Positions 1 to 64,000 of a stretch of DNA of 64,000 bases are shown here, piece after piece. A model generated the notes under the pieces. It was not told the origin of the DNA and did no database searches. It worked only from the letters and a program-made list of their open reading frames with translations. Location of the stretch: assembly GCA_028871455.1 (NCBI GenBank), contig JAGWNF010000012.1:1-64000 (forward strand), in the 5' to 3' direction. Numbering within the stretch: position 1 is the first letter of the stretch; every line of letters starts with the position of its first letter. Source of the DNA: Alphaproteobacteria bacterium. Its GTDB lineage: Bacteria; Pseudomonadota; Alphaproteobacteria; ATCC43930; CGMCC-115725. The translations under genes and the position numbers were made by a program.

Positions 1-85
1 CTGCCTGCACATACGACACCCCTCGGTCCTTGATCAGCTTCACAGCCTCAAGCTTGAACTCCCGCGTAAACTTCCGTCTCGCCAT
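1..85 (-). CDS. IS3-family transposase OrfA, N-terminal fragment (runs off left edge)
   Basis: The first 28 codons are visible on the minus strand, beginning MARRKFTREFKLEAVKLI. This matches the start of the HTH_Tnp_1 DNA-binding protein (OrfA) of IS3-family elements, which recognises the IS ends and makes active transposase by frameshifting into OrfB. A good ribosome site (GGAGGT) lies 7 bases before the ATG. The rest of the element is outside the window, so I cannot tell whether it is intact. Confidence 0.85.
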   Translation of the reverse strand, partial: MARRKFTREFKLEAVKLIKDRGVSYVQA

Positions 86-141
86 GATCCACCTCCGGTT
101 CCATCAAAACACCTAACTCGGTGTCCGTGGAACCGGCAGCA
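1..141 (-). mobile_element. Terminal part of an IS3-family insertion sequence
   Basis: Upstream of the orfA start is a sequence resembling an IS3 terminal repeat. Read inward on the minus strand it begins TGCTGCCGGTTCCACGGACA, with the 5'-TG expected of IS3 ends, and places the element's boundary near base 141. The flanking gene starts only about 20 bp away. The boundary is inferred from the motif, because the other end and the target duplication are not in view. Confidence 0.7.
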
Positions 142-161
142 GGCCAATAGAGATACCCACC

Positions 162-755
162 ATGATGGCTTATGAACAAGACAGCTTTGGTCCATTCAGC
201 ACGAGATGGCCGAAGAACAGTGACCGTCTTTTCCGGACTAACGCTACCGTGCCCCTGGCGCAGAGTTTAAGTGAGCGGTGGTACCGGTTGATACTGGGGT
301 ACAAAAGAGCAGGCGATCTCTTGATAAAGGAAGCCGTCGAGAACCGGCTGGATCGCCGAAACCTGCTATACCCGATTATTTTCTGTTACCGGCACTATCT
401 TGAACTCACCCTGAAAGCGATGTTGGACGAGCATGCCGGCAAGGTCGACTTTGTATGTGATCGCAATCACCACGATTTGAAAAAGCTCTGGACCGATTTC
501 AAAGCTATGGTGGAACGTGGCGGCGACGTTCATCCCGAGAATTTCGTAGCTATGGACGCCATCATTGCTGAGTTCGCCACCATTGATCCTCAGGCGATCT
601 CATTTAGATATGCAGCAAAATCGACGGGCGCCGAGATTTACCTGCCAGACGGCGGCGTAGATTTGATTAACCTCCATGACGTAATGAATGGCATGGCAAA
701 TTGGCTTGAATGCGTAGATTTGGCACTGACGCATGAGTCGTGGCCGTCGCAGTAG
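162..755 (+). CDS. Hypothetical protein, possibly HEPN-like
   Basis: A 197-aa protein with no signal peptide or membrane segment. It contains a hydrophobic helix with an RHYLELTLK motif (about residues 77-85) followed by RNHHDLKKLW. This arrangement recalls uncharacterised HEPN-like all-alpha proteins, but the match is from memory and weak. A second ATG at 165 is equally possible, and no convincing ribosome site precedes either. The IS end lies about 20 bp upstream, so the native promoter may have been displaced. Sampled stretches are about 50% GC against roughly two-thirds in neighbours, which suggests acquired DNA. Function is not assigned. Confidence 0.6.
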   Translation: MMAYEQDSFGPFSTRWPKNSDRLFRTNATVPLAQSLSERWYRLILGYKRAGDLLIKEAVENRLDRRNLLYPIIFCYRHYLELTLKAMLDEHAGKVDFVCDRNHHDLKKLWTDFKAMVERGGDVHPENFVAMDAIIAEFATIDPQAISFRYAAKSTGAEIYLPDGGVDLINLHDVMNGMANWLECVDLALTHESWPSQ

Positions 756-764
756 TGCGCCGGT

Positions 765-795
765 TTGACAAAGCCGCGCCGATCCCCCACATAAA
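765..795 (+). promoter_or_regulatory. Candidate sigma-70 promoter for erpA-xthA
   Basis: A perfect TTGACA (765-770) is followed by CATAAA (790-795), with a long 19-bp spacer. The gap between the HEPN-like gene and erpA is only 61 bp, so this is the natural place for the promoter. The -10 match and spacing are imperfect. Confidence 0.35.
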
Positions 796-816
796 GGCGG
801 CACGGAGCCGCATGCC

Positions 817-1170
817 ATGGCCGAAATCCTCGAAAAGGAGCGGAGCGTCAGCCTGACCTCGCGCGCCGCCGCGCGCGTCAAGGCGCTGCGGGCGCAGGAG
901 AACCTGCCCAACGCCTTCCTGCGTCTGGCGGTGTCGGGCGGCGGCTGCTCCGGCTTCCAGTACGGCTTCAGCTTCGACGAGACGCGGCAACCCGAAGACC
1001 GCGCCTTCGAGCGCGACGGCGTCACGCTGGTGGTCGACGAGATCTCGCTGGAACTGGTCAAAGGCGCCGAGATCGATTTCGTCGAGGACATGATGGGCGC
1101 GGCGTTCCAGGTGAAGAATCCGAACGCCGCCTCGTCCTGCGGCTGCGGTAATTCGTTCTCGGTCGCTTGA
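817..1170 (+). CDS. erpA: Iron-sulfur cluster insertion protein (ErpA/IscA family)
   Basis: 117 aa, the usual size of A-type iron-sulfur carriers, which pass [Fe-S] clusters to apo-proteins in the cytoplasm. The three conserved cysteines are present: C44 in GGGCSGFQYG, and C108 and C110 in SSCGCGNSF near the C-terminus. The start at 817 has GGAG nine bases upstream. The stop codon overlaps the TTG start of xthA, so the two genes are probably co-translated. ErpA and IscA are hard to separate by sequence alone. ErpA is favoured because no isc or suf genes are adjacent. Confidence 0.9.
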   Translation: MAEILEKERSVSLTSRAAARVKALRAQENLPNAFLRLAVSGGGCSGFQYGFSFDETRQPEDRAFERDGVTLVVDEISLELVKGAEIDFVEDMMGAAFQVKNPNAASSCGCGNSFSVA

Positions 1171-1943
1171 CCAAGCTCGCTTCCTGGAACGTCAACTCGG
1201 TCAAGGCGCGGCTCGGCCATCTGCTCGACTGGCTCAAGGCCGCAGCGCCCGACATCGTCTGCCTGCAGGAAATCAAGTGCACCGAAGCGGATTTTCCACG
1301 TCTTGAGATCAAGGGTCTCGGCTACGACGCCGTCGTCGTCGGCCAGAAGACCTATAACGGCGTCGCCATCCTGTCGCGCGTGCCGGCGAAGGACGTCGTT
1401 GTTACCCTGCCCGGCGACGGTACCGACGACCATGCGCGTTACGTCGAGGCGACGGTCGGCGATTTGCGCGTCGCGTCGGTCTACCTGCCCAACGGCAATC
1501 CCGCGCCGGGCGACAAGTTCGACTACAAGCTCGCCTGGATGAAGCGCCTCGAAGTGCACGCCCGCGATCTGCTCGACCGCGAAATGCCGTTTGCGCTGGC
1601 CGGCGATTTCAACGTCGCGCCAGCGGACGACGACGTCTACGACCCGGCCGGCTGGAAGAACGACGCACTTTGCCGGCCGGAATCGCGGACGCGGTTCCGC
1701 GCGCTGCTCAATCTCGGCATCGCCGACGCTTTCCGCGCCCTCCACAGCGAAGGCCAGCGCTACACCTATTGGGATTACATGCAGCGCCGGTTCGAGACCG
1801 ATCACGGCCTGCGCATCGACCACATCCTGCTGTCGCCGCAAGCGACCGACCGTTTACGGCAGTGCGATATCGACAAATCGCCGCGCCAGCGCGACAAGCC
1901 TTCGGATCACACGCCGATCTGGTGCGCGTTCGCCGCGCCCTGA
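1167..1943 (+). CDS. xthA: Exodeoxyribonuclease III
   Basis: 258 aa, full length for the ExoIII/AP-endonuclease family, which cleaves DNA 5' of abasic sites and has 3'-5' exonuclease activity in base-excision repair. Visible motifs are SWNVNSVKAR (N8, N10), LQEIK (E35, metal ligand), AGDFNVAP (D and N of the active site, near residue 150) and SDHTPIW (D247, catalytic H248). The start is a TTG sharing bases with the erpA stop (TTGA), which implies translational coupling. Confidence 0.93.
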   Translation: MTKLASWNVNSVKARLGHLLDWLKAAAPDIVCLQEIKCTEADFPRLEIKGLGYDAVVVGQKTYNGVAILSRVPAKDVVVTLPGDGTDDHARYVEATVGDLRVASVYLPNGNPAPGDKFDYKLAWMKRLEVHARDLLDREMPFALAGDFNVAPADDDVYDPAGWKNDALCRPESRTRFRALLNLGIADAFRALHSEGQRYTYWDYMQRRFETDHGLRIDHILLSPQATDRLRQCDIDKSPRQRDKPSDHTPIWCAFAAP

Positions 1944-1944
1944 A

Positions 1945-1977
1945 CGACGCGGCACTTCTGGCCATTACGCCGCGTCG
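1945..1977. terminator. Inverted repeat between convergent xthA and outer-membrane gene
   Basis: CGACGCGGC (1945-1953) and GCCGCGTCG (1969-1977) form a perfect 9-bp stem with a 15-base loop directly after the xthA stop. There is no T-tract, so it may work as a weak, bidirectional or Rho-assisted terminator. Confidence 0.45.
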
Positions 1978-2032
1978 ATGCGGCTGACCATTCCCGGGAA
2001 GCGAAGCGAAAAATGGGGCCGCGCGTCGCGGC

Positions 2033-2590
2033 TTAGAACTGGACGCCGTAGCCCAGGCGGAAATTGTCGCCGAACTCGCCGTGATCCGTGCTTTGATCCG
2101 GCGTGCGCGTGTGATCGAACGACAGCATCAGGCTCTGGTTGCTGCCGAACGCGTAGCCGAGCTGGACGCTGCCACGCACCGCGGCCGGCGCGCCGCCGGC
2201 TAGGGCCTCATGCGCCGGATCCGTGCCCGGGCTCATCACGCTGCCCGACAGGCCGAAACCGCCGTAGAAATGATCCGCGCTGAAGACGTTCCACGACAGG
2301 CCGGCGACATTGCGGCTGGTATCGCTGGCGCGATCGAGCGCCAGCGCGGATTCCGGTCGCGGCGAGAAAATGAAGCTGAACGGGCTCTTGCTGCCCGGCG
2401 GCGTCAGGGCGATCTCGAAATTGCCGCCGGCAGCCGGCGGCCGGAGATTGGGCAGGTCGAGTTGGAATTCCGGCAACGGCGCGCCGCCGCGCACCAGCGG
2501 CGTCGCTTCAAGCGCGAATGCCGGCCAAGCAGCCGTGAGCGCGGCGACCGCGACCACGGTGCACGCCAACCCTTTGCCTAAACGGGCCAT
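2033..2590 (-). CDS. Secreted outer-membrane beta-barrel protein, PagL/acyloxyacyl-hydrolase-like
   Basis: From the ATG at 2590 the product is 185 aa, with a clear signal peptide (basic start, hydrophobic core, cleavage after AFA near residue 26). An upstream GTG at 2614 would add 8 residues and give the signal peptide an odd leader. The body shows alternating beta-barrel character and ends in an aromatic residue (GYGVQF), typical of outer-membrane proteins. The ending SFDHTRTPD...GEFGDNFRLGYG resembles PagL lipid A 3-O-deacylases. However, the catalytic H-x-S arrangement is not intact (H-T-R here), so enzymatic activity is doubtful. Single gene, convergent with xthA. Confidence 0.55.
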   Translation of the reverse strand: MARLGKGLACTVVAVAALTAAWPAFALEATPLVRGGAPLPEFQLDLPNLRPPAAGGNFEIALTPPGSKSPFSFIFSPRPESALALDRASDTSRNVAGLSWNVFSADHFYGGFGLSGSVMSPGTDPAHEALAGGAPAAVRGSVQLGYAFGSNQSLMLSFDHTRTPDQSTDHGEFGDNFRLGYGVQF

Positions 2591-2750
2591 GACTGACCTA
2601 GCCGTACTGGGCACAAATACTAGCGTTCAGTTTATTACACTGACGGCGCACGATTCAACCCAAAGGCGCCGCGGCAGCAGCGACTCTCATACGATAAGAT
2701 ATTGAATTTGCCTCTTAATACGGCGCGCCATGAATCTTGTCGGGTGTGTC

Positions 2751-3776
2751 TTAGGGGTAACGGTGGCGCGCGCCAGCGGGATCCTCGATCGACCAGGAGT
2801 CGTCGCCAAGCCCCTCGGCGTAGCAGGGTCCGATCGGTACCTTGCCGTGGCCGCCCGGCAGGTCGAGGACATAGATCGGCTGGCATAGCCCGGAAACCCG
2901 GCCGCGCAGCGCGCGCATCAGCGCGCGACCCTCGGCCAAGGTGGTGCGGAAGTGCGACGTGCCGCGCGCCAGGTCGGCGTGATGCAGATAATAGGGCTTC
3001 ACCCGCATGGCGACGAGCGCGCGGAACAGCGCCTCGAGCGTCGCCGCGTCGTCGTTGACGCCCTTGAGCAGCACGGTCTGACCGAGCAGCGGAATGCCCG
3101 CTTTCGCCAGCCGGGTGCAGGCGATGCGCGTCGGCGCCGTGAGTTCGCGCGGATGGTTGGCGTGGATCGCGACATAGACGGCCTTTTCGGCATCGAGCGC
3201 CGCAACCAGCGCCGCCGTCACCCGGCTCGGCTCGACGATCGGCACGCGGGTATGGAACCGGATCACTTGCACGTGCGGAATCGCCCCGAGCGCGCGGACG
3301 ATCGCCTTCAACCGTCGCGGCGAGAGCAGGAAGGGATCACCGCCGGTGACGATCACCTCCCAGATCGCCGGATCGCGCCGGATGTAGGCGAGCGCCGCGG
3401 TCAGTTCGCGCGCCGTGAGCGCGCCGCCCTTCCCCACCGCTTCGCGCCGGAAGCAGAAGCGACAGTAGACCGGACAGACCAGCAACGGCTTGAGCAACAC
3501 GCGATCGGGATAGCGGTGGACGATACCCTTGAGCGGCGAGAAGCGGTCGTCGCCGATCGGATCGGCGCGCTCCGCCGGCGCGGTGCGCAACTCGGCCGGA
3601 TCGGGAACGAACTGGCGCGCGACCGGATCGCCGCTTGCTGCGATCAAGTCGACGACGTGCGGCGTCAGCGCGACCGCGTACCGGCGCGCGACACGCTCGA
3701 CCGCGCGGCGGCGGTCGGCGGAAACCAGGCCGGCAGCGACCAATTCGTCGGCGCGGCGCAGCGTGCGAATTTTCAT
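2751..3776 (-). CDS. Lysine 2,3-aminomutase family radical SAM protein (EpmB-like)
   Basis: 341 aa from the ATG at 3776. A longer in-frame start at 3839 would overlap the upstream gene. The radical-SAM cluster motif CPVYCRFCF (C101, C105, C108) and the downstream PLP-lysine motif PGGHGK are both visible, as in KamA and EpmB, which move the alpha-amino group of lysine to the beta position. The length matches EpmB, which pre-forms (R)-beta-lysine for elongation factor P, better than the longer catabolic KamA. No efp or epmA gene lies nearby, so the EF-P role is an inference. It follows the GT22 gene by 43 bp on the same strand. Confidence 0.85.
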   Translation of the reverse strand: MKIRTLRRADELVAAGLVSADRRRAVERVARRYAVALTPHVVDLIAASGDPVARQFVPDPAELRTAPAERADPIGDDRFSPLKGIVHRYPDRVLLKPLLVCPVYCRFCFRREAVGKGGALTARELTAALAYIRRDPAIWEVIVTGGDPFLLSPRRLKAIVRALGAIPHVQVIRFHTRVPIVEPSRVTAALVAALDAEKAVYVAIHANHPRELTAPTRIACTRLAKAGIPLLGQTVLLKGVNDDAATLEALFRALVAMRVKPYYLHHADLARGTSHFRTTLAEGRALMRALRGRVSGLCQPIYVLDLPGGHGKVPIGPCYAEGLGDDSWSIEDPAGARHRYP

Positions 3777-3819
3777 CCGCCTAACTAGCCGCGCGCTGGA
3801 AGGCGCGTCCAGAGGGATT

Positions 3820-5343
3820 TCAGTGCGCCAGCGGCGCAACTTGGCCGAGGCCGGGCGGCGGCCCCGGCACCGTCATCGGCAGTGCCGTGCACGGGCCTTC
3901 ACGCCGGGCGACGCAAACGTTGTGCGTGCAATGCACGGTGGCGAAGCCCGAATTCGCTGGCAACGGATGGGTCGCCACCACGGTGTTGAACGCGTCGCGA
4001 TGCGCCGTGAACCATGCGAGATCGTCTTCCCAATAAAGCGGCGCGTTCTGGTGCATGAGGCTGTAGCCGCCCGACAGGAACCACGGCACACCGTAGAGTT
4101 CGATACCGCAGACATCCGGCAGCGCGGCGACGATGCGGTCGGCGCGCACCACGTCGGCGTCGCGCGTCCATAGGGCGCGATAATTGGGCGAATCCGCAAG
4201 GCCCGCCGGCGTCAGAACGGCGAGCGCCAGGACCGGCACCGCCGCGGCATGGAGCGCGGCGCGCTCCGTCATGCCGCGCAACGCGAAGCCGTCGGCGAGC
4301 CAGTCGACGACTTGCGCCAAGCCGAGACCGGCCGAGATCACCGTCAGCAGCAGCGCCGGATAGATGAAGCGGAATTCCTTGTGCGGGATCGCCGAATGGA
4401 TCACGAGGATGATCAGCGCCAGCGCGGCGAGCACCGGCAGGCGCCGCGCGCCAAGGCGTGCCAACACGAGCATCACCGCCGTCGCCGCGCCCCAATAAAA
4501 CAGGACCGCGTCGAGATAGTAGTGCCAGGGCTCGGCGCCCCAATGGGTGCTGACGCCGTACCACAGGTTGATCAGGACGTTGCGCCACAGCGATTCACCC
4601 GGCCAGCCCCAGGTCACGGCGTCGAGCGCGCCAAACAGCGCGATCGCGACCAGTCCGCCGGCGATCAGTGGCGGCAGACGCTGCCCCGCCGGCACCGTAT
4701 CCACCCAGTTCCACAACACGAAGATGGCGACGGCCGGCGCGATCTGAATCCGCAGCAGCGCGGCGACGCCGAGTATCAAACCGGCGAGCGCCAACCGTCC
4801 GCGTCCGCGCACGGCGTAACCCGGCGCCGCAAGATAGAGGCCGATGACCAGCAGATGCGCCGATACCGCTTCGCTCAGCGGCCGCGGACCGAAATACACC
4901 GCGTCGATCCAGCAGGCGGTAAGCGCGCCGGCGATGATGCCGCCCCAAACTCCGTAGAAACGCCGGCCCCAGAGATAGGCGCAGAGCGCGCTCGTCGCGC
5001 CGAGCGCCGCCAGCACCGTGCCGATCGCCGGCATGTAAATCGCGGGTCCGTCGCCGACGATGCGCGTGGCCTTCATGATGCCAGCGATGAAGCCAGGCAG
5101 CGCCCACGACCGCATGCCATAGACGAATTCCCAGGGGATGAGGCCGGTGCCGTAGACCAGCCGATGCGCCGGCTCCACCGCCTGGAAGATCTCGTCGGGA
5201 TAATCGATCGACGGAAAGGCGAAGACCGGCAGCAGCCGCAGTGCGAAGGCGGCGAGATAGATCAGCGTGCCGGCGGTGACCGCCGGGCTGATCGTCACCG
5301 GCCGGGCCGGCAGCGCGATCCGGGGCGTTTCGGCGTCCTGCAT
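3820..5343 (-). CDS. GT22-family (ALG9/PIG-B-like) mannosyltransferase, membrane protein
   Basis: 507 aa with many hydrophobic segments. It carries the GT22 signatures: an acidic first loop (YPDEIFQ, near residue 48) followed by WEFVYGMRSW, and HKEFRFIYP near residue 320. Family members use a polyprenyl-phosphate sugar to add mannose to a lipid-linked or surface glycan at the membrane. The acceptor cannot be told from sequence. The C-terminal third is soluble, with several cysteines, and is probably periplasmic. The ATG at 5343 opens the frame. It appears to be co-transcribed with the downstream aminomutase. Confidence 0.8.
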   Translation of the reverse strand: MQDAETPRIALPARPVTISPAVTAGTLIYLAAFALRLLPVFAFPSIDYPDEIFQAVEPAHRLVYGTGLIPWEFVYGMRSWALPGFIAGIMKATRIVGDGPAIYMPAIGTVLAALGATSALCAYLWGRRFYGVWGGIIAGALTACWIDAVYFGPRPLSEAVSAHLLVIGLYLAAPGYAVRGRGRLALAGLILGVAALLRIQIAPAVAIFVLWNWVDTVPAGQRLPPLIAGGLVAIALFGALDAVTWGWPGESLWRNVLINLWYGVSTHWGAEPWHYYLDAVLFYWGAATAVMLVLARLGARRLPVLAALALIILVIHSAIPHKEFRFIYPALLLTVISAGLGLAQVVDWLADGFALRGMTERAALHAAAVPVLALAVLTPAGLADSPNYRALWTRDADVVRADRIVAALPDVCGIELYGVPWFLSGGYSLMHQNAPLYWEDDLAWFTAHRDAFNTVVATHPLPANSGFATVHCTHNVCVARREGPCTALPMTVPGPPPGLGQVAPLAH

Positions 5344-5424
5344 GGCTCGGGCGCAGAATGCCTGAAGATGGTTAACGCTGTGCGAACCCTGCCAGCCAGT
5401 CAGACCTTTGTCACGCCACGGTCC

Positions 5425-7167
5425 TCAAAGGTCGGCGAAGCAGTGGGTTTCCGCCTTCGCGCCGGGATGGACCACCGCGCCCTTTTCGGCATCGCCGACG
5501 GTCTGGGCATAGCGCCAGAGCGCGCCCGATTGGTACTCGGTCCGCTTCGGCTTCCACGCCTTGCGGCGGCGCGCCAGCTCGGCCGCACTGAGCTTGACGT
5601 CGAGCGTGCCTTTGATGGCGTTGATCTCGATGATATCGCCATCTTTCAGCAGACCGATCGGTCCGCCGACCGCCGCTTCGGGGCCGACATGGCCGATGCA
5701 GAAGCCGCGCGTGCCGCCGGAGAAGCGGCCGTCGGTGATCAGCGCGACGTCCTTGCCCGCGCCTTGGCCATAGAGCGCGGCGGTGGTCGACAGCATCTCG
5801 CGCATGCCGGGACCGCCGCGCGGGCCTTCGTAGCGAATCACCAGCACGTCGCCTTTCTCGTATTTCTTCGCCTCGACGGCGGCGAAGCATGCTTCCTCGG
5901 TATCGAAACAGCGCGCCGGACCGCGGAACTTGAGCTCGATCCCCTGCATGCCCGCGATCTTGCAGATGGCGCCCTGCGGCGCGAGGTTGCCCTTGAGCGT
6001 GACCAGGCCGCCGGTCTTGGCGATCGGCTTCTTGGTCGTATGCACCACATCCTGGTTCCGGGGCACGGCCACACCTTTCAAATTCTCGGCCATGGTCTTG
6101 CCAGTGACGGTCAGGCAGTTGCCGTGCAGGTAGCCGCCGTCCAAGAGCGCCTTGAGCAGCACGGGCACACCACCGACGCGATGCAGATCGTTCATCACGT
6201 ATTTGCCGCCCGGCTTGAAGTCACCGATATAAGGCGTCTTCCTGAAAATCTTGCCGACGGCGTGGATGTCGAAATCGATGCCGGCCTCGTGAGCGATCGC
6301 CGGCAGGTGCAACGCCGCGTTGGTCGAGCCGCCGGATGCCGCGACCACCATCGCCGCGTTCTCGAGCGCCTTGCGCGTGACGACGTCGCGCGGCCGGATG
6401 CGCCGGCGGATCAGCTCCATCACCATCTCGCCCGACGCCTCGGCGTACTGGTCGCGCGAGTCATAGGGCGCCGGCGTGCCGGCTGAGCCGGGCAGCGCCA
6501 GGCCCAGCGCCTCGGAGACGCAGGCCATGGTGTTGGCGGTGAACTGGCCGCCGCACGAGCCGGCCGACGGACAGGCGTGGCATTCGAGATCGTGCAGCTC
6601 CTCGTCCGTCATCTTGCCGACGTTGTGCATGCCGACGCCTTCGAAGACATCGACGATGGTGACGTCGCGGCCCTGGAAACGGCCCGGCAGGATCGAACCG
6701 CCATACATGAACACCGCCGGCACGTTGAGGCGCAGCATCGCCATCATCAGACCGGGCAGCGACTTGTCGCAGCCGGCGAGGCCGACCAGCGCATCGTAGG
6801 AATGGCCGCGCATGGTGAGTTCGACGCTGTCGGCGATGACCTCGCGCGAAACCAGCGACGACTTCATGCCGGCATGGCCCATGGCGATGCCGTCGGTGAC
6901 AGTGATGGTGGTGAACTCGCGCGGCGTGCCGCCGGCGGCGGCGACGCCCTTCTTCGCCGCCTGCGCCTGGCGCGCCAGCGCGATGTTGCACGGCGCGGCC
7001 TCGTTCCAGGTGGTGCAGACGCCGACGATCGGCTGCGTCAGCTGCTCCTCGGTGACGCCCATGGCGTAGAACATCGAGCGGTGCGGCGCGCGTTCCGGCC
7101 CGACCGTGATGTGCCGGCTCGGCAGCTTCGATTTGTCGATCGGTTTGCGGTTCAGTCCCTCGGGCAT
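5425..7167 (-). CDS. ilvD: Dihydroxy-acid dehydratase
   Basis: 580 aa from the ATG at 7167, preceded by a strong GGAGAGG; an upstream in-frame extension to 7299 lacks family similarity. IlvD dehydrates 2,3-dihydroxy acids to 2-keto acids in valine and isoleucine synthesis. Signatures include [10 protein letters not shown] (C51, C60), GCDKSLPG (C133), [16 protein letters not shown] and [11 protein letters not shown] near the C-terminus. The cysteines are those expected to bind the iron-sulfur cluster. It is a single gene on the minus strand, and no other ilv genes are nearby. Confidence 0.96.
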
Positions 7168-7222
7168 CGGCGCCTCTCCACAGGATCGGAGGCGCACCTT
7201 ACAAAGCGCCGGGCAGGTTTGA

Positions 7223-7786
7223 CTAGGCCTTGTCGGGATAAGCGATCGACACGACTTCGAGCGTATCGACGCCGCGCGGACCCTTGAGCTCGACGACATC
7301 GCCGACGCGTGACTTGAGCAGCGCGCGCGCCACCGGCGAAATCCAGCTCACCTTGCCATGGTCGGCATCGGCCTCGTCGATGCCGACGATGGTCACCGTG
7401 TGCTCCTTGTCGTCGGACGTGGCGTAGGTGACGGTGGCCCCGAAGAAGATCTGGTCGCGATTGGGCTGCGCCGCCGGATCGACGATCTCGGCGATCTCCA
7501 GCCGCTTGGTGAGGAAACGGATTCGGCCGTCGATCTCCCGCAGCCGCTTCTTGCCGTAGATGTAGTCGCCGTTCTCCGAGCGGTCGCCGTTGCCGGCGGC
7601 CCAGGCGACGGTCTCGACCACCTTCGGCCGCTCGACCTTAACGAGCTGCTTGAGCTCGTCCTGCAGGCGGCGATGGCCGGCGGCGGAGATGTAGTTCTTG
7701 GCGCCGGCGGGCAGATCGGCGGCGTGTTCGATCTCGATTTCCGGCGGCGGCGCCTCGTCGCCTTCCTTGGTGAATGCGCGGTTCAT
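7223..7786 (-). CDS. greB: Transcription elongation factor GreB
   Basis: 187 aa from the ATG at 7786, starting [10 protein letters not shown], which matches the MSRAFTKE opening of GreB. An N-terminal coiled-coil segment (roughly residues 30-100, with [19 protein letters not shown] carrying the acidic tip) is followed by a FKBP-like C-terminal domain ([24 protein letters not shown]). Gre factors enter the RNA polymerase secondary channel and stimulate cleavage of backtracked RNA. It lies 55 bp after the ilvD start on the same strand and is probably transcribed on its own. Confidence 0.9.
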
Positions 7787-7915
7787 GGCGCGATCTTGCC
7801 ATCCCCGGCCGTACACGCCAAGACCGCGGCAGCGATGATCTCGCAACGCGCCGACGCGCTCAACCGCGGATCGTAGCGCCGCGCTAGGACGCGACGCGCG
7901 CAAAAATGCCGTCGG

Positions 7916-8236
7916 CTACTTGCCCGGCGCGCGGTAATTCACCGACTTGCCGAGCGCCGCATCCATCTCCTCGGCGGTGAGCAGCGGCGTCAGGCTCAGA
8001 TTGGCGAATCCGGCAGCGTTGACTGCGAGCGAGAACGCCGCGGCGTTGACGTTGCTGGGCAGATCGACGATCGAGATCACGTCATCCGCGCCGAACGCGA
8101 AGTAGAACGCCTCGAGTTTGCCGCCATCGGATTCCACCAGCTTCGCCACCGCGGCGCGCCGGCCGGACGCCTTGTCCTTCATCAGGCCCTTCACGCCATC
8201 CGCGGTATAGGAAACCCGCACGAGATACTTTGGCAT
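7916..8236 (-). CDS. GYD-domain protein
   Basis: 106 aa from the ATG at 8236, which has GGGAGGT eight bases upstream; the longer frame to 8308 is not supported. The sequence pattern PKYLVRVSYTADGVKGLM followed by a ferredoxin-like fold with DVISIVDLP is typical of the GYD family (PF08734), small cytoplasmic proteins of unknown role. It diverges from the truncated isochorismatase-like frame that starts at 8330. Confidence 0.8.
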   Translation of the reverse strand: MPKYLVRVSYTADGVKGLMKDKASGRRAAVAKLVESDGGKLEAFYFAFGADDVISIVDLPSNVNAAAFSLAVNAAGFANLSLTPLLTAEEMDAALGKSVNYRAPGK

Positions 8237-8329
8237 CGACACCTCCCCTGGCTGTCTTGCAGCGCCGCGGATGATAGCATTGCGCGGGCGCCGCGGCGAT
8301 TCGACCAAGGTGCGCCCGGGAGGACGACT

Positions 8330-8461
8330 ATGATCCGCATCGATCCGAGGAAAACCGCCGCCGTCGCCATCGACATGAACCGCTTCGCGCTCGACTTGAT
8401 GTTGCGCACGGTCGGCTGGCCGATGACCAACACCGAGATCGCGCAGGCGCTGGCGGCGTAA
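8330..8461 (+). pseudogene. Internally deleted isochorismatase-family (cysteine hydrolase) remnant
   Basis: A 43-codon frame with a good ribosome site (GGGAGG) begins MIRIDPRKTAAVAIDM, the opening beta-strand and first catalytic Asp of isochorismatase-like hydrolases. It then jumps after about 20 residues to a short helix ending NTEIAQALAA that resembles the family's C-terminus. The central roughly 150 residues, including the catalytic Lys and Cys, are missing. It could still be translated, but no hydrolase activity is possible. The family match rests on the N-terminal motif; the C-terminal match is weaker. Confidence 0.55.
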
Positions 8462-8467
8462 GCCGAT

Positions 8468-11125
<2,658 letters not shown>

Positions 11126-11240
11126 CGCGCCCGTTTTTAGGCGGCCCGCCGCGCTACCGCAAGGCGCGCGTCATTCCGAAGGATCGTCACTCAATCGGGC
11201 CGGTTCGGAACGATCGTGGCCGAGACGAGGCGGAGAACCG

Positions 11241-11789
11241 TCAGTTGCCGCGCGCTTCGCGCGCCAGCCGCGCAATCTCGTCGCGCACAATGCGCTCGAT
11301 CAGCGGCGGCAGATTGGCGTCGAGCCACGCTTTGAGCAGCGGCTTCAGCAGCTCGCGCGTGACGTCCTCGAGCGCACGGTCGCCGCCTGCCAGTGCGCCC
11401 GCGGTCGACGCGGCGTGCGGCGTCTCACGCGCCAGCTCGGTCAGCGCCGCGATCGAGGCGGCGGCAGCGCTCGGCGAAATCACCCGCTCGGTCGTAGGCT
11501 CCGTCGGTTTCGGCGTCTCAACGGCCGGCGGCTCGGCCTTCGACGGCGGCTCATAAGGCGCCACCGCGATCGGCGGCGTCTCGCGCGGCTCGCCGCGCGG
11601 CGCCAGACGCGAGGCCAGCGACACCACCGAACCGTCGGACTCGACCTTATCGGTCAATTCCAGAATGTCCTGTTCCGCGGCGGCGTCTTTCGTCGTGCCG
11701 CCGCTATCGGCATCCTCGGCGATGATGCGGCGGATCGAAGCGAGTATCTCCTCCATCGAGGGTTCGTCCTGGCGACGAATGTCGGACAT
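11241..11789 (-). CDS. popZ: Polar organizing protein PopZ (DUF2497)
   Basis: 182 aa from the ATG at 11789, preceded by GGAGG at a suitable distance. The N-terminal helix (SMEEILASIRRIIAED) is the partner-binding region of PopZ. A Pro/Glu-rich acidic linker follows (about residues 60-110), then C-terminal oligomerisation helices ending DANLPPLIERIVRDEIARL. In Caulobacter, PopZ forms a polar condensate that anchors the ParB-parS origin and cell-cycle regulators. The neighbourhood tolC-popZ-valS supports orthology. Confidence 0.9.
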   Translation of the reverse strand: MSDIRRQDEPSMEEILASIRRIIAEDADSGGTTKDAAAEQDILELTDKVESDGSVVSLASRLAPRGEPRETPPIAVAPYEPPSKAEPPAVETPKPTEPTTERVISPSAAAASIAALTELARETPHAASTAGALAGGDRALEDVTRELLKPLLKAWLDANLPPLIERIVRDEIARLAREARGN

Positions 11790-11896
11790 GGCAACCTCCA
11801 CTAACCACCTGCCGCCCGGTCGCCGGCGGCACCCAGATATAGTAGGGAAAGGCATCACCAAATGCTAGATATGCCTTCCTGTCTGGGGATAACTCC

Positions 11897-13261
11897 TTAC
11901 GGGCTGGGTCCGAAGCCCAGCCATTTCGACCGCACCGCTTGGTAATAACGGTTCACGTCGTAGAGGTTCACGTTCAGCTTGAGGTCGGCGGCGGTCAGCC
12001 GGCCGATCTGGTCGGCGAGATTGAACTCGGCGACGGCGAGATCGTGCTGTGCGCGCACCAGATTGGTGCGATCGACGAACAGCTCCTGCTCGGCGTTGAG
12101 CACGTCGATCAGCGTCCGCAGGCCGGCGCGCTGTTGCGCCCGCAAGCCCTCATAGGCGACCTCGTCGGCCTTGATCGCCGCCTGCTGCGAGACGACGTTC
12201 GCGCGCTGCGCCTCTATAGTCTCCCACGCCGCGGTCGCGCCATCGACGGCAAGACGGCGCGCGTCGTCGGTCAGGCCCTCGCTCTGTCCGACCCTCTGCT
12301 TGGCCTGGCGCGATTGCGAATAGATCAGCCCGGCCTCGTAGAGCGGCACCGTGACCTGCGCCTGCACCGTGCCGTAGGTCGTCTCGTGGCCGCTGAGCTG
12401 CGCGGGATCGTCGGTGCGGTTCGCCTCGCCGACCAGGTTGAGGCTCGGCAGAAGCTGCGCCTCGGTAGCGGCGACAGCAGCGCGCGCGGCGTCCTCGCCG
12501 AACAGCGCGGAGATCACGTTCGGATTCTTGGTCGCCGCCAGCGTCAGCGCCTCGTCGCGCGACGCCGGGATCTGTGGCTGGACCGCCGGCCGCACCAAAT
12601 TTTCCGGTGCGTGGCCGACGTAACGTTTGTAATTGGCACGGTCGGATTGCAGCACGCCCTCGTCCTGCTGGCGCTGCGCGTGCGCCGCCTGGAGCCGGGC
12701 TTCCGCCTGGGCGACGTCGGTGCGCGTCACCAAGCCGGAGCGGAACTGGGCCTGTGTCTGCTTGAGTGTCTCCGCCAGGACATTTTCGTTGTTGCGATCG
12801 AGCGCCACCACCGCCTGATCGCGCAGCACGTCGAAGTAGGCCGAGGCGACACTGAACAGCACGGTGCCTTCCACCGCGATCAGGTGGGCGCGCTCCGAGC
12901 GCACGCTATCCTCCGCCTGGGCGGTCTTGGCGACGGTCTGGCCGCCCTGATAAACCGGCTGCACCAGCTTGAAATCGAGCGAGCGCGGCGTGTTGTAGCC
13001 CTCCGGCACCTGTGTGCTGGTGGTCGGCGTGTTCTCGAACTGCTGCTTGCCGATAGCGCCGGCGAACGTCAGCGTCGGCCGCCAACCCGACAGCGCCTGG
13101 TTCACGCCTTCGTCGACGGCGCGCAGATTGGCGCGCTCGGCCAGGAGCTGTGGGTTGGTGTTGTAGGCGTCGGCGAACGCGTCCTGCAACGTCTCCGCCC
13201 GCGCCGCCGTGATGCTCAGCGCCAACGCCGGGAGCAGAACGAAAGCCGCGGCGCGCCGCAT
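11897..13261 (-). CDS. tolC: TolC-family outer membrane efflux protein
   Basis: 454 aa from the ATG at 13261, with a signal peptide ending AARA (about residue 22). It contains the two OEP repeats with long coiled-coil helices, and the characteristic opening ETLQDAFADAYNTNPQLLAERANL. TolC trimers form the outer-membrane channel for type I secretion and RND pumps. The gene starts 7 bp after the stop of the upstream pcm gene. A longer frame to 13324 would overlap pcm and destroy the signal peptide. Confidence 0.93.
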   Translation of the reverse strand: MRRAAAFVLLPALALSITAARAETLQDAFADAYNTNPQLLAERANLRAVDEGVNQALSGWRPTLTFAGAIGKQQFENTPTTSTQVPEGYNTPRSLDFKLVQPVYQGGQTVAKTAQAEDSVRSERAHLIAVEGTVLFSVASAYFDVLRDQAVVALDRNNENVLAETLKQTQAQFRSGLVTRTDVAQAEARLQAAHAQRQQDEGVLQSDRANYKRYVGHAPENLVRPAVQPQIPASRDEALTLAATKNPNVISALFGEDAARAAVAATEAQLLPSLNLVGEANRTDDPAQLSGHETTYGTVQAQVTVPLYEAGLIYSQSRQAKQRVGQSEGLTDDARRLAVDGATAAWETIEAQRANVVSQQAAIKADEVAYEGLRAQQRAGLRTLIDVLNAEQELFVDRTNLVRAQHDLAVAEFNLADQIGRLTAADLKLNVNLYDVNRYYQAVRSKWLGFGPSP

Positions 13262-13268
13262 CGACGGC

Positions 13269-13934
13269 TCAGAAGGCGAAACTCGGCGCCGGCTGGAAGC
13301 CCGGCAGATACGGCGTTCCGGCATCGAACACCGGACGACGCGACAGCGCCGCGCCGACGCGGGTCATCACCTCGGCCTCGCCCATCGGCGCGCCAGGTTT
13401 GCGGATGACGCCGACTATGTGGCCGCCCTCGGCCAGCTGCGTGCGCAGGACATGCGGCACGTCCGCGGCGGCGCCGGCGAGCACGATCGCACTGTACGGC
13501 GCGCCCGCCGCGTAGCCTTCCTCGAGTGGTCCCTGCACCACTTCGACATTGGCGCAACCCAAGTCGGCCAGGCGCTGGCGCGCGGTGGCGATCGCGCCGG
13601 ATTCGGATTCGACCATAACGACGCGGCGGGCGAGCCACGCAATCACCGCGGCGGCATAACCGCTCGGATCGCCGATGACCAGCACGGTGTCGGCCGGCGC
13701 GATGGCCGCGAGCTGAATCAGCCGCGCCAGCACCATCGGCTCGATCAGCCAGCGGCCGTTGCCGAGCGGCAGGTCCTCGTCGATATAGGCGACGCCGCGC
13801 AACGGCTCGGGCACGAAGCGTTCGCGCGGCACGGCGTCGAAGGCGTCGAGCACGCGGTCATCATGGACAGTGTTGGTGCGCAGCTGGCCGTCGATCATGG
13901 CCAGGCGCGCGGCACGGTAATCGGATCGGGTCAT
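13269..13934 (-). CDS. pcm: Protein-L-isoaspartate O-methyltransferase family protein
   Basis: 221 aa with the PCMT opening (AARLAMIDGQLRTNTVHDDRVLDAF, split by family convention before VPRERFVP) and a Rossmann SAM-binding fold. The enzyme family repairs isoaspartyl residues in proteins. SAM motif I reads VIGDPSGYAAA instead of the usual E-I-G-T-G-S-G-Y, so cofactor binding or activity may be altered, as in other tolC-linked paralogues. It is the first gene of the pcm-tolC unit. Confidence 0.82.
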   Translation of the reverse strand: MTRSDYRAARLAMIDGQLRTNTVHDDRVLDAFDAVPRERFVPEPLRGVAYIDEDLPLGNGRWLIEPMVLARLIQLAAIAPADTVLVIGDPSGYAAAVIAWLARRVVMVESESGAIATARQRLADLGCANVEVVQGPLEEGYAAGAPYSAIVLAGAAADVPHVLRTQLAEGGHIVGVIRKPGAPMGEAEVMTRVGAALSRRPVFDAGTPYLPGFQPAPSFAF

Positions 13935-14071
13935 GGATGAGGATGAAGATTGGCCGCTAACGGTCTTGAAAATCCGATTTTAGCCGCCGGCCGTGCGCTC
14001 GACAATCGTCGTGTGGTCGGCCATTGCGCCGGCCAGCCTGAACCGCCTATATCTCGGGCCGCGTCGCGTCC

Positions 14072-14145
14072 GGCCGGATGGCAGAGTGGTTATGCAGGGG
14101 ACTGCAAATCCCCGTACAGCGGTTCGATTCCGCTTCCGGCCTCCA
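14072..14145 (+). tRNA. tRNA-Cys (anticodon GCA)
   Basis: A complete cloverleaf is readable. The acceptor stem pairs GGCCGGA with TCCGGCC, the anticodon loop is CTGCAAA giving GCA between GGGGA and TCCCC, the T arm has GGTTCGATTCC, and CCA is encoded (14143-14145). Confidence 0.96.
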
Positions 14146-14198
14146 CGCGGTCCGGTTTGGACTCGTTAACCGGGCGCGTGTATATGATGCGGCCATAT

Positions 14199-14273
14199 TC
14201 CGGGGTAGCTCAGCGGTAGAGCAATCGGCTGTTAACCGATCGGTCGTCGGTTCGATCCCGACCCCCGGAGCCA
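14199..14273 (+). tRNA. tRNA-Asn (anticodon GTT)
   Basis: The acceptor stem pairs TCCGGGG with CCCCGGA. The D arm is GCTCAGCGGTAGAGC, the anticodon loop CTGTTAA between ATCGG and CCGAT, and the T arm GTCGGTTCGATCCCGAC. The discriminator G and encoded CCA follow. It is 53 bp after tRNA-Cys and probably co-transcribed with it. Confidence 0.97.
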
Positions 14274-14281
14274 CTCACAGC

Positions 14282-14314
14282 AAGAGGCCGGGCGGCATAT
14301 CCGCTCGGCCTCTT
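14282..14314 (+). terminator. Intrinsic terminator-like hairpin after tRNA-Asn
   Basis: AAGAGGCCG (14282-14290) and CGGCCTCTT (14306-14314) form a perfect 9-bp stem 8 bases after the tRNA CCA. The following CGCTTTCG is a short, imperfect T-run. Confidence 0.65.
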
Positions 14315-14389
14315 CGCTTTCGTCGCACCAACGGCCTGTACCGTCGTGTATCGCCGTGACCTTTGCGCGCAATAAAGAACAGCCGGCGT

Positions 14390-15055
14390 TCAGTGCCGCG
14401 CCGGCAGCAGCTGTTTGATGCGCGCCGAGAAGCCGTGGCGCAACCGCTCGCGCCGCACGACGGCATCGCTCTCGACCCAGTTGAGCTGCACGACGCGGCG
14501 CGGACCGCTGATCGGATGGTGACCGTGCCAGGAATGCGGCGTGACGCGGAACGCGAGCAGCGTGCCGGCGGCTGGCGGCACCTCGGCCACCATGTCGTCG
14601 AGGTCAGTGTTCGAACGCAGCAGGCGCAGGCGTCCGCCCGGCGCCTCCCACGCCTCGTTCATATAGACCAGCACGGTGATGATCTTGGTCGCGGTGTCGG
14701 TGTGGATGCGGCCGTCCTTGGCCTGGGCCTGGCCGCGCACCGTCACCATCGTCGGCCGGTCGGTGAGATCGACGCCGAACTTGAGCGCGAAGGCCTCGCG
14801 CACCTCCGGCCCCTGGATCTCGGCGAGGAACTCGGCGAAGGCCGGACCGTAGGTGACGTCCGCCACCGGAAAGCTGCCCGGCCGGTCGATCGTGGGATAA
14901 TCGGCCGACAGCGGCGGCCGCGCTGCGGGCGGCACGAAGCCCGGCACGATGAGATAGGGATACGGATCGGTCGCGAGCGGCGTGCGCTCGAACGCAGCCA
15001 GATCGATGAAGCGCAGGCGCTCACGGGTCCCGATCTCGGTCATGGACGACATCAT
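14390..15055 (-). CDS. 2-oxoglutarate/Fe(II)-dependent dioxygenase-like protein
   Basis: About 221 aa from the ATG at 15055 (further ATGs at 15052 and 15043; none has a clear ribosome site). The double-stranded beta-helix iron motif is visible: H-x-D in DGRIHTDTATK, the distal His in RVTPHSWHGHHPI, and the 2OG-binding Arg in GPRRVVQLNW. Such enzymes hydroxylate proteins or small molecules; the substrate is unknown. It is divergent from the cytochrome c gene, and the two share an 87-bp intergenic region containing an FNR-type box, so it may respond to oxygen too. Confidence 0.8.
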   Translation of the reverse strand: MMSSMTEIGTRERLRFIDLAAFERTPLATDPYPYLIVPGFVPPAARPPLSADYPTIDRPGSFPVADVTYGPAFAEFLAEIQGPEVREAFALKFGVDLTDRPTMVTVRGQAQAKDGRIHTDTATKIITVLVYMNEAWEAPGGRLRLLRSNTDLDDMVAEVPPAAGTLLAFRVTPHSWHGHHPISGPRRVVQLNWVESDAVVRRERLRHGFSARIKQLLPARH

Positions 15056-15094
15056 ACCGGTCGATCCGCGGACCGCCAATGCTTCACGCGCAGC

Positions 15095-15108
15095 TTGACC
15101 TGGATCAA
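15095..15108 (+). promoter_or_regulatory. FNR/FixK-type binding site upstream of cytochrome c
   Basis: TTGACCTGGATCAA matches the FNR/FixK consensus TTGAT-N4-ATCAA in nine of ten defined positions. Its centre (15101.5) is exactly 41.5 bp before the ATG at 15143, the class II activator distance if transcription begins at the start codon. Confidence 0.65.
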
Positions 15109-15142
15109 GGCCGGTTGCGCGCTGTCCGGCATGCTTGGAATC

Positions 15143-15649
15143 ATGCGACGCATTTTCATCCCTTCCCTCGGATGCGTGGTTGGCGTCCTGTTGCTGTCCT
15201 GCGCACCGCAGCCGCCGGCCCAAGCACCGACGGCGACCGTCGCGCAGGACATCAATGCCGCGCGCAGCCGTGGACCAACGCCCGACGTCGACACCAGCAC
15301 GACCTATTTCAGGCCGACGCCGGAGCCGCCTGCAGCGGTAAAAGTGCCGGCCGCGGCGCTGCCGCGACCGCCAGAGCCGCCGCCGGTGCCCGGTCGGGTA
15401 CGCGTCGGTCACGCCTTCGCGCTTGCCAACTGCCGCCCGTGCCACGTCGTCGAGCGCGGCCACGGGTCGGAGGTCCGCTTCGCCGACGCACCCGACTTCC
15501 ATGCCATCGCCGCCAATCCACGGACGACCGATCTGACCCTCACCGTCTGGTTGCGCAATCCGCATCCGACGATGCCAACGCTGGTCCTGACCCGGCAGGA
15601 AGCGGCCGATGTGATCGCCTATATCCGAAGCCTACGCGGCACTCGGTAG
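15143..15649 (+). CDS. Lipoprotein c-type cytochrome
   Basis: 168 aa from the ATG at 15143 (an ATG at 15131 would add 4 residues). The N-terminus is a lipoprotein signal with lipobox LLSC (Cys about residue 20), so the protein should be anchored in a membrane facing the periplasm. A Pro/Ala-rich linker follows, then a single haem motif NCRPCHVV and a distal Met candidate in PHPTMPTLVLT, as in class I cytochromes c. The end DVIAYIRSL is the usual C-terminal helix. Its electron partner is unknown. An FNR-type box upstream suggests induction at low oxygen. Confidence 0.88.
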   Translation: MRRIFIPSLGCVVGVLLLSCAPQPPAQAPTATVAQDINAARSRGPTPDVDTSTTYFRPTPEPPAAVKVPAAALPRPPEPPPVPGRVRVGHAFALANCRPCHVVERGHGSEVRFADAPDFHAIAANPRTTDLTLTVWLRNPHPTMPTLVLTRQEAADVIAYIRSLRGTR

Positions 15650-15699
15650 CGGCATCGTCACTCGACGCCCGCGCATCGCCTCCCATAGACTGCGCCGCC

Positions 15700-16314
15700 A
15701 TGGCAAAGCGCTCGCGTGTCCGCATCCTCCGCAAGCAGACCGTATATCGCGGCTATTTCCGGCTCGATCGTTACACGCTGCGCCATCGGCTCTATCGCGG
15801 CGGCTGGAGCGCGTCGATGCGACGCGAGGTGTTCGAGCGCGGCAATACCGTCGGCATCCTGCTCTACGATCCGCCGCGGGACGCGCTGGTGCTGGTGGAG
15901 CAGTTCCGCCTGCCGGCTCATCTTGCCGGATTTCCCGCCTGGCAGACCGAGATCGTCGCCGGCATCATCGAGAACCAGCGTGAGAGCCCGCGCGCCGTCG
16001 CGGTCCGCGAAGCACGCGAAGAGGCCGGCGTCGTCCTGACCGCGCCGCCATTCCTGGCGCAAAAATTCATGACGTCGCCCGGCGGCTCGACCGAGACCTT
16101 TCATCTGTTCTGCGCGCGCGTGGATTCACGCGGCATCGGCGGCATCCATGGCCTGCCCCATGAGCACGAAGACATCAAGGTGGCGGTGAAGAGTTTCGGC
16201 GCCGTGATGAAGGCGGCGTTCGCCGGCCGCATCCAGAACGGACCGACGCTGACCGCGCTCTATTGGCTGGCAGCCAACCGCGCGCGCTTGCGGCGGCGCT
16301 GGCCGCGGGCGTAG
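15700..16314 (+). CDS. Nudix hydrolase, ADP-ribose pyrophosphatase (NudF) type
   Basis: 204 aa from the ATG at 15700. The first 50 residues form the beta-strand domain used for dimer swapping in ADP-ribose pyrophosphatases (YFRLDRYTLRHRLY). The Nudix box reads G..E(S)...REAREEAGV (about residues 92-114), with one extra residue between the first Gly and Glu compared with the canonical GX5E. The REXXEE core that binds magnesium is intact. It likely hydrolyses ADP-ribose or a related nucleoside diphosphate. The 50-bp gap after the cytochrome gene would permit co-transcription. Confidence 0.85.
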   Translation: MAKRSRVRILRKQTVYRGYFRLDRYTLRHRLYRGGWSASMRREVFERGNTVGILLYDPPRDALVLVEQFRLPAHLAGFPAWQTEIVAGIIENQRESPRAVAVREAREEAGVVLTAPPFLAQKFMTSPGGSTETFHLFCARVDSRGIGGIHGLPHEHEDIKVAVKSFGAVMKAAFAGRIQNGPTLTALYWLAANRARLRRRWPRA

Positions 16315-16326
16315 CGGAAAACCGTC

Positions 16327-16518
16327 TCAGGCCGCCGAGCGCGGCTTCTGCGTCTCGGTGCGCTGCTCGTCGGTTCGCAACGGAATGGGCTCGACGGAGC
16401 CGCGATGATAGCCCGGCCGGAACAACCGGGTGGCGACGAGAACGACCAGCACCGGCACCAGCCAGACCAAGCCAATGTCGTTGAAGGCGTTACGGTGTTC
16501 GAGGATCCAGTGCCACAT
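16327..16518 (-). CDS. Small single-pass membrane protein, hypothetical
   Basis: 63 aa starting MWHWILEHRNAFNDIGLVW, with one clear transmembrane helix (about residues 14-34) and a basic, polar C-terminal tail. A strong purine-rich ribosome site (GGAGGGGGAGGGGA) lies just before the ATG, which is the main reason to believe it. It is convergent with the Nudix gene. No family recognised. Confidence 0.6.
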   Translation of the reverse strand: MWHWILEHRNAFNDIGLVWLVPVLVVLVATRLFRPGYHRGSVEPIPLRTDEQRTETQKPRSAA

Positions 16519-16582
16519 GACGAGTTCCCCTCCCCCTCCGGAAGATTCTTAGGCACCGACTCCGAGGACAATCCCCCCAAAA

Positions 16583-16765
16583 TCACGGTCGCCAGGACGT
16601 TCCGATGATCGGAATTACATTCTGGTCGATCGGCGCACCGGCACCGCTACGCGGCGTGAACGACCCGTAAGTCGGCGTCGGCGGATTACTAGCACAACCC
16701 ACCAACAGTGCCGCCGCGACACCGTGGCCAAAACGGCCATCGATCACGCGCGCAAGCCCTAACAT
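16583..16765 (-). CDS. Possible small lipoprotein, hypothetical
   Basis: 60 aa with a lipobox-like VAAALLVGCASN (Cys near residue 24) after a short N-terminus, followed by a Pro-rich mature part with no recognisable domain. The start is uncertain, since an internal GTG would also give a signal peptide. The evidence is only the lipobox and the open frame. Confidence 0.4.
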   Translation of the reverse strand: MLGLARVIDGRFGHGVAAALLVGCASNPPTPTYGSFTPRSGAGAPIDQNVIPIIGTSWRP

Positions 16766-16836
16766 GCGCCGCCCGCGGGGTTGATTGCAAGAGGCGACTC
16801 TCTATAGTCAGGCGCCTCGTAACTCCGCCGCCCCAT

Positions 16837-17853
16837 ATGCTGAGCCCGGCAATTCGCAACGGATTCATTGAAACTATCGGCAATACGCCGATGATCCGCT
16901 TGCGCAAGGCGTCGGAGCAAACCGGCTGCGAGATCCTCGGCAAGGCCGAGTTCCTTAATCCCGGCGGCTCAGTGAAGGACCGCGCGGCGCTCTACATCGT
17001 CAAAGATGCCGAGACCCGCGGCCTCCTGAAACCCGGAGGTACGATCGTCGAAGGCACCGCCGGCAACACCGGCATCGGCCTCGCCCTCGTCGGCAATGCG
17101 CTCGGCTACAAGAGCGTCATCGTCATGCCGGAGACACAGAGCCAGGAGAAGAAGGACATGCTCCGGCTGTGTGGCGCCGATCTCCGGTTGGTGCCCGCGG
17201 TGCCCTACGCCAATCCGATGAACTACGTGCGCTATTCCGAGACGTTGGCCAAGGAAGTGGCGGCGCAATCGCCGTGCGGCGCGATCTGGGCGAACCAGTT
17301 CGACAACGTCGCCAACCGGCGCGCGCATATCGAGACCACCGGCCCCGAGATTTGGGAACAGACCCAGGGCAAGATCGACGCCTTCATCTGCTCGGTCGGC
17401 ACCGGCGGAACGCTGGCCGGCGTCGGCATGGCGCTCAAGGAGTTCAGCCGCAAGGTAAGGATCTATCTCGCCGATCCGATGGGCTCGGCGATCTATTCGT
17501 GGTACGCGCGGCATGAATTGAAGTCCGAGGGCAATTCGATCACCGAAGGCATCGGCCAGGGCCGCATCACCAGGAACCTCGAAGGCGCGCCGCTCGACGG
17601 CTGGTTCCAGGTGACCGACGAGGAGATGCTGCCGGTGCTGTTCGATCTCGTCACCGAGGAAGGCCTGATCCTCGGCGGCTCGTCCGGCATCAACATCGTC
17701 GGCGCGATCAAGGTGGCGAAGGAGCTCGGGCCCGGCCATACCGTCGTGACCATCCTCGCGGATTACGGCACGCGCTATCAGTCGAAGCTGTTCAATCCGA
17801 AATTCCTGCGCGAGAAGAAACTGCCGGTACCGAGCTGGATACCGGAGGGGTGA
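16837..17853 (+). CDS. cysK: Cysteine synthase A (O-acetylserine sulfhydrylase)
   Basis: 338 aa from the ATG at 16837; the frame extends upstream but family similarity starts at FIETIGNTPMIRL. The PLP lysine is in NPGGSVKDRAA, the phosphate/carboxylate loop is EGTAGNTGIGLA, and the PLP-phosphate loop is SVGTGGTLAGVG. CysK makes cysteine from O-acetylserine and sulfide in the cytoplasm. The downstream sulfurtransferase overlaps or abuts it, so the two are co-expressed and belong to sulfur metabolism. Confidence 0.93.
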   Translation: MLSPAIRNGFIETIGNTPMIRLRKASEQTGCEILGKAEFLNPGGSVKDRAALYIVKDAETRGLLKPGGTIVEGTAGNTGIGLALVGNALGYKSVIVMPETQSQEKKDMLRLCGADLRLVPAVPYANPMNYVRYSETLAKEVAAQSPCGAIWANQFDNVANRRAHIETTGPEIWEQTQGKIDAFICSVGTGGTLAGVGMALKEFSRKVRIYLADPMGSAIYSWYARHELKSEGNSITEGIGQGRITRNLEGAPLDGWFQVTDEEMLPVLFDLVTEEGLILGGSSGINIVGAIKVAKELGPGHTVVTILADYGTRYQSKLFNPKFLREKKLPVPSWIPEG

Positions 17854-17855
17854 CA

Positions 17856-18722
17856 GTGGGTGCGGCCTACGCCCATCCCGAGGCGCTGATCGAGACGGAC
17901 TGGCTTGCTGCGCATCTGAGCGATTCAAACCTGCGTATCCTCGATGGCACGTTCACGTTGCCGGGCGTCAGCCCGGCCGGCGCCGAGATGTACGCGCGTC
18001 AGCACATACCCGGCGCGATCTTCTTCGACATCGACGGCATCCGCGACGAGACCGATCCCCTGCCCCACATGCTGCCCGATGCGCCGAGCTTCGCGCGGAT
18101 CATGGGCGGGCTGGGTGTCGGCAACCACCACAAGGTCGTGATCTACGACGCCTTCGGCCTGAGTACGGCGCCGCGCGTGTGGTGGACGCTACGCGTCTTC
18201 GGCCATCGGGACGTGGCGGTGCTCAACGGCGGTCTGGCCAAGTGGCTCGCCGAGCAGCGGCCGGTCACCACCGAGGTGCCGCAGTTTCCGGCGGCGACGT
18301 TCGACGCCAAGCTCGACCGGAGCCGCGTGCGCGACAAGGCGCAGATGCTCGCCAATCTCCGCTCGCGGCGCGAGCAGGTAATCGACGCGCGCAACGCCGG
18401 GCGCTTCGCCGGCACCGAGCCCGAGCCGCGCGCCGGCCTGCGCGGCGGCCATATTCCGGGCAGCCTCTCGCTGCCGTCGACCGAGCTCATCGACAAGGCG
18501 ACGCGCACCGTGCTGCCGGCTGACGCGCTCGCCGGCCGCTTCCGTGCCGCAGGCGCCGATCCGGCCAAGGCAACCGCGGCCACTTGCGGCTCGGGCGTCA
18601 CCGCTGCCGCGCTCGCCTTCGGCGCCTACCTGCTCGGCTGGCCGGAGCCGGCGGTCTATGACGGCTCATGGTCGGAATGGGGCCTGCCCGGCGACACGCC
18701 GGTCGCGACCGGGCCGGCATAG
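17856..18722 (+). CDS. sseA: 3-mercaptopyruvate sulfurtransferase (two rhodanese domains)
   Basis: 288 aa from the GTG at 17856. GGAGG at 17844-17848 lies at the right distance for this start but is too close to the alternative GTG at 17850, which overlaps the cysK stop. The N-terminal rhodanese domain is inactive, and the C-terminal one carries the active-site loop CGSGVTAA, typical of mercaptopyruvate rather than thiosulfate sulfurtransferases. It moves sulfane sulfur from mercaptopyruvate to thiol acceptors or cyanide. The operon with cysK supports a role in cysteine metabolism. Confidence 0.92.
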   Translation: MGAAYAHPEALIETDWLAAHLSDSNLRILDGTFTLPGVSPAGAEMYARQHIPGAIFFDIDGIRDETDPLPHMLPDAPSFARIMGGLGVGNHHKVVIYDAFGLSTAPRVWWTLRVFGHRDVAVLNGGLAKWLAEQRPVTTEVPQFPAATFDAKLDRSRVRDKAQMLANLRSRREQVIDARNAGRFAGTEPEPRAGLRGGHIPGSLSLPSTELIDKATRTVLPADALAGRFRAAGADPAKATAATCGSGVTAAALAFGAYLLGWPEPAVYDGSWSEWGLPGDTPVATGPA

Positions 18723-18753
18723 GTATTTCTACGCACGAAAAAGACGCGTCCGG

Positions 18754-18767
18754 GTGACCTAGATCAA
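18754..18767 (+). promoter_or_regulatory. FNR/FixK-type site upstream of a 43-aa membrane peptide
   Basis: GTGACCTAGATCAA shares the core TGACCT(G/A)GATCAA with the box upstream of cytochrome c and differs from the consensus in the first base of one half-site. Its centre (18760.5) is again exactly 41.5 bp before the start codon (18802). Confidence 0.5.
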
Positions 18768-18801
18768 TCCGATCTTAAGGCACGCCGGCTTAGATACCCG
18801 C

Positions 18802-18933
18802 ATGACCATCGTCCTGATCACGCTCGCCCTTTTCGTCGCGCTGTTCGAGCTCGCCCGCAGCCAAATCGATGCCACCGAGGCGCCGACGCCCGAGCTGCGC
18901 AAGATCGACGAGGACGAGCAGCGGCGCCGCTGA
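18802..18933 (+). CDS. 43-aa single-pass membrane peptide, hypothetical
   Basis: MTIVLITLALFVALFELARS forms a transmembrane helix, followed by an acidic-basic cytoplasmic tail ending EDEQRRR. There is no Shine-Dalgarno sequence, but an FNR-type box is centred 41.5 bp upstream, compatible with a leaderless message. It was too short for ordinary gene finding. Small helices of this kind often accompany respiratory oxidases, but nothing here shows a partner. Confidence 0.5.
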   Translation: MTIVLITLALFVALFELARSQIDATEAPTPELRKIDEDEQRRR

Positions 18934-18949
18934 CCCCGGACTCTGGCGG

Positions 18950-19303
18950 CTACCAGAGCCAACTCGCGACGTTGTCGTAGGCCTCCCCACGGCTGAGGCG
19001 CCGCAGGCCCTTGACGCAACGGACGATGAACCAGATCAGCGTCAGGAACAGGATCAGGCCGCCGATCAACAAGTGCAGCATCACGAATCCGATCACGGCA
19101 TAGAGCAAGCCGATCCAGAAGGTGCGGATCTGGAAGCGATAATGCGTGCGTACCCAGTCCGGCCCGTCGTTGCGATAGACATAGGCGACGATCACGCCGA
19201 TCAGATGCGTGACCGCGATAACGAGCCCGATGAGATAGAGAACGTAGATGATGGTCGCGGTACGACCCTGCGCCGGATCGCGGCTGACGATAACCTGGCT
19301 CAT
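18950..19303 (-). CDS. DUF4870-like membrane protein
   Basis: 117 aa with three to four hydrophobic helices and the conserved pattern THYRFQIRTFWIGLLY, typical of the DUF4870/YidH-like family of small inner-membrane proteins of unknown role. A GGGGA ribosome site precedes the ATG at 19303. It is convergent with the 43-aa peptide gene. Confidence 0.75.
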   Translation of the reverse strand: MSQVIVSRDPAQGRTATIIYVLYLIGLVIAVTHLIGVIVAYVYRNDGPDWVRTHYRFQIRTFWIGLLYAVIGFVMLHLLIGGLILFLTLIWFIVRCVKGLRRLSRGEAYDNVASWLW

Positions 19304-19380
19304 CGGTTCCCCTTCGCGGCCTGGGCGCCGCTCGGCTCAAGCGATACGCGGTCCCGCAGCGACGTTCAAGCGGATCGGCG

Positions 19381-22300
19381 CTAGACCCCTTCCGGTTCGG
19401 GCGGCGCCATCGCAGCCGCCTCGGCGCGCTTGGAATGGTCGGCGGCGATCAGCAGGTAGACCGCCGGAACGACAAAGAGCGTGAACAGCGTGCCGATGGC
19501 GATGCCGGTGGCGATCACCAGGCCCATCTGGAAACGCGAGACCGCGCCGGCACCCGAGGCCAAGATCAACGGCGTCACGCCCAGCACCATCGCGGCGGTG
19601 GTCATCAGGATCGGCCGCAGCCGGATGCCGGCCGCCTGCTCGATCGCCTCGCGCTTCGACTTGCCTTGCTCCTGAAGAACGTTGGCGAAGTCGACGATCA
19701 GGATGCCGTGCTTGCTGATCAAGCCCATCAGCGTGACGAGGCCGACCTCGGTATAGATGTTGAGCGTCGCGCCGCCGACGCCGAGGCTGATGAAGATCAG
19801 CGCGCCGGCGATCGACATCGGCACCGACACCAGGATGATGACCGGATCGCGGAAGCTCTCGAACAGCGCCGCCAGCGCCAGGAAAATGATGATCAGCGCG
19901 AAGGCGAAAGTGGCGACGAAGCCGCCCGATTCCTGGATGAACTGGCGCGACGTGCCGGCATAATCGATCGAATAACCCGGCGGCAGGGTGCGGCCGGCGA
20001 GGTCCTTGAGCGTGGCGAGCGCGGTGCCGAGCGCGACGCCGGGCAAGGCGACGCCTTGGATCGTGGCGCTGTTGAGCTGCTGGAAGTGGTTGATCGATTC
20101 CGGAATCGCCGCGGTTTCGATATGCGCCACCGTCGACAGCGGCACCGGCGTGCCGTCCGCCGCCTTGATGTAGTAGTGCAGGAGCTGGTCAGAGTTGAGC
20201 CGCGAGACCTGCTGCACCTGCGGAATCACCTTGTACGAGCGGCCTTGCAGGTCGAAGTAGTTGACGTAGCCGCCGCCCAGCATCGACGACATCGCGGCGC
20301 CGATGTCGCTCATCTTGAGGCCGAGTTGCGCGGCCTTGTCGCGGTCGATGACGATCGTCGCCTGCGGCTGGTCGACCCGGAGATCGGTGTCGAGGAACAT
20401 GAACTGGCCGGTGCCGAGCGCCGTGTGCAGGAAATTCTGCGACACCGTGTTGAGGCGGTTGAAGGATTCCGTGGTCTGGATGACGAATTGCACCGGCAGG
20501 CCAAAACTGCCCGGCAGCGGCGGCGGCTGGAAGGCGACCGCGTTGACTCCGGTGATATGGCTCAGCTGCTGCTGCACCAGCGGCTGGAGCTGATTCGAAG
20601 TACGGCTGCGCTCGTCCCACGGCGTCAGCACCATGCCCGCAAGCGACTGAACCGGCGTATCGATCTGGAAGACGTGCGCGGTCTCGGGATAGCTGGCGAA
20701 GGTCTGATAGACTTGGCGCGAGTAGAGCAGCTTCTGCTGCAGCGTCGCGTCGGCCGCCGGCCGCGCGGACTCGATGACCACGCCCTGGTCCTCCGTCGGC
20801 GCCAGCTCGCTCTTCGATCCGGTGTAGAGGAAATAGATGCTGCCGAGCACGATCACCGCCAACGCGGCGGTCACTGGCAGGAAGTTTAAGCTCGAATGCA
20901 GGCGGCGCTCATAGGCGCCGTGCAGGCGCATGAAGTTGCGGTCGACGAACTCGGTGAAGCGTGCCTCCCAACCATGACCGAGCTCGGCATGCGGCTTGAG
21001 AAGCCGCGAGCTCATCATCGGCGACAGCGTCAGGGCGATGATCGCCGACACCGTCACGGCACCGACGAGCGTGAAGGCGAACTCGGTGAAGAGCGCACCG
21101 GTGAGGCCCTTCTGAAAGCCGATCGGGATATAGACCGCGACCAGCACGACGGTCATCGCGATGATCGGGCCGCCGAGCTCGCGCGCCGCGCGGATCGCCG
21201 CCGCCACCGGCCGCATGCCTTCCTCGAGGTGGCGGTTGACGTTCTCGACGACGATGATCGCGTCGTCGACCACCAAGCCGATGGCGAGCACCAGCGCCAG
21301 CAGCGTCAGCAAATTGATCGAGAAGCCGAAGATCTGCATCATCGTGAAGGTACCGATCAACGATAGCGGGATCGCGATCGTCGGGATCACCACCGAACGC
21401 AGCGAGCCAAGGAACAGGAACACCACCAGCGTGACGATGAGCAACGCCTCGACCAGCGTGCGGATCACCTCGTTGATCGCGCTGTTCACGAATTTCGTCG
21501 AGTCATAGACGATCGTGCCTTCGAGGCCCTGCGGCAACTGGGCCTGGATGCCGGGGAAGACGTCGCGGACGCCTTTGGTGACGTCGAGCAGATTGGCCGA
21601 TGGCGCGACCTGGATGCCGATATAGACGGCGCGCTGGCCGTCGAAGCCGACCTGGGCGTCATAGTCGTCGGCGCCGAGTGTGACGTTCGCCACATCCTTG
21701 AGGCGCACGATCGCGCCGCCGGACTGTTTCAGGACCAGGTTCTTGAACTCGTCGACGGTGTGCAGATTGGTCGAAGCGGCGAGATTGACCTGGACCATCT
21801 GGCCCTTGGTATTGCCGACGCCCGAGATGTAGTCGTTCTGCTTCAGAGCGTCGGCAACGTCGGCCGCTGTCAGGCCATAGGCGGCGAGTTTGGCCGGATC
21901 GAGCCAGGCGCGCAGCGCGAAGGTGCGACCGCCCAGAATCTCGGCGGTCTGGACGCCCGGTACCGCCTGGAGCTTCGGCTGTACGGCGCGCGTCAGGTAA
22001 TCGGTGATCTGGTTCGGCGCGAGCACGGTGCTCTTGAAGCCGAGATACATCGCGTCGAAGGTCTGGCCGATCTTGATCGTCACCACCGGCTGCTGCGCGC
22101 CCGGCGGCAACTGGTTCAACACCGAGGTGATCTTCGAATTGATCTCGGTCATCGCCTTGTCGGCGTCGTAATTGAGCCGCAGGTCGGCGACGATGGTGCT
22201 GGTGCCGGTCGTGCTGGTCGACGTCATATAGTCGATGCCGTTGGCCTGCGCGATCGCGTTCTCGAGCGGCGTCGTGATGAAGCCGGCGATCACCGACGGA

Positions 22301-22464
22301 TCGGCGCCGTAATAGGTGGTGGTCACGGTCACCACGGCGTTCTCGGTGCGGGGATATTGCAGGACTGGCAACGTGCCGACCGAGCGCAGGCCGAGCACAA
22401 GGATCAGCAGGCTCACCACCATGGCGAGCACCGGCCGCCGGATGAAGATGTCGGTGAACTTCAT
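19381..22464 (-). CDS. RND efflux transporter, inner-membrane HAE1-type permease
   Basis: 1027 aa, full length for the AcrB/MexB family, with an N-terminal FIRRPVLAMVVS, two large periplasmic loops and twelve transmembrane helices. The proton-relay Asp pair is visible in LAIGLVVDDAIIVVENVNR (helix 4). The protein pumps hydrophobic compounds or drugs outwards in exchange for protons, with the MFP and OMF encoded upstream. It starts 5 bp after the MFP stop. The substrate cannot be predicted. Confidence 0.94.
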   Translation of the reverse strand: MKFTDIFIRRPVLAMVVSLLILVLGLRSVGTLPVLQYPRTENAVVTVTTTYYGADPSVIAGFITTPLENAIAQANGIDYMTSTSTTGTSTIVADLRLNYDADKAMTEINSKITSVLNQLPPGAQQPVVTIKIGQTFDAMYLGFKSTVLAPNQITDYLTRAVQPKLQAVPGVQTAEILGGRTFALRAWLDPAKLAAYGLTAADVADALKQNDYISGVGNTKGQMVQVNLAASTNLHTVDEFKNLVLKQSGGAIVRLKDVANVTLGADDYDAQVGFDGQRAVYIGIQVAPSANLLDVTKGVRDVFPGIQAQLPQGLEGTIVYDSTKFVNSAINEVIRTLVEALLIVTLVVFLFLGSLRSVVIPTIAIPLSLIGTFTMMQIFGFSINLLTLLALVLAIGLVVDDAIIVVENVNRHLEEGMRPVAAAIRAARELGGPIIAMTVVLVAVYIPIGFQKGLTGALFTEFAFTLVGAVTVSAIIALTLSPMMSSRLLKPHAELGHGWEARFTEFVDRNFMRLHGAYERRLHSSLNFLPVTAALAVIVLGSIYFLYTGSKSELAPTEDQGVVIESARPAADATLQQKLLYSRQVYQTFASYPETAHVFQIDTPVQSLAGMVLTPWDERSRTSNQLQPLVQQQLSHITGVNAVAFQPPPLPGSFGLPVQFVIQTTESFNRLNTVSQNFLHTALGTGQFMFLDTDLRVDQPQATIVIDRDKAAQLGLKMSDIGAAMSSMLGGGYVNYFDLQGRSYKVIPQVQQVSRLNSDQLLHYYIKAADGTPVPLSTVAHIETAAIPESINHFQQLNSATIQGVALPGVALGTALATLKDLAGRTLPPGYSIDYAGTSRQFIQESGGFVATFAFALIIIFLALAALFESFRDPVIILVSVPMSIAGALIFISLGVGGATLNIYTEVGLVTLMGLISKHGILIVDFANVLQEQGKSKREAIEQAAGIRLRPILMTTAAMVLGVTPLILASGAGAVSRFQMGLVIATGIAIGTLFTLFVVPAVYLLIAADHSKRAEAAAMAPPEPEGV

Positions 22465-22469
22465 TGCGG

Positions 22470-23651
22470 CTACTCGTCCTGCGGATGCGGATTGGCGTTG
22501 TCCGCCGGCCGGACCGTGTTGTTGATCAGCAGCCGCGAGCCGTTGCGCAGCTTCATCTGACCGGCGGAGACGACCGTGTCGCCGGCCGACACGCCCTTGA
22601 TGATCGCAATCTGGTCGCCGCGCGTCGGACCGGTGGTGACGAAGGTCTGATGCGCGACCATGAGCGGATGGCCTTGCGCATCCTTGCCCTGGCCCTGCAC
22701 CAGGTAGACCGTGTCGCCGTAGGGATTATAGGTGATCGCCGTCTGCGGCAGCGTGACGTAGCGCTGCTTCGTGCCGACATCGATGTCGACCTTGGCGTAC
22801 ATGCCGGGCAGCAGCTTGTGGTCAGGATTGGCGAGAGTCGCCCGTACCGCCACGTTGCGCGTCGCGGTGCTGACCAACGGGTTGATCGACGTGATGGTGC
22901 CGGCGAAGGTTTGGCCCGGAAAGGTATCGACCGTCGCAATCATTTTCTGGCTGGTGCGGATCTGCGCCAGCGCCTGCTGCGGCAGGTAGAAATCGAGATA
23001 GATCGGATCGAGCGCCTGCAGCGTGACGATCGTCGTGCCGGCGTTGAGATATTGACCGACATCGACCTGGCGGATGCCGAGATGGCCGGCGAAGGGCGCA
23101 CGCAGCGTCTTCTTGTCGACCACCGCCTGCTGCGCCGCGACCTGCGCTTGGGCGTTGCGCAGCGTGGCCTCGTCGGTGTCGACCTGCGCCTTGCTGACGG
23201 CATTGATCTTGAGCTGCTTCTGGTCGCGCGCCAGGTTGATGGCGTCGAGATCGGCGGTCGCCTGAAGCGCGTGCAGCTGGGCGATGTCCTGGTCGGCGCG
23301 CAGCGTCAGTAGCACGGTGCCGGCGGCGACATCGTCGCCCGAATGAAAGTGGATCTGGTCGACGATGCCCGGCACCTCGAGTGACAGGTCGGTGCCGTTG
23401 ACCGCGCGCAGCGAGCCAACGGCTTCGAGCTGCGGCTGCCATTCCTGCGCCGTCGCGACCACGCTCGATACGGTCTGCGGCGGATTGGCGAACGCCTTCA
23501 TGAATCGACCCATCATGTAAGAACGGAACGCCTCGTAGCCGAAGATGATGGCCAGCACGAGTGCTGCAAGGGCCAGCATGATGATCATGCGCTTGGTCAG
23601 CGGGTTCATGCCGCGGATGCGCTGCGTCACGTCGCGAGGATCGAAAGGCAT
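22470..23651 (-). CDS. RND efflux periplasmic adaptor (membrane fusion protein)
   Basis: 393 aa from the ATG at 23651, which lies 4 bp after the OMF stop codon; a longer upstream frame would overlap the OMF. One N-terminal transmembrane anchor (MIIMLALAALVLAIIFGYEA) is followed by a lipoyl/barrel-sandwich hybrid, an alpha-helical hairpin (about residues 115-170) and a beta-barrel domain ending GMYAKVDIDV, as in HlyD/MexA-type adaptors. It links the RND permease to the outer-membrane channel. Confidence 0.93.
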   Translation of the reverse strand: MPFDPRDVTQRIRGMNPLTKRMIIMLALAALVLAIIFGYEAFRSYMMGRFMKAFANPPQTVSSVVATAQEWQPQLEAVGSLRAVNGTDLSLEVPGIVDQIHFHSGDDVAAGTVLLTLRADQDIAQLHALQATADLDAINLARDQKQLKINAVSKAQVDTDEATLRNAQAQVAAQQAVVDKKTLRAPFAGHLGIRQVDVGQYLNAGTTIVTLQALDPIYLDFYLPQQALAQIRTSQKMIATVDTFPGQTFAGTITSINPLVSTATRNVAVRATLANPDHKLLPGMYAKVDIDVGTKQRYVTLPQTAITYNPYGDTVYLVQGQGKDAQGHPLMVAHQTFVTTGPTRGDQIAIIKGVSAGDTVVSAGQMKLRNGSRLLINNTVRPADNANPHPQDE

Positions 23652-23655
23652 GGCG

Positions 23656-25125
23656 TCAGTCCTGGTGCTGATTCTGGGCGACGTCCGTACGGTTCCACCA
23701 GCCGCCGCCGAGCGCCTGGAATAGCGCCGCGGTATCGGCATAGCGCGCGGCCTGCGCCTGGACGAGGGCGATCCGCGTCTGCTGGTAAGTGGTCTCCGCC
23801 GTCAGCAGCGTGAGATAGCTGACCGCGCCGAGGCGGTATTGGTCCTGCGCCAGGCTCAGGCTTTCCGCAGCCGAACGTTCGGCAGCCTCATCCGCCTGCA
23901 GCGCACTGGCGTCGGATTGCAAGGCACGCAACGTATCCGCGACGTTCTGAAAGGCCGACAGCACGGTGCTTCGGTACTGCGCCGCCGCAACGTCGAAGGC
24001 CGCTTCGGCCGCGCGCTTCTGGTGTAGCAAGGTTCCGCCGTGGAACAGCGGCTGTGTCACGCCCGCGGCAAGCGCCCAGATGCCCGTGCCGGAGGCGAAC
24101 AGGCCGCCGATGGTGGTCGCTTCGGTGCCGATGTCGCCGCTCAACGGAAACTGCGGCAGCATGTTGGCGGTGGCGACGCCGATCTCGGCGCTGGCCTGAT
24201 GCAACGTCGCCTCGGCGGCCTGCACGTCCGGTCGCTGTTCGACAAGGCGCGACGGCAGGCTCACCGGCAGGTCCCGGGGCAGCATCAGCGCCGACAATTC
24301 AAAGGTCTGGCCGGGCGGCCGGTTGGGGAAGTGACCGGCGAGCGCAGCGATGCGGTCGCGCTGCTGCGCCAGCTGTTTCTCGAGCGGCGGCAACGTCGCC
24401 TTCTCCTGCGCCAGCGTCGCCGCCTGCTGCAGCACGGCGCTGCGAGCCACGGCGCCGAGCTCGAACTGCCGATTGAGCAGGTCAAGCTGGTCGCTCTCGG
24501 CCTTGACGATATCCTGCGTCGCGGCGATCTGGGCGCGCAGGCTTGCCTCCTGCACCGCGGCCGCCACCACGTTCGACGTCAGCGTCAGATAGGCGGCTTC
24601 GAGCTGGAAGCGCTGATAGGTTTCGGCCGCTTCGGCAGCCTCGACAGTGCGTCGCACGCCGCCGAACACGTCCGGCGAATAGCTAACGCTGACTTCGGCG
24701 GTGTTAAACGAGAAGATTCCGTGCTCTTGCGGATTGCCGATGCCAGCGCCGTTGAACTTCTCGCGCTCGTGCTGAATGCTGCCATTGATACTCGGATAGA
24801 AGCCGCCCTCGTCTGCGAGCACGTTCTCGCGCGCCTCGCGCAGCGACGCCTGTGCCGCCGTCAGGTCGGGATTGTGCGCGAGCGCCTCTTTGACGAGAGC
24901 GTCGAGCATCGGCGAATGGAACAGCGCCCACCACTGGCCGGGAATGTCCTGGCCGATCGCGAAATGCTGCGCCGCGCCGCCGGCGATCTTGGTCGCCGCG
25001 GTGTCGGTGAGCTTCTCCGGCGTATAGCCGGCGCCGGCAGGCGCCGCCGGTTTCTTGAAATCGGGACCGACCGCGCAGGACGCCAACAAGAGCGCCGCAG
25101 CGAGGATCGCGAGGCGGCGGTTCAT
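23656..25125 (-). CDS. Outer-membrane efflux lipoprotein (NodT/OprM family)
   Basis: 489 aa from the ATG at 25125, with a lipobox LLASC (Cys about residue 17) followed by AVGPDFKKPA, the hallmark of NodT/OprM channels. Two OEP repeats follow. The ATG overlaps the TGA of the upstream tetR gene (ATGA), so translation is coupled to the repressor. Together with the next two genes it forms a complete tripartite exporter. Confidence 0.94.
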   Translation of the reverse strand: MNRRLAILAAALLLASCAVGPDFKKPAAPAGAGYTPEKLTDTAATKIAGGAAQHFAIGQDIPGQWWALFHSPMLDALVKEALAHNPDLTAAQASLREARENVLADEGGFYPSINGSIQHEREKFNGAGIGNPQEHGIFSFNTAEVSVSYSPDVFGGVRRTVEAAEAAETYQRFQLEAAYLTLTSNVVAAAVQEASLRAQIAATQDIVKAESDQLDLLNRQFELGAVARSAVLQQAATLAQEKATLPPLEKQLAQQRDRIAALAGHFPNRPPGQTFELSALMLPRDLPVSLPSRLVEQRPDVQAAEATLHQASAEIGVATANMLPQFPLSGDIGTEATTIGGLFASGTGIWALAAGVTQPLFHGGTLLHQKRAAEAAFDVAAAQYRSTVLSAFQNVADTLRALQSDASALQADEAAERSAAESLSLAQDQYRLGAVSYLTLLTAETTYQQTRIALVQAQAARYADTAALFQALGGGWWNRTDVAQNQHQD

Positions 25126-25835
25126 CGGGCCCGCCCGGCGAAAATGGCGCGGGTGTGTTCGCACACCACGCGCTGTACCGCCCGTACCCGCGCCCGGTTC
25201 ATCCTGGACCATTGCATCGATCGGCTCGCCGGCTTGTTGCAGAACACCGCCGCCTGGCCAAGGATTGCCGTGGTGCGCAACCGTGTCTGCTCGTCCTTGG
25301 GCGAACGACCGATCAGGCGCGCGACCAATGCCGCGCACGGCTCGACGACACAGCGCCGCATGGTGGCATAGAGCGATTCGAGCGCCGCCGAGCGCTCGAC
25401 CTCGGCACGCGCGATGAACGCCTTGCGGCTCTCGATGCTGGCGCGGGTGTCGTCCTCGCCGCCCACGAAGATGAGCGCGACGAAATTCTCAAGCAGTTCG
25501 GTCAATAGCGCGAGGATAGCGGCACGCGACGCCTTGCCGTCCGCCAGCGCCGTCCGCACCCGGGCGCCGACCGGCGCCATCTGGCGCTCGATGTAGTCGG
25601 CGAAGTAGCCGACGACGGCGCGGTAAAGGCCCTCCTTGCTGCCGAAATGGTATTGGATCGCCGGCAGGTTGACGCCGGCGCGCTCGGCGAGCAGCCGCGT
25701 GCTCGTGCCATCGTAGCCGTGCCTGGCGAAGACCTCGATGGCCGTCTCGATCAGCCGCCGGCGGGTGTCGGCGCCGCGCGTCGAGACGGGAGCCCGTCGC
25801 GGGCCGCGCGCCGGAATGGTTTCGGGCGCTAACAT
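25122..25835 (-). CDS. TetR-family repressor of the efflux operon (CecR/DUF1956-like)
   Basis: 237 aa. The N-terminal helix-turn-helix is typical of TetR (GTSTRLLAERAGVNLPAIQYHFGSKEGLYRAVV, about residues 40-75, with key F/G/K positions present). The C-terminal half resembles the DUF1956 ligand domain of CecR/YbiH. It is the first gene of a four-gene, tightly coupled operon with OMF, MFP and RND genes, so it almost certainly controls that operon. A 12-bp palindrome sits between its putative -35 and -10. Confidence 0.92.
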   Translation of the reverse strand: MLAPETIPARGPRRAPVSTRGADTRRRLIETAIEVFARHGYDGTSTRLLAERAGVNLPAIQYHFGSKEGLYRAVVGYFADYIERQMAPVGARVRTALADGKASRAAILALLTELLENFVALIFVGGEDDTRASIESRKAFIARAEVERSAALESLYATMRRCVVEPCAALVARLIGRSPKDEQTRLRTTAILGQAAVFCNKPASRSMQWSRMNRARVRAVQRVVCEHTRAIFAGRAR

Positions 25836-25846
25836 GATCGCAAGCT

Positions 25847-25873
25847 TCTATATCTATCGATCGATACAATCAA
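25847..25873 (-). promoter_or_regulatory. Promoter and operator of the tetR-efflux operon
   Basis: On the minus strand TTGATT (25873-25868) and TATAGA (25852-25847) resemble -35 and -10 boxes with a short 15-16 bp spacer. The perfect palindrome TATCGATCGATA (25855-25866) lies between them, where bound TetR would block RNA polymerase. The region is clearly more AT-rich than its surroundings. Confidence 0.6.
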
Positions 25874-26041
25874 ACTATAAAATCGCCGTGGGGCGCGGTC
25901 ACCGAAATATCGCAAGTCAGCCATGCGGCCAAAAATACAGGCGCCTGCCGTGAAACCGGCGCGAAGATGACAAAACCATCGCCACGGCCGATCCGCCGCG
26001 ACGGCACCGTCGTCCTTCCGGCGGCGGCGTCCGGCGCTATC

Positions 26042-27193
26042 ATGGCGGCGATGGACCCGACCAAGCCGTCCGCCGCCGCCAACCTCGGGCGCTACCGCCG
26101 CAACCTGCAAGGCGAGGTCGACAGCGCCGCGCTTTATCGCGCGCTCGCCGACGCCGAAAGCGATCCGCGCCTGCAACAGGTCTATCGCCGGCTGGCGAGC
26201 GTCGAGGAAGCGCATGCCGAATTCTGGACCCGCCGCATCCTCGGCGCCGGCGGCCGCGCGCGACGTCTGCGGCCGGGCCTGCGTTCGCGCCTGCTCGCCT
26301 GGCTGGCGCGGCGCTTCGGCGCCGAAACGGTGTTGCCGATCGTCGACACGCTCGAGCGCAGCGATGTCACGCAATACGACGCACAGCCCGAGGCGGCGGC
26401 GGCCGGATTGCCGGACGACGAGCGCTCCCATGCGCGCATCATCCAGGCGATGGCGCGGCCGCCGCGCGGCGGCCTCACCGGCGGCGAACTGGCGCAGATC
26501 GAGGGACGGCATCGCGGCGGCGGCAACGCCCTGCGTGCCGCCGTGCTCGGCGCCAACGACGGTCTGGTGTCGAATCTCAGCCTGATCGCCGGCGTCGCCG
26601 GCGCCGATCTCAGCAGCCACGCTGTCCTGGTCACCGGCATCGCCGGCCTGATCGCCGGCGCCTGCTCGATGGCGATGGGCGAGTGGCTGTCGGTCAACAG
26701 CGCGCGCGAATTGGCGCAATCGCAGATCGCAGTCGAAGCCGAAGAGCTGCGCACCTTTCCCGAGGAGGAGAAGGAGGAGCTGTCGCTGATCTATCAGGCC
26801 AAGGGCCTGACCGAGCACCAGGCCGACCTCCTCGCGCATCGCATCATCGGCGACAAGAATGCGGCGCTCGACACGCTGGCGCGCGAGGAGCTCGGCATCG
26901 ACCCGAAGGAGCTCGGCGGCTCAGCCTGGGTCGCGGCCGCGACCTCATTCCTACTCTTCGCCGGCGGTGCCGCCATGCCGATCCTGCCCTTCGCGGTTCT
27001 CGACGGCCCAACGGCGGTATGGGCGGGCGCGGCGCTGAGCGGCGTCGTCATGTTCCTGATCGGCGCCGGCACGACGCTGTTCACCGGCCGCGGCGTCTGG
27101 TTCTCCGGCTGCCGCCAACTGGCTGTCGGCCTTGGCGCGGCGGCCGTGACCTACGGCATCGGCAAGCTGATCGGTGTCGCTATCGGCGGCTGA
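26042..27193 (+). CDS. Membrane-bound ferritin-like iron transporter (MbfA-like, Er-VIT1)
   Basis: 383 aa from the ATG at 26042; ATGs at 25967 and 26051 are alternatives and none has a strong ribosome site. The N-terminal domain is rubrerythrin-like, with di-iron ligand patterns QGE, EEAH (about residue 57) and DDERSH (about residue 127). The C-terminal domain is a VIT1/CCC1 iron-manganese transporter (GANDGLVSNLSLIAGVAGA, MGEWLSVNSARE, five helices). In Bradyrhizobium and Agrobacterium, MbfA exports iron and protects against peroxide and iron stress. I saw no clear Irr box upstream. Confidence 0.87.
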   Translation: MAAMDPTKPSAAANLGRYRRNLQGEVDSAALYRALADAESDPRLQQVYRRLASVEEAHAEFWTRRILGAGGRARRLRPGLRSRLLAWLARRFGAETVLPIVDTLERSDVTQYDAQPEAAAAGLPDDERSHARIIQAMARPPRGGLTGGELAQIEGRHRGGGNALRAAVLGANDGLVSNLSLIAGVAGADLSSHAVLVTGIAGLIAGACSMAMGEWLSVNSARELAQSQIAVEAEELRTFPEEEKEELSLIYQAKGLTEHQADLLAHRIIGDKNAALDTLAREELGIDPKELGGSAWVAAATSFLLFAGGAAMPILPFAVLDGPTAVWAGAALSGVVMFLIGAGTTLFTGRGVWFSGCRQLAVGLGAAAVTYGIGKLIGVAIGG

Positions 27194-27263
27194 CACGCTC
27201 ATACGCCGCGTGACGCCCGGCGTCGCCGCAGGGGCCTTTCGCCGCCGCGCGACTCCCGGCAAG

Positions 27264-28475
27264 ATGGCCGAAAGCACGAGCGAGACGATGAAATCCAAAT
27301 CGAAAAAGCCCGACACGCTGCTGGCACATGCCGGCCGCGACCCAGCGCGCAATTTCGGCGTCGTCAATCCACCGGTCTATCACGCCTCGACGATCATCCA
27401 TCAGACCGTCGCCGAGCTCGAAAAGGCGCAGAAGAACCGCTACGGCATCGACCAGGTCGTCTATGGCCGTTACGGCACGCCGACCACCTTCGCCCTCGAG
27501 CAGGCGGTCGCGGCGCTCGAAGGCGGCGCGCGCGCCATCGCCTTCGGCTCTGGCGCGGCGGCGTGCTTTGCGTCGATCCTCGCGTTCGTCAAGACCGGCG
27601 ACCACGTGCTGGTGACGGATTCTGTCTATGGGCCGGTGCGCGGCTTCTGCAACGGCTTCCTCGCCCGCTTCGGCGTCGAGACGACGTTCTACAATCCGAC
27701 CATCGGCGAAGGCATCACCGCGCTGATCCGGCCCAACACACGGGTGATCTATCTCGAAAGCCCTGGCTCGCTCACGTTCGAGATGCAGGATACGCCGGCG
27801 ATCGCCAAGCTCGCCAAGACGCGCGGCATCAAGACGGTGTTCGACAATACCTGGGCGGCGCCACTCTATTGCAAGCCGCTGGCGCTCGGCTGCGACGTCG
27901 AGGTGATTGCCGGCACCAAGTACATCGTCGGCCATTCCGATGCGATGATGGGTCTGGTCGTCGCCGACGAGGAAAACTTCCTGAAAGTACGCGAAGCGGC
28001 GACGCTGATGGGCAACCACGCCGCGCCCGACGACTGCTATCTGGCGCTGCGCGGCCTGCGCACCGCCGGCGTGCGCCTGCGGCAGCACCGGGCGACTGCG
28101 CTCGAGCTCGCCAGCTGGCTCGCCAAGCGGCGGGAGGTCGGACGCGTACTCTATCCCGCCCTGCCCGGCGATCCCGGTCATCACCTATGGAAGCGTGACT
28201 TCACCGGCGCCTCCGGCCTGTTCGGCTTCGTGCTCAAGCCCGACACGTCCAAGCGCGCCGTCGACGCCATGCTCGACGGCATGGAGCTGTTCGGCATGGG
28301 TTTCTCCTGGGGCGGCTTCGAGAGCCTGCTGGTGCCGGTCTATCCGCAGCATCTGCGCACCGCCGTGGTCTGGCAGGAGGGACTGACCTTGCGCGTCCAT
28401 GCCGGGCTCGAGGACCTCGACGACCTGATCGCCGACCTTGACGCCGGCTTCAAGCGACTCAACGCGGCGGCTTGA
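27264..28475 (+). CDS. metC: Cystathionine beta-lyase
   Basis: 403 aa from the ATG at 27264 (27288 also possible). It is a fold-type I PLP enzyme of the Cys/Met metabolism family: the PLP lysine is in GTKYIVGHSDAMMG, and the cofactor-binding YGRYGTPT and EGGARAIAFGSGAAA are clear. It cleaves cystathionine to homocysteine, ammonia and pyruvate in methionine synthesis. A gamma-lyase function cannot be excluded by sequence. It is followed by the modBC operon on the same strand. Confidence 0.88.
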   Translation: MAESTSETMKSKSKKPDTLLAHAGRDPARNFGVVNPPVYHASTIIHQTVAELEKAQKNRYGIDQVVYGRYGTPTTFALEQAVAALEGGARAIAFGSGAAACFASILAFVKTGDHVLVTDSVYGPVRGFCNGFLARFGVETTFYNPTIGEGITALIRPNTRVIYLESPGSLTFEMQDTPAIAKLAKTRGIKTVFDNTWAAPLYCKPLALGCDVEVIAGTKYIVGHSDAMMGLVVADEENFLKVREAATLMGNHAAPDDCYLALRGLRTAGVRLRQHRATALELASWLAKRREVGRVLYPALPGDPGHHLWKRDFTGASGLFGFVLKPDTSKRAVDAMLDGMELFGMGFSWGGFESLLVPVYPQHLRTAVVWQEGLTLRVHAGLEDLDDLIADLDAGFKRLNAAA

Positions 28476-28514
28476 CGCGGCCGTTGCGCCCGGCGTGACG
28501 ACTTGCGTCACTCC

Positions 28515-28536
28515 GTTATATATCACCGTATATAAC
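28515..28536 (+). promoter_or_regulatory. ModE/Mo-box operator upstream of modB
   Basis: GTTATATA (28515-28522) and TATATAAC (28529-28536) are perfect inverted repeats separated by six bases, closely matching the known ModE consensus (TATATA-N6/7-TATATAAC with flanking CG). It lies 18 bp before the modB ATG, where molybdate-bound ModE would block transcription. Confidence 0.8.
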
Positions 28537-28554
28537 TGATGCGGGAGGTGATCG

Positions 28555-29253
28555 ATGCTGACATTGACGCCAGTCGAAAGCGCGGCGCTGCTGCTGAGCC
28601 TGCGGGTTGCCTTCGTCGGCACGGTGTGCAGCCTGCCGCTGGCGCTCGCCGTCGCTTGGCTCCTGGCGCGGCGGCGCTTCGTCGGCCAGCAGTTGCTGAA
28701 CGGCGTCGTGCATCTGCCGCTGGTGCTGCCGCCGGTCGTCGTAGGCTTTGCGCTGCTGGTGCTGTTCGGCCGGCACGGGCCGGTCGGCGGCTGGCTCTAT
28801 GACGTCTTCGGACTGACCTTCGCCTTCAATTGGAAGGGCGCCGCGCTGGCGGCGGCCGCGATGGGCTTCCCGCTGATGACGCGCGCCATGCGGCTGTCGC
28901 TCGAGACCGTCGATCGCCGGCTCGAGGCAGCAGCGCGCACGCTCGGTGCCTCGCGCAGCCGTGTGTTCTGGACCATCACCCTGCCGCTGATGTCACCCGG
29001 GATCTTGACCGGAGCGATCCTCGGCTTCGCGCGCAGCATGGGCGAATTCGGCGCCACCATCACCTTCGTCTCCAACATACCGGGCGAGACGCAAACCCTG
29101 CCGCTCGCACTTTACGCCTTCACCCAGGTGCCGGGTGGCGACCCGCCGGCATTCCGCCTCTGCGTCATCGCCGTGATCGTCGCCATGGCGGCGCTGTTCG
29201 CGTCCGAGGTGATGGCACGCCGGCTCGATCGCAGCGTCCGGGGCGCGTCATGA
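28555..29253 (+). CDS. modB: Molybdate ABC transporter permease
   Basis: 232 aa with five to six membrane helices and the ABC-permease EAA loop (LEAAARTLGASRSRVFWTITLP). The sequence MGEFGATITFVSNIPGETQT is characteristic of ModB. GGGAGGTGATCG provides a good ribosome site. ModB carries molybdate across the inner membrane, driven by ModC, whose start overlaps the modB stop. The expected periplasmic binding protein gene modA is not adjacent. Confidence 0.93.
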   Translation: MLTLTPVESAALLLSLRVAFVGTVCSLPLALAVAWLLARRRFVGQQLLNGVVHLPLVLPPVVVGFALLVLFGRHGPVGGWLYDVFGLTFAFNWKGAALAAAAMGFPLMTRAMRLSLETVDRRLEAAARTLGASRSRVFWTITLPLMSPGILTGAILGFARSMGEFGATITFVSNIPGETQTLPLALYAFTQVPGGDPPAFRLCVIAVIVAMAALFASEVMARRLDRSVRGAS

Positions 29254-30371
29254 TCGAGGTCGACATCGAGACGAAGCTCGGCGCGTTCGCGCTCGCGGCG
29301 AAGTTCGCGGCGCCGGCGTCGGGCGTCACCGCGCTATTCGGACGCTCGGGGACGGGCAAGACCTCGGTGGTCAATGCACTGGCGGGCCTGATCACGCCGG
29401 CCCGCGGCCGCATCGCGGTGCGCGGCGAGACGCTGTTCGACAGCGAGAGACGGATCAACCTGCCGCCCGAGAAGCGCCGGCTCGGCTATATCTTCCAGGA
29501 AGGTCGGCTGTTTCCACACTATTCGGTGCGCGGCAACCTGCTCTACGGCGCCAAGCGCTTCGACGCGGCGGCTCTCAATCGCATCGTCGCGCTGCTCGGC
29601 CTCGGCGAATTGCTGCACCGGCGGCCGGGCGATCTTTCCGGCGGTGAAAAGCAACGCGTCGCCATTGGCCGCGCCATCCTGGCCGAGCCGCAGCTGCTGC
29701 TGATGGACGAGCCGCTGGCCGCGCTCGACGCCGCGCGCAAGGAGGAGATTCTACCGTTCATCGCGGCGTTGCGCGGCGCGCTCGATATTCCGGTCATCTA
29801 TGTTAGCCATGCGATGGAGGAAGTCATCCGCCTCGCCGACATGCTGGTGCTGGTCGATGGCGGCCGGATCGCCGCCACCGGCACGGTCGAAGCACTGACC
29901 AGCCGGATCGATCTCCGGCCGCTGACCGGCCGGTTCGAGGCCGGCGCGGTCATCCGCACCGTGCTGCGCGGCCACGACAAGGCCTATGGCCTGAGCGAAC
30001 TCGCGTTTCCCGGCGGCCGGCTGCGGGTGCCGCATATCGACTTGCCGCTCGGCAGCAAACTGCGCCTGCGCATTCACGCGCGCGACGTGGTGCTGGCGGC
30101 GACGGCACCGCAGGGTTTGTCGATCCGCAATGCCTTCGCCGGCCGGGTGGTCGAGATCTCGCCCGAGGACGGGCCACTGGTCGATCTGCGCCTCGACATC
30201 GGCACGCCGGCCGAGCCGGTCATGCTCTGGGCGCGCGTCACCCAGCGCGCGCTCGCCGACCTGCGGCTCGCAGTCGGCAGCCCGGTCCACGCCCTGGTCA
30301 AGACGGTCGCCCTCGAGCGGCCGAGCCCCGGTGGCGAACGCGCTTTCGGCGAAACGTACGAAGCGGGCTGA
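29250..30371 (+). CDS. modC: Molybdate ABC transporter ATP-binding protein
   Basis: 373 aa from the ATG at 29250 (ATGA overlap with modB). It has Walker A GRSGTGKTS (about residue 32), Q-loop, signature LSGGEKQRVAIGRAIL and Walker B LLMDEPLAALD. The C-terminal 80-90 residues form the MOP/TOBE oxyanion-binding domain (IRNAFAGRVVEIS) that is diagnostic for ModC. It powers molybdate uptake for cofactor synthesis, linking it to moaC and moeA at 61.6-63.4 kb. Confidence 0.93.
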   Translation: MIEVDIETKLGAFALAAKFAAPASGVTALFGRSGTGKTSVVNALAGLITPARGRIAVRGETLFDSERRINLPPEKRRLGYIFQEGRLFPHYSVRGNLLYGAKRFDAAALNRIVALLGLGELLHRRPGDLSGGEKQRVAIGRAILAEPQLLLMDEPLAALDAARKEEILPFIAALRGALDIPVIYVSHAMEEVIRLADMLVLVDGGRIAATGTVEALTSRIDLRPLTGRFEAGAVIRTVLRGHDKAYGLSELAFPGGRLRVPHIDLPLGSKLRLRIHARDVVLAATAPQGLSIRNAFAGRVVEISPEDGPLVDLRLDIGTPAEPVMLWARVTQRALADLRLAVGSPVHALVKTVALERPSPGGERAFGETYEAG

Positions 30372-30507
30372 CTGCCGCACGCCGCAGCAAATTCGCTAAA
30401 ATCCGTGCGATTGCCGGGCATCCGCCGTCGCAGTTAACAGACAGTCAAGACAATACGTGGCAAAGTGAGCCCGTCGCGAGCCTTCGAACGCCGAAGGACG
30501 CCGAAAG

Positions 30508-30900
30508 ATGGCCGGGCCCTTGTCGCAGAACGACGCCACCGAATTCGACGAGCTTTGGCGCATCCGCCAGATGGCGGAGCAAGAGGCGCGCGAGCAGGAA
30601 GACCGCCGCGCCTTCGAGCGCAAGAACGTCTTCTGGAAAGCGCGCCTTGTCCTGCCCGAGGGCGCGATCAACTGCGTCGTCTATGACCTGTCGATGGGCG
30701 GCGCGCGCGTGCGCCTGGTGGCGCAGCTTCAGAAGCAGCAGCGGTTGCGGCTCGACATCGAGAAGCTGAGCCCGCTCAACGCCGAGGTCGTCTGGCTCGG
30801 CATCGGCATGGTCGGCATCCGCTTCACCGACGATCCCGCGTTCATCGGCCGTACGCTCGGTCCCCTGCTCGCCGGCGGCACGCCTCAGGGCGCGCCGTAG
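30508..30900 (+). CDS. PilZ-domain protein (predicted c-di-GMP receptor)
   Basis: 130 aa with a single PilZ domain. The c-di-GMP-binding motifs are intact: R34-x-x-x-R38 in RRAFERK and D60-x-S62-x-x-G in YDLSMGGARV. An N-terminal charged helix (about residues 12-33) precedes it. Such stand-alone PilZ proteins act as cytoplasmic receptors for motility or exopolysaccharide control; the partner is unknown. The 3' end overlaps the convergent coq10-like gene by 16 bp. Confidence 0.88.
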   Translation: MAGPLSQNDATEFDELWRIRQMAEQEAREQEDRRAFERKNVFWKARLVLPEGAINCVVYDLSMGGARVRLVAQLQKQQRLRLDIEKLSPLNAEVVWLGIGMVGIRFTDDPAFIGRTLGPLLAGGTPQGAP

Positions 30901-31319
30901 AGCTGCCGCGCCCGCTTCTCGAAGGCCGCGACCATCCGCTTCACCGCCTCGGTGAAGACGGTGTCGATGATCCCGCTCAGAATATGCGACCGGAATTCGA
31001 AATCGACGTGGAAGTCGATCAGCGTACCGCCGTTCCGCGGGATGAACTGCCAGTGATTCTCGAGGTACTTGAACGGCCCTTCGGCGTATTCGACGTCGAT
31101 GCGGTCCGGCCGGTGCAAGTGAACCCGCGAGGTAAATCGCTCGCGCACCATGCGCCAGCCGATCAGCAGATCGCCGAGAATTAAATTGTCGTGGCGTTCG
31201 CGGATGCGCGCGCCGACGCACCACGGCAGGAATTCGGGATAACGTTCGATATCGGCGACGAGATCGAACAGCCGCTCCGGCGCGTAGGGTAAGAACTTCT
31301 GCTCGGCATGCGTCGGCAT
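30885..31319 (-). CDS. Coenzyme Q-binding protein, COQ10/START family
   Basis: 144 aa with the polyketide cyclase/START fold. YPEFLPWCVGARI, FKYLENHWQFIP and the C-terminal helix AFEKRARQLYG are typical of COQ10-type proteins, which bind ubiquinone in a hydrophobic pocket and aid respiration. Related RatA proteins have the same fold. It lies 4 bp after the lipA stop, at the end of the pdh-lpd-lipA unit. Confidence 0.88.
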   Translation of the reverse strand: MPTHAEQKFLPYAPERLFDLVADIERYPEFLPWCVGARIRERHDNLILGDLLIGWRMVRERFTSRVHLHRPDRIDVEYAEGPFKYLENHWQFIPRNGGTLIDFHVDFEFRSHILSGIIDTVFTEAVKRMVAAFEKRARQLYGAP

Positions 31320-31323
31320 CGTT

Positions 31324-32262
31324 CTAGGGCACGAGCGCGAGCCTGGCGGCGCGCGCCTGCCGCAGTTTCACGAAATCGTCGCCGGCAAAATAGGACGAGC
31401 GCGTCAGCGGCGAGGCCGAGACCATGAGGAAACCCTTGGCGAAAGCGCGCTCCTTGATGCCGGCGAACTCCGCCGGCGAAACGAAGCGCGCGACCGCGTG
31501 ATGCTTGGGCGTCGGCTGGAGATACTGGCCAACGGTAAGGAAATCGACGTCGGCCGCGCGCAGATCGTCCATCACCGCATCGACCTCGTCGAGCGTTTCG
31601 CCGAGACCGACCATGAGGCCGGACTTGGTGAACATCGAAGCATCAAGCCGCTTCACGCGCGCGAGCAATTCGAGCGACGCGGCGTAACGCGCGCCCGGCC
31701 GCACCTCGCGGTAGAGCCGCGGCACGGTTTCGAGATTGTGGTTGTAGACGTCGGGCCTGGCGGCGACCACCGCTTCAATCGCGTCATCCTTCTTGAGGAA
31801 ATCGGGTGTCAGCACCTCGACGGTCGTCGCCGGCGCCGCGCGGCGGATCGCCTGGATGGTTTGGACGAATTGATCGGCGCCGCCGTCGGGCAGATCGTCG
31901 CGATCGACCGAAGTGACGACGATGTGGTGGAGGCCGAGCTTGCCGACCGCCTCCGCAACGTGCGCCGGCTCGTGCGGATCGACCGCACCCGGCTTGCCGG
32001 TGGCGACGTTGCAGAAGGCGCAGGCGCGGGTGCAGACCGCGCCCAGGATCATTACCGTCGCGTGCTTTTCCTTCCAGCACTCACCGATGTTCGGGCAGGC
32101 CGCTTCCTCGCAGACCGTGTTGAGCCTGAGCGCGCGCATCAGGTCGCGCGTCTCCTGATATTCGCGCGACATCGGCGCCTTGACGCGGATCCAGGCGGGC
32201 TTCGGCGGCGACGGCTGATCGGGCTTGCGCGCCTTCTCGGGATGGCGCAGCGGCGCGTTCAT
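31324..32262 (-). CDS. lipA: Lipoyl synthase
   Basis: 312 aa from the ATG at 32262, four bases after the lpd stop (an upstream start would overlap lpd). LipA inserts two sulfurs into protein-bound octanoate using SAM radicals. The auxiliary cluster motif [12 protein letters not shown] and radical-SAM motif CTRACAFC are both intact, as is the C-terminal RSS-type motif [11 protein letters not shown]. It modifies the lipoyl domains of PdhB and PdhC encoded just upstream, which explains its place in the operon. Confidence 0.96.
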
Positions 32263-32266
32263 GCCG

Positions 32267-33661
32267 TCAGATGTGGAGGGCGCGGCCATAGGCTTCAAGC
32301 ACCGCCTCGTGCATCATCTCGCTCAACGTCGGATGCGGGAAGATGGTCTCCATCAGCTCCTGCTCCGTGCTTTCGCAGGTCTTGGCGATGGCATAGCCCT
32401 GGATCAGCTCGGTGACCTCGGCGCCGATCATGTGCGCGCCGAGGAGCTCGCCAGTCTTGGCGTCGAACACCGTCTTGATCATGCCCTCGGGCTCGCCGAG
32501 CGCGATCGCCTTGCCGTTGCCGATATAGGGAAAGTGACCGACCTTGACCTGGTGGCCGGCGGCCTTCGCGGCTTTCTCGGTGAGGCCGATGCTCGCCACC
32601 TGCGGCATGCAATAGGTGCAGCCCGGTACGTTCTTGACGTCGAGCGGATGCGCGGTGTTGAGGCCGGCGATGTGCTCGACGCAGAGCACGCCTTCGTGCA
32701 TCGCCTTGTGTGCGAGCCAGGGCGGACCGATCACGTCGCCGATGGCGTAGAGGCCAGGCTCGCCGGTTGCGCACCATTGATCGACGACGATGTGCGTCTT
32801 CTCGACCTTCACCTTGGTGCCTTCGAGGCCGATGTTCTCGACGTTGCCGACGATGCCGATCGCCAGGATGACCCGATCCGCCTTGACCTCGAAGCTCTTG
32901 CCCTGGGCCTCGACGGTGGCGACGACATCGTCGGCGTTCTTTTTGAGCGCCTTCACCGTCGCCGAGGTGTGGATCTTCATGCCCTGCTTCTCGAAGCTCT
33001 TGCGCGCGAAGGCCGAGATCTCCTCGTCTTCGACCGGCAGGATGCGGTCCAAGACCTCGACCACGGTCACTTCGCAACCGAGATTACGGTAGAAGCTGGC
33101 GAATTCGATGCCGATGGCGCCGGAACCGACGACCAGGATCGACTTCGGCATGGCCGGCGGAATCATCGCCTCCTTGTAGGTCCACACCAGCTTGCCATCG
33201 GGCTCGAGGCCCGGCAGCGTGCGCGCCCGCGCGCCGGTGGCGATAATGACGTGCTTGGCGGCGAGATCGGCAGTCGTCTTGCCGCTCACCTTCACCTTGC
33301 CCTTGCCGGCGAGCGTCGCAGTGCCGTCGAACACCGTGATCTTGTTCTTCCGCATCAGGAAGGCGACGCCCGACGAGAGCTGGTTCGCCACCTTGCGCGA
33401 GCGCTCGACGATCTTCTTCAGGTCGAACGACACGTCCTTGGCGCTGAAGCCGTAGTCGCCGAGATGCTTGAGCAGATGCGAGATTTCGGAGCAGCGCAGC
33501 AGCGCCTTGGTCGGAATGCAGCCCCAGTTGAGACAGATGCCGCCGAGATGCTCGCGCTCGACCACCGCGGTCTTCATGCCGAGCTGCGCCGCGCGGATGG
33601 CGGCGACATAGCCGCCCGGCCCGCCGCCGATGACGATGACATCGAAAGAGGTATCGGCCAT
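32267..33661 (-). CDS. lpdA: Dihydrolipoyl dehydrogenase (E3)
   Basis: 464 aa. The FAD site is [21 protein letters not shown], split across the N-terminus; the redox disulfide is [15 protein letters not shown] (C43 and C48 region), an NAD site lies in [16 protein letters not shown], and the catalytic His-Glu pair is in [12 protein letters not shown] at the C-terminus. It reoxidises dihydrolipoamide on the E2 of pyruvate dehydrogenase. It lies 58 bp downstream of pdhC on the same strand. Confidence 0.96.
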
Positions 33662-33719
33662 GCGTTCTCCTAGAGCGAAATCCCGGCCGAGCTGCGCGTG
33701 AGCCGTGCGCCGTGCACGC

Positions 33720-35018
33720 TCACACCAGCAGCGCCGCCGGCGCTTCGATCAGTTTCTTGAAAGCCTGCAGCCACTGCGCGCCTTCGGCGCCGTTGAGCAC
33801 GCGGTGGTCGCAGGCGAGCGTGCAGGTCATGACATTGGCGACGGCGAGACCGCCGTTGCGCGCCATCGGCCGCTCCTCGCCCGCGCCGACCGCCAAGATG
33901 CAGGCCTGCGGCGGATTGATCACGGCGGTGAATTCGCGCACGCCGTACATGCCGAGATTGGAGATCGAGAACGTGCCGCCCTGGAAGTCGGCGAGCTTGA
34001 GCTTGCCGGCGCGGGCGCGGACGCCCAGATCCCTCATCTCCGCAGCGATCTGCGGCACGCGCTTCTGGTCGGCATTCTTGATGATCGGCGTGATCAGGCC
34101 ATCGTCCATCGCCACCGCCACGGCGATGTCGACGGCGTTCCAGCGCAGGATCGCGTCGTCGGTGTAGGACGCATTGGCGACCGGCACCTGGCGCAGCGCC
34201 ATTGCCGCGGCGCGGATGACGAAATCGTTGACCGAGATCTTTTGGCCGAGCGTGTCGTTGATCTCGTGCCGCGCCTTGAGGAGCGCATCGATCTCGCAAT
34301 CGACAGTAAGGAAGAAATGCGGCGTATAGGTCGCCGATTGCGCCATGCGCGTGGCGATGGTGCGGCGCATGCCGGTGAGCGGAATCTCGGTGTAGGGGAT
34401 GTTGCCGGCCTCGGCGACGATCCGGTCCTTGCGGAAGGACGGCGCGGCCATGCCGCCGGCGCCCGGTGCGCGCGCAAATCCGCCGCCGGCCATCGCCGCC
34501 TCGATGTCCGCCTTGACGACGCGACCGTGCGGACCGCTGCCGCGCATACCGGCAAGATCGAGCCGCGCGTCGCGCGCCAGGCGCCGCGCCAGCGGGCTGG
34601 CGAAGACACGGGCGCCGGCCGCACGCGGCGGCGCCGACGGACGCGGCGCCGGCGCCGGCGTGGCCGCCGGCGCCGGCTGAGCGGGCGGCGGCAGAGCCTT
34701 CACTTCGGTCTTGGGCGCGGCAGGTGCCGCCGGCTTCGGCGGCGCCGGCGTCGCTTTGATGTCGGCGGCGCTCTCGCCCTCGCCCAGGATCACGGCGATC
34801 GGCTGGTTGACCTGGACGTGTTGCGTGCCCTCGGGCACCAGGATGCGGCCGAGCGTGCCCTCATCGACCGCCTCGTATTCCATCGTCGCCTTGTCGGTCT
34901 CGATCTCGGCGAGGATGTCGCCGGCTTTGACTGCGTCGCCTTCCTTCTTGTGCCACTTGGCGAGGTTGCCCTCGGTCATGGTGGGCGACAGCGCCGGCAT
35001 GAGGATCTGCGTCGGCAT
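33720..35018 (-). CDS. pdhC: Pyruvate dehydrogenase E2, dihydrolipoyl acetyltransferase
   Basis: 432 aa: a lipoyl domain (residues 1-76, target K in ETDKATMEY), an Ala/Pro linker, a peripheral-subunit-binding domain ([18 protein letters not shown], near residue 140) and a CAT-like core. E2 transfers the acetyl group to CoA. The active-site motif reads [10 protein letters not shown], with Asn where the family usually has Asp (HxxxDG); the catalytic His is present. The lipoyl-coding DNA is nearly identical to that of pdhB. It begins 8 bp downstream of pdhB. Confidence 0.94.
34851..35006. repeat. Intragenic repeat, copy in pdhC lipoyl domain
   Basis: This 156-bp segment aligns without gaps to 36239-36394 in pdhB, with 13 mismatches counted by hand. 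It encodes the start of the lipoyl domain in both genes, which points to gene conversion or recent domain duplication. Confidence 0.85.
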
Positions 35019-35026
35019 GATGCGGC

Positions 35027-36403
35027 TCAGCGATAGCCGACGGCCTTGGCCGCGGCGACCACGTCCTCGGCCTGCGGCAAGGTCATGTGTTCGAGATTGG
35101 CGGCGTAAGGCATCGGCACGTCCTTGCCCGAAACCCGCGCCGGCGGCGCGTCGAGCCAGTCGAAGGCCTGCTCCATGATCTGCGCCGCGATCTCGGCGCC
35201 GATACCGGCATAGGCCCAGCCCTCCTCCACCGAGACCAGACGGTTGGTCTTCTTTACACTGTCGACGATAGTCTCGATGTCGAGCGGCCGCAGCGTCCGC
35301 AGGTCGATCACCTCGGCCGAAATGCCTTCGGCGGCGAGCGCGGCGGCGGCATGCTCGGCGACCTCGACCATGCGCGAATAGGCGGTGATGGTGACATGCT
35401 CGCCCGGCCGCACGATGCGCGCGCGGCCGATCGGCACGATCCAGTCGGCATCGATCGGCACCGGGAAGCTGGTGCCGTAGACGATCTCGTTCTCGAGGAA
35501 GATGACGGGGTTGGGATCACGGATCGCTGCCTTGAGCAAACCCTTGTGGTCGGCCGCCGTGTAGGGCGCGATCACCTTCAGGCCCGGCACGTGCGCGAAC
35601 CACGAGGCGTAGTCCTGGCTATGCTGCGCCGCGACGCGCGCCGCCGCGCCATTGGGGCCGCGGAAGACGATCGGACAACTCATCTGGCCGCCCGACATGT
35701 AGCGCGTCTTGGCCGCCGAGTTGATCAAGTGGTCGGTCGCCTGCATGGCGAAGTTCCAGGTCATAAACTCGACGATCGGCCGCAGGCCCGCCATCGCCGC
35801 GCCGACGCCAAGGCCGGTGAAGCCGTATTCGGAGATCGGCGTGTCGATGACGCGGCGCGCGCCGAATTCATCGAGCAGGCCCTGGCTCACCTTGTAGGCG
35901 CCCTGGTACTCGGCGACCTCTTCGCCGATGAGGAACACGTTGTCGTCGCGGCGCATCTCTTCGGCCATGGCGTCGCGCAGCGCCTCGCGCACGGTCATCG
36001 TCGCGCTCGGACCGGACCATTCGGCTTCGGCCGGTGCGGCCACGGACTTGGGCTGCGGCGCCGGCGGCGGCGGCGGCGCTTTCGCGGCCGGCGGCGCGAC
36101 CGGTTTCGCCGGCGGCGGCTCAACCTTGGGCGCCGCCCTGGCTGCGACCGGCTTTACGTCTTCACCTTCGCCGGCAATGCGCGCGATCGGCGCGTTGACG
36201 GCAATGTGCTCGCTGCCTTCGGGCGCGATGATCTCGGCGAGCGTGCCCTCATCGACCGCCTCGTATTCCATCGTTGCCTTGTCGGTCTCGATCTCGGCAA
36301 GAATGTCGCCGGATTTGACCGCGTCGCCGACCTTCTTGTGCCACTTGGCGATCTTGCCTTCGGTCATGGTCGGCGAGAGCGCCGGCATCAGGATGTCGAC
36401 CAT
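35027..36403 (-). CDS. pdhB: Pyruvate dehydrogenase E1 beta subunit with N-terminal lipoyl domain
   Basis: 458 aa. Residues 1-77 form a lipoyl domain (K in ETDKATMEY), then a Pro/Ala-rich linker to about 130, then the transketolase-like E1-beta ([33 protein letters not shown], with C-terminal domain from about 330). The lipoyl fusion on E1-beta is an alphaproteobacterial trait. With PdhA it decarboxylates pyruvate using thiamine diphosphate. It starts 3 bp after pdhA. Confidence 0.96.
36239..36394. repeat. Intragenic repeat, copy in pdhB lipoyl domain
   Basis: Partner of the 34851-35006 repeat, in direct orientation and offset by 1,388 bp. Recombination between the two would fuse the pdhB lipoyl domain onto pdhC and delete the E1-beta gene. 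Confidence 0.85.
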
Positions 36404-36406
36404 CGC

Positions 36407-37432
36407 CTACGCCTCGACTTCGCCGTAGACGTCGGTCCATAGCTCGCTCGGATCGGGCTCCGGACTCTGCTGGGCAAAGTCGGCGGCTTCGGTAATCTGG
36501 GCCTTGACCTCGTTGTCGATCGCTTTGAGGCGGTTCTCGTCAAGGCCGCTGTCGACCAGCCGCTTGCGTACTTGGTCGATCGGATCGTGCTCCTGCCGCA
36601 TGCGGCTGACCTCATCCTTGCTACGGTATTTCGCCGGATCGGACATCGAATGGCCGCGATAGCGATAGGTCAGCATCTCGAGCACGAACGGACCCTTGCC
36701 GGCGCGCGCGTAGTCGACCGCTTCTTGCACCGCCGCCATTACCGCCAGCACGTTCATGCCGTCGGTCTGATAGCCCGGAATGCCGAAGGGCGCGGCGCGG
36801 CCGAAGAGATTGGGCGACGCGGACGAGCGCGAGATCGACGTGCCCATGCCGTAGCGGTTGTTCTCGATGATGTAGATCACCGGCAGCTTCCACAGCGCCG
36901 CCATGTTGAAGCTTTCGTAGACCTGGCCCTGGTTCATCGCGCCGTCGCCGAAGAAGGTGAGCGAGACGCGGCCGTTGTTGCGATAGCGATGGGCAAAGCC
37001 GAGGCCGGTGCCGAGCGGCACGCAGGCGCCGACGATGCCGTGGCCGCCGAAGAAATTCCGCTCGCGCGAGAACATGTGCATCGAGCCGCCCTTGCCCTTC
37101 GAATAGCCGGTGCGGCGGCCGGTGAGTTCGGCCATGACGCCTTTCGGATCCATACCGCAGGCGAGCATGTGGCCGTGATCGCGATAGGCGGTGATGACGG
37201 TGTCGCCGGGCTCGACCACGGCCATGGCGCCGGTGACCACCGCCTCCTCGCCGATATAAAGGTGGCAGAAGCCGCCGATCAGACCCATGCCGTACATCTG
37301 GCCGGCCTTCTCCTCGAAGCGCCGGATGAGCAACATCCGGCGGTAGAGGTCGAGCAGTTGTTCGGCGGAGATTTCGGCTTCGACGGGCTCGTCGGGACGG
37401 GACTTGGGCTTGCGCTTGGCGGCTACGGCCAC
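36407..37432 (-). CDS. pdhA: Pyruvate dehydrogenase E1 alpha subunit
   Basis: 341 aa. The thiamine-diphosphate motif runs from GDGAMNQG to ENNRYGMGT, and the phosphorylation-loop region YRYRGHSMSDPAKYRSKDEV is conserved. GGGAGA precedes the ATG at 37432. It opens the pdhABC-lpd-lipA-coq10 run, and the AT-rich 290-bp region upstream probably holds its promoter. Confidence 0.96.
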   Translation of the reverse strand: MAVAAKRKPKSRPDEPVEAEISAEQLLDLYRRMLLIRRFEEKAGQMYGMGLIGGFCHLYIGEEAVVTGAMAVVEPGDTVITAYRDHGHMLACGMDPKGVMAELTGRRTGYSKGKGGSMHMFSRERNFFGGHGIVGACVPLGTGLGFAHRYRNNGRVSLTFFGDGAMNQGQVYESFNMAALWKLPVIYIIENNRYGMGTSISRSSASPNLFGRAAPFGIPGYQTDGMNVLAVMAAVQEAVDYARAGKGPFVLEMLTYRYRGHSMSDPAKYRSKDEVSRMRQEHDPIDQVRKRLVDSGLDENRLKAIDNEVKAQITEAADFAQQSPEPDPSELWTDVYGEVEA

Positions 37433-37721
37433 ATGGTGTCTCCCGGAGATCCTCGGCCGCCGCGACGACGTGGCCGCGACGGTAATATTATTCCACTATG
37501 CCTACTCGCGCGCCCCTGATAATGCAACCATACTCTTAGCAAGAGATTGTTTTGCAAAGCAAAATAAAACTTAACTGAATCTGAGTTAAGTAGCCTGAAA
37601 ACCCTGCCTGAGGATGGTCGCGTTTCGGTCCCATGCGCTACCGGACCGTCCGTCGACTCGGAGCGATATTCCGCCTACGACGATTCCGCCCGCCCGATCC
37701 GGCGCGCGGCCTACGCGGCAG
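37433..37721. other. AT-rich intergenic region between ftsB and pdhA
   Basis: No gene is supported here. Three short perfect inverted repeats lie close together: CTCTT-AGC-AAGAG (37533-37545), TTTTGC-AAA-GCAAAA (37550-37564) and CTTAACT-N7-AGTTAAG (37570-37590). The last contains a GANTC site (37577-37581). The region should contain the ftsB terminator and the pdhA promoter and operator. Confidence 0.6.
37570..37590 (-). terminator. Candidate terminator after ftsB
   Basis: On the minus strand the 7-bp stem CTTAACT/AGTTAAG with a 7-base loop is followed by TTTTATTTTG, a convincing T-tract. The stem is AT-rich and so weak; it might instead be an operator for pdhA. Confidence 0.45.
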
Positions 37722-38045
37722 CTACTTGGTGGGCTGATCGTAGTAGAGGACGATTTCGTCTGGCGCGGCGTAGTTCAACATCGCGTGCACGCGCTCGTCG
37801 AGATAATCGCGGTCGAGGTGGTTGCCCTGGAGCAGCGCGACGTGCTGCGCCAGCGGCGCGCGCTCGGCCTGGAACTTCGCCAACGTCGCCTTGGCGTCGT
37901 GCACCTGGGTCTGGAGATTCCACAGCGCCAACAGGCCGCGATCGCCTTCGACCAGGTGATAGGCGAAGTAGGCGCAGAGTGCGCAGCCGAGCACGGGGCC
38001 GATGATCTGGCGCGCGCGGGCGCGCAGCGCGTAAAGCACGTCCAT
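37722..38045 (-). CDS. ftsB: Septum formation initiator, FtsB/DivIC family
   Basis: 107 aa: a short cytoplasmic N-terminus, one transmembrane helix (IIGPVLGCALCAYFAYHLV, about residues 14-32) and a periplasmic coiled coil (LWNLQTQVHDAKATLAKFQ onward), then DRDYLDERVHAMLNYAAPDEIV, which matches the FtsB/DivIC family. FtsB joins FtsL and FtsQ in the divisome and signals septal peptidoglycan synthesis. The position between eno and pdhA is conserved in alphaproteobacteria. Seven GANTC methylation sites lie immediately upstream, suggesting cell-cycle control. Confidence 0.9.
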   Translation of the reverse strand: MDVLYALRARARQIIGPVLGCALCAYFAYHLVEGDRGLLALWNLQTQVHDAKATLAKFQAERAPLAQHVALLQGNHLDRDYLDERVHAMLNYAAPDEIVLYYDQPTK

Positions 38046-38048
38046 GGC

Positions 38049-38131
38049 GACTCGTTTGAATCACGGCCGAGTCGCTGGGTCAAATGAAATCCGATTCTCG
38101 AATTAAGAATCAAAGAGTCGTGGGCCGACTC
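38049..38131 (-). promoter_or_regulatory. Cluster of seven GANTC (CcrM-type) sites upstream of ftsB
   Basis: GANTC occurs at 38049, 38058, 38069, 38093, 38107, 38115 and 38127, directly before the ftsB start. At this base composition about one site per 330 bp is expected by chance. Several sites pair into hairpins: CGACTCG (38048-38054) with CGAGTCG (38068-38074), GATTCT with AGAATC (38093-38111), and AGAGTCG with CGACTCT (38114-38132). CcrM methylates GANTC, and GcrA reads such methylation at promoters in alphaproteobacteria. Confidence 0.7.
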
Positions 38132-38183
38132 TGCGGCCAATTCTGAGCTTCGGAACGGTGCACAACGGCGTGGGCGCGAGCCT

Positions 38184-40303
<2,120 letters not shown>

Positions 40304-40318
40304 TTATATAGCAGCCGC

Positions 40319-41944
40319 CTAGACGAGGCGAGACTGCTCCACCGCCGCCTTGATGAACGACGTGAACAGCGGATGCGGCTCGAAGGGCTTGGATTTGAGC
40401 TCGGGGTGGAACTGGACGCCGATGAACCAGGGATGGTCGGGGAATTCGATGATCTCGGGCAGCTCGCCGTCGGGCGACATGCCGGAGAAGCGCATTCCGG
40501 TCTTCTCCAGCCGCGGCTTGTAGTTGATGTTGACCTCGTAGCGATGCCGGTGGCGCTCGCTGATCTCGGTCGTGCCGTAGATCTCGGCGACGCGCGAGCC
40601 GGCGATGAGCTTCGCCGGATAGGCGCCGAGGCGCATGGTGCCGCCGAGATCGCCGTTGGCCTTGCGCTTTTCGAGCTGATCGCCCTTCATCCATTCAGTC
40701 ATCAGGCCGATCACGGGATCGGCGCAGGGACCGAACTCGGTCGAGCTGGCGCCATTGAGGCCGGCCAGGTGCCGCGCCGCCTCGATCACTGCCATCTGCA
40801 TGCCGAAGCAGATGCCGAAATAGGGCACTTTGCGTTCGCGCGCGAAGCGCGCCGCCTCGATCTTGCCCTCGCTGCCGCGCTCGCCGAAGCCGCCGGGTAC
40901 CAGGATGCCGTTGACGCCCTCGAGATAGCTGACGGCGTCGTCCTTCTCGAATATCTCGCTGTCGAGCCAGTCGAGCTTGACGCCGACGTTGTTGGCGATA
41001 CCGCCGTGCGCCAGCGCCTCGCTCAACGACTTATAGGCGTCGGGCAGATGCGTGTACTTGCCGATGACGGCGATGGTGACGGCGCCTTCGGGCTTGCGGA
41101 CACGCTCGACGATCTGCTGCCAGCGGCCGAGATCGGGCTCGCGCGCCTCGAGGCCGAAATGGCGGCAGACCTCGCGGTCGAGGCCCTGCGCGTGATAGGC
41201 CATCGGCACGTCGTAGATGGTGTCGACGTCGAGCGCGGGAATGACGCGCCCCTCCCGGAGATTGCAGAACAAGGCGATCTTCTTGCGCGCGCTGTCGGGA
41301 ATCTCGCGGTCGCAACGGCAGAGCAGGATGTCAGGCTGGATGCCGAGACCCAGGAGCTCCTTGACGCTGTGCTGGGTCGGTTTGCTCTTCAACTCGCCGG
41401 CCGAGGGGATATAGGGCACCAGCGTCAGGTGGATGAACATGGCGCGCTCGCGGCCCAACTCGTTGCCGAGCTGGCGGATCGCCTCGAGGAACGGCAGGCC
41501 CTCGATGTCGCCGACCGTGCCACCGATCTCGCAGAGCACGAAATCCTCGCCGCCGAGCTCGGCCTGGATCGCCTCCTTGATGGCGTCGGTGACGTGGGGA
41601 ATGACCTGGACGGTGGCGCCGAGATATTCGCCGCGGCGCTCGCGACTGATCACCGTCGAATAGATGCGGCCGGTGGTCTGGCTGTCGCTCTTGCGCGCGG
41701 CGACGCCGGTGTAGCGTTCGTAGTGCCCCAAATCGAGGTCGGTCTCGGCGCCATCATCGGTGACATAGACCTCACCGTGCTGATACGGGCTCATGGTGCC
41801 CGGATCGACGTTGATATAGGGGTCGAATTTGCGGAGTCGGACGCGAAAGCCGCGCGCCTGGAGCAGCGCGCCGAGCGCCGCCGCCGAGAGACCTTTACCG
41901 AGTGAGGAGACCACGCCGCCGGTGATGAAAATGAACCGCGTCAT
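40319..41944 (-). CDS. pyrG: CTP synthase
   Basis: 541 aa. The N-terminal amidoligase has [17 protein letters not shown] and [15 protein letters not shown]; the C-terminal class I glutamine amidotransferase has the nucleophile Cys in [10 protein letters not shown] and His-Glu in [10 protein letters not shown]. It makes CTP from UTP, ATP and glutamine. It heads the pyrG-kdsA-eno-ftsB run, supplying CTP also needed for KDO activation. Confidence 0.97.
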
Positions 41945-42033
41945 GGAATTTCACCATACAGCACCGCCGCCTGCGCGCAAACGGAAAGCGCCGACTCGGC
42001 GCGCAGGGCGGCTATGCGTGGCGTCTCGCTTCC

Positions 42034-42056
42034 GTCATTGCGCGGCGCGCAACGAC
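42034..42056. repeat. Short REP-like hairpin between rhlE and pyrG
   Basis: GTCATTGCGC and GCGCAACGAC are imperfect inverted repeats (one mismatch). They share the GTCATTGCG end of the 89-bp hairpin at 55597, so this may be a decayed copy of the same repeat family, or the terminator of rhlE. Confidence 0.35.
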
Positions 42057-42067
42057 GAGAGCTGCGG

Positions 42068-43405
<1,338 letters not shown>

Positions 43406-43678
43406 TGTGTTATTGCTTTCTATCGGTACGGCCGGACGCGCAGGCGCGGCAGCCTGTGTTTTTGGCTGGCCTCGCGCGAAACCGAGGTGCCGTGTTGTGG
43501 GTGATTTCTCGAAATTGGGGGCGCTGGCGATCGAAATCGGCCGCGCTTCGCGCGATCGCGAGAATGGAGTGGCGCTTACATGGGGCCGCAGCGGCGCAAA
43601 GTCAACCGAATAACGTCGCGCGCCGTGAAATGCCGCAGGCGTTAACGAAAGCCGAAGATCGCGACGCGTGCGATCCCG
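43406..43678. other. Intergenic region upstream of rhlE
   Basis: No supported gene. It should hold the rhlE promoter and leader (minus strand) and the 3' end of the WxPGxW protein transcript. I see no clear hairpin terminator or conserved motif. Confidence 0.4.
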
Positions 43679-44053
43679 TCAGCAACGGCCCTGCCTGGCA
43701 AGACCCGGCGGACAACCGCCCGGCGGTCTGGGCGGACCGCCGCGCTCCCAGTGGCCGGGCACGAAACGCCAGCCGCCGCGCACCGCCACCCACTGCGCCG
43801 GCACGTAGACGGCGCCGGGTCGCTCGCGCAGCCAGCGGCCGTCGTGCCAGACGTGACGGCCGTGCTCCCATCCCCAATAGCCAGGCGCCCAGACATAGCC
43901 CGGACGCGGCGGCGGCGGCGCGACCACGACCGGCGCCGGCGGCGGCGTGCCGATGATGATCTGCGCGCTGATCTGGGCGTACGCCGGCGCCACGACCGGG
44001 CCGGCGGCGAGCAGGACGGCAAGAGCGAACGCCAGAGACAAACTTCGGTTCAT
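43679..44053 (-). CDS. Secreted protein with WxPGxW-type repeats
   Basis: 124 aa from the ATG at 44053, preceded by GGAGG. A signal peptide ends at AYAQ (about residue 27). The mature protein contains repeated aromatic units: YVWAPGYWGWE, HVWHDGRW, and WRFVPGHWERG. This is the YXWXPGXW repeat family, periplasmic or surface proteins of unknown function, common in Proteobacteria. The C-terminus has two cysteines (GGCPPGLARQGRC). Confidence 0.75.
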   Translation of the reverse strand: MNRSLSLAFALAVLLAAGPVVAPAYAQISAQIIIGTPPPAPVVVAPPPPRPGYVWAPGYWGWEHGRHVWHDGRWLRERPGAVYVPAQWVAVRGGWRFVPGHWERGGPPRPPGGCPPGLARQGRC

Positions 44054-44147
44054 CGGCAGCCTCCGATCGCAATGACCAGACGGGACCAAGCGGTGAACGG
44101 CAACCGGCGTCAGGATGCCCGGCCGATTGCGGCGTTTTGACGGCGGG

Positions 44148-44480
44148 CTACTTGGTCAGCGGTGCGGCGGGCGCGGCTGGTACCGGCGGCTTGCCCGGCG
44201 TCGCCGGCGCCGATTGCGTCGTCACCGGCCGGTCGATCACCGATGTCGGAGCGCGGCTGCGCGACGCGATCATCGCCAGGGCGATGCTGGTACCGAAGAA
44301 GCAGGCGGTGAGGATCGCCGTGGTTCGGGTGAGCAGATTGGCGGTCGAGCGACCGGTCATGAATCCCGACATGCCGCCACCGCCGATGCCGAGGGCGCCG
44401 CCCTCGCTCTTCTGCAACAGGATGACGGCCACCAGCGACACCGCCAGCAGCAGATGAATGACCACGACCACCGTGAACAT
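44148..44480 (-). CDS. secG: Preprotein translocase subunit SecG
   Basis: 110 aa with two transmembrane helices (about residues 3-21 and 52-70) around the conserved loop LLQKSEGGALGIGGGG, the hallmark of SecG. The C-terminus is a Pro/Ala-rich tail, common in alphaproteobacteria. SecG assists SecYE during protein export. It is normally adjacent to tpiA and pyrG; here both neighbours have been separated by other genes. Confidence 0.93.
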   Translation of the reverse strand: MFTVVVVIHLLLAVSLVAVILLQKSEGGALGIGGGGMSGFMTGRSTANLLTRTTAILTACFFGTSIALAMIASRSRAPTSVIDRPVTTQSAPATPGKPPVPAAPAAPLTK

Positions 44481-44567
44481 GGGGCGAGGTTTTAGCGGTT
44501 TGTGGCGGCGAATGCCAGTGGCTATGAGGCGCCTCGTTCGGGCCGATTTCCGCCATGTTGGCGGCGG

Positions 44568-45413
44568 TCAACCGCCGGTGGCGAAGCCTGGGAATAGCAT
44601 CATGCCGCCGTCGACGAACAGCGTCGTGCCGACGACGTAATCGGCGTCGTCCGAGGCGAGCCACACGGCGGCGCGGGCGATATCGATCGGCTCGCCGATC
44701 CGCCGATACGGCACCAGCGTCATCAACCGCTCGTAGGCCGCCGGCGTCTGCCATGCCGCGGTGTTGATCGGCGTGCGAATGGCGCCCGGCGCGATGCTGT
44801 TGACGCGGATGCGATGCGGCGCCATTTCCTGCGCCAGGCTTTCCATCAGCATCTTGATGCCGCCCTTGGACGCCGCGTAATTGGCGTGGCCGCTCCACGG
44901 GATCGCCTGGTGGACCGAGCTCATGCAGACGATCTTGCCGGCGGCGTTCGACACCGCCGGCACGACGCCGCGGCGCAGGAACTCGCGCACCGCCGCGCGA
45001 GCGCACAGGAACTGGCCGGTCAGATTGACGCCAATGACGGTGTTCCATTGCGCCAGCGTCATCTCGGGAAACGCTGCGTCGCGCTGCAAGCCGGCATTGG
45101 CGACCAGGATGTCGACGGTGCCGAACTCGTCGATCATGCGCTTGAACATCGCCTCGACCTGGTCCTCGTTCGAGACGTCGGCCTTGTGGGCGTAGGCGCG
45201 GCCGCCTTCGGCGCGGATCGTCTGCACCACCTCGTCGGCGCTCGGATCGCCGACGACGTAGTTCACCACCACGTCGGCGCCAGCCTGACCGAAGGCCAGC
45301 GCGACGGCGCGGCCGATGCCGGAATTGGCGCCGGTAACGATCGCTTTCTGGCCGCTCAGCACGCGCGGCACGCGGTGGGTCGGCGCGGTCGGTCGCGGTG
45401 GCAGATCGGGCAT
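44568..45413 (-). CDS. Short-chain dehydrogenase/reductase (glucose 1-dehydrogenase-like)
   Basis: 281 aa from the ATG at 45413, preceded by AGGAGAG. The Rossmann motif TGANSGIGRAVA, the NAG loop VANAG, catalytic Ser in MSSVHQ, YAASKGG (Tyr and Lys) and PGAIRTPIN are all present. It is an NAD(P)-dependent oxidoreductase of the classical SDR family; the closest described groups are glucose and polyol dehydrogenases. It is divergent from arsR and shares a 150-bp intergenic region with it, but a role in arsenic resistance is not implied. Confidence 0.85.
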   Translation of the reverse strand: MPDLPPRPTAPTHRVPRVLSGQKAIVTGANSGIGRAVALAFGQAGADVVVNYVVGDPSADEVVQTIRAEGGRAYAHKADVSNEDQVEAMFKRMIDEFGTVDILVANAGLQRDAAFPEMTLAQWNTVIGVNLTGQFLCARAAVREFLRRGVVPAVSNAAGKIVCMSSVHQAIPWSGHANYAASKGGIKMLMESLAQEMAPHRIRVNSIAPGAIRTPINTAAWQTPAAYERLMTLVPYRRIGEPIDIARAAVWLASDDADYVVGTTLFVDGGMMLFPGFATGG

Positions 45414-45502
45414 CTTCACTCTCCTGCTGAATTGCAGCGCGGCGGCATCCACCGCGCCAAGAATGAACCGGCGGGTATTGCGATCCAAGCATGCATCGAC
45501 GC

Positions 45503-45550
45503 TTGACGCCGACATGACCGCGATTTAATATTTGACTATATTCGAAATAT
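45503..45550 (+). promoter_or_regulatory. Promoter and operator of the arsR operon
   Basis: TTGACG (45503-45508) and TAATAT (45526-45531), with a 17-bp spacer, form a good sigma-70 promoter. The inverted repeat ATATT-CGA-AATAT (45538-45550) sits at the expected transcription start, where ArsR would bind and block transcription. Confidence 0.65.
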
Positions 45551-45561
45551 CGGAGGATTGG

Positions 45562-45912
45562 ATGAAGGCGGACGAGGCGGTGTCGGCGCTGGACGCCGTG
45601 GCGCACGAACATCGGCTCGCGGTCTATCGCATGCTGGTGAAGCGCGGGCCGCAGGGTTTGCCGGCGGGCGAGATCGCGGCGCGGCTCGAACTGCCGCCGT
45701 CGTCCCTCACCTTCCATCTCCAGCAGCTGCGGCACGCCGGCTTGGTCACGCAGCGGCGGCTCGGCCGGCAGATCATCTACGCCGCCGATTACGCGGCGAT
45801 GAATCGACTCGTCGCCTACCTCACGGAGAATTGCTGCGGCGGCGCGGCCTGCACGCCGGCCTGCGCGCCGGCCGCGGTCAAGCCGGCGCGTCACCAACGG
45901 AGATCGGCATGA
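45562..45912 (+). CDS. arsR: ArsR/SmtB-family arsenic-responsive repressor
   Basis: 116 aa from the ATG at 45562, with GGAGGATTG upstream. The winged helix spans about residues 10-85 (LPPSSLTFHLQQLRHAGLV is the recognition helix). The metal site is probably C-terminal: C91, C92 and C97 match the spacing of the As(III) site in Acidithiobacillus-type ArsR, not the helix-3 site of E. coli ArsR. It should release the operator on binding As(III). The stop overlaps the arsI start (ATGA). Confidence 0.92.
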   Translation: MKADEAVSALDAVAHEHRLAVYRMLVKRGPQGLPAGEIAARLELPPSSLTFHLQQLRHAGLVTQRRLGRQIIYAADYAAMNRLVAYLTENCCGGAACTPACAPAAVKPARHQRRSA

Positions 45913-46349
45913 AGCGCTTTCACGTCCACGTCGCAGTCGAGGACATCGACCGTTCAATCGAATTCTACACGACGCTGTTCGCGACGGCGCCGGCGGTACG
46001 GAAGCCGGATTACGCCAAATGGATGCTCGACGATCCGCGCGTCAATTTCGCGATCTCGCAGCGCGGTGCCGCGGCTGGCGTTGACCATCTCGGCATCCAG
46101 GTGGAAGACGCGGCCGAGCTTGCCGAAGTCGCCGGCCGGCTGGCGCACGCGCCAGCGCCGGTGCTCGAGGAAAAAGCGACCACTTGCTGCTACGCCCAAT
46201 CGGACAAGCAGTGGATCGCGGATCCGCAGGGCATCGCCTGGGAGACCTTTCTGACCCACGGCGAATCGACGATCTACGGCAATGCCGGCGCAACCGAGCG
46301 GCTGGCGAAGGCGGCGGCGCCGGCCTGCGGCTGCGGCGTGAAAGCCTGA
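45909..46349 (+). CDS. arsI: ArsI, C-As lyase (VOC/extradiol-dioxygenase family)
   Basis: 146 aa. RFHVHVAVEDIDRSIEFY and KWMLDDPRVNFAIS are typical of ArsI/CadI. The Fe(II) ligands H5, H60 and E112 and the vicinal cysteines C93-C94 that bind trivalent organoarsenicals are all present. ArsI splits the carbon-arsenic bond of methylarsenite to give As(III), using oxygen. A Cys-rich end (CGCGVKA) follows. It lies between arsR and arsC, overlapping the former. Confidence 0.92.
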   Translation: MKRFHVHVAVEDIDRSIEFYTTLFATAPAVRKPDYAKWMLDDPRVNFAISQRGAAAGVDHLGIQVEDAAELAEVAGRLAHAPAPVLEEKATTCCYAQSDKQWIADPQGIAWETFLTHGESTIYGNAGATERLAKAAAPACGCGVKA

Positions 46350-46358
46350 GCGGCCGCT

Positions 46359-46877
46359 ATGACACCGCGCGTCTACAACGTCCTCTTCCTCTGCACCGGC
46401 AATTCGGCGCGCAGCATCATGGGCGAGGTGCTGCTCGGTCATTGGGGCAAGGGCCGCTTCCACGCCTACAGCGCGGGAAGCCGGCCGAAAGGCGACGTTC
46501 ATCCGCTGACCCTCGAATTGCTGCGCGCGATGAAGCTGCCGGTTGCCGGCTTGCGCTCCAAGAGCTGGGACGAATTTGCGCGGCCGGATGCGCCGCGCAT
46601 GGATTTCGTCTTCACGGTCTGCGATCAGGCGGCGGCCGAGACCTGTCCGGTCTGGCCAGGCCAGCCGATCACGGCGCATTGGGGCGTGCCCGATCCGGCC
46701 GCGGCGGAAGGCACGCACGACGAGAAAATGGCCGCGTTCCGCGACGCCTTCCGCCGGCTCGACACGCGCATCAAGCTATTTCTCGCGCTACCCATCGAAA
46801 AACTCGACCGGCTCGCCTTGCAACGCGAGGCGCGCCGGATCGGCACCGCCAGCGCGCCGAAAGACGCGGCGTCGTGA
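46359..46877 (+). CDS. arsC: Arsenate reductase, low-molecular-weight phosphatase type
   Basis: 172 aa with the P-loop CTGNSARS (C12 to R18) of the LMW-PTP-like, thioredoxin or glutaredoxin-linked arsenate reductases, and further cysteines in TVCDQAAAETCP. It reduces As(V) to As(III). It follows arsI by 9 bp, and its stop overlaps the GTG of the channel gene. The longer C-terminus than in the 130-aa S. aureus enzyme fits the proteobacterial subgroup. Confidence 0.92.
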   Translation: MTPRVYNVLFLCTGNSARSIMGEVLLGHWGKGRFHAYSAGSRPKGDVHPLTLELLRAMKLPVAGLRSKSWDEFARPDAPRMDFVFTVCDQAAAETCPVWPGQPITAHWGVPDPAAAEGTHDEKMAAFRDAFRRLDTRIKLFLALPIEKLDRLALQREARRIGTASAPKDAAS

Positions 46878-47578
46878 CCATCGAGCTCAAGGCCGCCGAA
46901 GCCGTTCCGGCGTCGCGCGATCTGGCGCGCGTCCGCTTAGCGGCAATCGAGTTCGTCGCGACCGCGTTCCTGCTGATCGCGGTCGTCGGCTCCGGCATCA
47001 TGGCCGAGCGGCTGGCCGACGGAAACGTCGCGCTCGCCCTGCTCGCCAATGCGATCGCGACCGGTGGCGCGCTGGTCGCGCTCATTCTCGCCTTCGGCCC
47101 GGCCTCGGGCGCACACATGAATCCAGTGGTGACGCTGGCGGCCGTCGTGCTCGACAGCTTCGACCGCCGCCTCGCCGTCGCTTATGCCGCCGCCCAGATC
47201 GCGGGGGCGATCGCGGGCGTGTGGCTCACGCATCTGATGTTCACGCTGCCGGTGCTGGAACTCGGCAGCAAGAGCCGGACCGGCGCCGGCCAGTGGCTCG
47301 GCGAAGCAATCGCAACTTTCGGCCTGCTGGCGACGATCTGGGGCTGTCGGGCGCAGCGCGCGCCGGTGACTGCCATCGCGGTCGCCGCCTACATCACTGG
47401 CGCGTACTGGTTCACGTCGTCAACCTCGTTCGCCAATCCGGCGGTGACCGTGGCGCGCGCGCTGACCGATACCTTTGCCGGTATCCGGCCGCAGGACGCG
47501 CCAGAGTTCATCGTCGCGGAGCTCGCGGGTTTCGCCGCCGCGCTGCCGCTGCTCAAGACGCTCGTGAAGGACGATTAG
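46874..47578 (+). CDS. MIP-family channel, AqpS-like arsenite channel
   Basis: 234 aa from a GTG that overlaps the arsC stop (GTGA). It has six membrane helices and two NPA-type boxes: NPV in GAHMNPVVTL (residues 83-85) and NPA in SFANPAVTVAR. In Sinorhizobium meliloti the ars operon contains AqpS, through which As(III) made by ArsC leaves the cell down its gradient. The operon context here implies the same. The first box is NPV rather than NPA, as in many AqpS-like proteins. Confidence 0.88.
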   Translation: MTIELKAAEAVPASRDLARVRLAAIEFVATAFLLIAVVGSGIMAERLADGNVALALLANAIATGGALVALILAFGPASGAHMNPVVTLAAVVLDSFDRRLAVAYAAAQIAGAIAGVWLTHLMFTLPVLELGSKSRTGAGQWLGEAIATFGLLATIWGCRAQRAPVTAIAVAAYITGAYWFTSSTSFANPAVTVARALTDTFAGIRPQDAPEFIVAELAGFAAALPLLKTLVKDD

Positions 47579-47591
47579 CGGCGAAGCGCGG

Positions 47592-48320
47592 CTAGACCTC
47601 TTCCCACTTCGCGGCGCTGGCGCCGGCGAGCGCGCGGACGCGCTCTTCGTCCTTGGCGAATTCAGCGGCGGCGCCGGAATAGACCACCTTGCCGTCGTCG
47701 AGCACGTAGGCACGATCGGCGATCTCGACTGCGGCGCGCACATTCTGCTCGACCAGCAGCACCGAGATGCCCTCCCTACGCGCGGCGGTCACGACCTTGA
47801 AGACCTCTTGCACGATCAGCGGCGCCAGGCCCTGCGACGGCTCGTCGAGCATCAGCAGCTTGGGATTAAGCAGCAGCGCGCGCGAGATCGACAACATCTC
47901 CTGCTCGCCGCCCGAAAGCTGGCGGCCCTTGTTGCCTTTGCGCTGCGCCAGTCGCGGAAACAGCTCGTAGATACGCGGAATGGTCCACGGCCCCGGCCGC
48001 TCGATCGGCACTTTGAGGTTTTCCTCAACCGTCAGGCTCGGAAAGATACGGCGGCCTTCGGGCACGTACCCGACGCCAAGCTTCGCGATGCGGAACGGCG
48101 CCCAATCGGTCGTGGCGTGGCCGAAGATGCGCACCGCGCCTTCGCGCGCGTGAGTCAGGCCCATCAGGCTGCGGAGCGTCGTCGTCTTGCCGGCGCCGTT
48201 GCGGCCGAGGAGCGTGACGATCTCGCCCTCGCGCACCTCGAGGCTGACGCCGTGCAGGATGTGGCTCTTGCCGTAAAAGGTGTGCAAATCCTCGACCTGC
48301 AGCACCACCGCGCCACTCAT
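47592..48320 (-). CDS. livF: Branched-chain amino acid-type ABC transporter ATP-binding protein LivF
   Basis: 242 aa with Walker A GRNGAGKTTTLRSL, signature LSGGEQEMLSISRALL and Walker B LLMLDEPSQGLAP, all typical of LivF. It hydrolyses ATP for uptake. Its start overlaps the livG stop. It is the last gene of livH-livM-livG-livF, and its end is convergent with the arsenic operon, 13 bp away. Confidence 0.93.
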   Translation of the reverse strand: MSGAVVLQVEDLHTFYGKSHILHGVSLEVREGEIVTLLGRNGAGKTTTLRSLMGLTHAREGAVRIFGHATTDWAPFRIAKLGVGYVPEGRRIFPSLTVEENLKVPIERPGPWTIPRIYELFPRLAQRKGNKGRQLSGGEQEMLSISRALLLNPKLLMLDEPSQGLAPLIVQEVFKVVTAARREGISVLLVEQNVRAAVEIADRAYVLDDGKVVYSGAAAEFAKDEERVRALAGASAAKWEEV

Positions 48321-49066
48321 GCCGCTTTCCCCAGATAGGCCGCCTGCACCGCGTCGTCCTTGGCGATCTCATTGGGCGTGCCCTCGGCGAGCATCGCGCC
48401 TTCGGCCAGCACCATGATGCGGTCGGCGAGATGGAACACGACACGCATGTCGTGCTCGATCAGCACGATGGTCTGGTTCTGGTCGCGGTGCAGCTTGCGG
48501 ATGAGCTGGGTGATGTCATAGGTCTCCTGGTCACCCATGCCGGCGGTCGGCTCATCCAGGAGCAGCAGCCGCGGCTTCAAGGCGAGCGCCATCATTATCT
48601 CGGTCGCGCGCTGATCGCCGTGCGACATCTCGCCGACCAGCCGGTCGGCCTTATCGGCAAGGCCCCCCATGTCGAGCAAATCCGTTACGCGCGCGCGTAC
48701 CTCACCGTCGGCGTCGCGCGACAGCCAGGTCTTAAGGCGATAACCCGATGCCACCTCGACGGCGATGCGCAGATTTTCACGCGTGGTCAACTCGGGAAAG
48801 ACTTCGGTGATCTGGAAGGTGCGGGCGATACCGCGCCAGACGCGCCACGCCGGCAGTAGCTTGGTCACGTCCTCGCCGTCGAAAATGATGCGACCGGACG
48901 ACGGCGTCAGGAAGCCGCTGATCAGGTTGAAGAAGGTGGTCTTGCCGGCGCCGTTCGGTCCGATGACCGCGCGCAGCTCGCCGGTCTCGACTGTCATCGA
49001 AACGCCGTCGACGGCGACGAGATCGCCGAAGCGCTTCGAGACGTTCTCGACCTGGAGCAGGCTCAT
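48317..49066 (-). CDS. livG: Branched-chain amino acid-type ABC transporter ATP-binding protein LivG
   Basis: 249 aa from the ATG at 49066 (ATGA overlap with livM). Walker A is GPNGAGKTTFFNL, signature MSHGDQRATEIMMAL and Walker B LLLDEPTAGMG. The signature reads SHGDQ rather than SGGQ, as in many LivG proteins. It pairs with LivF as the second nucleotide-binding subunit. Confidence 0.93.
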   Translation of the reverse strand: MSLLQVENVSKRFGDLVAVDGVSMTVETGELRAVIGPNGAGKTTFFNLISGFLTPSSGRIIFDGEDVTKLLPAWRVWRGIARTFQITEVFPELTTRENLRIAVEVASGYRLKTWLSRDADGEVRARVTDLLDMGGLADKADRLVGEMSHGDQRATEIMMALALKPRLLLLDEPTAGMGDQETYDITQLIRKLHRDQNQTIVLIEHDMRVVFHLADRIMVLAEGAMLAEGTPNEIAKDDAVQAAYLGKAA

Positions 49067-50079
49067 TGCGTGGTCCTGCGGCGGATCACGCCGAGCACGC
49101 CGCGCGGGAAGAACAGCACGACGAGCACGAAAAAGAGGCCGATGAAGGATTCCCAGTTCTCGGTGCGGCTTGAGATATAATCCTCGAGCACGATGAAGAT
49201 CCCCGCGCCGATGAGCGGACCCCAGAAGCTCCGCATGCCGCCTAAGACGGCCATGATGACGAAATTGCCCGACTGCTCCCAATGAAGATCGTGCGGATCG
49301 GAGAAGTTGTTGAGGAGCGCGTAGAGCGTGCCGGCCAGACTGCAGAAGGTGCACGAGATCAGCCACGAAAGCCAGATGTGGCGGTCCACCGGAATGCCGA
49401 GGAAGCGCGCGCGGCGCTCGTTCTCCCGGATCGCCAGCAGGGTTCGTCCGAACGGCGAGCGCAACAGCAGCGCCATGATGCCGACCGACACCGCAAAACA
49501 GAACAGCACGACGTAGTAGAACGCCAGTTTGTTATGCAGGATGTCGATCTGCGTGAATCCGAGATTGATCGGCAGCCGGTGCCAGCCAGACAGACCGTCG
49601 TCGCCGCCGGTGACGTTGTTCCAACGATAGGCGATGAAATAGAACACCTGGCCGAAGGCGATGGTCACCATCGCGAAATAGATGCCCCTGAGCCGCACGA
49701 TCAAAGCGCCGATGATCGCAGCCGCAACGATCGCCGCAACGATGCCGACCCCCATGCCGACCAGAGTGTTCGGCACCAGGTACTTGAGCGTCAGACCGAC
49801 GCCGTAGCCGCCGAGGCCGAAATAGGCGGCGTGGCCAAAGGACAGCACGCCGGTATAGCCGAGGAGGAAATTGAGCGACATGGCGGCAAGCGCCAGAATC
49901 ACCACGCGGGTACCGAGCTGCGTGTAGCCACCGATCCAGTTGAGCCAGAACGGCATGGTCAACAGCAGCAGCCAGACGATCGCGTCGGCCGCGCGCTTGT
50001 CGATGCGGAACCCGGGTACCGGTAACGCCGGCGCTTCGGACTGCGCGCTCTCCTCCGCCGGCTTGTCGAGGCGAACCAT
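49063..50079 (-). CDS. livM: Branched-chain amino acid-type ABC transporter permease LivM
   Basis: 338 aa from the ATG at 50079, with about nine hydrophobic helices after a 35-residue cytoplasmic N-terminus. The LivM signature LNFLLGYTGVLSFGHAAYFGLGGYG is split across the first helices, and the EAA-like loop is IRENERRARFLGI. It forms the membrane channel with LivH. Its start shares a base with the livH stop (TGATG). Confidence 0.93.
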   Translation of the reverse strand: MVRLDKPAEESAQSEAPALPVPGFRIDKRAADAIVWLLLLTMPFWLNWIGGYTQLGTRVVILALAAMSLNFLLGYTGVLSFGHAAYFGLGGYGVGLTLKYLVPNTLVGMGVGIVAAIVAAAIIGALIVRLRGIYFAMVTIAFGQVFYFIAYRWNNVTGGDDGLSGWHRLPINLGFTQIDILHNKLAFYYVVLFCFAVSVGIMALLLRSPFGRTLLAIRENERRARFLGIPVDRHIWLSWLISCTFCSLAGTLYALLNNFSDPHDLHWEQSGNFVIMAVLGGMRSFWGPLIGAGIFIVLEDYISSRTENWESFIGLFFVLVVLFFPRGVLGVIRRRTTQ

Positions 50080-50945
50080 CAGAAGCGGCCCTCCTCGCCC
50101 AGAAGGCCGCGCGGCCGCACCAGCAGCACGAGGCCCATCATCACGTAGATCACCGCCTCGCTCGCCGACGGGAAGAACACGCTGGTGACGCCCGACGCGA
50201 CGCCGATCAGCAGGCCGCCCAAAAGCGTCCCCGGCAGGCTGCCGAGGCCACCGATGATGATGGCGACGAAGCTCGGCATGATCAGGTCGCTGCCGATCGT
50301 CGGCTGGAGACCCAGCATGCCAGCAGCAAGCACGCCGGCGAGGCCAGCGAGGTAGATGCCGAGGCCGAAATTGATGTTGCGCAGGATGCGCACGTTGACG
50401 CCGAGCACCGACACGGTTTCGAGGTCGAGCGTGCCGGCGCGGATGCGCATGCCGACGCGCGTGCGGCTCAGGATGACGAAGAGCGCGATCACCGTCGCGG
50501 TGACTAGCAGCACCATGAACAGGCGGTAGCCGGTGAGGAAGAAGAACTGGCCGCTGAGCGGGCTCGACAGCCAATCGGGCACGGTGAACGGCAGCGTCGC
50601 CGGCCCCCAAATGAAGCGCGTTCCATCCTCGAACATGAAAGCGAGCCCGAAGGTCAACAGCAGGCTGTAGAGCGGATCGCGGCCGTAGAGCCGCCGTATC
50701 AGCAGTCGTTCGATGATCAGGCCGATCGCGGCGGTCAGGAACGGCGACAACAGCAACCCGCCCCAGAAGCCGATATAGGGCTCCAGCGTGAAGGCGAGAT
50801 AGCCGCCGACGGCGAGAAAGCCGCCATGGGCGAAGTTGATCACGCCGGAAAGATTGAGGATCAGCGACAGCCCCAGCGCCATCAGCGCGTAAAACGCGCC
50901 GATAATGAGGCCATTGAAGACGTTGTAGAGGATCAGCTGGGTCAT
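50079..50945 (-). CDS. livH: Branched-chain amino acid-type ABC transporter permease LivH
   Basis: 288 aa with eight hydrophobic segments. GLIIGAFYALMALGLSLI, GVINFAHGGFLAVGGYLA and the coupling loop TRVGMRIRAG are typical of LivH. It is preceded by two strong hairpins that separate it from the binding-protein gene 51122-52384. Confidence 0.93.
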   Translation of the reverse strand: MTQLILYNVFNGLIIGAFYALMALGLSLILNLSGVINFAHGGFLAVGGYLAFTLEPYIGFWGGLLLSPFLTAAIGLIIERLLIRRLYGRDPLYSLLLTFGLAFMFEDGTRFIWGPATLPFTVPDWLSSPLSGQFFFLTGYRLFMVLLVTATVIALFVILSRTRVGMRIRAGTLDLETVSVLGVNVRILRNINFGLGIYLAGLAGVLAAGMLGLQPTIGSDLIMPSFVAIIIGGLGSLPGTLLGGLLIGVASGVTSVFFPSASEAVIYVMMGLVLLVRPRGLLGEEGRF

Positions 50946-50999
50946 GGCAGGCGCGTCACTCTGGCCAAATCACCGTTACCGGCATGTCTCAATAAATAG

Positions 51000-51025
51000 G
51001 GCCCGCGCGCTCTGGCGCACGGGCC
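51000..51025 (-). terminator. Hairpin between the binding-protein gene and livH
   Basis: On the minus strand GGCCCGTGCGC pairs with GCGCGCGGGCC (11 bp, one G-U pair) around a 4-base loop, followed by CTATTTATT. On the plus strand the same position is a C-A mismatch, so the structure fits minus-strand RNA. It probably attenuates or terminates transcription into livH. Confidence 0.6.
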
Positions 51026-51075
51026 TGATCCAAACCATACCATCGCAACCGTAACCTCTCCGTCGATCCTTCGAA

Positions 51076-51106
51076 AACGGGCGCCGCGATCCGCACGGCG
51101 CCCGTT
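51076..51106 (-). terminator. Strong hairpin terminator after the binding-protein gene
   Basis: AACGGGCGCCG and CGGCGCCCGTT form a perfect 11-bp stem with a 9-base loop, starting 15 bp after the stop codon. On the minus strand it is followed by TTCG (reading GTTTTCG), a short T-run. Confidence 0.7.
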
Positions 51107-51121
51107 CTCTCATCACAGACT

Positions 51122-52384
51122 TCAGGCCGGCCACTTCATCTTGCAGCCGGTCTCCGCGACCGGCAACGCAGCATCGACACCCTTGACCTCCTTGTCGACG
51201 ACGAAGAGGTCCTCGGGGTCGTCCTTGCCCTTCTCCTGCGCATGGCCGACGTAGAGCGTCGGCATGAGCTGGTTGTCGCCTTCGCGATAGAACGGATTGT
51301 TCGGCATCAACGCGACCTCGGGCGGCAGTTTGAAGTTCTGGAGGAACTTCGCCATCTTGAGCGCATTGAGCGACTTGGTGTGGTTGGCCGCCAGCGCGCA
51401 GGTCCAGGTCGACGCATAACCGAACCAGTGACGCGCCGTCGGCACTTTACCCCCGTTCACCTTGCGGATCTCGGCGACGAACTCCTTCACATGCGGCACG
51501 TTCGGCTGCCTCCAGTACCATTCGAAGACCCAGGTGCCGATGCGCGCCTCCGGCGGCAGGCCTTCGAGCACTTCGAGCTCCTGCTGCGCGCCGGCGATGC
51601 CGAACTTCTTGTTGAGGCCGAACTGCACCGCCTGCTTCAGCGCGTTTACGGAGTCCTGGCCAGCGGTGAGGAAGATGATGACGTCGGGTTTGCTCGCTTC
51701 CGCCTTGATGAGGTACGACGAAAAGTCGGTGGAGCCGAGCGGCGTCAGCGACGCGCCGGTCTCGGTGCCGTTGTTGGCCTTGAGCGCGGCCTCGAAACCC
51801 TGTTGCAAGGTGTGGCCAAAGGCGTAGTCCGGCGTGATGAAGTAGAACTTCTTGCCGTATTTCTTGAACAGCGTTGACGAAACCGAGTTGGTCTCCATGC
51901 GTGTCGTATTGCAGACGCGGAAGACGTTCCAGTGGCAGTCGGTGCCGGTGACGGAATCGGTATGGCCGCCGGTGACGATATGCAGGATGCCCGCCTGGTT
52001 CGACACCTCGCCGAGCGCGATCGCCATCGCCGAGTTCACGTTGCCGAGCAGGAAGTTCACCTTGTCGCGATCGATCAGCTTGTGCGCCTTCTGCACCGCA
52101 ATGCCGGTGTCGGCGCTGGTCGAATCCTCGACCAGAAGCTCGACCTTGCGGCCCAGGATGCCACCTTTCTTGTTGATCTGTTCGACGGCGAGCTGGCAGC
52201 CGATTTGCTCATTCTTGCCGAGCAGCGCATAAGTACCGGTAAGTGGATCGTTGAGGCCGATTTTCACGGTTTCGGCGGCGCGCGCGGAGATGACGAACGG
52301 CGCCGCGACTTGCGCAACGCCGGCGGCAGCCGCGGCCTTGAGGACCGTGCGGCGGCCGATCGGAAACGACTTCGGTTGGGTCAT
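51122..52384 (-). CDS. Periplasmic substrate-binding protein of the liv-type ABC transporter
   Basis: 420 aa. The N-terminus has a Tat-type signal (GRRTVLKAAAAAGVAQVAAP, mature from about residue 36). The type I periplasmic binding fold follows (VKIGLNDPLTGTYALLGKN, GHTDSVTGTDCHWNVFRV). The ligand is unknown: this class binds branched-chain amino acids, amides or aromatic acids. It lies upstream of livHMGF on the same strand. A GGGAG ribosome site precedes the ATG. Confidence 0.9.
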   Translation of the reverse strand: MTQPKSFPIGRRTVLKAAAAAGVAQVAAPFVISARAAETVKIGLNDPLTGTYALLGKNEQIGCQLAVEQINKKGGILGRKVELLVEDSTSADTGIAVQKAHKLIDRDKVNFLLGNVNSAMAIALGEVSNQAGILHIVTGGHTDSVTGTDCHWNVFRVCNTTRMETNSVSSTLFKKYGKKFYFITPDYAFGHTLQQGFEAALKANNGTETGASLTPLGSTDFSSYLIKAEASKPDVIIFLTAGQDSVNALKQAVQFGLNKKFGIAGAQQELEVLEGLPPEARIGTWVFEWYWRQPNVPHVKEFVAEIRKVNGGKVPTARHWFGYASTWTCALAANHTKSLNALKMAKFLQNFKLPPEVALMPNNPFYREGDNQLMPTLYVGHAQEKGKDDPEDLFVVDKEVKGVDAALPVAETGCKMKWPA

Positions 52385-52800
52385 TGTGCTTCACTCCCTG
52401 TTGGTACGTTTTCGTTGCGGATTGACACGGCATTCTTGACCGACCGCGGACGCGGCCCGTCGCAGTTGTCATCGGACTTCACGAAATGAAGCGGGCCAGA
52501 ATCCTCTGGCGCAGTCGATTAGCCTCCCCCTCTACTAGCCTTTGGTCCGGTATGTTGTTCTTGCGCGCATCATCCGCAATGCCGGACGAAGCTTCAAGAG
52601 TTTTCAAGGGCTTTGGACCAGTATCGGCCATGTCGCCGCGGGCCGTTGCTATAATAATTTGTAACGCGGCACACCGGCAGCCCGCCCACTTCTGGCATAC
52701 CAGAACTAAGGCCGCCGATAGCCTGCTTATCCGGCGATCAGTACGAAAAGCGACGGCCCGGCTGGTGTGCCCACTCGGACCGGCACGGCGGAAATGCGCC
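52385..52800. other. Intergenic region upstream of the binding-protein gene
   Basis: About 415 bp. It holds a possible 50-codon gene (52479-52631, minus) and should include the promoter of the binding-protein gene. An AT-rich patch (AAATTATTATAGC on the minus strand, near 52650) and a small palindrome CTTCA-CGAAA-TGAAG (52477-52491) are visible. The rest shows no recognisable feature. Confidence 0.5.
52479..52631 (-). CDS. Possible 50-aa hypothetical protein
   Basis: The frame begins MADTGPKPLKTLEASSG and ends NRLRQRILARFIS, a charged, soluble, helical peptide without a recognisable domain. An AT-rich promoter-like patch lies about 20 bases upstream, but there is no ribosome site. A longer version of the frame to 52853 has atypical composition and runs into tpiA, so it is rejected. 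Confidence 0.35.
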   Translation of the reverse strand: MADTGPKPLKTLEASSGIADDARKNNIPDQRLVEGEANRLRQRILARFIS

Positions 52801-53544
52801 TCAACCGCAAGCCTGCGCGATCGCCCAGAACTCGTCCGCGACCAGGCTGGCACCGCCGATCAGCGCGCCGTCGACATCGGCGACGGTCATCAACTCGCGC
52901 GCATTCGCCGGCTTGACCGAACCGCCATAGAGGATGCGGATGCCGGCAGGTTCGGCGACCAGGTCGCGCAGCGCGGCGCGGATGCGCGCGTGCACCGCCG
53001 CGACCTCCGGCGGCGTCGGCGTGCGGCCGGTGCCGATCGCCCAGACCGGCTCGTACGCGACGACCAACTGCGCCGGACCAAGCCGCAGCGGCAGCGACGC
53101 CTGCAACTGCCGCACGACGACCGCTTCGGTGCGGCCGCCGCTGCGCTCGGCGGCGGTCTCGCCGATGCAGACGATCGCGCACAAGCCCGCCGCGACGGCC
53201 GCCGACGCCTTGGCACGGACGAGCGCGTCGGTTTCCTTGTGGTCGTGGCGGCGCTCGGAGTGGCCGACGATGACGTAGGCACAGCCGGCGTCCTTGAGCA
53301 TCGGCGCGCCGATGTCACCGGTGTGCGCGCCCTTGGCTTCGGTGTGGCAGTCCTGGCCGCCGAGCACGATACCCGAACCAGCGATGGCGTTCGCCAGCGG
53401 CGCCAAGAGCGGCGCCGGCGGACAGAGTAAGACCTCGCAGGCCGGCGGCGTCGCCTTGGCGCGGGCGGCGAGATCGCGCGCCAGCGCGACGCCGTCGGCC
53501 GTCAGGCCGTTCATCTTCCAGTTGCCAGCGACCAGCTTACGCAC
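52801..53544 (-). CDS. tpiA: Triose-phosphate isomerase
   Basis: 247 aa, full length. The substrate Lys is in GNWKMN (K10), catalytic His in VGHSERR, catalytic Glu in AYEPVWAIGTG, and the phosphate loop is ILYGGSVKPAN. It interconverts dihydroxyacetone phosphate and glyceraldehyde 3-phosphate. It is divergent from ppiD. In related bacteria the next gene on this strand is secG, here 8.3 kb away. Confidence 0.96.
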   Translation of the reverse strand: MRKLVAGNWKMNGLTADGVALARDLAARAKATPPACEVLLCPPAPLLAPLANAIAGSGIVLGGQDCHTEAKGAHTGDIGAPMLKDAGCAYVIVGHSERRHDHKETDALVRAKASAAVAAGLCAIVCIGETAAERSGGRTEAVVVRQLQASLPLRLGPAQLVVAYEPVWAIGTGRTPTPPEVAAVHARIRAALRDLVAEPAGIRILYGGSVKPANARELMTVADVDGALIGGASLVADEFWAIAQACG

Positions 53545-53707
53545 GATGCCCTGTTAGCATGGCGCCACCGACGCCGCCAGCGCGCCGCGCCGGGCAGAAC
53601 GCGTGTCCGCGGCACGCTTTCGGCGTTGCGGCGCCAGCCGGCGCCCCCTATCATCCGCGCGCGCAGACCGGCGCGAGGCCGCGGGTCGCGCCACTCCGGG
53701 CTTCATC

Positions 53708-55585
53708 ATGCTGCAGGCCATCCGCTCAAAAGCCACCTCGCTGATCGTCAAGATTCTGTTTGGCGTGCTGATCGTCACGTTCGGGATCTGGGGCATCGGC
53801 GACATCTTTCGCAACCGCAGCGTCGATACTGCGGTCGCGAGCGTGGACGGTGAGCCGATCCAGGCGACCCAGCTCCAGCAGGCGGTCCGCGCCGATATCG
53901 AGCGGCTGCGCGGCTCGCTCGGCGGCACGAGCCTGACGATGGACCAGGCGAAGCGCCTCGGCCTCGTCGACAGCGCGCTCAACCGGCTGATCGAATCCAA
54001 GCTGCTTGCGCAGGAGGCCGGCCATCTCGATCTGCGCGTCGGCGACGAGGCGGTGCGCCGCGCGATCGTCGGCAATCCGAACTTTCGCGGGTCGAACGGC
54101 CAGTTCGACCGCAACCTCTATAACCAAATCCTGGCGGCCAACCGGCTGAGCGACGCGCAATACGAGCAACTGCTGCGCGCCGATCTCACGCGCAACGAGC
54201 TGACGATCGCGCTGACCGAGGGCATCCGGCCGCCGCAGGAGCTGACCGACGCGATCTATCGCGCCGAGGCCGAGCGCCGCGTCGCCGACATGGTGATCCT
54301 GCCGCCGTCGGCCGTGGCGGCGCCGGGCAGGCCGTCCGCGGCGGACCTCGATGCCTATTACAAGGCTCACCAGGACGAATTCCGCACGCCGGAGCGCCGC
54401 GATGTCACGCTTGCGACATTGACGATCGACGACGTCGCCAAGACCATGGACGTTCCCGACAGCCGGCTCCATGACGCCTATCAGGCGCGGCTCGACGAGT
54501 TCCACACGCCGGAGACCCGCCAGCTCCAACAGCTCCTGCTGTCGACTAAGGCCAAGGCCGACGAGGCCGAGACGCAGCTCAAGGCCGGCAAGAACTTCGC
54601 CGCAGTCGCGAAGGCGGTGGCCGGCGCCGATCCGAGCACGCTCGATCTCGGCTGGATGCGCCAGCAGGACCTGCCGAAGGCGCTGGCCGGGGCCGCGTTC
54701 ACGGCGAAGCAGGGCGGCGTGACGCCGCCCATCCAAGATTCGTTCGGCTGGCACATCCTGCGCGTGGTCGCCATCAAGCCGGCGCAGACGCAGAACTTCG
54801 ACCAAGTGAAAGCCAAGCTGCGCCAGGACGTGGCCCGCGACATGGCCGGCGACCGCATTGCGCAGCTCGCGAACCACATCGACGACGCGCTTGCCGGCGG
54901 TGGCGGCCTCGACGCAGTGGCCAAGCAGTTCGGCATGAAAATGACGATCCTCGCCGGCATGGACGCCCAAGGAGCGCTCGCCGACGGCAAGACCGCCGAC
55001 CTGCCGTCGCCCAAGGGCACGGTGCTGCAAGCCGCCTTTTCCACCGCCGCCGGCCAGACCAGCGAGCTCGGCGATCTCGGCGACGACGGCTACTACATCG
55101 TCCACGTCGACAAGATCACGCCCTCTGGCGTGCCGCCGCTCGACCAGGTGCGCGATAAGGTCGTGGCGGCCTGGCAGGCGCAGCAGCGCATTCAGGCGCT
55201 CGCCGCGCTCGGCAAGCAGATCGCCGATCAGGTCAACGCCGGCCAGTCGCTCGCCGCGATCGCCAAAAAGCACAAGCTGGTGGTCAGCAGCACCGGGCCG
55301 GTGCTGCGCACCGGCAACAGCCGGGTGCCGCCGGCGCTGGTCGGACAGCTGTTCGCGCTCAAGGCCGGCGCGGCGACGACCGCGCCCGACGGCAACGCCT
55401 ATGTCGTGGCACAGCTCACGGCGATTCAGACGCCCGACCCGACGAAGGACAAGGCGGCGGTCGATGCGTTGTCGCACCGGCTGGCGCAGCAGATGCAGGG
55501 CGAGTTCTTGAACGAGTTCGCGCAGGCGCTGCGCGCGCGTTATCCGGTCGAGATCAACAAGACCAATCTCGACCGGGCGCTGTGA
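53708..55585 (+). CDS. ppiD: Peptidyl-prolyl isomerase, PpiD/SurA-like membrane chaperone
   Basis: 625 aa from the ATG at 53708. One N-terminal transmembrane helix (IVKILFGVLIVTFGIWGIG) anchors the periplasmic body. A SurA-N-like chaperone region (about residues 40-180) and a parvulin rotamase domain (about 265-360: LQQLLLSTKAKADEAETQL, DLGWMRQQDLPKALAGA, SFGWHILRV) follow. It helps fold outer-membrane and secreted proteins as they leave the Sec channel. The frame upstream of 53708 is not needed. It precedes trpE, a known alphaproteobacterial pairing. Confidence 0.92.
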   Translation: MLQAIRSKATSLIVKILFGVLIVTFGIWGIGDIFRNRSVDTAVASVDGEPIQATQLQQAVRADIERLRGSLGGTSLTMDQAKRLGLVDSALNRLIESKLLAQEAGHLDLRVGDEAVRRAIVGNPNFRGSNGQFDRNLYNQILAANRLSDAQYEQLLRADLTRNELTIALTEGIRPPQELTDAIYRAEAERRVADMVILPPSAVAAPGRPSAADLDAYYKAHQDEFRTPERRDVTLATLTIDDVAKTMDVPDSRLHDAYQARLDEFHTPETRQLQQLLLSTKAKADEAETQLKAGKNFAAVAKAVAGADPSTLDLGWMRQQDLPKALAGAAFTAKQGGVTPPIQDSFGWHILRVVAIKPAQTQNFDQVKAKLRQDVARDMAGDRIAQLANHIDDALAGGGGLDAVAKQFGMKMTILAGMDAQGALADGKTADLPSPKGTVLQAAFSTAAGQTSELGDLGDDGYYIVHVDKITPSGVPPLDQVRDKVVAAWQAQQRIQALAALGKQIADQVNAGQSLAAIAKKHKLVVSSTGPVLRTGNSRVPPALVGQLFALKAGAATTAPDGNAYVVAQLTAIQTPDPTKDKAAVDALSHRLAQQMQGEFLNEFAQALRARYPVEINKTNLDRAL

Positions 55586-55596
55586 GCCGCGCGGAC

Positions 55597-55685
55597 GTCA
55601 TTGCGAGCCGAAGGCGAAGCAATCCAGCCGGCGTAAAAGTCTCGCCGGATTGCTTCGGCGCCGCCTCGCGTCGCCTCGCAATGAC
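55597..55685. repeat. REP-like interspersed hairpin between ppiD and trpE
   Basis: An 89-bp long inverted repeat. The outer arms are GTCATTGCGAG (55597-55607) and CTCGCAATGAC (55675-55685); the inner arms are GAAGCAATCC (55616-55625) and GGATTGCTTC (55647-55656). The motif CATTGCGAG...GAAGCAATCC is a widespread intergenic repeat in alphaproteobacteria. It may be excised in RNA form or act as a terminator for ppiD. Confidence 0.75.
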
Positions 55686-55708
55686 ACGCCAATGATCACC
55701 TTCTAAAA

Positions 55709-57211
55709 ATGCAGCTCTCGCCCGAGTTCAAGGAGTTCGCGCAGGCGCACGCCGCCGGCAAGCCGGCGCTGGTGTGGACGTCGCTGATCAGCGATCTCGA
55801 GACGCCGGTCTCGGCGATGCTCAAGCTCGCCGACGGCAAGCCGCTGAGTTTCCTGTTCGAGAGCGTCGAGGGCGGTGCAGCGCGCGGCCGCTATTCCTTC
55901 ATCGGCCTCAAGCCCGACTTGGTGTGGCGCTGCTTCGGCGACCGCGCCGAGATCAATCGTCACGCGCGCTCCAATCCCGACCGCTTCGAGCCGCAGAACC
56001 AGGGCGCGCTGGCTTCGCTGCGCGCACTCATCAAGGAGTGTCGAGTCCAAACGCCGAAGGACCTGCCGCCGATGGCCTGCGGCCTCTTCGGCTATCTCGG
56101 CTACGGCATGGTCGGCCTGGTCGAGAAGATTCCAGACAGCAATCCGGACAAGCTCGGCATTCCCGACGGGATCTTGGTGCGACCGACCATCGTCTGCATC
56201 TTCGATACCATCGCCGACCGCGTCACGGTAGTAACGCCGGTCTGGCCCGATCCGGCGGTGAACGCCGAGCAGGCCTATCGCGCGGCGCGCGAGCGCATCG
56301 CCGACGTGCTGTCGGAGTTCGAGCGCAGCCTGCCACACCGGCGCGAATCCGTTGCCACGACCGAGGAACTGCCGCCGCCGACCGCCAACATGACGCGCGA
56401 CGAATGCATGCGGATGGTGGCGGCAGCCAAGGAATACATCCGCGCCGGCGAGATCTTCCAGGTCGTGCCGTCGATGCGGATCAGCGTGCCGTTCAGGCTG
56501 CCGCCCTTCGCGCTCTATCGCGCGCTGCGCCGGCTCAACCCTTCGCCGTTCCTGTTCTTCCTCGATTTCGGCAGTTTCGCCGTCGTCGGCTCGAGCCCCG
56601 AGATCCTGGTGCGCTTCCGCGATGGCAAGGTGTCGATCCGGCCGCTCGCCGGCACACGCCGGCGCGGCAAGGACGCCACCGAGGACGAGAGGCTCGCCGC
56701 GGAGTTGCTCGCCGATCCCAAGGAACGCGCCGAGCATCTCATGCTGCTCGACCTCGCGCGCAACGACGTCGGCCGCGTCGCCGTAACCGGCACCGTGAAA
56801 GTCGTCGAGCAGTTCGTCATCGAGCGCTACAGCCACGTCATGCACATCTCGTCGCATGTCGAAGGCCAGGCAGCGCCCAAGGTCGAGGCGCTCGACGCCC
56901 TGATGGCAGGCTTTCCCGCCGGCACGCTGTCGGGCGCGCCCAAGGTGCGGGCGATGGAGATCATCGACGAGCTCGAGCCCGAGCGCCGCAACCTCTATGC
57001 CGGCGGCATCGGCTATTTCGCCGGCGACGGCAGCATGGACACCTGCATCGTGCTGCGCACCGCCGTGGTCAAGGACGGCAAGATGATCGTGCAGGCTGGC
57101 TGCGGCGTCGTCGCCGACAGCGATCCGGCGGCCGAGTACCAGGAAATCCAGGACAAGGCGCGCGCCCTGTTCCGTGCCGCCGAAGAAGCCGTGACCTTCG
57201 CGCGACGGTAG
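55709..57211 (+). CDS. trpE: Anthranilate synthase component I
   Basis: 500 aa, full length for a stand-alone TrpE. The feedback-inhibition region (LFESVEGGAARGRYSFIG, about residue 50-67) and the chorismate-binding C-terminal domain (PSPFLFFLDFG, SPEILVRFRDGKVSIRPLAGTRRRG in parts, GTLSGAPKVRAMEII, GIGYFAGDG) are intact. With TrpG it makes anthranilate. No ribosome site or leader peptide is visible before the ATG. trpG is 2 kb away, separated by three genes. Confidence 0.95.
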   Translation: MQLSPEFKEFAQAHAAGKPALVWTSLISDLETPVSAMLKLADGKPLSFLFESVEGGAARGRYSFIGLKPDLVWRCFGDRAEINRHARSNPDRFEPQNQGALASLRALIKECRVQTPKDLPPMACGLFGYLGYGMVGLVEKIPDSNPDKLGIPDGILVRPTIVCIFDTIADRVTVVTPVWPDPAVNAEQAYRAARERIADVLSEFERSLPHRRESVATTEELPPPTANMTRDECMRMVAAAKEYIRAGEIFQVVPSMRISVPFRLPPFALYRALRRLNPSPFLFFLDFGSFAVVGSSPEILVRFRDGKVSIRPLAGTRRRGKDATEDERLAAELLADPKERAEHLMLLDLARNDVGRVAVTGTVKVVEQFVIERYSHVMHISSHVEGQAAPKVEALDALMAGFPAGTLSGAPKVRAMEIIDELEPERRNLYAGGIGYFAGDGSMDTCIVLRTAVVKDGKMIVQAGCGVVADSDPAAEYQEIQDKARALFRAAEEAVTFARR

Positions 57212-57218
57212 GCAAAAC

Positions 57219-57255
57219 CGCCGACTCGCGCGAAAATCTCACAAGCGAGTCGGCG
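57219..57255 (+). terminator. Hairpin terminator after trpE
   Basis: CGCCGACTCGC (57219-57229) and GCGAGTCGGCG (57245-57255) form a perfect 11-bp stem, 8 bp after the trpE stop. Both arms contain a GANTC site. The following CATTTCGCG can also pair with CGCGAAA inside the loop region, so an alternative fold is possible. The T-run is weak. Confidence 0.6.
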
Positions 57256-57318
57256 CATTTCGCGTGACGGTTAACGCGAATCACCCAATACTTTGTCGAG
57301 AAGCAATGGAGATCGGTC

Positions 57319-57651
57319 ATGCGACAGAATTGGTCGCGGGTTAAATGCGCGGTGCTCGCAGCGCTCGGCGTCCTCGGATTCAGCGGCGCCGCCGTCGCCG
57401 CCGAGGCGATGATCACCGGCAATGTGCCGACCGTGGCGAGCAGCACCGCGTCCTCGACGATCGTGGCGCCGCTCTGGGTCTATCCGTCGATGCCGGCTTA
57501 CGCGCCGTATGGGGCCGCGCCGTCGGCGCCCAGCGGACCCCAGGTCCTGATCATCCGCGAGGAGCCGTCGCTGCTGACGCCGGCCGATCTGCATTTCTCG
57601 ACGGACCAGGAGAACGGCGTCACCGTCGTGCGCGGTCCGCTCGCGCGCTAA
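57319..57651 (+). CDS. Secreted hypothetical protein
   Basis: 110 aa with a signal peptide ending AVAAE (about residue 28) and a GGAG ribosome site. The mature part is low in charge and rich in Ser, Ala, Pro and Tyr (WVYPSMPAYAPYG), followed by PQVLIIREEPSLLTP. No domain recognised. It may be a periplasmic or surface protein. Confidence 0.65.
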   Translation: MRQNWSRVKCAVLAALGVLGFSGAAVAAEAMITGNVPTVASSTASSTIVAPLWVYPSMPAYAPYGAAPSAPSGPQVLIIREEPSLLTPADLHFSTDQENGVTVVRGPLAR

Positions 57652-57702
57652 ACCGGCGCGAGGCGCGCCGGCCGACAATTCGTCCAATCTTGGGGGGCCA
57701 AG

Positions 57703-58113
57703 ATGATCCGAGCCATCGCCGTCTGCGCCGCGACGGCGCTGTTGTTGGTGGTGAGCGCCGACGCGCAGCCGGCGCCGCCGCCGAAGCCGCTTCCGACGCA
57801 TATCTTCCTCGACCACGTGCCGGTGAGCGGCGCGCCGGGGAAGTCAACGACCATGCTGTCGATCGAGTGGCCGCCCAACGCCAGCAGCGGCTGGCATTAT
57901 CACGCCGGCGACGAATACGGGCTGGTCACCGAAGGCGCATTGCGCATCACCTACCGGAGCGGCAGGCCGCCGCTGACGGTGAAAGCCGGCGAGGCCTATC
58001 ACAACGCCGCCGGCGTGGTGCACGAGACGCGCAACATCGCCGACGGCGTGACCTATTCGATCTCGGTGCTGGTGCTCGATCGCGGCCGGCCGCTGTCGAC
58101 GCCGGCGAAGTGA
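57703..58113 (+). CDS. Secreted cupin-domain protein
   Basis: 136 aa with a signal peptide (cleavage near ADAQ, about residue 22) and a single cupin barrel. The metal-binding motif 1 is visible as GWHYHAGDEYGLVTEG (two His and a Glu) and motif 2 as AGVVHETRN. The family includes many small periplasmic proteins of unknown role. It lies 51 bp after the secreted protein gene, possibly in the same transcript. Confidence 0.8.
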   Translation: MIRAIAVCAATALLLVVSADAQPAPPPKPLPTHIFLDHVPVSGAPGKSTTMLSIEWPPNASSGWHYHAGDEYGLVTEGALRITYRSGRPPLTVKAGEAYHNAAGVVHETRNIADGVTYSISVLVLDRGRPLSTPAK

Positions 58114-58120
58114 TTTCGCG

Positions 58121-59071
58121 CTAGCCGGTCCGCGGCGGTTTGATCACCGCGGTCAACGGCACCAGCACGACGCCCTGTCGCCTCAACGTCGGCAGCCAAC
58201 GCTGGAGCGCGGCGAGCGTCGCGGGATGGGGATGGCCGATGGCGATGGCGCTGCCGTGCTCGTGCGCGAGCTTCACCAGGTCGGCGAGCCTTGCGTCGAC
58301 CGCGATGGCGGCCTGCTCGCCGTCAAGAAAGATGTCGCGCGAAGCGTAGGGCACGCCGAGTTCGTGTGCCGCGACAGCGACCGGCTCAGTCGGCACGGCA
58401 CGCGCGTCGAGATAGAGCAGGCCGCGCCGCTTGAGCTCGGTCATCACTACACGCATGGCTGGCGCGTCCATCGCGAACTCGGTGCCCATGTGGTTGTCGA
58501 CGCCGACATAATCGTCGAAGCGCGCCAGGTCCCAACGCAGGCGCCGCAGCAAGTCGTCTTGCGTCATGTAACGGCCGAGCGCATAGGAGCCCATCGCCGC
58601 CGTCGTCGACGTCGGCTCCATCGGCACGCGCAGCAGCAGCTCGTGGCCGGCGCGGCGCGCCGTCGCGGTCTGCTCGGCAAGGTCGGCAGCGTAGGCGACG
58701 AAAGATAGCGTCACCGCCGGCGGCAGCGCGATGGCGCGCGCCGTCGCGGCGGGATCGACGCCCAGACCGTCGATGACGACGACGACGCGCGGCCGGTCGG
58801 TCGCCGGCGTCGGCACGGCATAGCGGATCCAGGCCGGCACGTTCGCCGGCGGCTCGGCTTCGGCCGGCGGCAGCGGCACGGCCGCGGGCGGAATCGTCGC
58901 CGAAGCTTCGGGGCGCGGCGGGCGCGCACGTTCGTGCCAGACGCCGACCGCCAGCAGCAGCGCCAGCGCTACCAGCAGCCATCGCCGCCAGGGCCGGCGT
59001 CGCCGCACCGGTTGCGGCTGTTCGTCGCGATGCTCGATCGTGTCGTCCACTGCCACGCGCCTCGTCGCCAC
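58121..59071 (-). CDS. Divergent polysaccharide deacetylase family protein (YibQ-like)
   Basis: 316 aa. A basic cytoplasmic N-terminus is followed by one membrane helix (WLLVALALLLAVGV, about residues 31-44), then a periplasmic NodB-like fold. The family motifs appear as VVVVIDGLGVD (usually V-I-D-D-L-G), GHELLLRVPMEP and VDNHMGTEF. The second Asp of the first motif is Gly here, so metal binding may be reduced. The role in the envelope is unknown. It is convergent with the cupin gene and divergent from trpG. Confidence 0.82.
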   Translation of the reverse strand: MATRRVAVDDTIEHRDEQPQPVRRRRPWRRWLLVALALLLAVGVWHERARPPRPEASATIPPAAVPLPPAEAEPPANVPAWIRYAVPTPATDRPRVVVVIDGLGVDPAATARAIALPPAVTLSFVAYAADLAEQTATARRAGHELLLRVPMEPTSTTAAMGSYALGRYMTQDDLLRRLRWDLARFDDYVGVDNHMGTEFAMDAPAMRVVMTELKRRGLLYLDARAVPTEPVAVAAHELGVPYASRDIFLDGEQAAIAVDARLADLVKLAHEHGSAIAIGHPHPATLAALQRWLPTLRRQGVVLVPLTAVIKPPRTG

Positions 59072-59171
59072 CGACCAATCCGGCGGTCCCGGCCGTCGCG
59101 CGTTCTTGGTCCTGCGCTGGCGATCGTCCGGATGCCGCCAGTCTAGCCGATTTCACTTCCGGCGCCGCGGC

Positions 59172-59200
59172 TTTTGCACGCCGATGCGGCCTGATATAAC
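59172..59200 (+). promoter_or_regulatory. Candidate promoter for trpG operon
   Basis: TATAAC (59195-59200) with TTTTGC (59172-59177) at a 17-bp spacing, 20 bp before the trpG ATG. The -10 match is good and the -35 weak. Confidence 0.4.
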
Positions 59201-59220
59201 CTCGGCGGCGAGGCCCCGAT

Positions 59221-59805
59221 ATGTTCCTGCTGATCGATAACTACGACAGCTTCACTTACAACCTCTGGCACTACCTGGGCGAGCTCGGCGCCGAGGTGGT
59301 CGTCAAGCGTAACGACACCCTGTCGGTTTCCGATGCACTGGCGCTGAAGCCGCAGGGCATCGTGATCTCGCCCGGACCAAGCGATCCCGATCACGCCGGC
59401 ATCTGCCTCGAGCTGATCGCCAAGGCCGGGCGCGTGCCCGTGCTCGGCGTCTGCCTCGGTCACCAGGCGATCGGTCAGGTCTTCGGCGGTAAGGTGGTAC
59501 GCGCGCAAGTGCCGATGCACGGCAAGCTCAGCGAGATCCGCCACGCCGGAAGCGGCGTCTTCGAGGGGCTGCCCAATCCGTTCCACGCCACGCGCTACCA
59601 CTCGCTGATCGTCGAGCGCGCCAGCCTGCCGAGCGTGCTGACCGTCACCGCCGAGACCCTGGACGGCATCATCATGGGCCTCCAGCATCGCGACCGGCCG
59701 GTGCACGGCGTGCAGTTCCATCCCGAAAGCATCGCTTCCGAAGGCGGCCATCGCCTGCTCAAGAATTTCCTCGCTCTCGCCGCCGCCGAAAGCGTCGCGG
59801 CATGA
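59221..59805 (+). CDS. trpG: Anthranilate synthase component II (glutamine amidotransferase)
   Basis: 194 aa, full length. The nucleophile Cys is in [10 protein letters not shown] (C78), and the His-Glu pair in [13 protein letters not shown]. The N-terminus [20 protein letters not shown] is typical. It supplies ammonia to TrpE and may also serve aminodeoxychorismate synthase. It is the first gene of trpG-trpD-trpC-moaC-moeA, with the trpD start overlapping its stop. Confidence 0.95.
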
Positions 59806-60833
59806 GCGCTGCTGTAGACTTCAAGACGCTGCTGGCGAAGGTGGCGGCGGGCGAGCGCCTATCCGAGGCCGACGCTGCCAACGCCTTCGAAGCCATGATG
59901 TCGGGCGACGCCACGCCGGCGCAGATGGGCGGCTTCCTGCTGGCGTTGCGCGTGCGCGGCGAGACCGTCGACGAGATCGCCGCCGCCGCGCGCACCATGC
60001 GCAGCAAGGCGCTGCACGTCGTTGCGCCGCCAGACGCGATCGACGTCGTCGGCACCGGCGGCGATGGCCGCGGCAGTTTCAACGTCTCGACCGCGGCGGC
60101 GATCGTCGCCGCGGGCGCCGGCGCGCACGTCGCCAAGCACGGCAACCGCAACTTCTCGTCGCATTCGGGCTCCGCCGACATCCTGACCGCGCTCGGCGTC
60201 AACATCGAAGCCGATCCCCGCCTGGTCGAGCGCGCGATCCACGAAGCCGGCATCGGTTTCATGATGGCGCCGCGCTATCACGCCGCGACGCGGCACGTGG
60301 CGCCGACGCGCGTCGAGCTCGGCACGCGCACCGTGTTCAACCTGCTCGGCCCGCTCTCGAACCCGGCGCTGGTGAAGCGCCTCCTGGTCGGCGTGTTCGC
60401 GCCGCAGTGGGTGAAGCCGGTCGCCGAGGTGCTGGGCAAGCTCGGCGCCGAGCACGCCTGGGTGGTGCACGGCGACGGCTTCGACGAGATCACCACCACC
60501 GGCACGACGGCGGTCGCCGAATGGAAGGACGGCAAGCTTTCGACCTTCGACATCACGCCCGAGATGGCGGGCCTGCCGCGCGCGCGGATCGAGCAGCTCA
60601 AGGGCGCCGATCCGGCGGCGAACGCGGCGAAGCTTCGCGCCATTCTCGCCGGCGAGCCCGGACCGTTGCGCGATTGCGTGCTGCTCAACGCCGGCGCCGC
60701 GCTGATCGTCGCCGGCCGCGCGACCGATCTGACCGCCGGCGTGCGTCGCGCCGCAGAGGCGATCAGCTCGGGCGCGGCCAAGCGCGCACTCGAGAAGATG
60801 GTCGCAATCACCAACGAAACGGTGCCGGCATGA
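59802..60833 (+). CDS. trpD: Anthranilate phosphoribosyltransferase
   Basis: 343 aa. The phosphoribosyl-binding [19 protein letters not shown] (about residue 85-103), [17 protein letters not shown] and the GSLSNP-type loop LLGPLSNPA are present. It transfers phosphoribose to anthranilate. It overlaps both trpG and trpC by 4 bp (ATGA), showing translational coupling. Confidence 0.95.
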
Positions 60834-61636
60834 ACGACGTGCTGGCCACGATCTGCGCCGAGAAGCGCGCCGAGATCGCCGCCAACAAGCGCCTGCATCC
60901 GCCCGGCGCGCTGGCGCACGCGGTGAAGCGCCTGCCGCCGCCGCGTGGCTTCATCGCGGCGCTCGAGGCCGCGGCCACGGGCGGACGCTACGGCCTCATC
61001 GCCGAGATCAAGATGGCCTCGCCGTCGGGCGGCATGATCCGACCGGATTTCGATCCGGCGGCGCTGGCGCGCGCCTACGAGCGCGGCGGCGCGACCTGCC
61101 TGTCGGTGCTGACCGACGAGCCCAATTTCAAGGGCCGGCCGGAGCATTTGGTGCTGGCGCGCGCGGCGGTGAAGCTGCCGGTGCTGCGCAAGGATTTCAT
61201 GCTCGATCCCTATCAGATCGTCGAGGCGCGCGCGCTCGGCGCCGACTGCGTGCTGCTCATCATGGCGGCGCTGATCGACTCCGACGCCGCGGCGCTCGAA
61301 GCCAAGGCGATCGAGCTCGGCATGGACGTGCTCGCCGAGGTGCACAACAAGGACGAGCTCTATCGCGCCTTGCGGCTCAAGACGCGGCTCATTGGCGTCA
61401 ACAACCGCAACCTCAAGACGCTCAAGACCGACATCGCCACGACCAAGACGCTGGCGCCGCTGGTGCCGCGCGACCGGCTGGTGGTGAGCGAGAGCGGTAT
61501 CGGCCGGCCCGCCGACCTGGCGCGACTGGCGCGCGCCGGCGCCAGGGGTTTCCTGATCGGTGAATCGCTGCTGCGCCAGGCCGACGTCGAGCAGGCGGCA
61601 CGCGCCCTGCTCGCTCCCGCCGAGGCGCGCGCGTGA
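60830..61636 (+). CDS. trpC: Indole-3-glycerol-phosphate synthase
   Basis: 268 aa from the ATG at 60830. Signatures [38 protein letters not shown] and [11 protein letters not shown] are typical of TrpC, a TIM barrel that closes the indole ring. It is a stand-alone enzyme, without the TrpF fusion of enterics. The stop overlaps the GTG of moaC. Confidence 0.95.
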
Positions 61637-62115
61637 GCAAGCCCAAGCTCACGCACTTCGACAAGAAAGGCGCGGCGCGCATGGTCGATGTCTCGACCAA
61701 GGACATCACCGCGCGCGTCGCCGTCGCCAAGGGCAGCGTCATCATGAAGCGCGCGACGCTCGACCTGGTGCGCAAGGGCAAGGCGAAAAAGGGCGACGTG
61801 CTGGCGGTGGCGCGGCTCGCCGGCATCATGGGTGCCAAGCGCACGGCCGAACTCGTGCCCCTCACCCATCCGCTCGAGCTGTCGTCGGTCATGGTCGATT
61901 TGCGCTGCGACAAGAACCGCAACGCCGTCGACATCACCGCGACGATCAAGCTCACCGGCCGCACCGGCGTCGAGATGGAGGCGTTGACCGCGGTGGCGGT
62001 GGCGGCGCTCACGGTCTACGACATGCTGAAGGCGGTCGATCGCGGCATGCAACTCACCGGCATCCGCCTGGTGCACAAATCCGGCGGCAAGTCGGGCACC
62101 TTCGAGGCGACATGA
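61633..62115 (+). CDS. moaC: Cyclic pyranopterin monophosphate synthase
   Basis: 160 aa from a GTG at 61633 (GTGA overlap with trpC). [29 protein letters not shown] and [19 protein letters not shown] (in parts) are MoaC hallmarks. It converts the MoaA product to cyclic pyranopterin monophosphate in molybdenum cofactor synthesis. moaA is not in the window. Confidence 0.95.
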
Positions 62116-63350
62116 GCGACGGCGGTGCCAAGGCCGGCATGATCTCGGTCGACGAGGCGACGCGCCGGCTGCTGGCGCTGATCGCGCCGGTGGGCACCGA
62201 GCAGGTTGCGGTGAGCGACGCGGCCGGCCGCGTGCTGGCGGAAGACGTCGTGGCGCGACGGACGCAGCCGCCCTTCCCGGCTTCGGCGATGGATGGCTAT
62301 GCCGCGCGCGGCGCCGATGTCAAAACCGTTCCGGCGAAGCTCAAGATCGTCGGCAATGTGCCGGCCGGCCAGGCCTACGGCAAGTCGCTCAAGCCCGGCG
62401 AGGCGGTGCGCATCTTCACCGGCGCGCCGGTGCCCGACGGCGCCGATTGCATCGTCATCCAGGAGGACACCGCGCGCGACGGCGACAGCGTCGTCGTCAA
62501 AGAGGCGCCGGCGCCGGGCCGTTATATCCGGCCGGCCGGTCTCGATTTCCGCAAAGGCGACGCCATCCTCAAGGCGGGCATCCGCCTGACGCCGCGCGAC
62601 GTGGGATTGGCAGCGGCGATGAATCGGCCGTGGCTCTTGGTCCGCCGCCGGCCGCGCGTCGCCATCCTGCCGACTGGCGATGAAGTTGTGCTGCCCGGCG
62701 ATCCGATCGGGCCCAACCAGATCGTCAGCTCCAACGGCATTGCGCTGGCGGCGTTCGTCACCGGCGAAGGCGGCGTGCCGGTGCAGCTGCCGATCGCACC
62801 CGACCAGGCCGACGCGCTGCGGACGATCGCCGAAGGCGCGACTGGCGCCGACCTGCTGCTGACCACCGGCGGTGCGTCGGTCGGCGAGCACGATCTGGTC
62901 CGGAGCGCGCTCGGCGCTGACGGCCTCGCCCTCGACTTCTGGACGGTGGCGATGCGGCCGGGCAAGCCGCTGATGGTCGGCAAATACCGCGCGACGCCGA
63001 TGATCGGCCTGCCGGGCAATCCGGTCTCGGCGCTGGTCTGCGCCCTGCTCTTCGTCAAGCCGGCGCTCGAGAAGCTGCAGGGCCTGGCCGCGGCTGGCGC
63101 GGCCAATCCCAAGGCGCGGCTCACCCGGGACCTGCCGGCCAACGATCGGCGGCAGGATTATCTCCGTGCGCGGCTCGCGCGCGGCGCCGACGGCGTCGCC
63201 GAGGCAACGCCCTTCGACAAGCAGGATTCCTCGATGATGTCGCTGCTGGCGCGCGCCGATTGCCTGGTCGTGCGGCCGCCGCACGCGCCGCCGGCCAAGG
63301 CCGGTGACTGGGTCGAGATCGTGCCGCTGGGCCCGATCGGCGCGGTCTAG
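62112..63350 (+). CDS. moeA: Molybdopterin molybdenumtransferase
   Basis: 412 aa from the ATG at 62112 (ATGA overlap with moaC). [43 protein letters not shown] and [13 protein letters not shown] are MoeA motifs. It inserts molybdate into adenylylated molybdopterin. It ends the trpGDC-moaC-moeA run, and links to modBC elsewhere in the window. Confidence 0.95.
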
Positions 63351-63405
63351 GACGATGCGGCGGACGTTAACGCCGCGCTAACCAAGCTCCGGCGAAGCTC
63401 CGGCC

Positions 63406-63864
63406 ATGTTGCAGATCCATGCCCCGAACCTGGGCATCCGGAATGCGCGCCTGCAGCGGCTGCTAACCGACTGGGAGGTGCGCCGGCACGACCGCGAATT
63501 CCCGTCGCGCGCCGATTTTACGCCGCACGATTTCCAGTACCTTATCGGCAACCTGTCATTGCTCGACGTTCGCTACGATCCGCTGCGCTTCCGCTATCGC
63601 GTGCATGCGTCGAACTTGGCGCGTCGCATCGACATCGAGCTGACCGGCAAATGGGTCGACGAGATCCCCGATCCGGTCCATGCCGACGGCGCGCGCACCC
63701 ACTTCACCGAGGTGATCGCGCGCCGCACGCCGATCGTCTATCGCCGCGACCACGAGTTCGTCACCGACAACCTGCCGCACAATTGCGAGATCCTCGCGTT
63801 GCCGTTGGCGGCCGACGGCCGCACCATCGACATGCTGATGAGCGCCTTCGTCTGGGACGAATAG
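63406..63864 (+). CDS. PAS-domain protein (PAS_5 family)
   Basis: 152 aa, nearly all one PAS-like domain: DFQYLIGNLSLLDVRYDPLRFRYRVH, LTGKWVDEIPDP and CEILALPLAADG are characteristic of the alphaproteobacterial PAS_5 group. No output domain is attached. Ligand and role unknown. It starts 55 bp after moeA in a slightly less GC-biased leader. Confidence 0.78.
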   Translation: MLQIHAPNLGIRNARLQRLLTDWEVRRHDREFPSRADFTPHDFQYLIGNLSLLDVRYDPLRFRYRVHASNLARRIDIELTGKWVDEIPDPVHADGARTHFTEVIARRTPIVYRRDHEFVTDNLPHNCEILALPLAADGRTIDMLMSAFVWDE

Positions 63865-63869
63865 GCGCG

Positions 63870-64000
63870 TCAGCTCCCCAAAAGCCGGAACGACCGGTGG
63901 AACTTGAGCGCGTCGGCGTTGCGCTCGTACGCGCCTGAACCGCCGGATGCCACGATGTAGAGCCGATCGCCGACCACCAGAATGTCGATCAAATGGTGGA
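63870..64000 (-). CDS. Partial gene, C-terminal 42 codons (runs off right edge)
   Basis: The minus-strand frame reads HHLIDILVVGDRLYIVASGG at the window edge and ends FRLLGS followed by TGA at 63870. It is open throughout and shows GC-rich codon use. It is convergent with the PAS gene, 5 bp away. The family cannot be named from this fragment. Confidence 0.55.
   Translation of the reverse strand, partial: HHLIDILVVGDRLYIVASGGSGAYERNADALKFHRSFRLLGS

Follow-up and report, generated by a model that had tools for sequence, protein, structure and literature searches.

In Caulobacter, promoters with a GANTC site between the -35 and -10 elements become active at 40-60 min of the cell cycle (PMC4287350). 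GcrA brings polymerase to promoters that are methylated, and mutation of GANTC cripples such promoters (PMC3667746). The division genes with a strictly conserved GANTC in Caulobacter relatives are ftsZ, mipZ and ftsE (PMC3708114); ftsN was later listed as a CcrM-linked division gene, and ftsB is missing from the published table of Caulobacter essential genes misregulated without CcrM (PMC3973325). In the published view the CcrM/GcrA regulon undergoes rapid rewiring, and Adhikari et al. (2021), whose text is without ftsB, conclude that outside Caulobacterales its control of division genes is not universal (PMC7987155). In the open literature searched, no paper joined ftsB, GANTC and CcrM, and none linked GANTC with "septum formation initiator"; one paper each mentions ftsB together with CcrM and ftsB together with Caulobacter and GcrA, both under titles on other topics. 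The search covered open main texts, and ftsB may already be listed in a supplementary table. We report here a dense GANTC array directly before ftsB, part of which is predicted to lie inside a promoter that recurs across the Alphaproteobacteria.

Results

The window, that is, the whole 64-kb stretch of DNA analysed, belongs to a genome of 3.0 Mb in 51 contigs and carries the minus-strand gene order eno-ftsB-pdhA. Seven GANTC sites, starting at 38049, 38058, 38069, 38093, 38107, 38115 and 38127, lie in 83 bp (38049-38131) inside the 138-bp gap between eno and ftsB. Both these coordinates, with the nearest site ending 4 bp from the ftsB ATG, and the identity of ftsB, which matches Pfam DivIC, agree with the initial annotation. 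The features of the region are as follows.

37722..38045, minus strand: ftsB (107 aa, DivIC/FtsB family), Pfam PF04977 E=7e-13; the ATG begins at 38045
38049..38053, minus strand: GANTC site 7 (GAGTC, -8 from ATG), past the -10 element and ahead of the start codon; conserved in the genus, with a similar position in other families
38055..38063, minus strand: putative extended -10 element TGATTCAAA, in which the register of the hexamer is uncertain; conserved class-wide as TGATTCNNT
38058..38062, minus strand: GANTC site 6 (GATTC, -17 from ATG), overlapping the -10 element; the TTGAC-to-GATTC distance is 21-22 bp class-wide
38069..38073, minus strand: GANTC site 5 (GACTC, -28 from ATG), in the spacer between -35 and -10; many families have a site 10-11 bp past the start of TTGAC, and the site here fits the published extended motif YGAKTCK
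38078..38083, minus strand: proposed -35 element TTGACC, with its TTGAC box at -38; TTGAC lies at -34 to -38 of ftsB in most genomes read
38093..38097, minus strand: GANTC site 4 (GAATC, -52 from ATG), conserved in the genus; elsewhere, too, sites are seen some 12-14 bp upstream of TTGAC
38107..38111, minus strand: GANTC site 3 (GATTC, -66 from ATG), conserved in the genus
38115..38119, minus strand: GANTC site 2 (GACTC, -74 from ATG), conserved in the genus
38114..38132, minus strand: stem built from sites 1 and 2 and followed by a T-rich tail, a possible weak eno terminator; a single terminator-like match against a chance expectation of 0.3
38127..38131, minus strand: GANTC site 1 (GAGTC, -86 from ATG), conserved in the genus
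38184..39455, minus strand: eno, located upstream of ftsB and co-oriented with it

GANTC is scarce in the window, with 110 occurrences observed against 308 in dinucleotide shuffles, and its avoidance is a known trait of Alphaproteobacteria (PMC3973325). The count corresponds to one site per 580 bp, so the background of about one per 330 bp assumed in the initial annotation was too high. The second-best 100-bp stretch of the window holds three sites, and the Poisson probability of at least seven in 83 bp at the window rate is p=1.5e-10, or about 5e-4 over the 3.0-Mb genome. Pattern searches of the whole genome for three GANTC within 65 bp returned no other cluster as dense as that before ftsB, the runners-up having four to five sites; the many equally dense clusters that the initial annotation had named as a possible objection were thus not found. 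The reversed pattern CTNAG was left out as a control for this comparison because it is itself avoided in these genomes (PMC3973325). Density alone is nevertheless not decisive, because at a promoter-like rate of 5 GANTC/kb about 0.6 such clusters are expected per genome, and one is therefore unsurprising. This expectation is what speaks for a chance cluster without function, and it is conservation, rather than density, that counts for the ftsB array.

Among the other clusters of the genome, four GANTC form a 28-bp perfect palindrome, GAGTCGCGACTCGGTCGAGTCGCGACTC, directly before a saccharopine-dehydrogenase-like gene (G000:C10:7723-7750; L032-L034). Five sites in 63 bp lie in a phage-like stretch (G000:C1:100010-100072; L029, L057), about 200 bp beyond which an open reading frame resembles, by eye, a ParB-domain DNA methyltransferase. 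A further cluster occupies the gap preceding a HisKA histidine kinase gene (G000:C17:192983-193011; L014), and the second match to the RAMA domain in this genome, in a frame of 148 aa (G000:C18:48530-48762), has four GANTC at its end.

Conservation within the genus was read from five distinct ftsB haplotypes, namely our own, three from bins G001 and G002 and one from G003, the FtsB proteins of the other four being 77-78% identical to our own. G001 and G002 each contain two differing ftsB copies on separate contigs and are most likely mixed bins of two species. All seven sites occur at the same spacings (12, 8, 14, 24, 11 and 9) in the five haplotypes, and the loss of the sites in close relatives, another objection raised in advance by the initial annotation, is contradicted by this strictly kept spacing. 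Invariant columns numbered 35/35 within the sites, 33/51 between them, 16/80 upstream and 213/330 in the gene (p=2e-5, treating columns as independent although the haplotypes are few). The count of 35/35 follows correction of a 3-bp gap misplaced by MAFFT in G003, in which site 7 is intact on direct reading and abuts the ATG. Conservation in the genus, together with recurrence at ftsB in 52 families, leaves a chance origin hardly credible; it is this evidence, not density, that rejects chance, which is refuted for the core sites.

As the initial annotation had noted, six of the seven sites form hairpin arms (pairs 1-2, 3-4 and 5-7; DNA fold z=-4.0), but this arrangement is little special, since the pairing arises largely because GANTC equals its own reverse complement. 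A role as RNA hairpins is unlikely for most sites, given this self-complementarity and the position of most sites upstream of the likely transcription start. The stem of sites 1 and 2 was checked as an intrinsic terminator for eno and has 7 bp with four G-C pairs and an interrupted T tail; a terminator is possible there, yet it leaves sites 3-7 unexplained. In a broader form of this explanation, sites 1-4 would be mainly an eno terminator or another element unrelated to methylation, and only the core sites would count for ftsB. The 7-bp stem followed by a T-rich tail suits it, but the T run is weak, sites 3 and 4 lie outside the stem and are conserved equally, and other families have extra GANTC upstream of ftsB without this stem arrangement fixed, so that we regard it as very improbable.

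The regions upstream of ftsB were read in 147 genomes from 77 alphaproteobacterial families, the start codons of relatives being script-assigned and some perhaps off by a few codons. A shared promoter emerged, with TTGAC at about -34 to -38, GANTC 10-11 bp past the start of TTGAC in many genomes, GATTC 21-22 bp past it in most, and the ATG about 9-12 bp beyond. TTGAC-N15..17-GANTC was present upstream of ftsB in 97/147 genomes and 52/77 families; its chance rate per 80 bp was 0.05% in shuffles and 0.03% in real flanks, and one match was found in 306 kb of flanking strand versus 42/50 ftsB upstream regions. The GANTC rate was 3.1 per 100 bp in the 100 bp before ftsB versus 0.15 in the flanks. 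In our own genome, spacer site 5 lies at +10 from the start of TTGAC, in the predicted -35/-10 spacer, and the published extended GcrA motif YGAKTCK is matched by four of the seven sites; the spacer site is among them and the -10 site is not. Scanning with the standard sigma-70 consensus gave no promoter at ftsB, because the -10 element is non-canonical, and for this reason the promoter call rests on conservation.

Judged from this alignment of promoters, sites 5, 6 and 7 appear to lie inside or at the ftsB promoter, in the spacer, in the -10 element and just before the ATG, respectively, and the distance to the ATG indicates that the ftsB mRNA is probably leaderless or nearly so. The initial annotation, which proposed that the array may act as a counter, was right that the sites are real but overlooked these three within the core promoter; because of their position, the core sites are explained without a counter. 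Unrelated families repeatedly show sites near -5 to -9 and some 12-14 bp upstream of TTGAC, and arrays of six sites occur before ftsB at three other loci (L186, L206 and L244). The seven-site array is the extreme of a recurrent tendency rather than an isolated oddity, and the four upstream sites are best read as a genus-specific elaboration of this recurrent habit. An exception is family f2 (G039-G042), in which ccrM and gcrA are present and the ftsB -10 region mostly reads GATTG, with no GANTC.

The absence of ccrM and gcrA, which the initial annotation had considered damaging to its proposal, does not apply here, since our own genome has gcrA (G000:C46:42025-42348) and a full-length ccrM with a C-terminal RAMA domain (G000:C8:108780-109871). 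This ccrM itself has five upstream GANTC at -139 to -38 (G000:C8:108674-108746; L009, L137), and the set in G009 is similar. In the sister genus g11 of the same family, ccrM was missing in 9/9 genomes (G013, G021, G025, G029, G031, G033, G035, G037 and G038; domain and full-protein searches; 77-98% complete) and gcrA was found in 8/9. The core promoter GANTC was absent in 7/7 readable ftsB promoters of g11, TGATCC replacing TGATTC in three. Genus g11 thus appears from these gene searches to have lost ccrM while keeping gcrA, and offers a natural experiment on GcrA action without CcrM and for testing the link between ftsB and CcrM. Family-wide, the core GANTC was present in 24/24 genomes with ccrM versus 2/9 without it (p=8e-6, the loss of ccrM in g11 counting as one evolutionary event); the two exceptions, G018 and G032, are assemblies that are incomplete, and ccrM is present in their congeners. 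Of family f36, G076 is without ccrM and without the -10 GANTC, and G191 reads GATCC at -10. Outside the family, the association between site and ccrM was not significant, and the site occurs in G058, G095 and G098, where no ccrM match is convincing.

These comparisons bear on whether the GANTC matches are incidental, the conserved sequence being the binding site of another transcription factor or a plain constrained promoter. Such an explanation would account for the central N, which does not vary within the genus at any of the seven sites, for the inverted repeats formed by the paired sites and for GATTC as the sole -10 form in 29 tabulated promoters, although these were picked as GANTC-bearing. 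Across genera, however, the N of the spacer site varies (15 GAATC, 5 GACTC and 2 GAGTC) and GA-TC is constant, g11 and f2 retain a recognisable TTGAC promoter without GANTC, and within the family the absence of the site accompanies the absence of ccrM. We therefore consider an incidental match improbable.

Discussion

The methylation link between ftsB and CcrM proposed in the initial annotation appears well supported by the GANTC-bearing promoter found class-wide and by its absence in g11, which lacks ccrM, and expression of ftsB is probably tied to DNA methylation. We propose the following scenario, in which ftsB has a housekeeping-sigma promoter that is CcrM-dependent, probably GcrA-activated and coupled to methylation. 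A promoter composed of the TTGACC box, a GANTC in the spacer and GATTC over the -10 element would give an mRNA starting at or near the ATG. CcrM would methylate the GANTC adenines at this promoter, and GcrA, on RNA polymerase with the housekeeping sigma factor, would read the methylated sites and aid the opening of a poor -10 element. Once the replication fork has passed, the sites would stay hemimethylated until CcrM returns, and the output of ftsB would thereby track replication. The two core sites would be old and common across the class, and the site next to the ATG and the four upstream sites may be extra reader or tuning sites fixed in the genus; as a plain alternative to a counter, the upstream sites may provide additional GcrA binding near the promoter. 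We favour CcrM/GcrA activation, and hold it to be likely, because the anatomy of the ftsB promoter matches that of the Caulobacter spacer-GANTC promoters (PMC4287350) and because GcrA recruits polymerase (PMC3667746). Family f2, with ccrM and gcrA and no GANTC at ftsB, stands against it, as do G058, G095 and G098, the fit of only four of the seven sites to YGAKTCK, the restriction of the ccrM association to one family and one loss event, and the absence of ftsB from the Caulobacter table of misregulated essential genes (PMC3973325).

The main rival is direct repression, in which full methylation of the adenines in the -10 element and spacer would hinder RNA polymerase itself, and ftsB would fire when hemimethylated after replication, GcrA being unneeded. 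The overlap of the conserved GATTC with the -10 element is consistent with repression, as is the gcrA promoter of A. tumefaciens, where six GANTC lie in 250 bp and methylation represses even in E. coli (PMC11514494), and g11 keeps gcrA in 8/9 genomes with ccrM and the sites gone. On the other hand, most studied division promoters with GANTC, such as those of ftsZ and mipZ, are activated by methylation (PMC3708114), and the spacer position is that of the activated class of Caulobacter starts (PMC4287350). We thus infer activation rather than repression by methylation at ftsB, and think repression unlikely, if by some way the strongest of the competing explanations.

A more speculative extension of CcrM/GcrA activation, which we advance tentatively, is that ftsB is an ancestral class-wide target of CcrM and GcrA with a -10 element that doubles as a methylation site. 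Around it, dense arrays with as many as seven sites may have arisen repeatedly, forming an adjustable timer that couples the assembly of the divisome to replication, and lineages losing CcrM may rewrite the -10 element to escape this dependence.

The locus resembles ftsZ, mipZ, ftsE and ftsN of Caulobacter (PMC3708114, PMC3973325, PMC3667746) in that all are division genes with a conserved promoter GANTC in genomes with ccrM and gcrA. It differs in that each of the Caulobacter genes has one or two sites, whose conservation was judged to be limited to close relatives, and ftsB is not named among them; at ftsB, moreover, the overlap of GATTC with the -10 element is seen in many families. The gcrA promoter of A. 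tumefaciens (PMC11514494) likewise bears a dense GANTC cluster at a cell-cycle gene, but its six sites are spread over 250 bp rather than seven over 83 bp, methylation represses there, and the gene is another. A spacer GANTC in a promoter of housekeeping type is shared with the Caulobacter -35/-10 starts, of which only 11/96 had two or more GANTC in the 50 bp upstream (PMC4287350), whereas ftsB has three within 45 bp of its start codon. Similar in approach is the core GcrA regulon predicted by Adhikari et al. (2021), also a comparative hunt for conserved extended GANTC sites, in which ccrM is a core target (PMC7987155); our own ccrM, too, has upstream sites, five in number. In contrast to the picture of division genes in that work, ftsB looks like a class-wide case, and a CcrM site over the -10 element in 52/77 families would make ftsB a candidate for a conserved core link from replication-coupled methylation to division.
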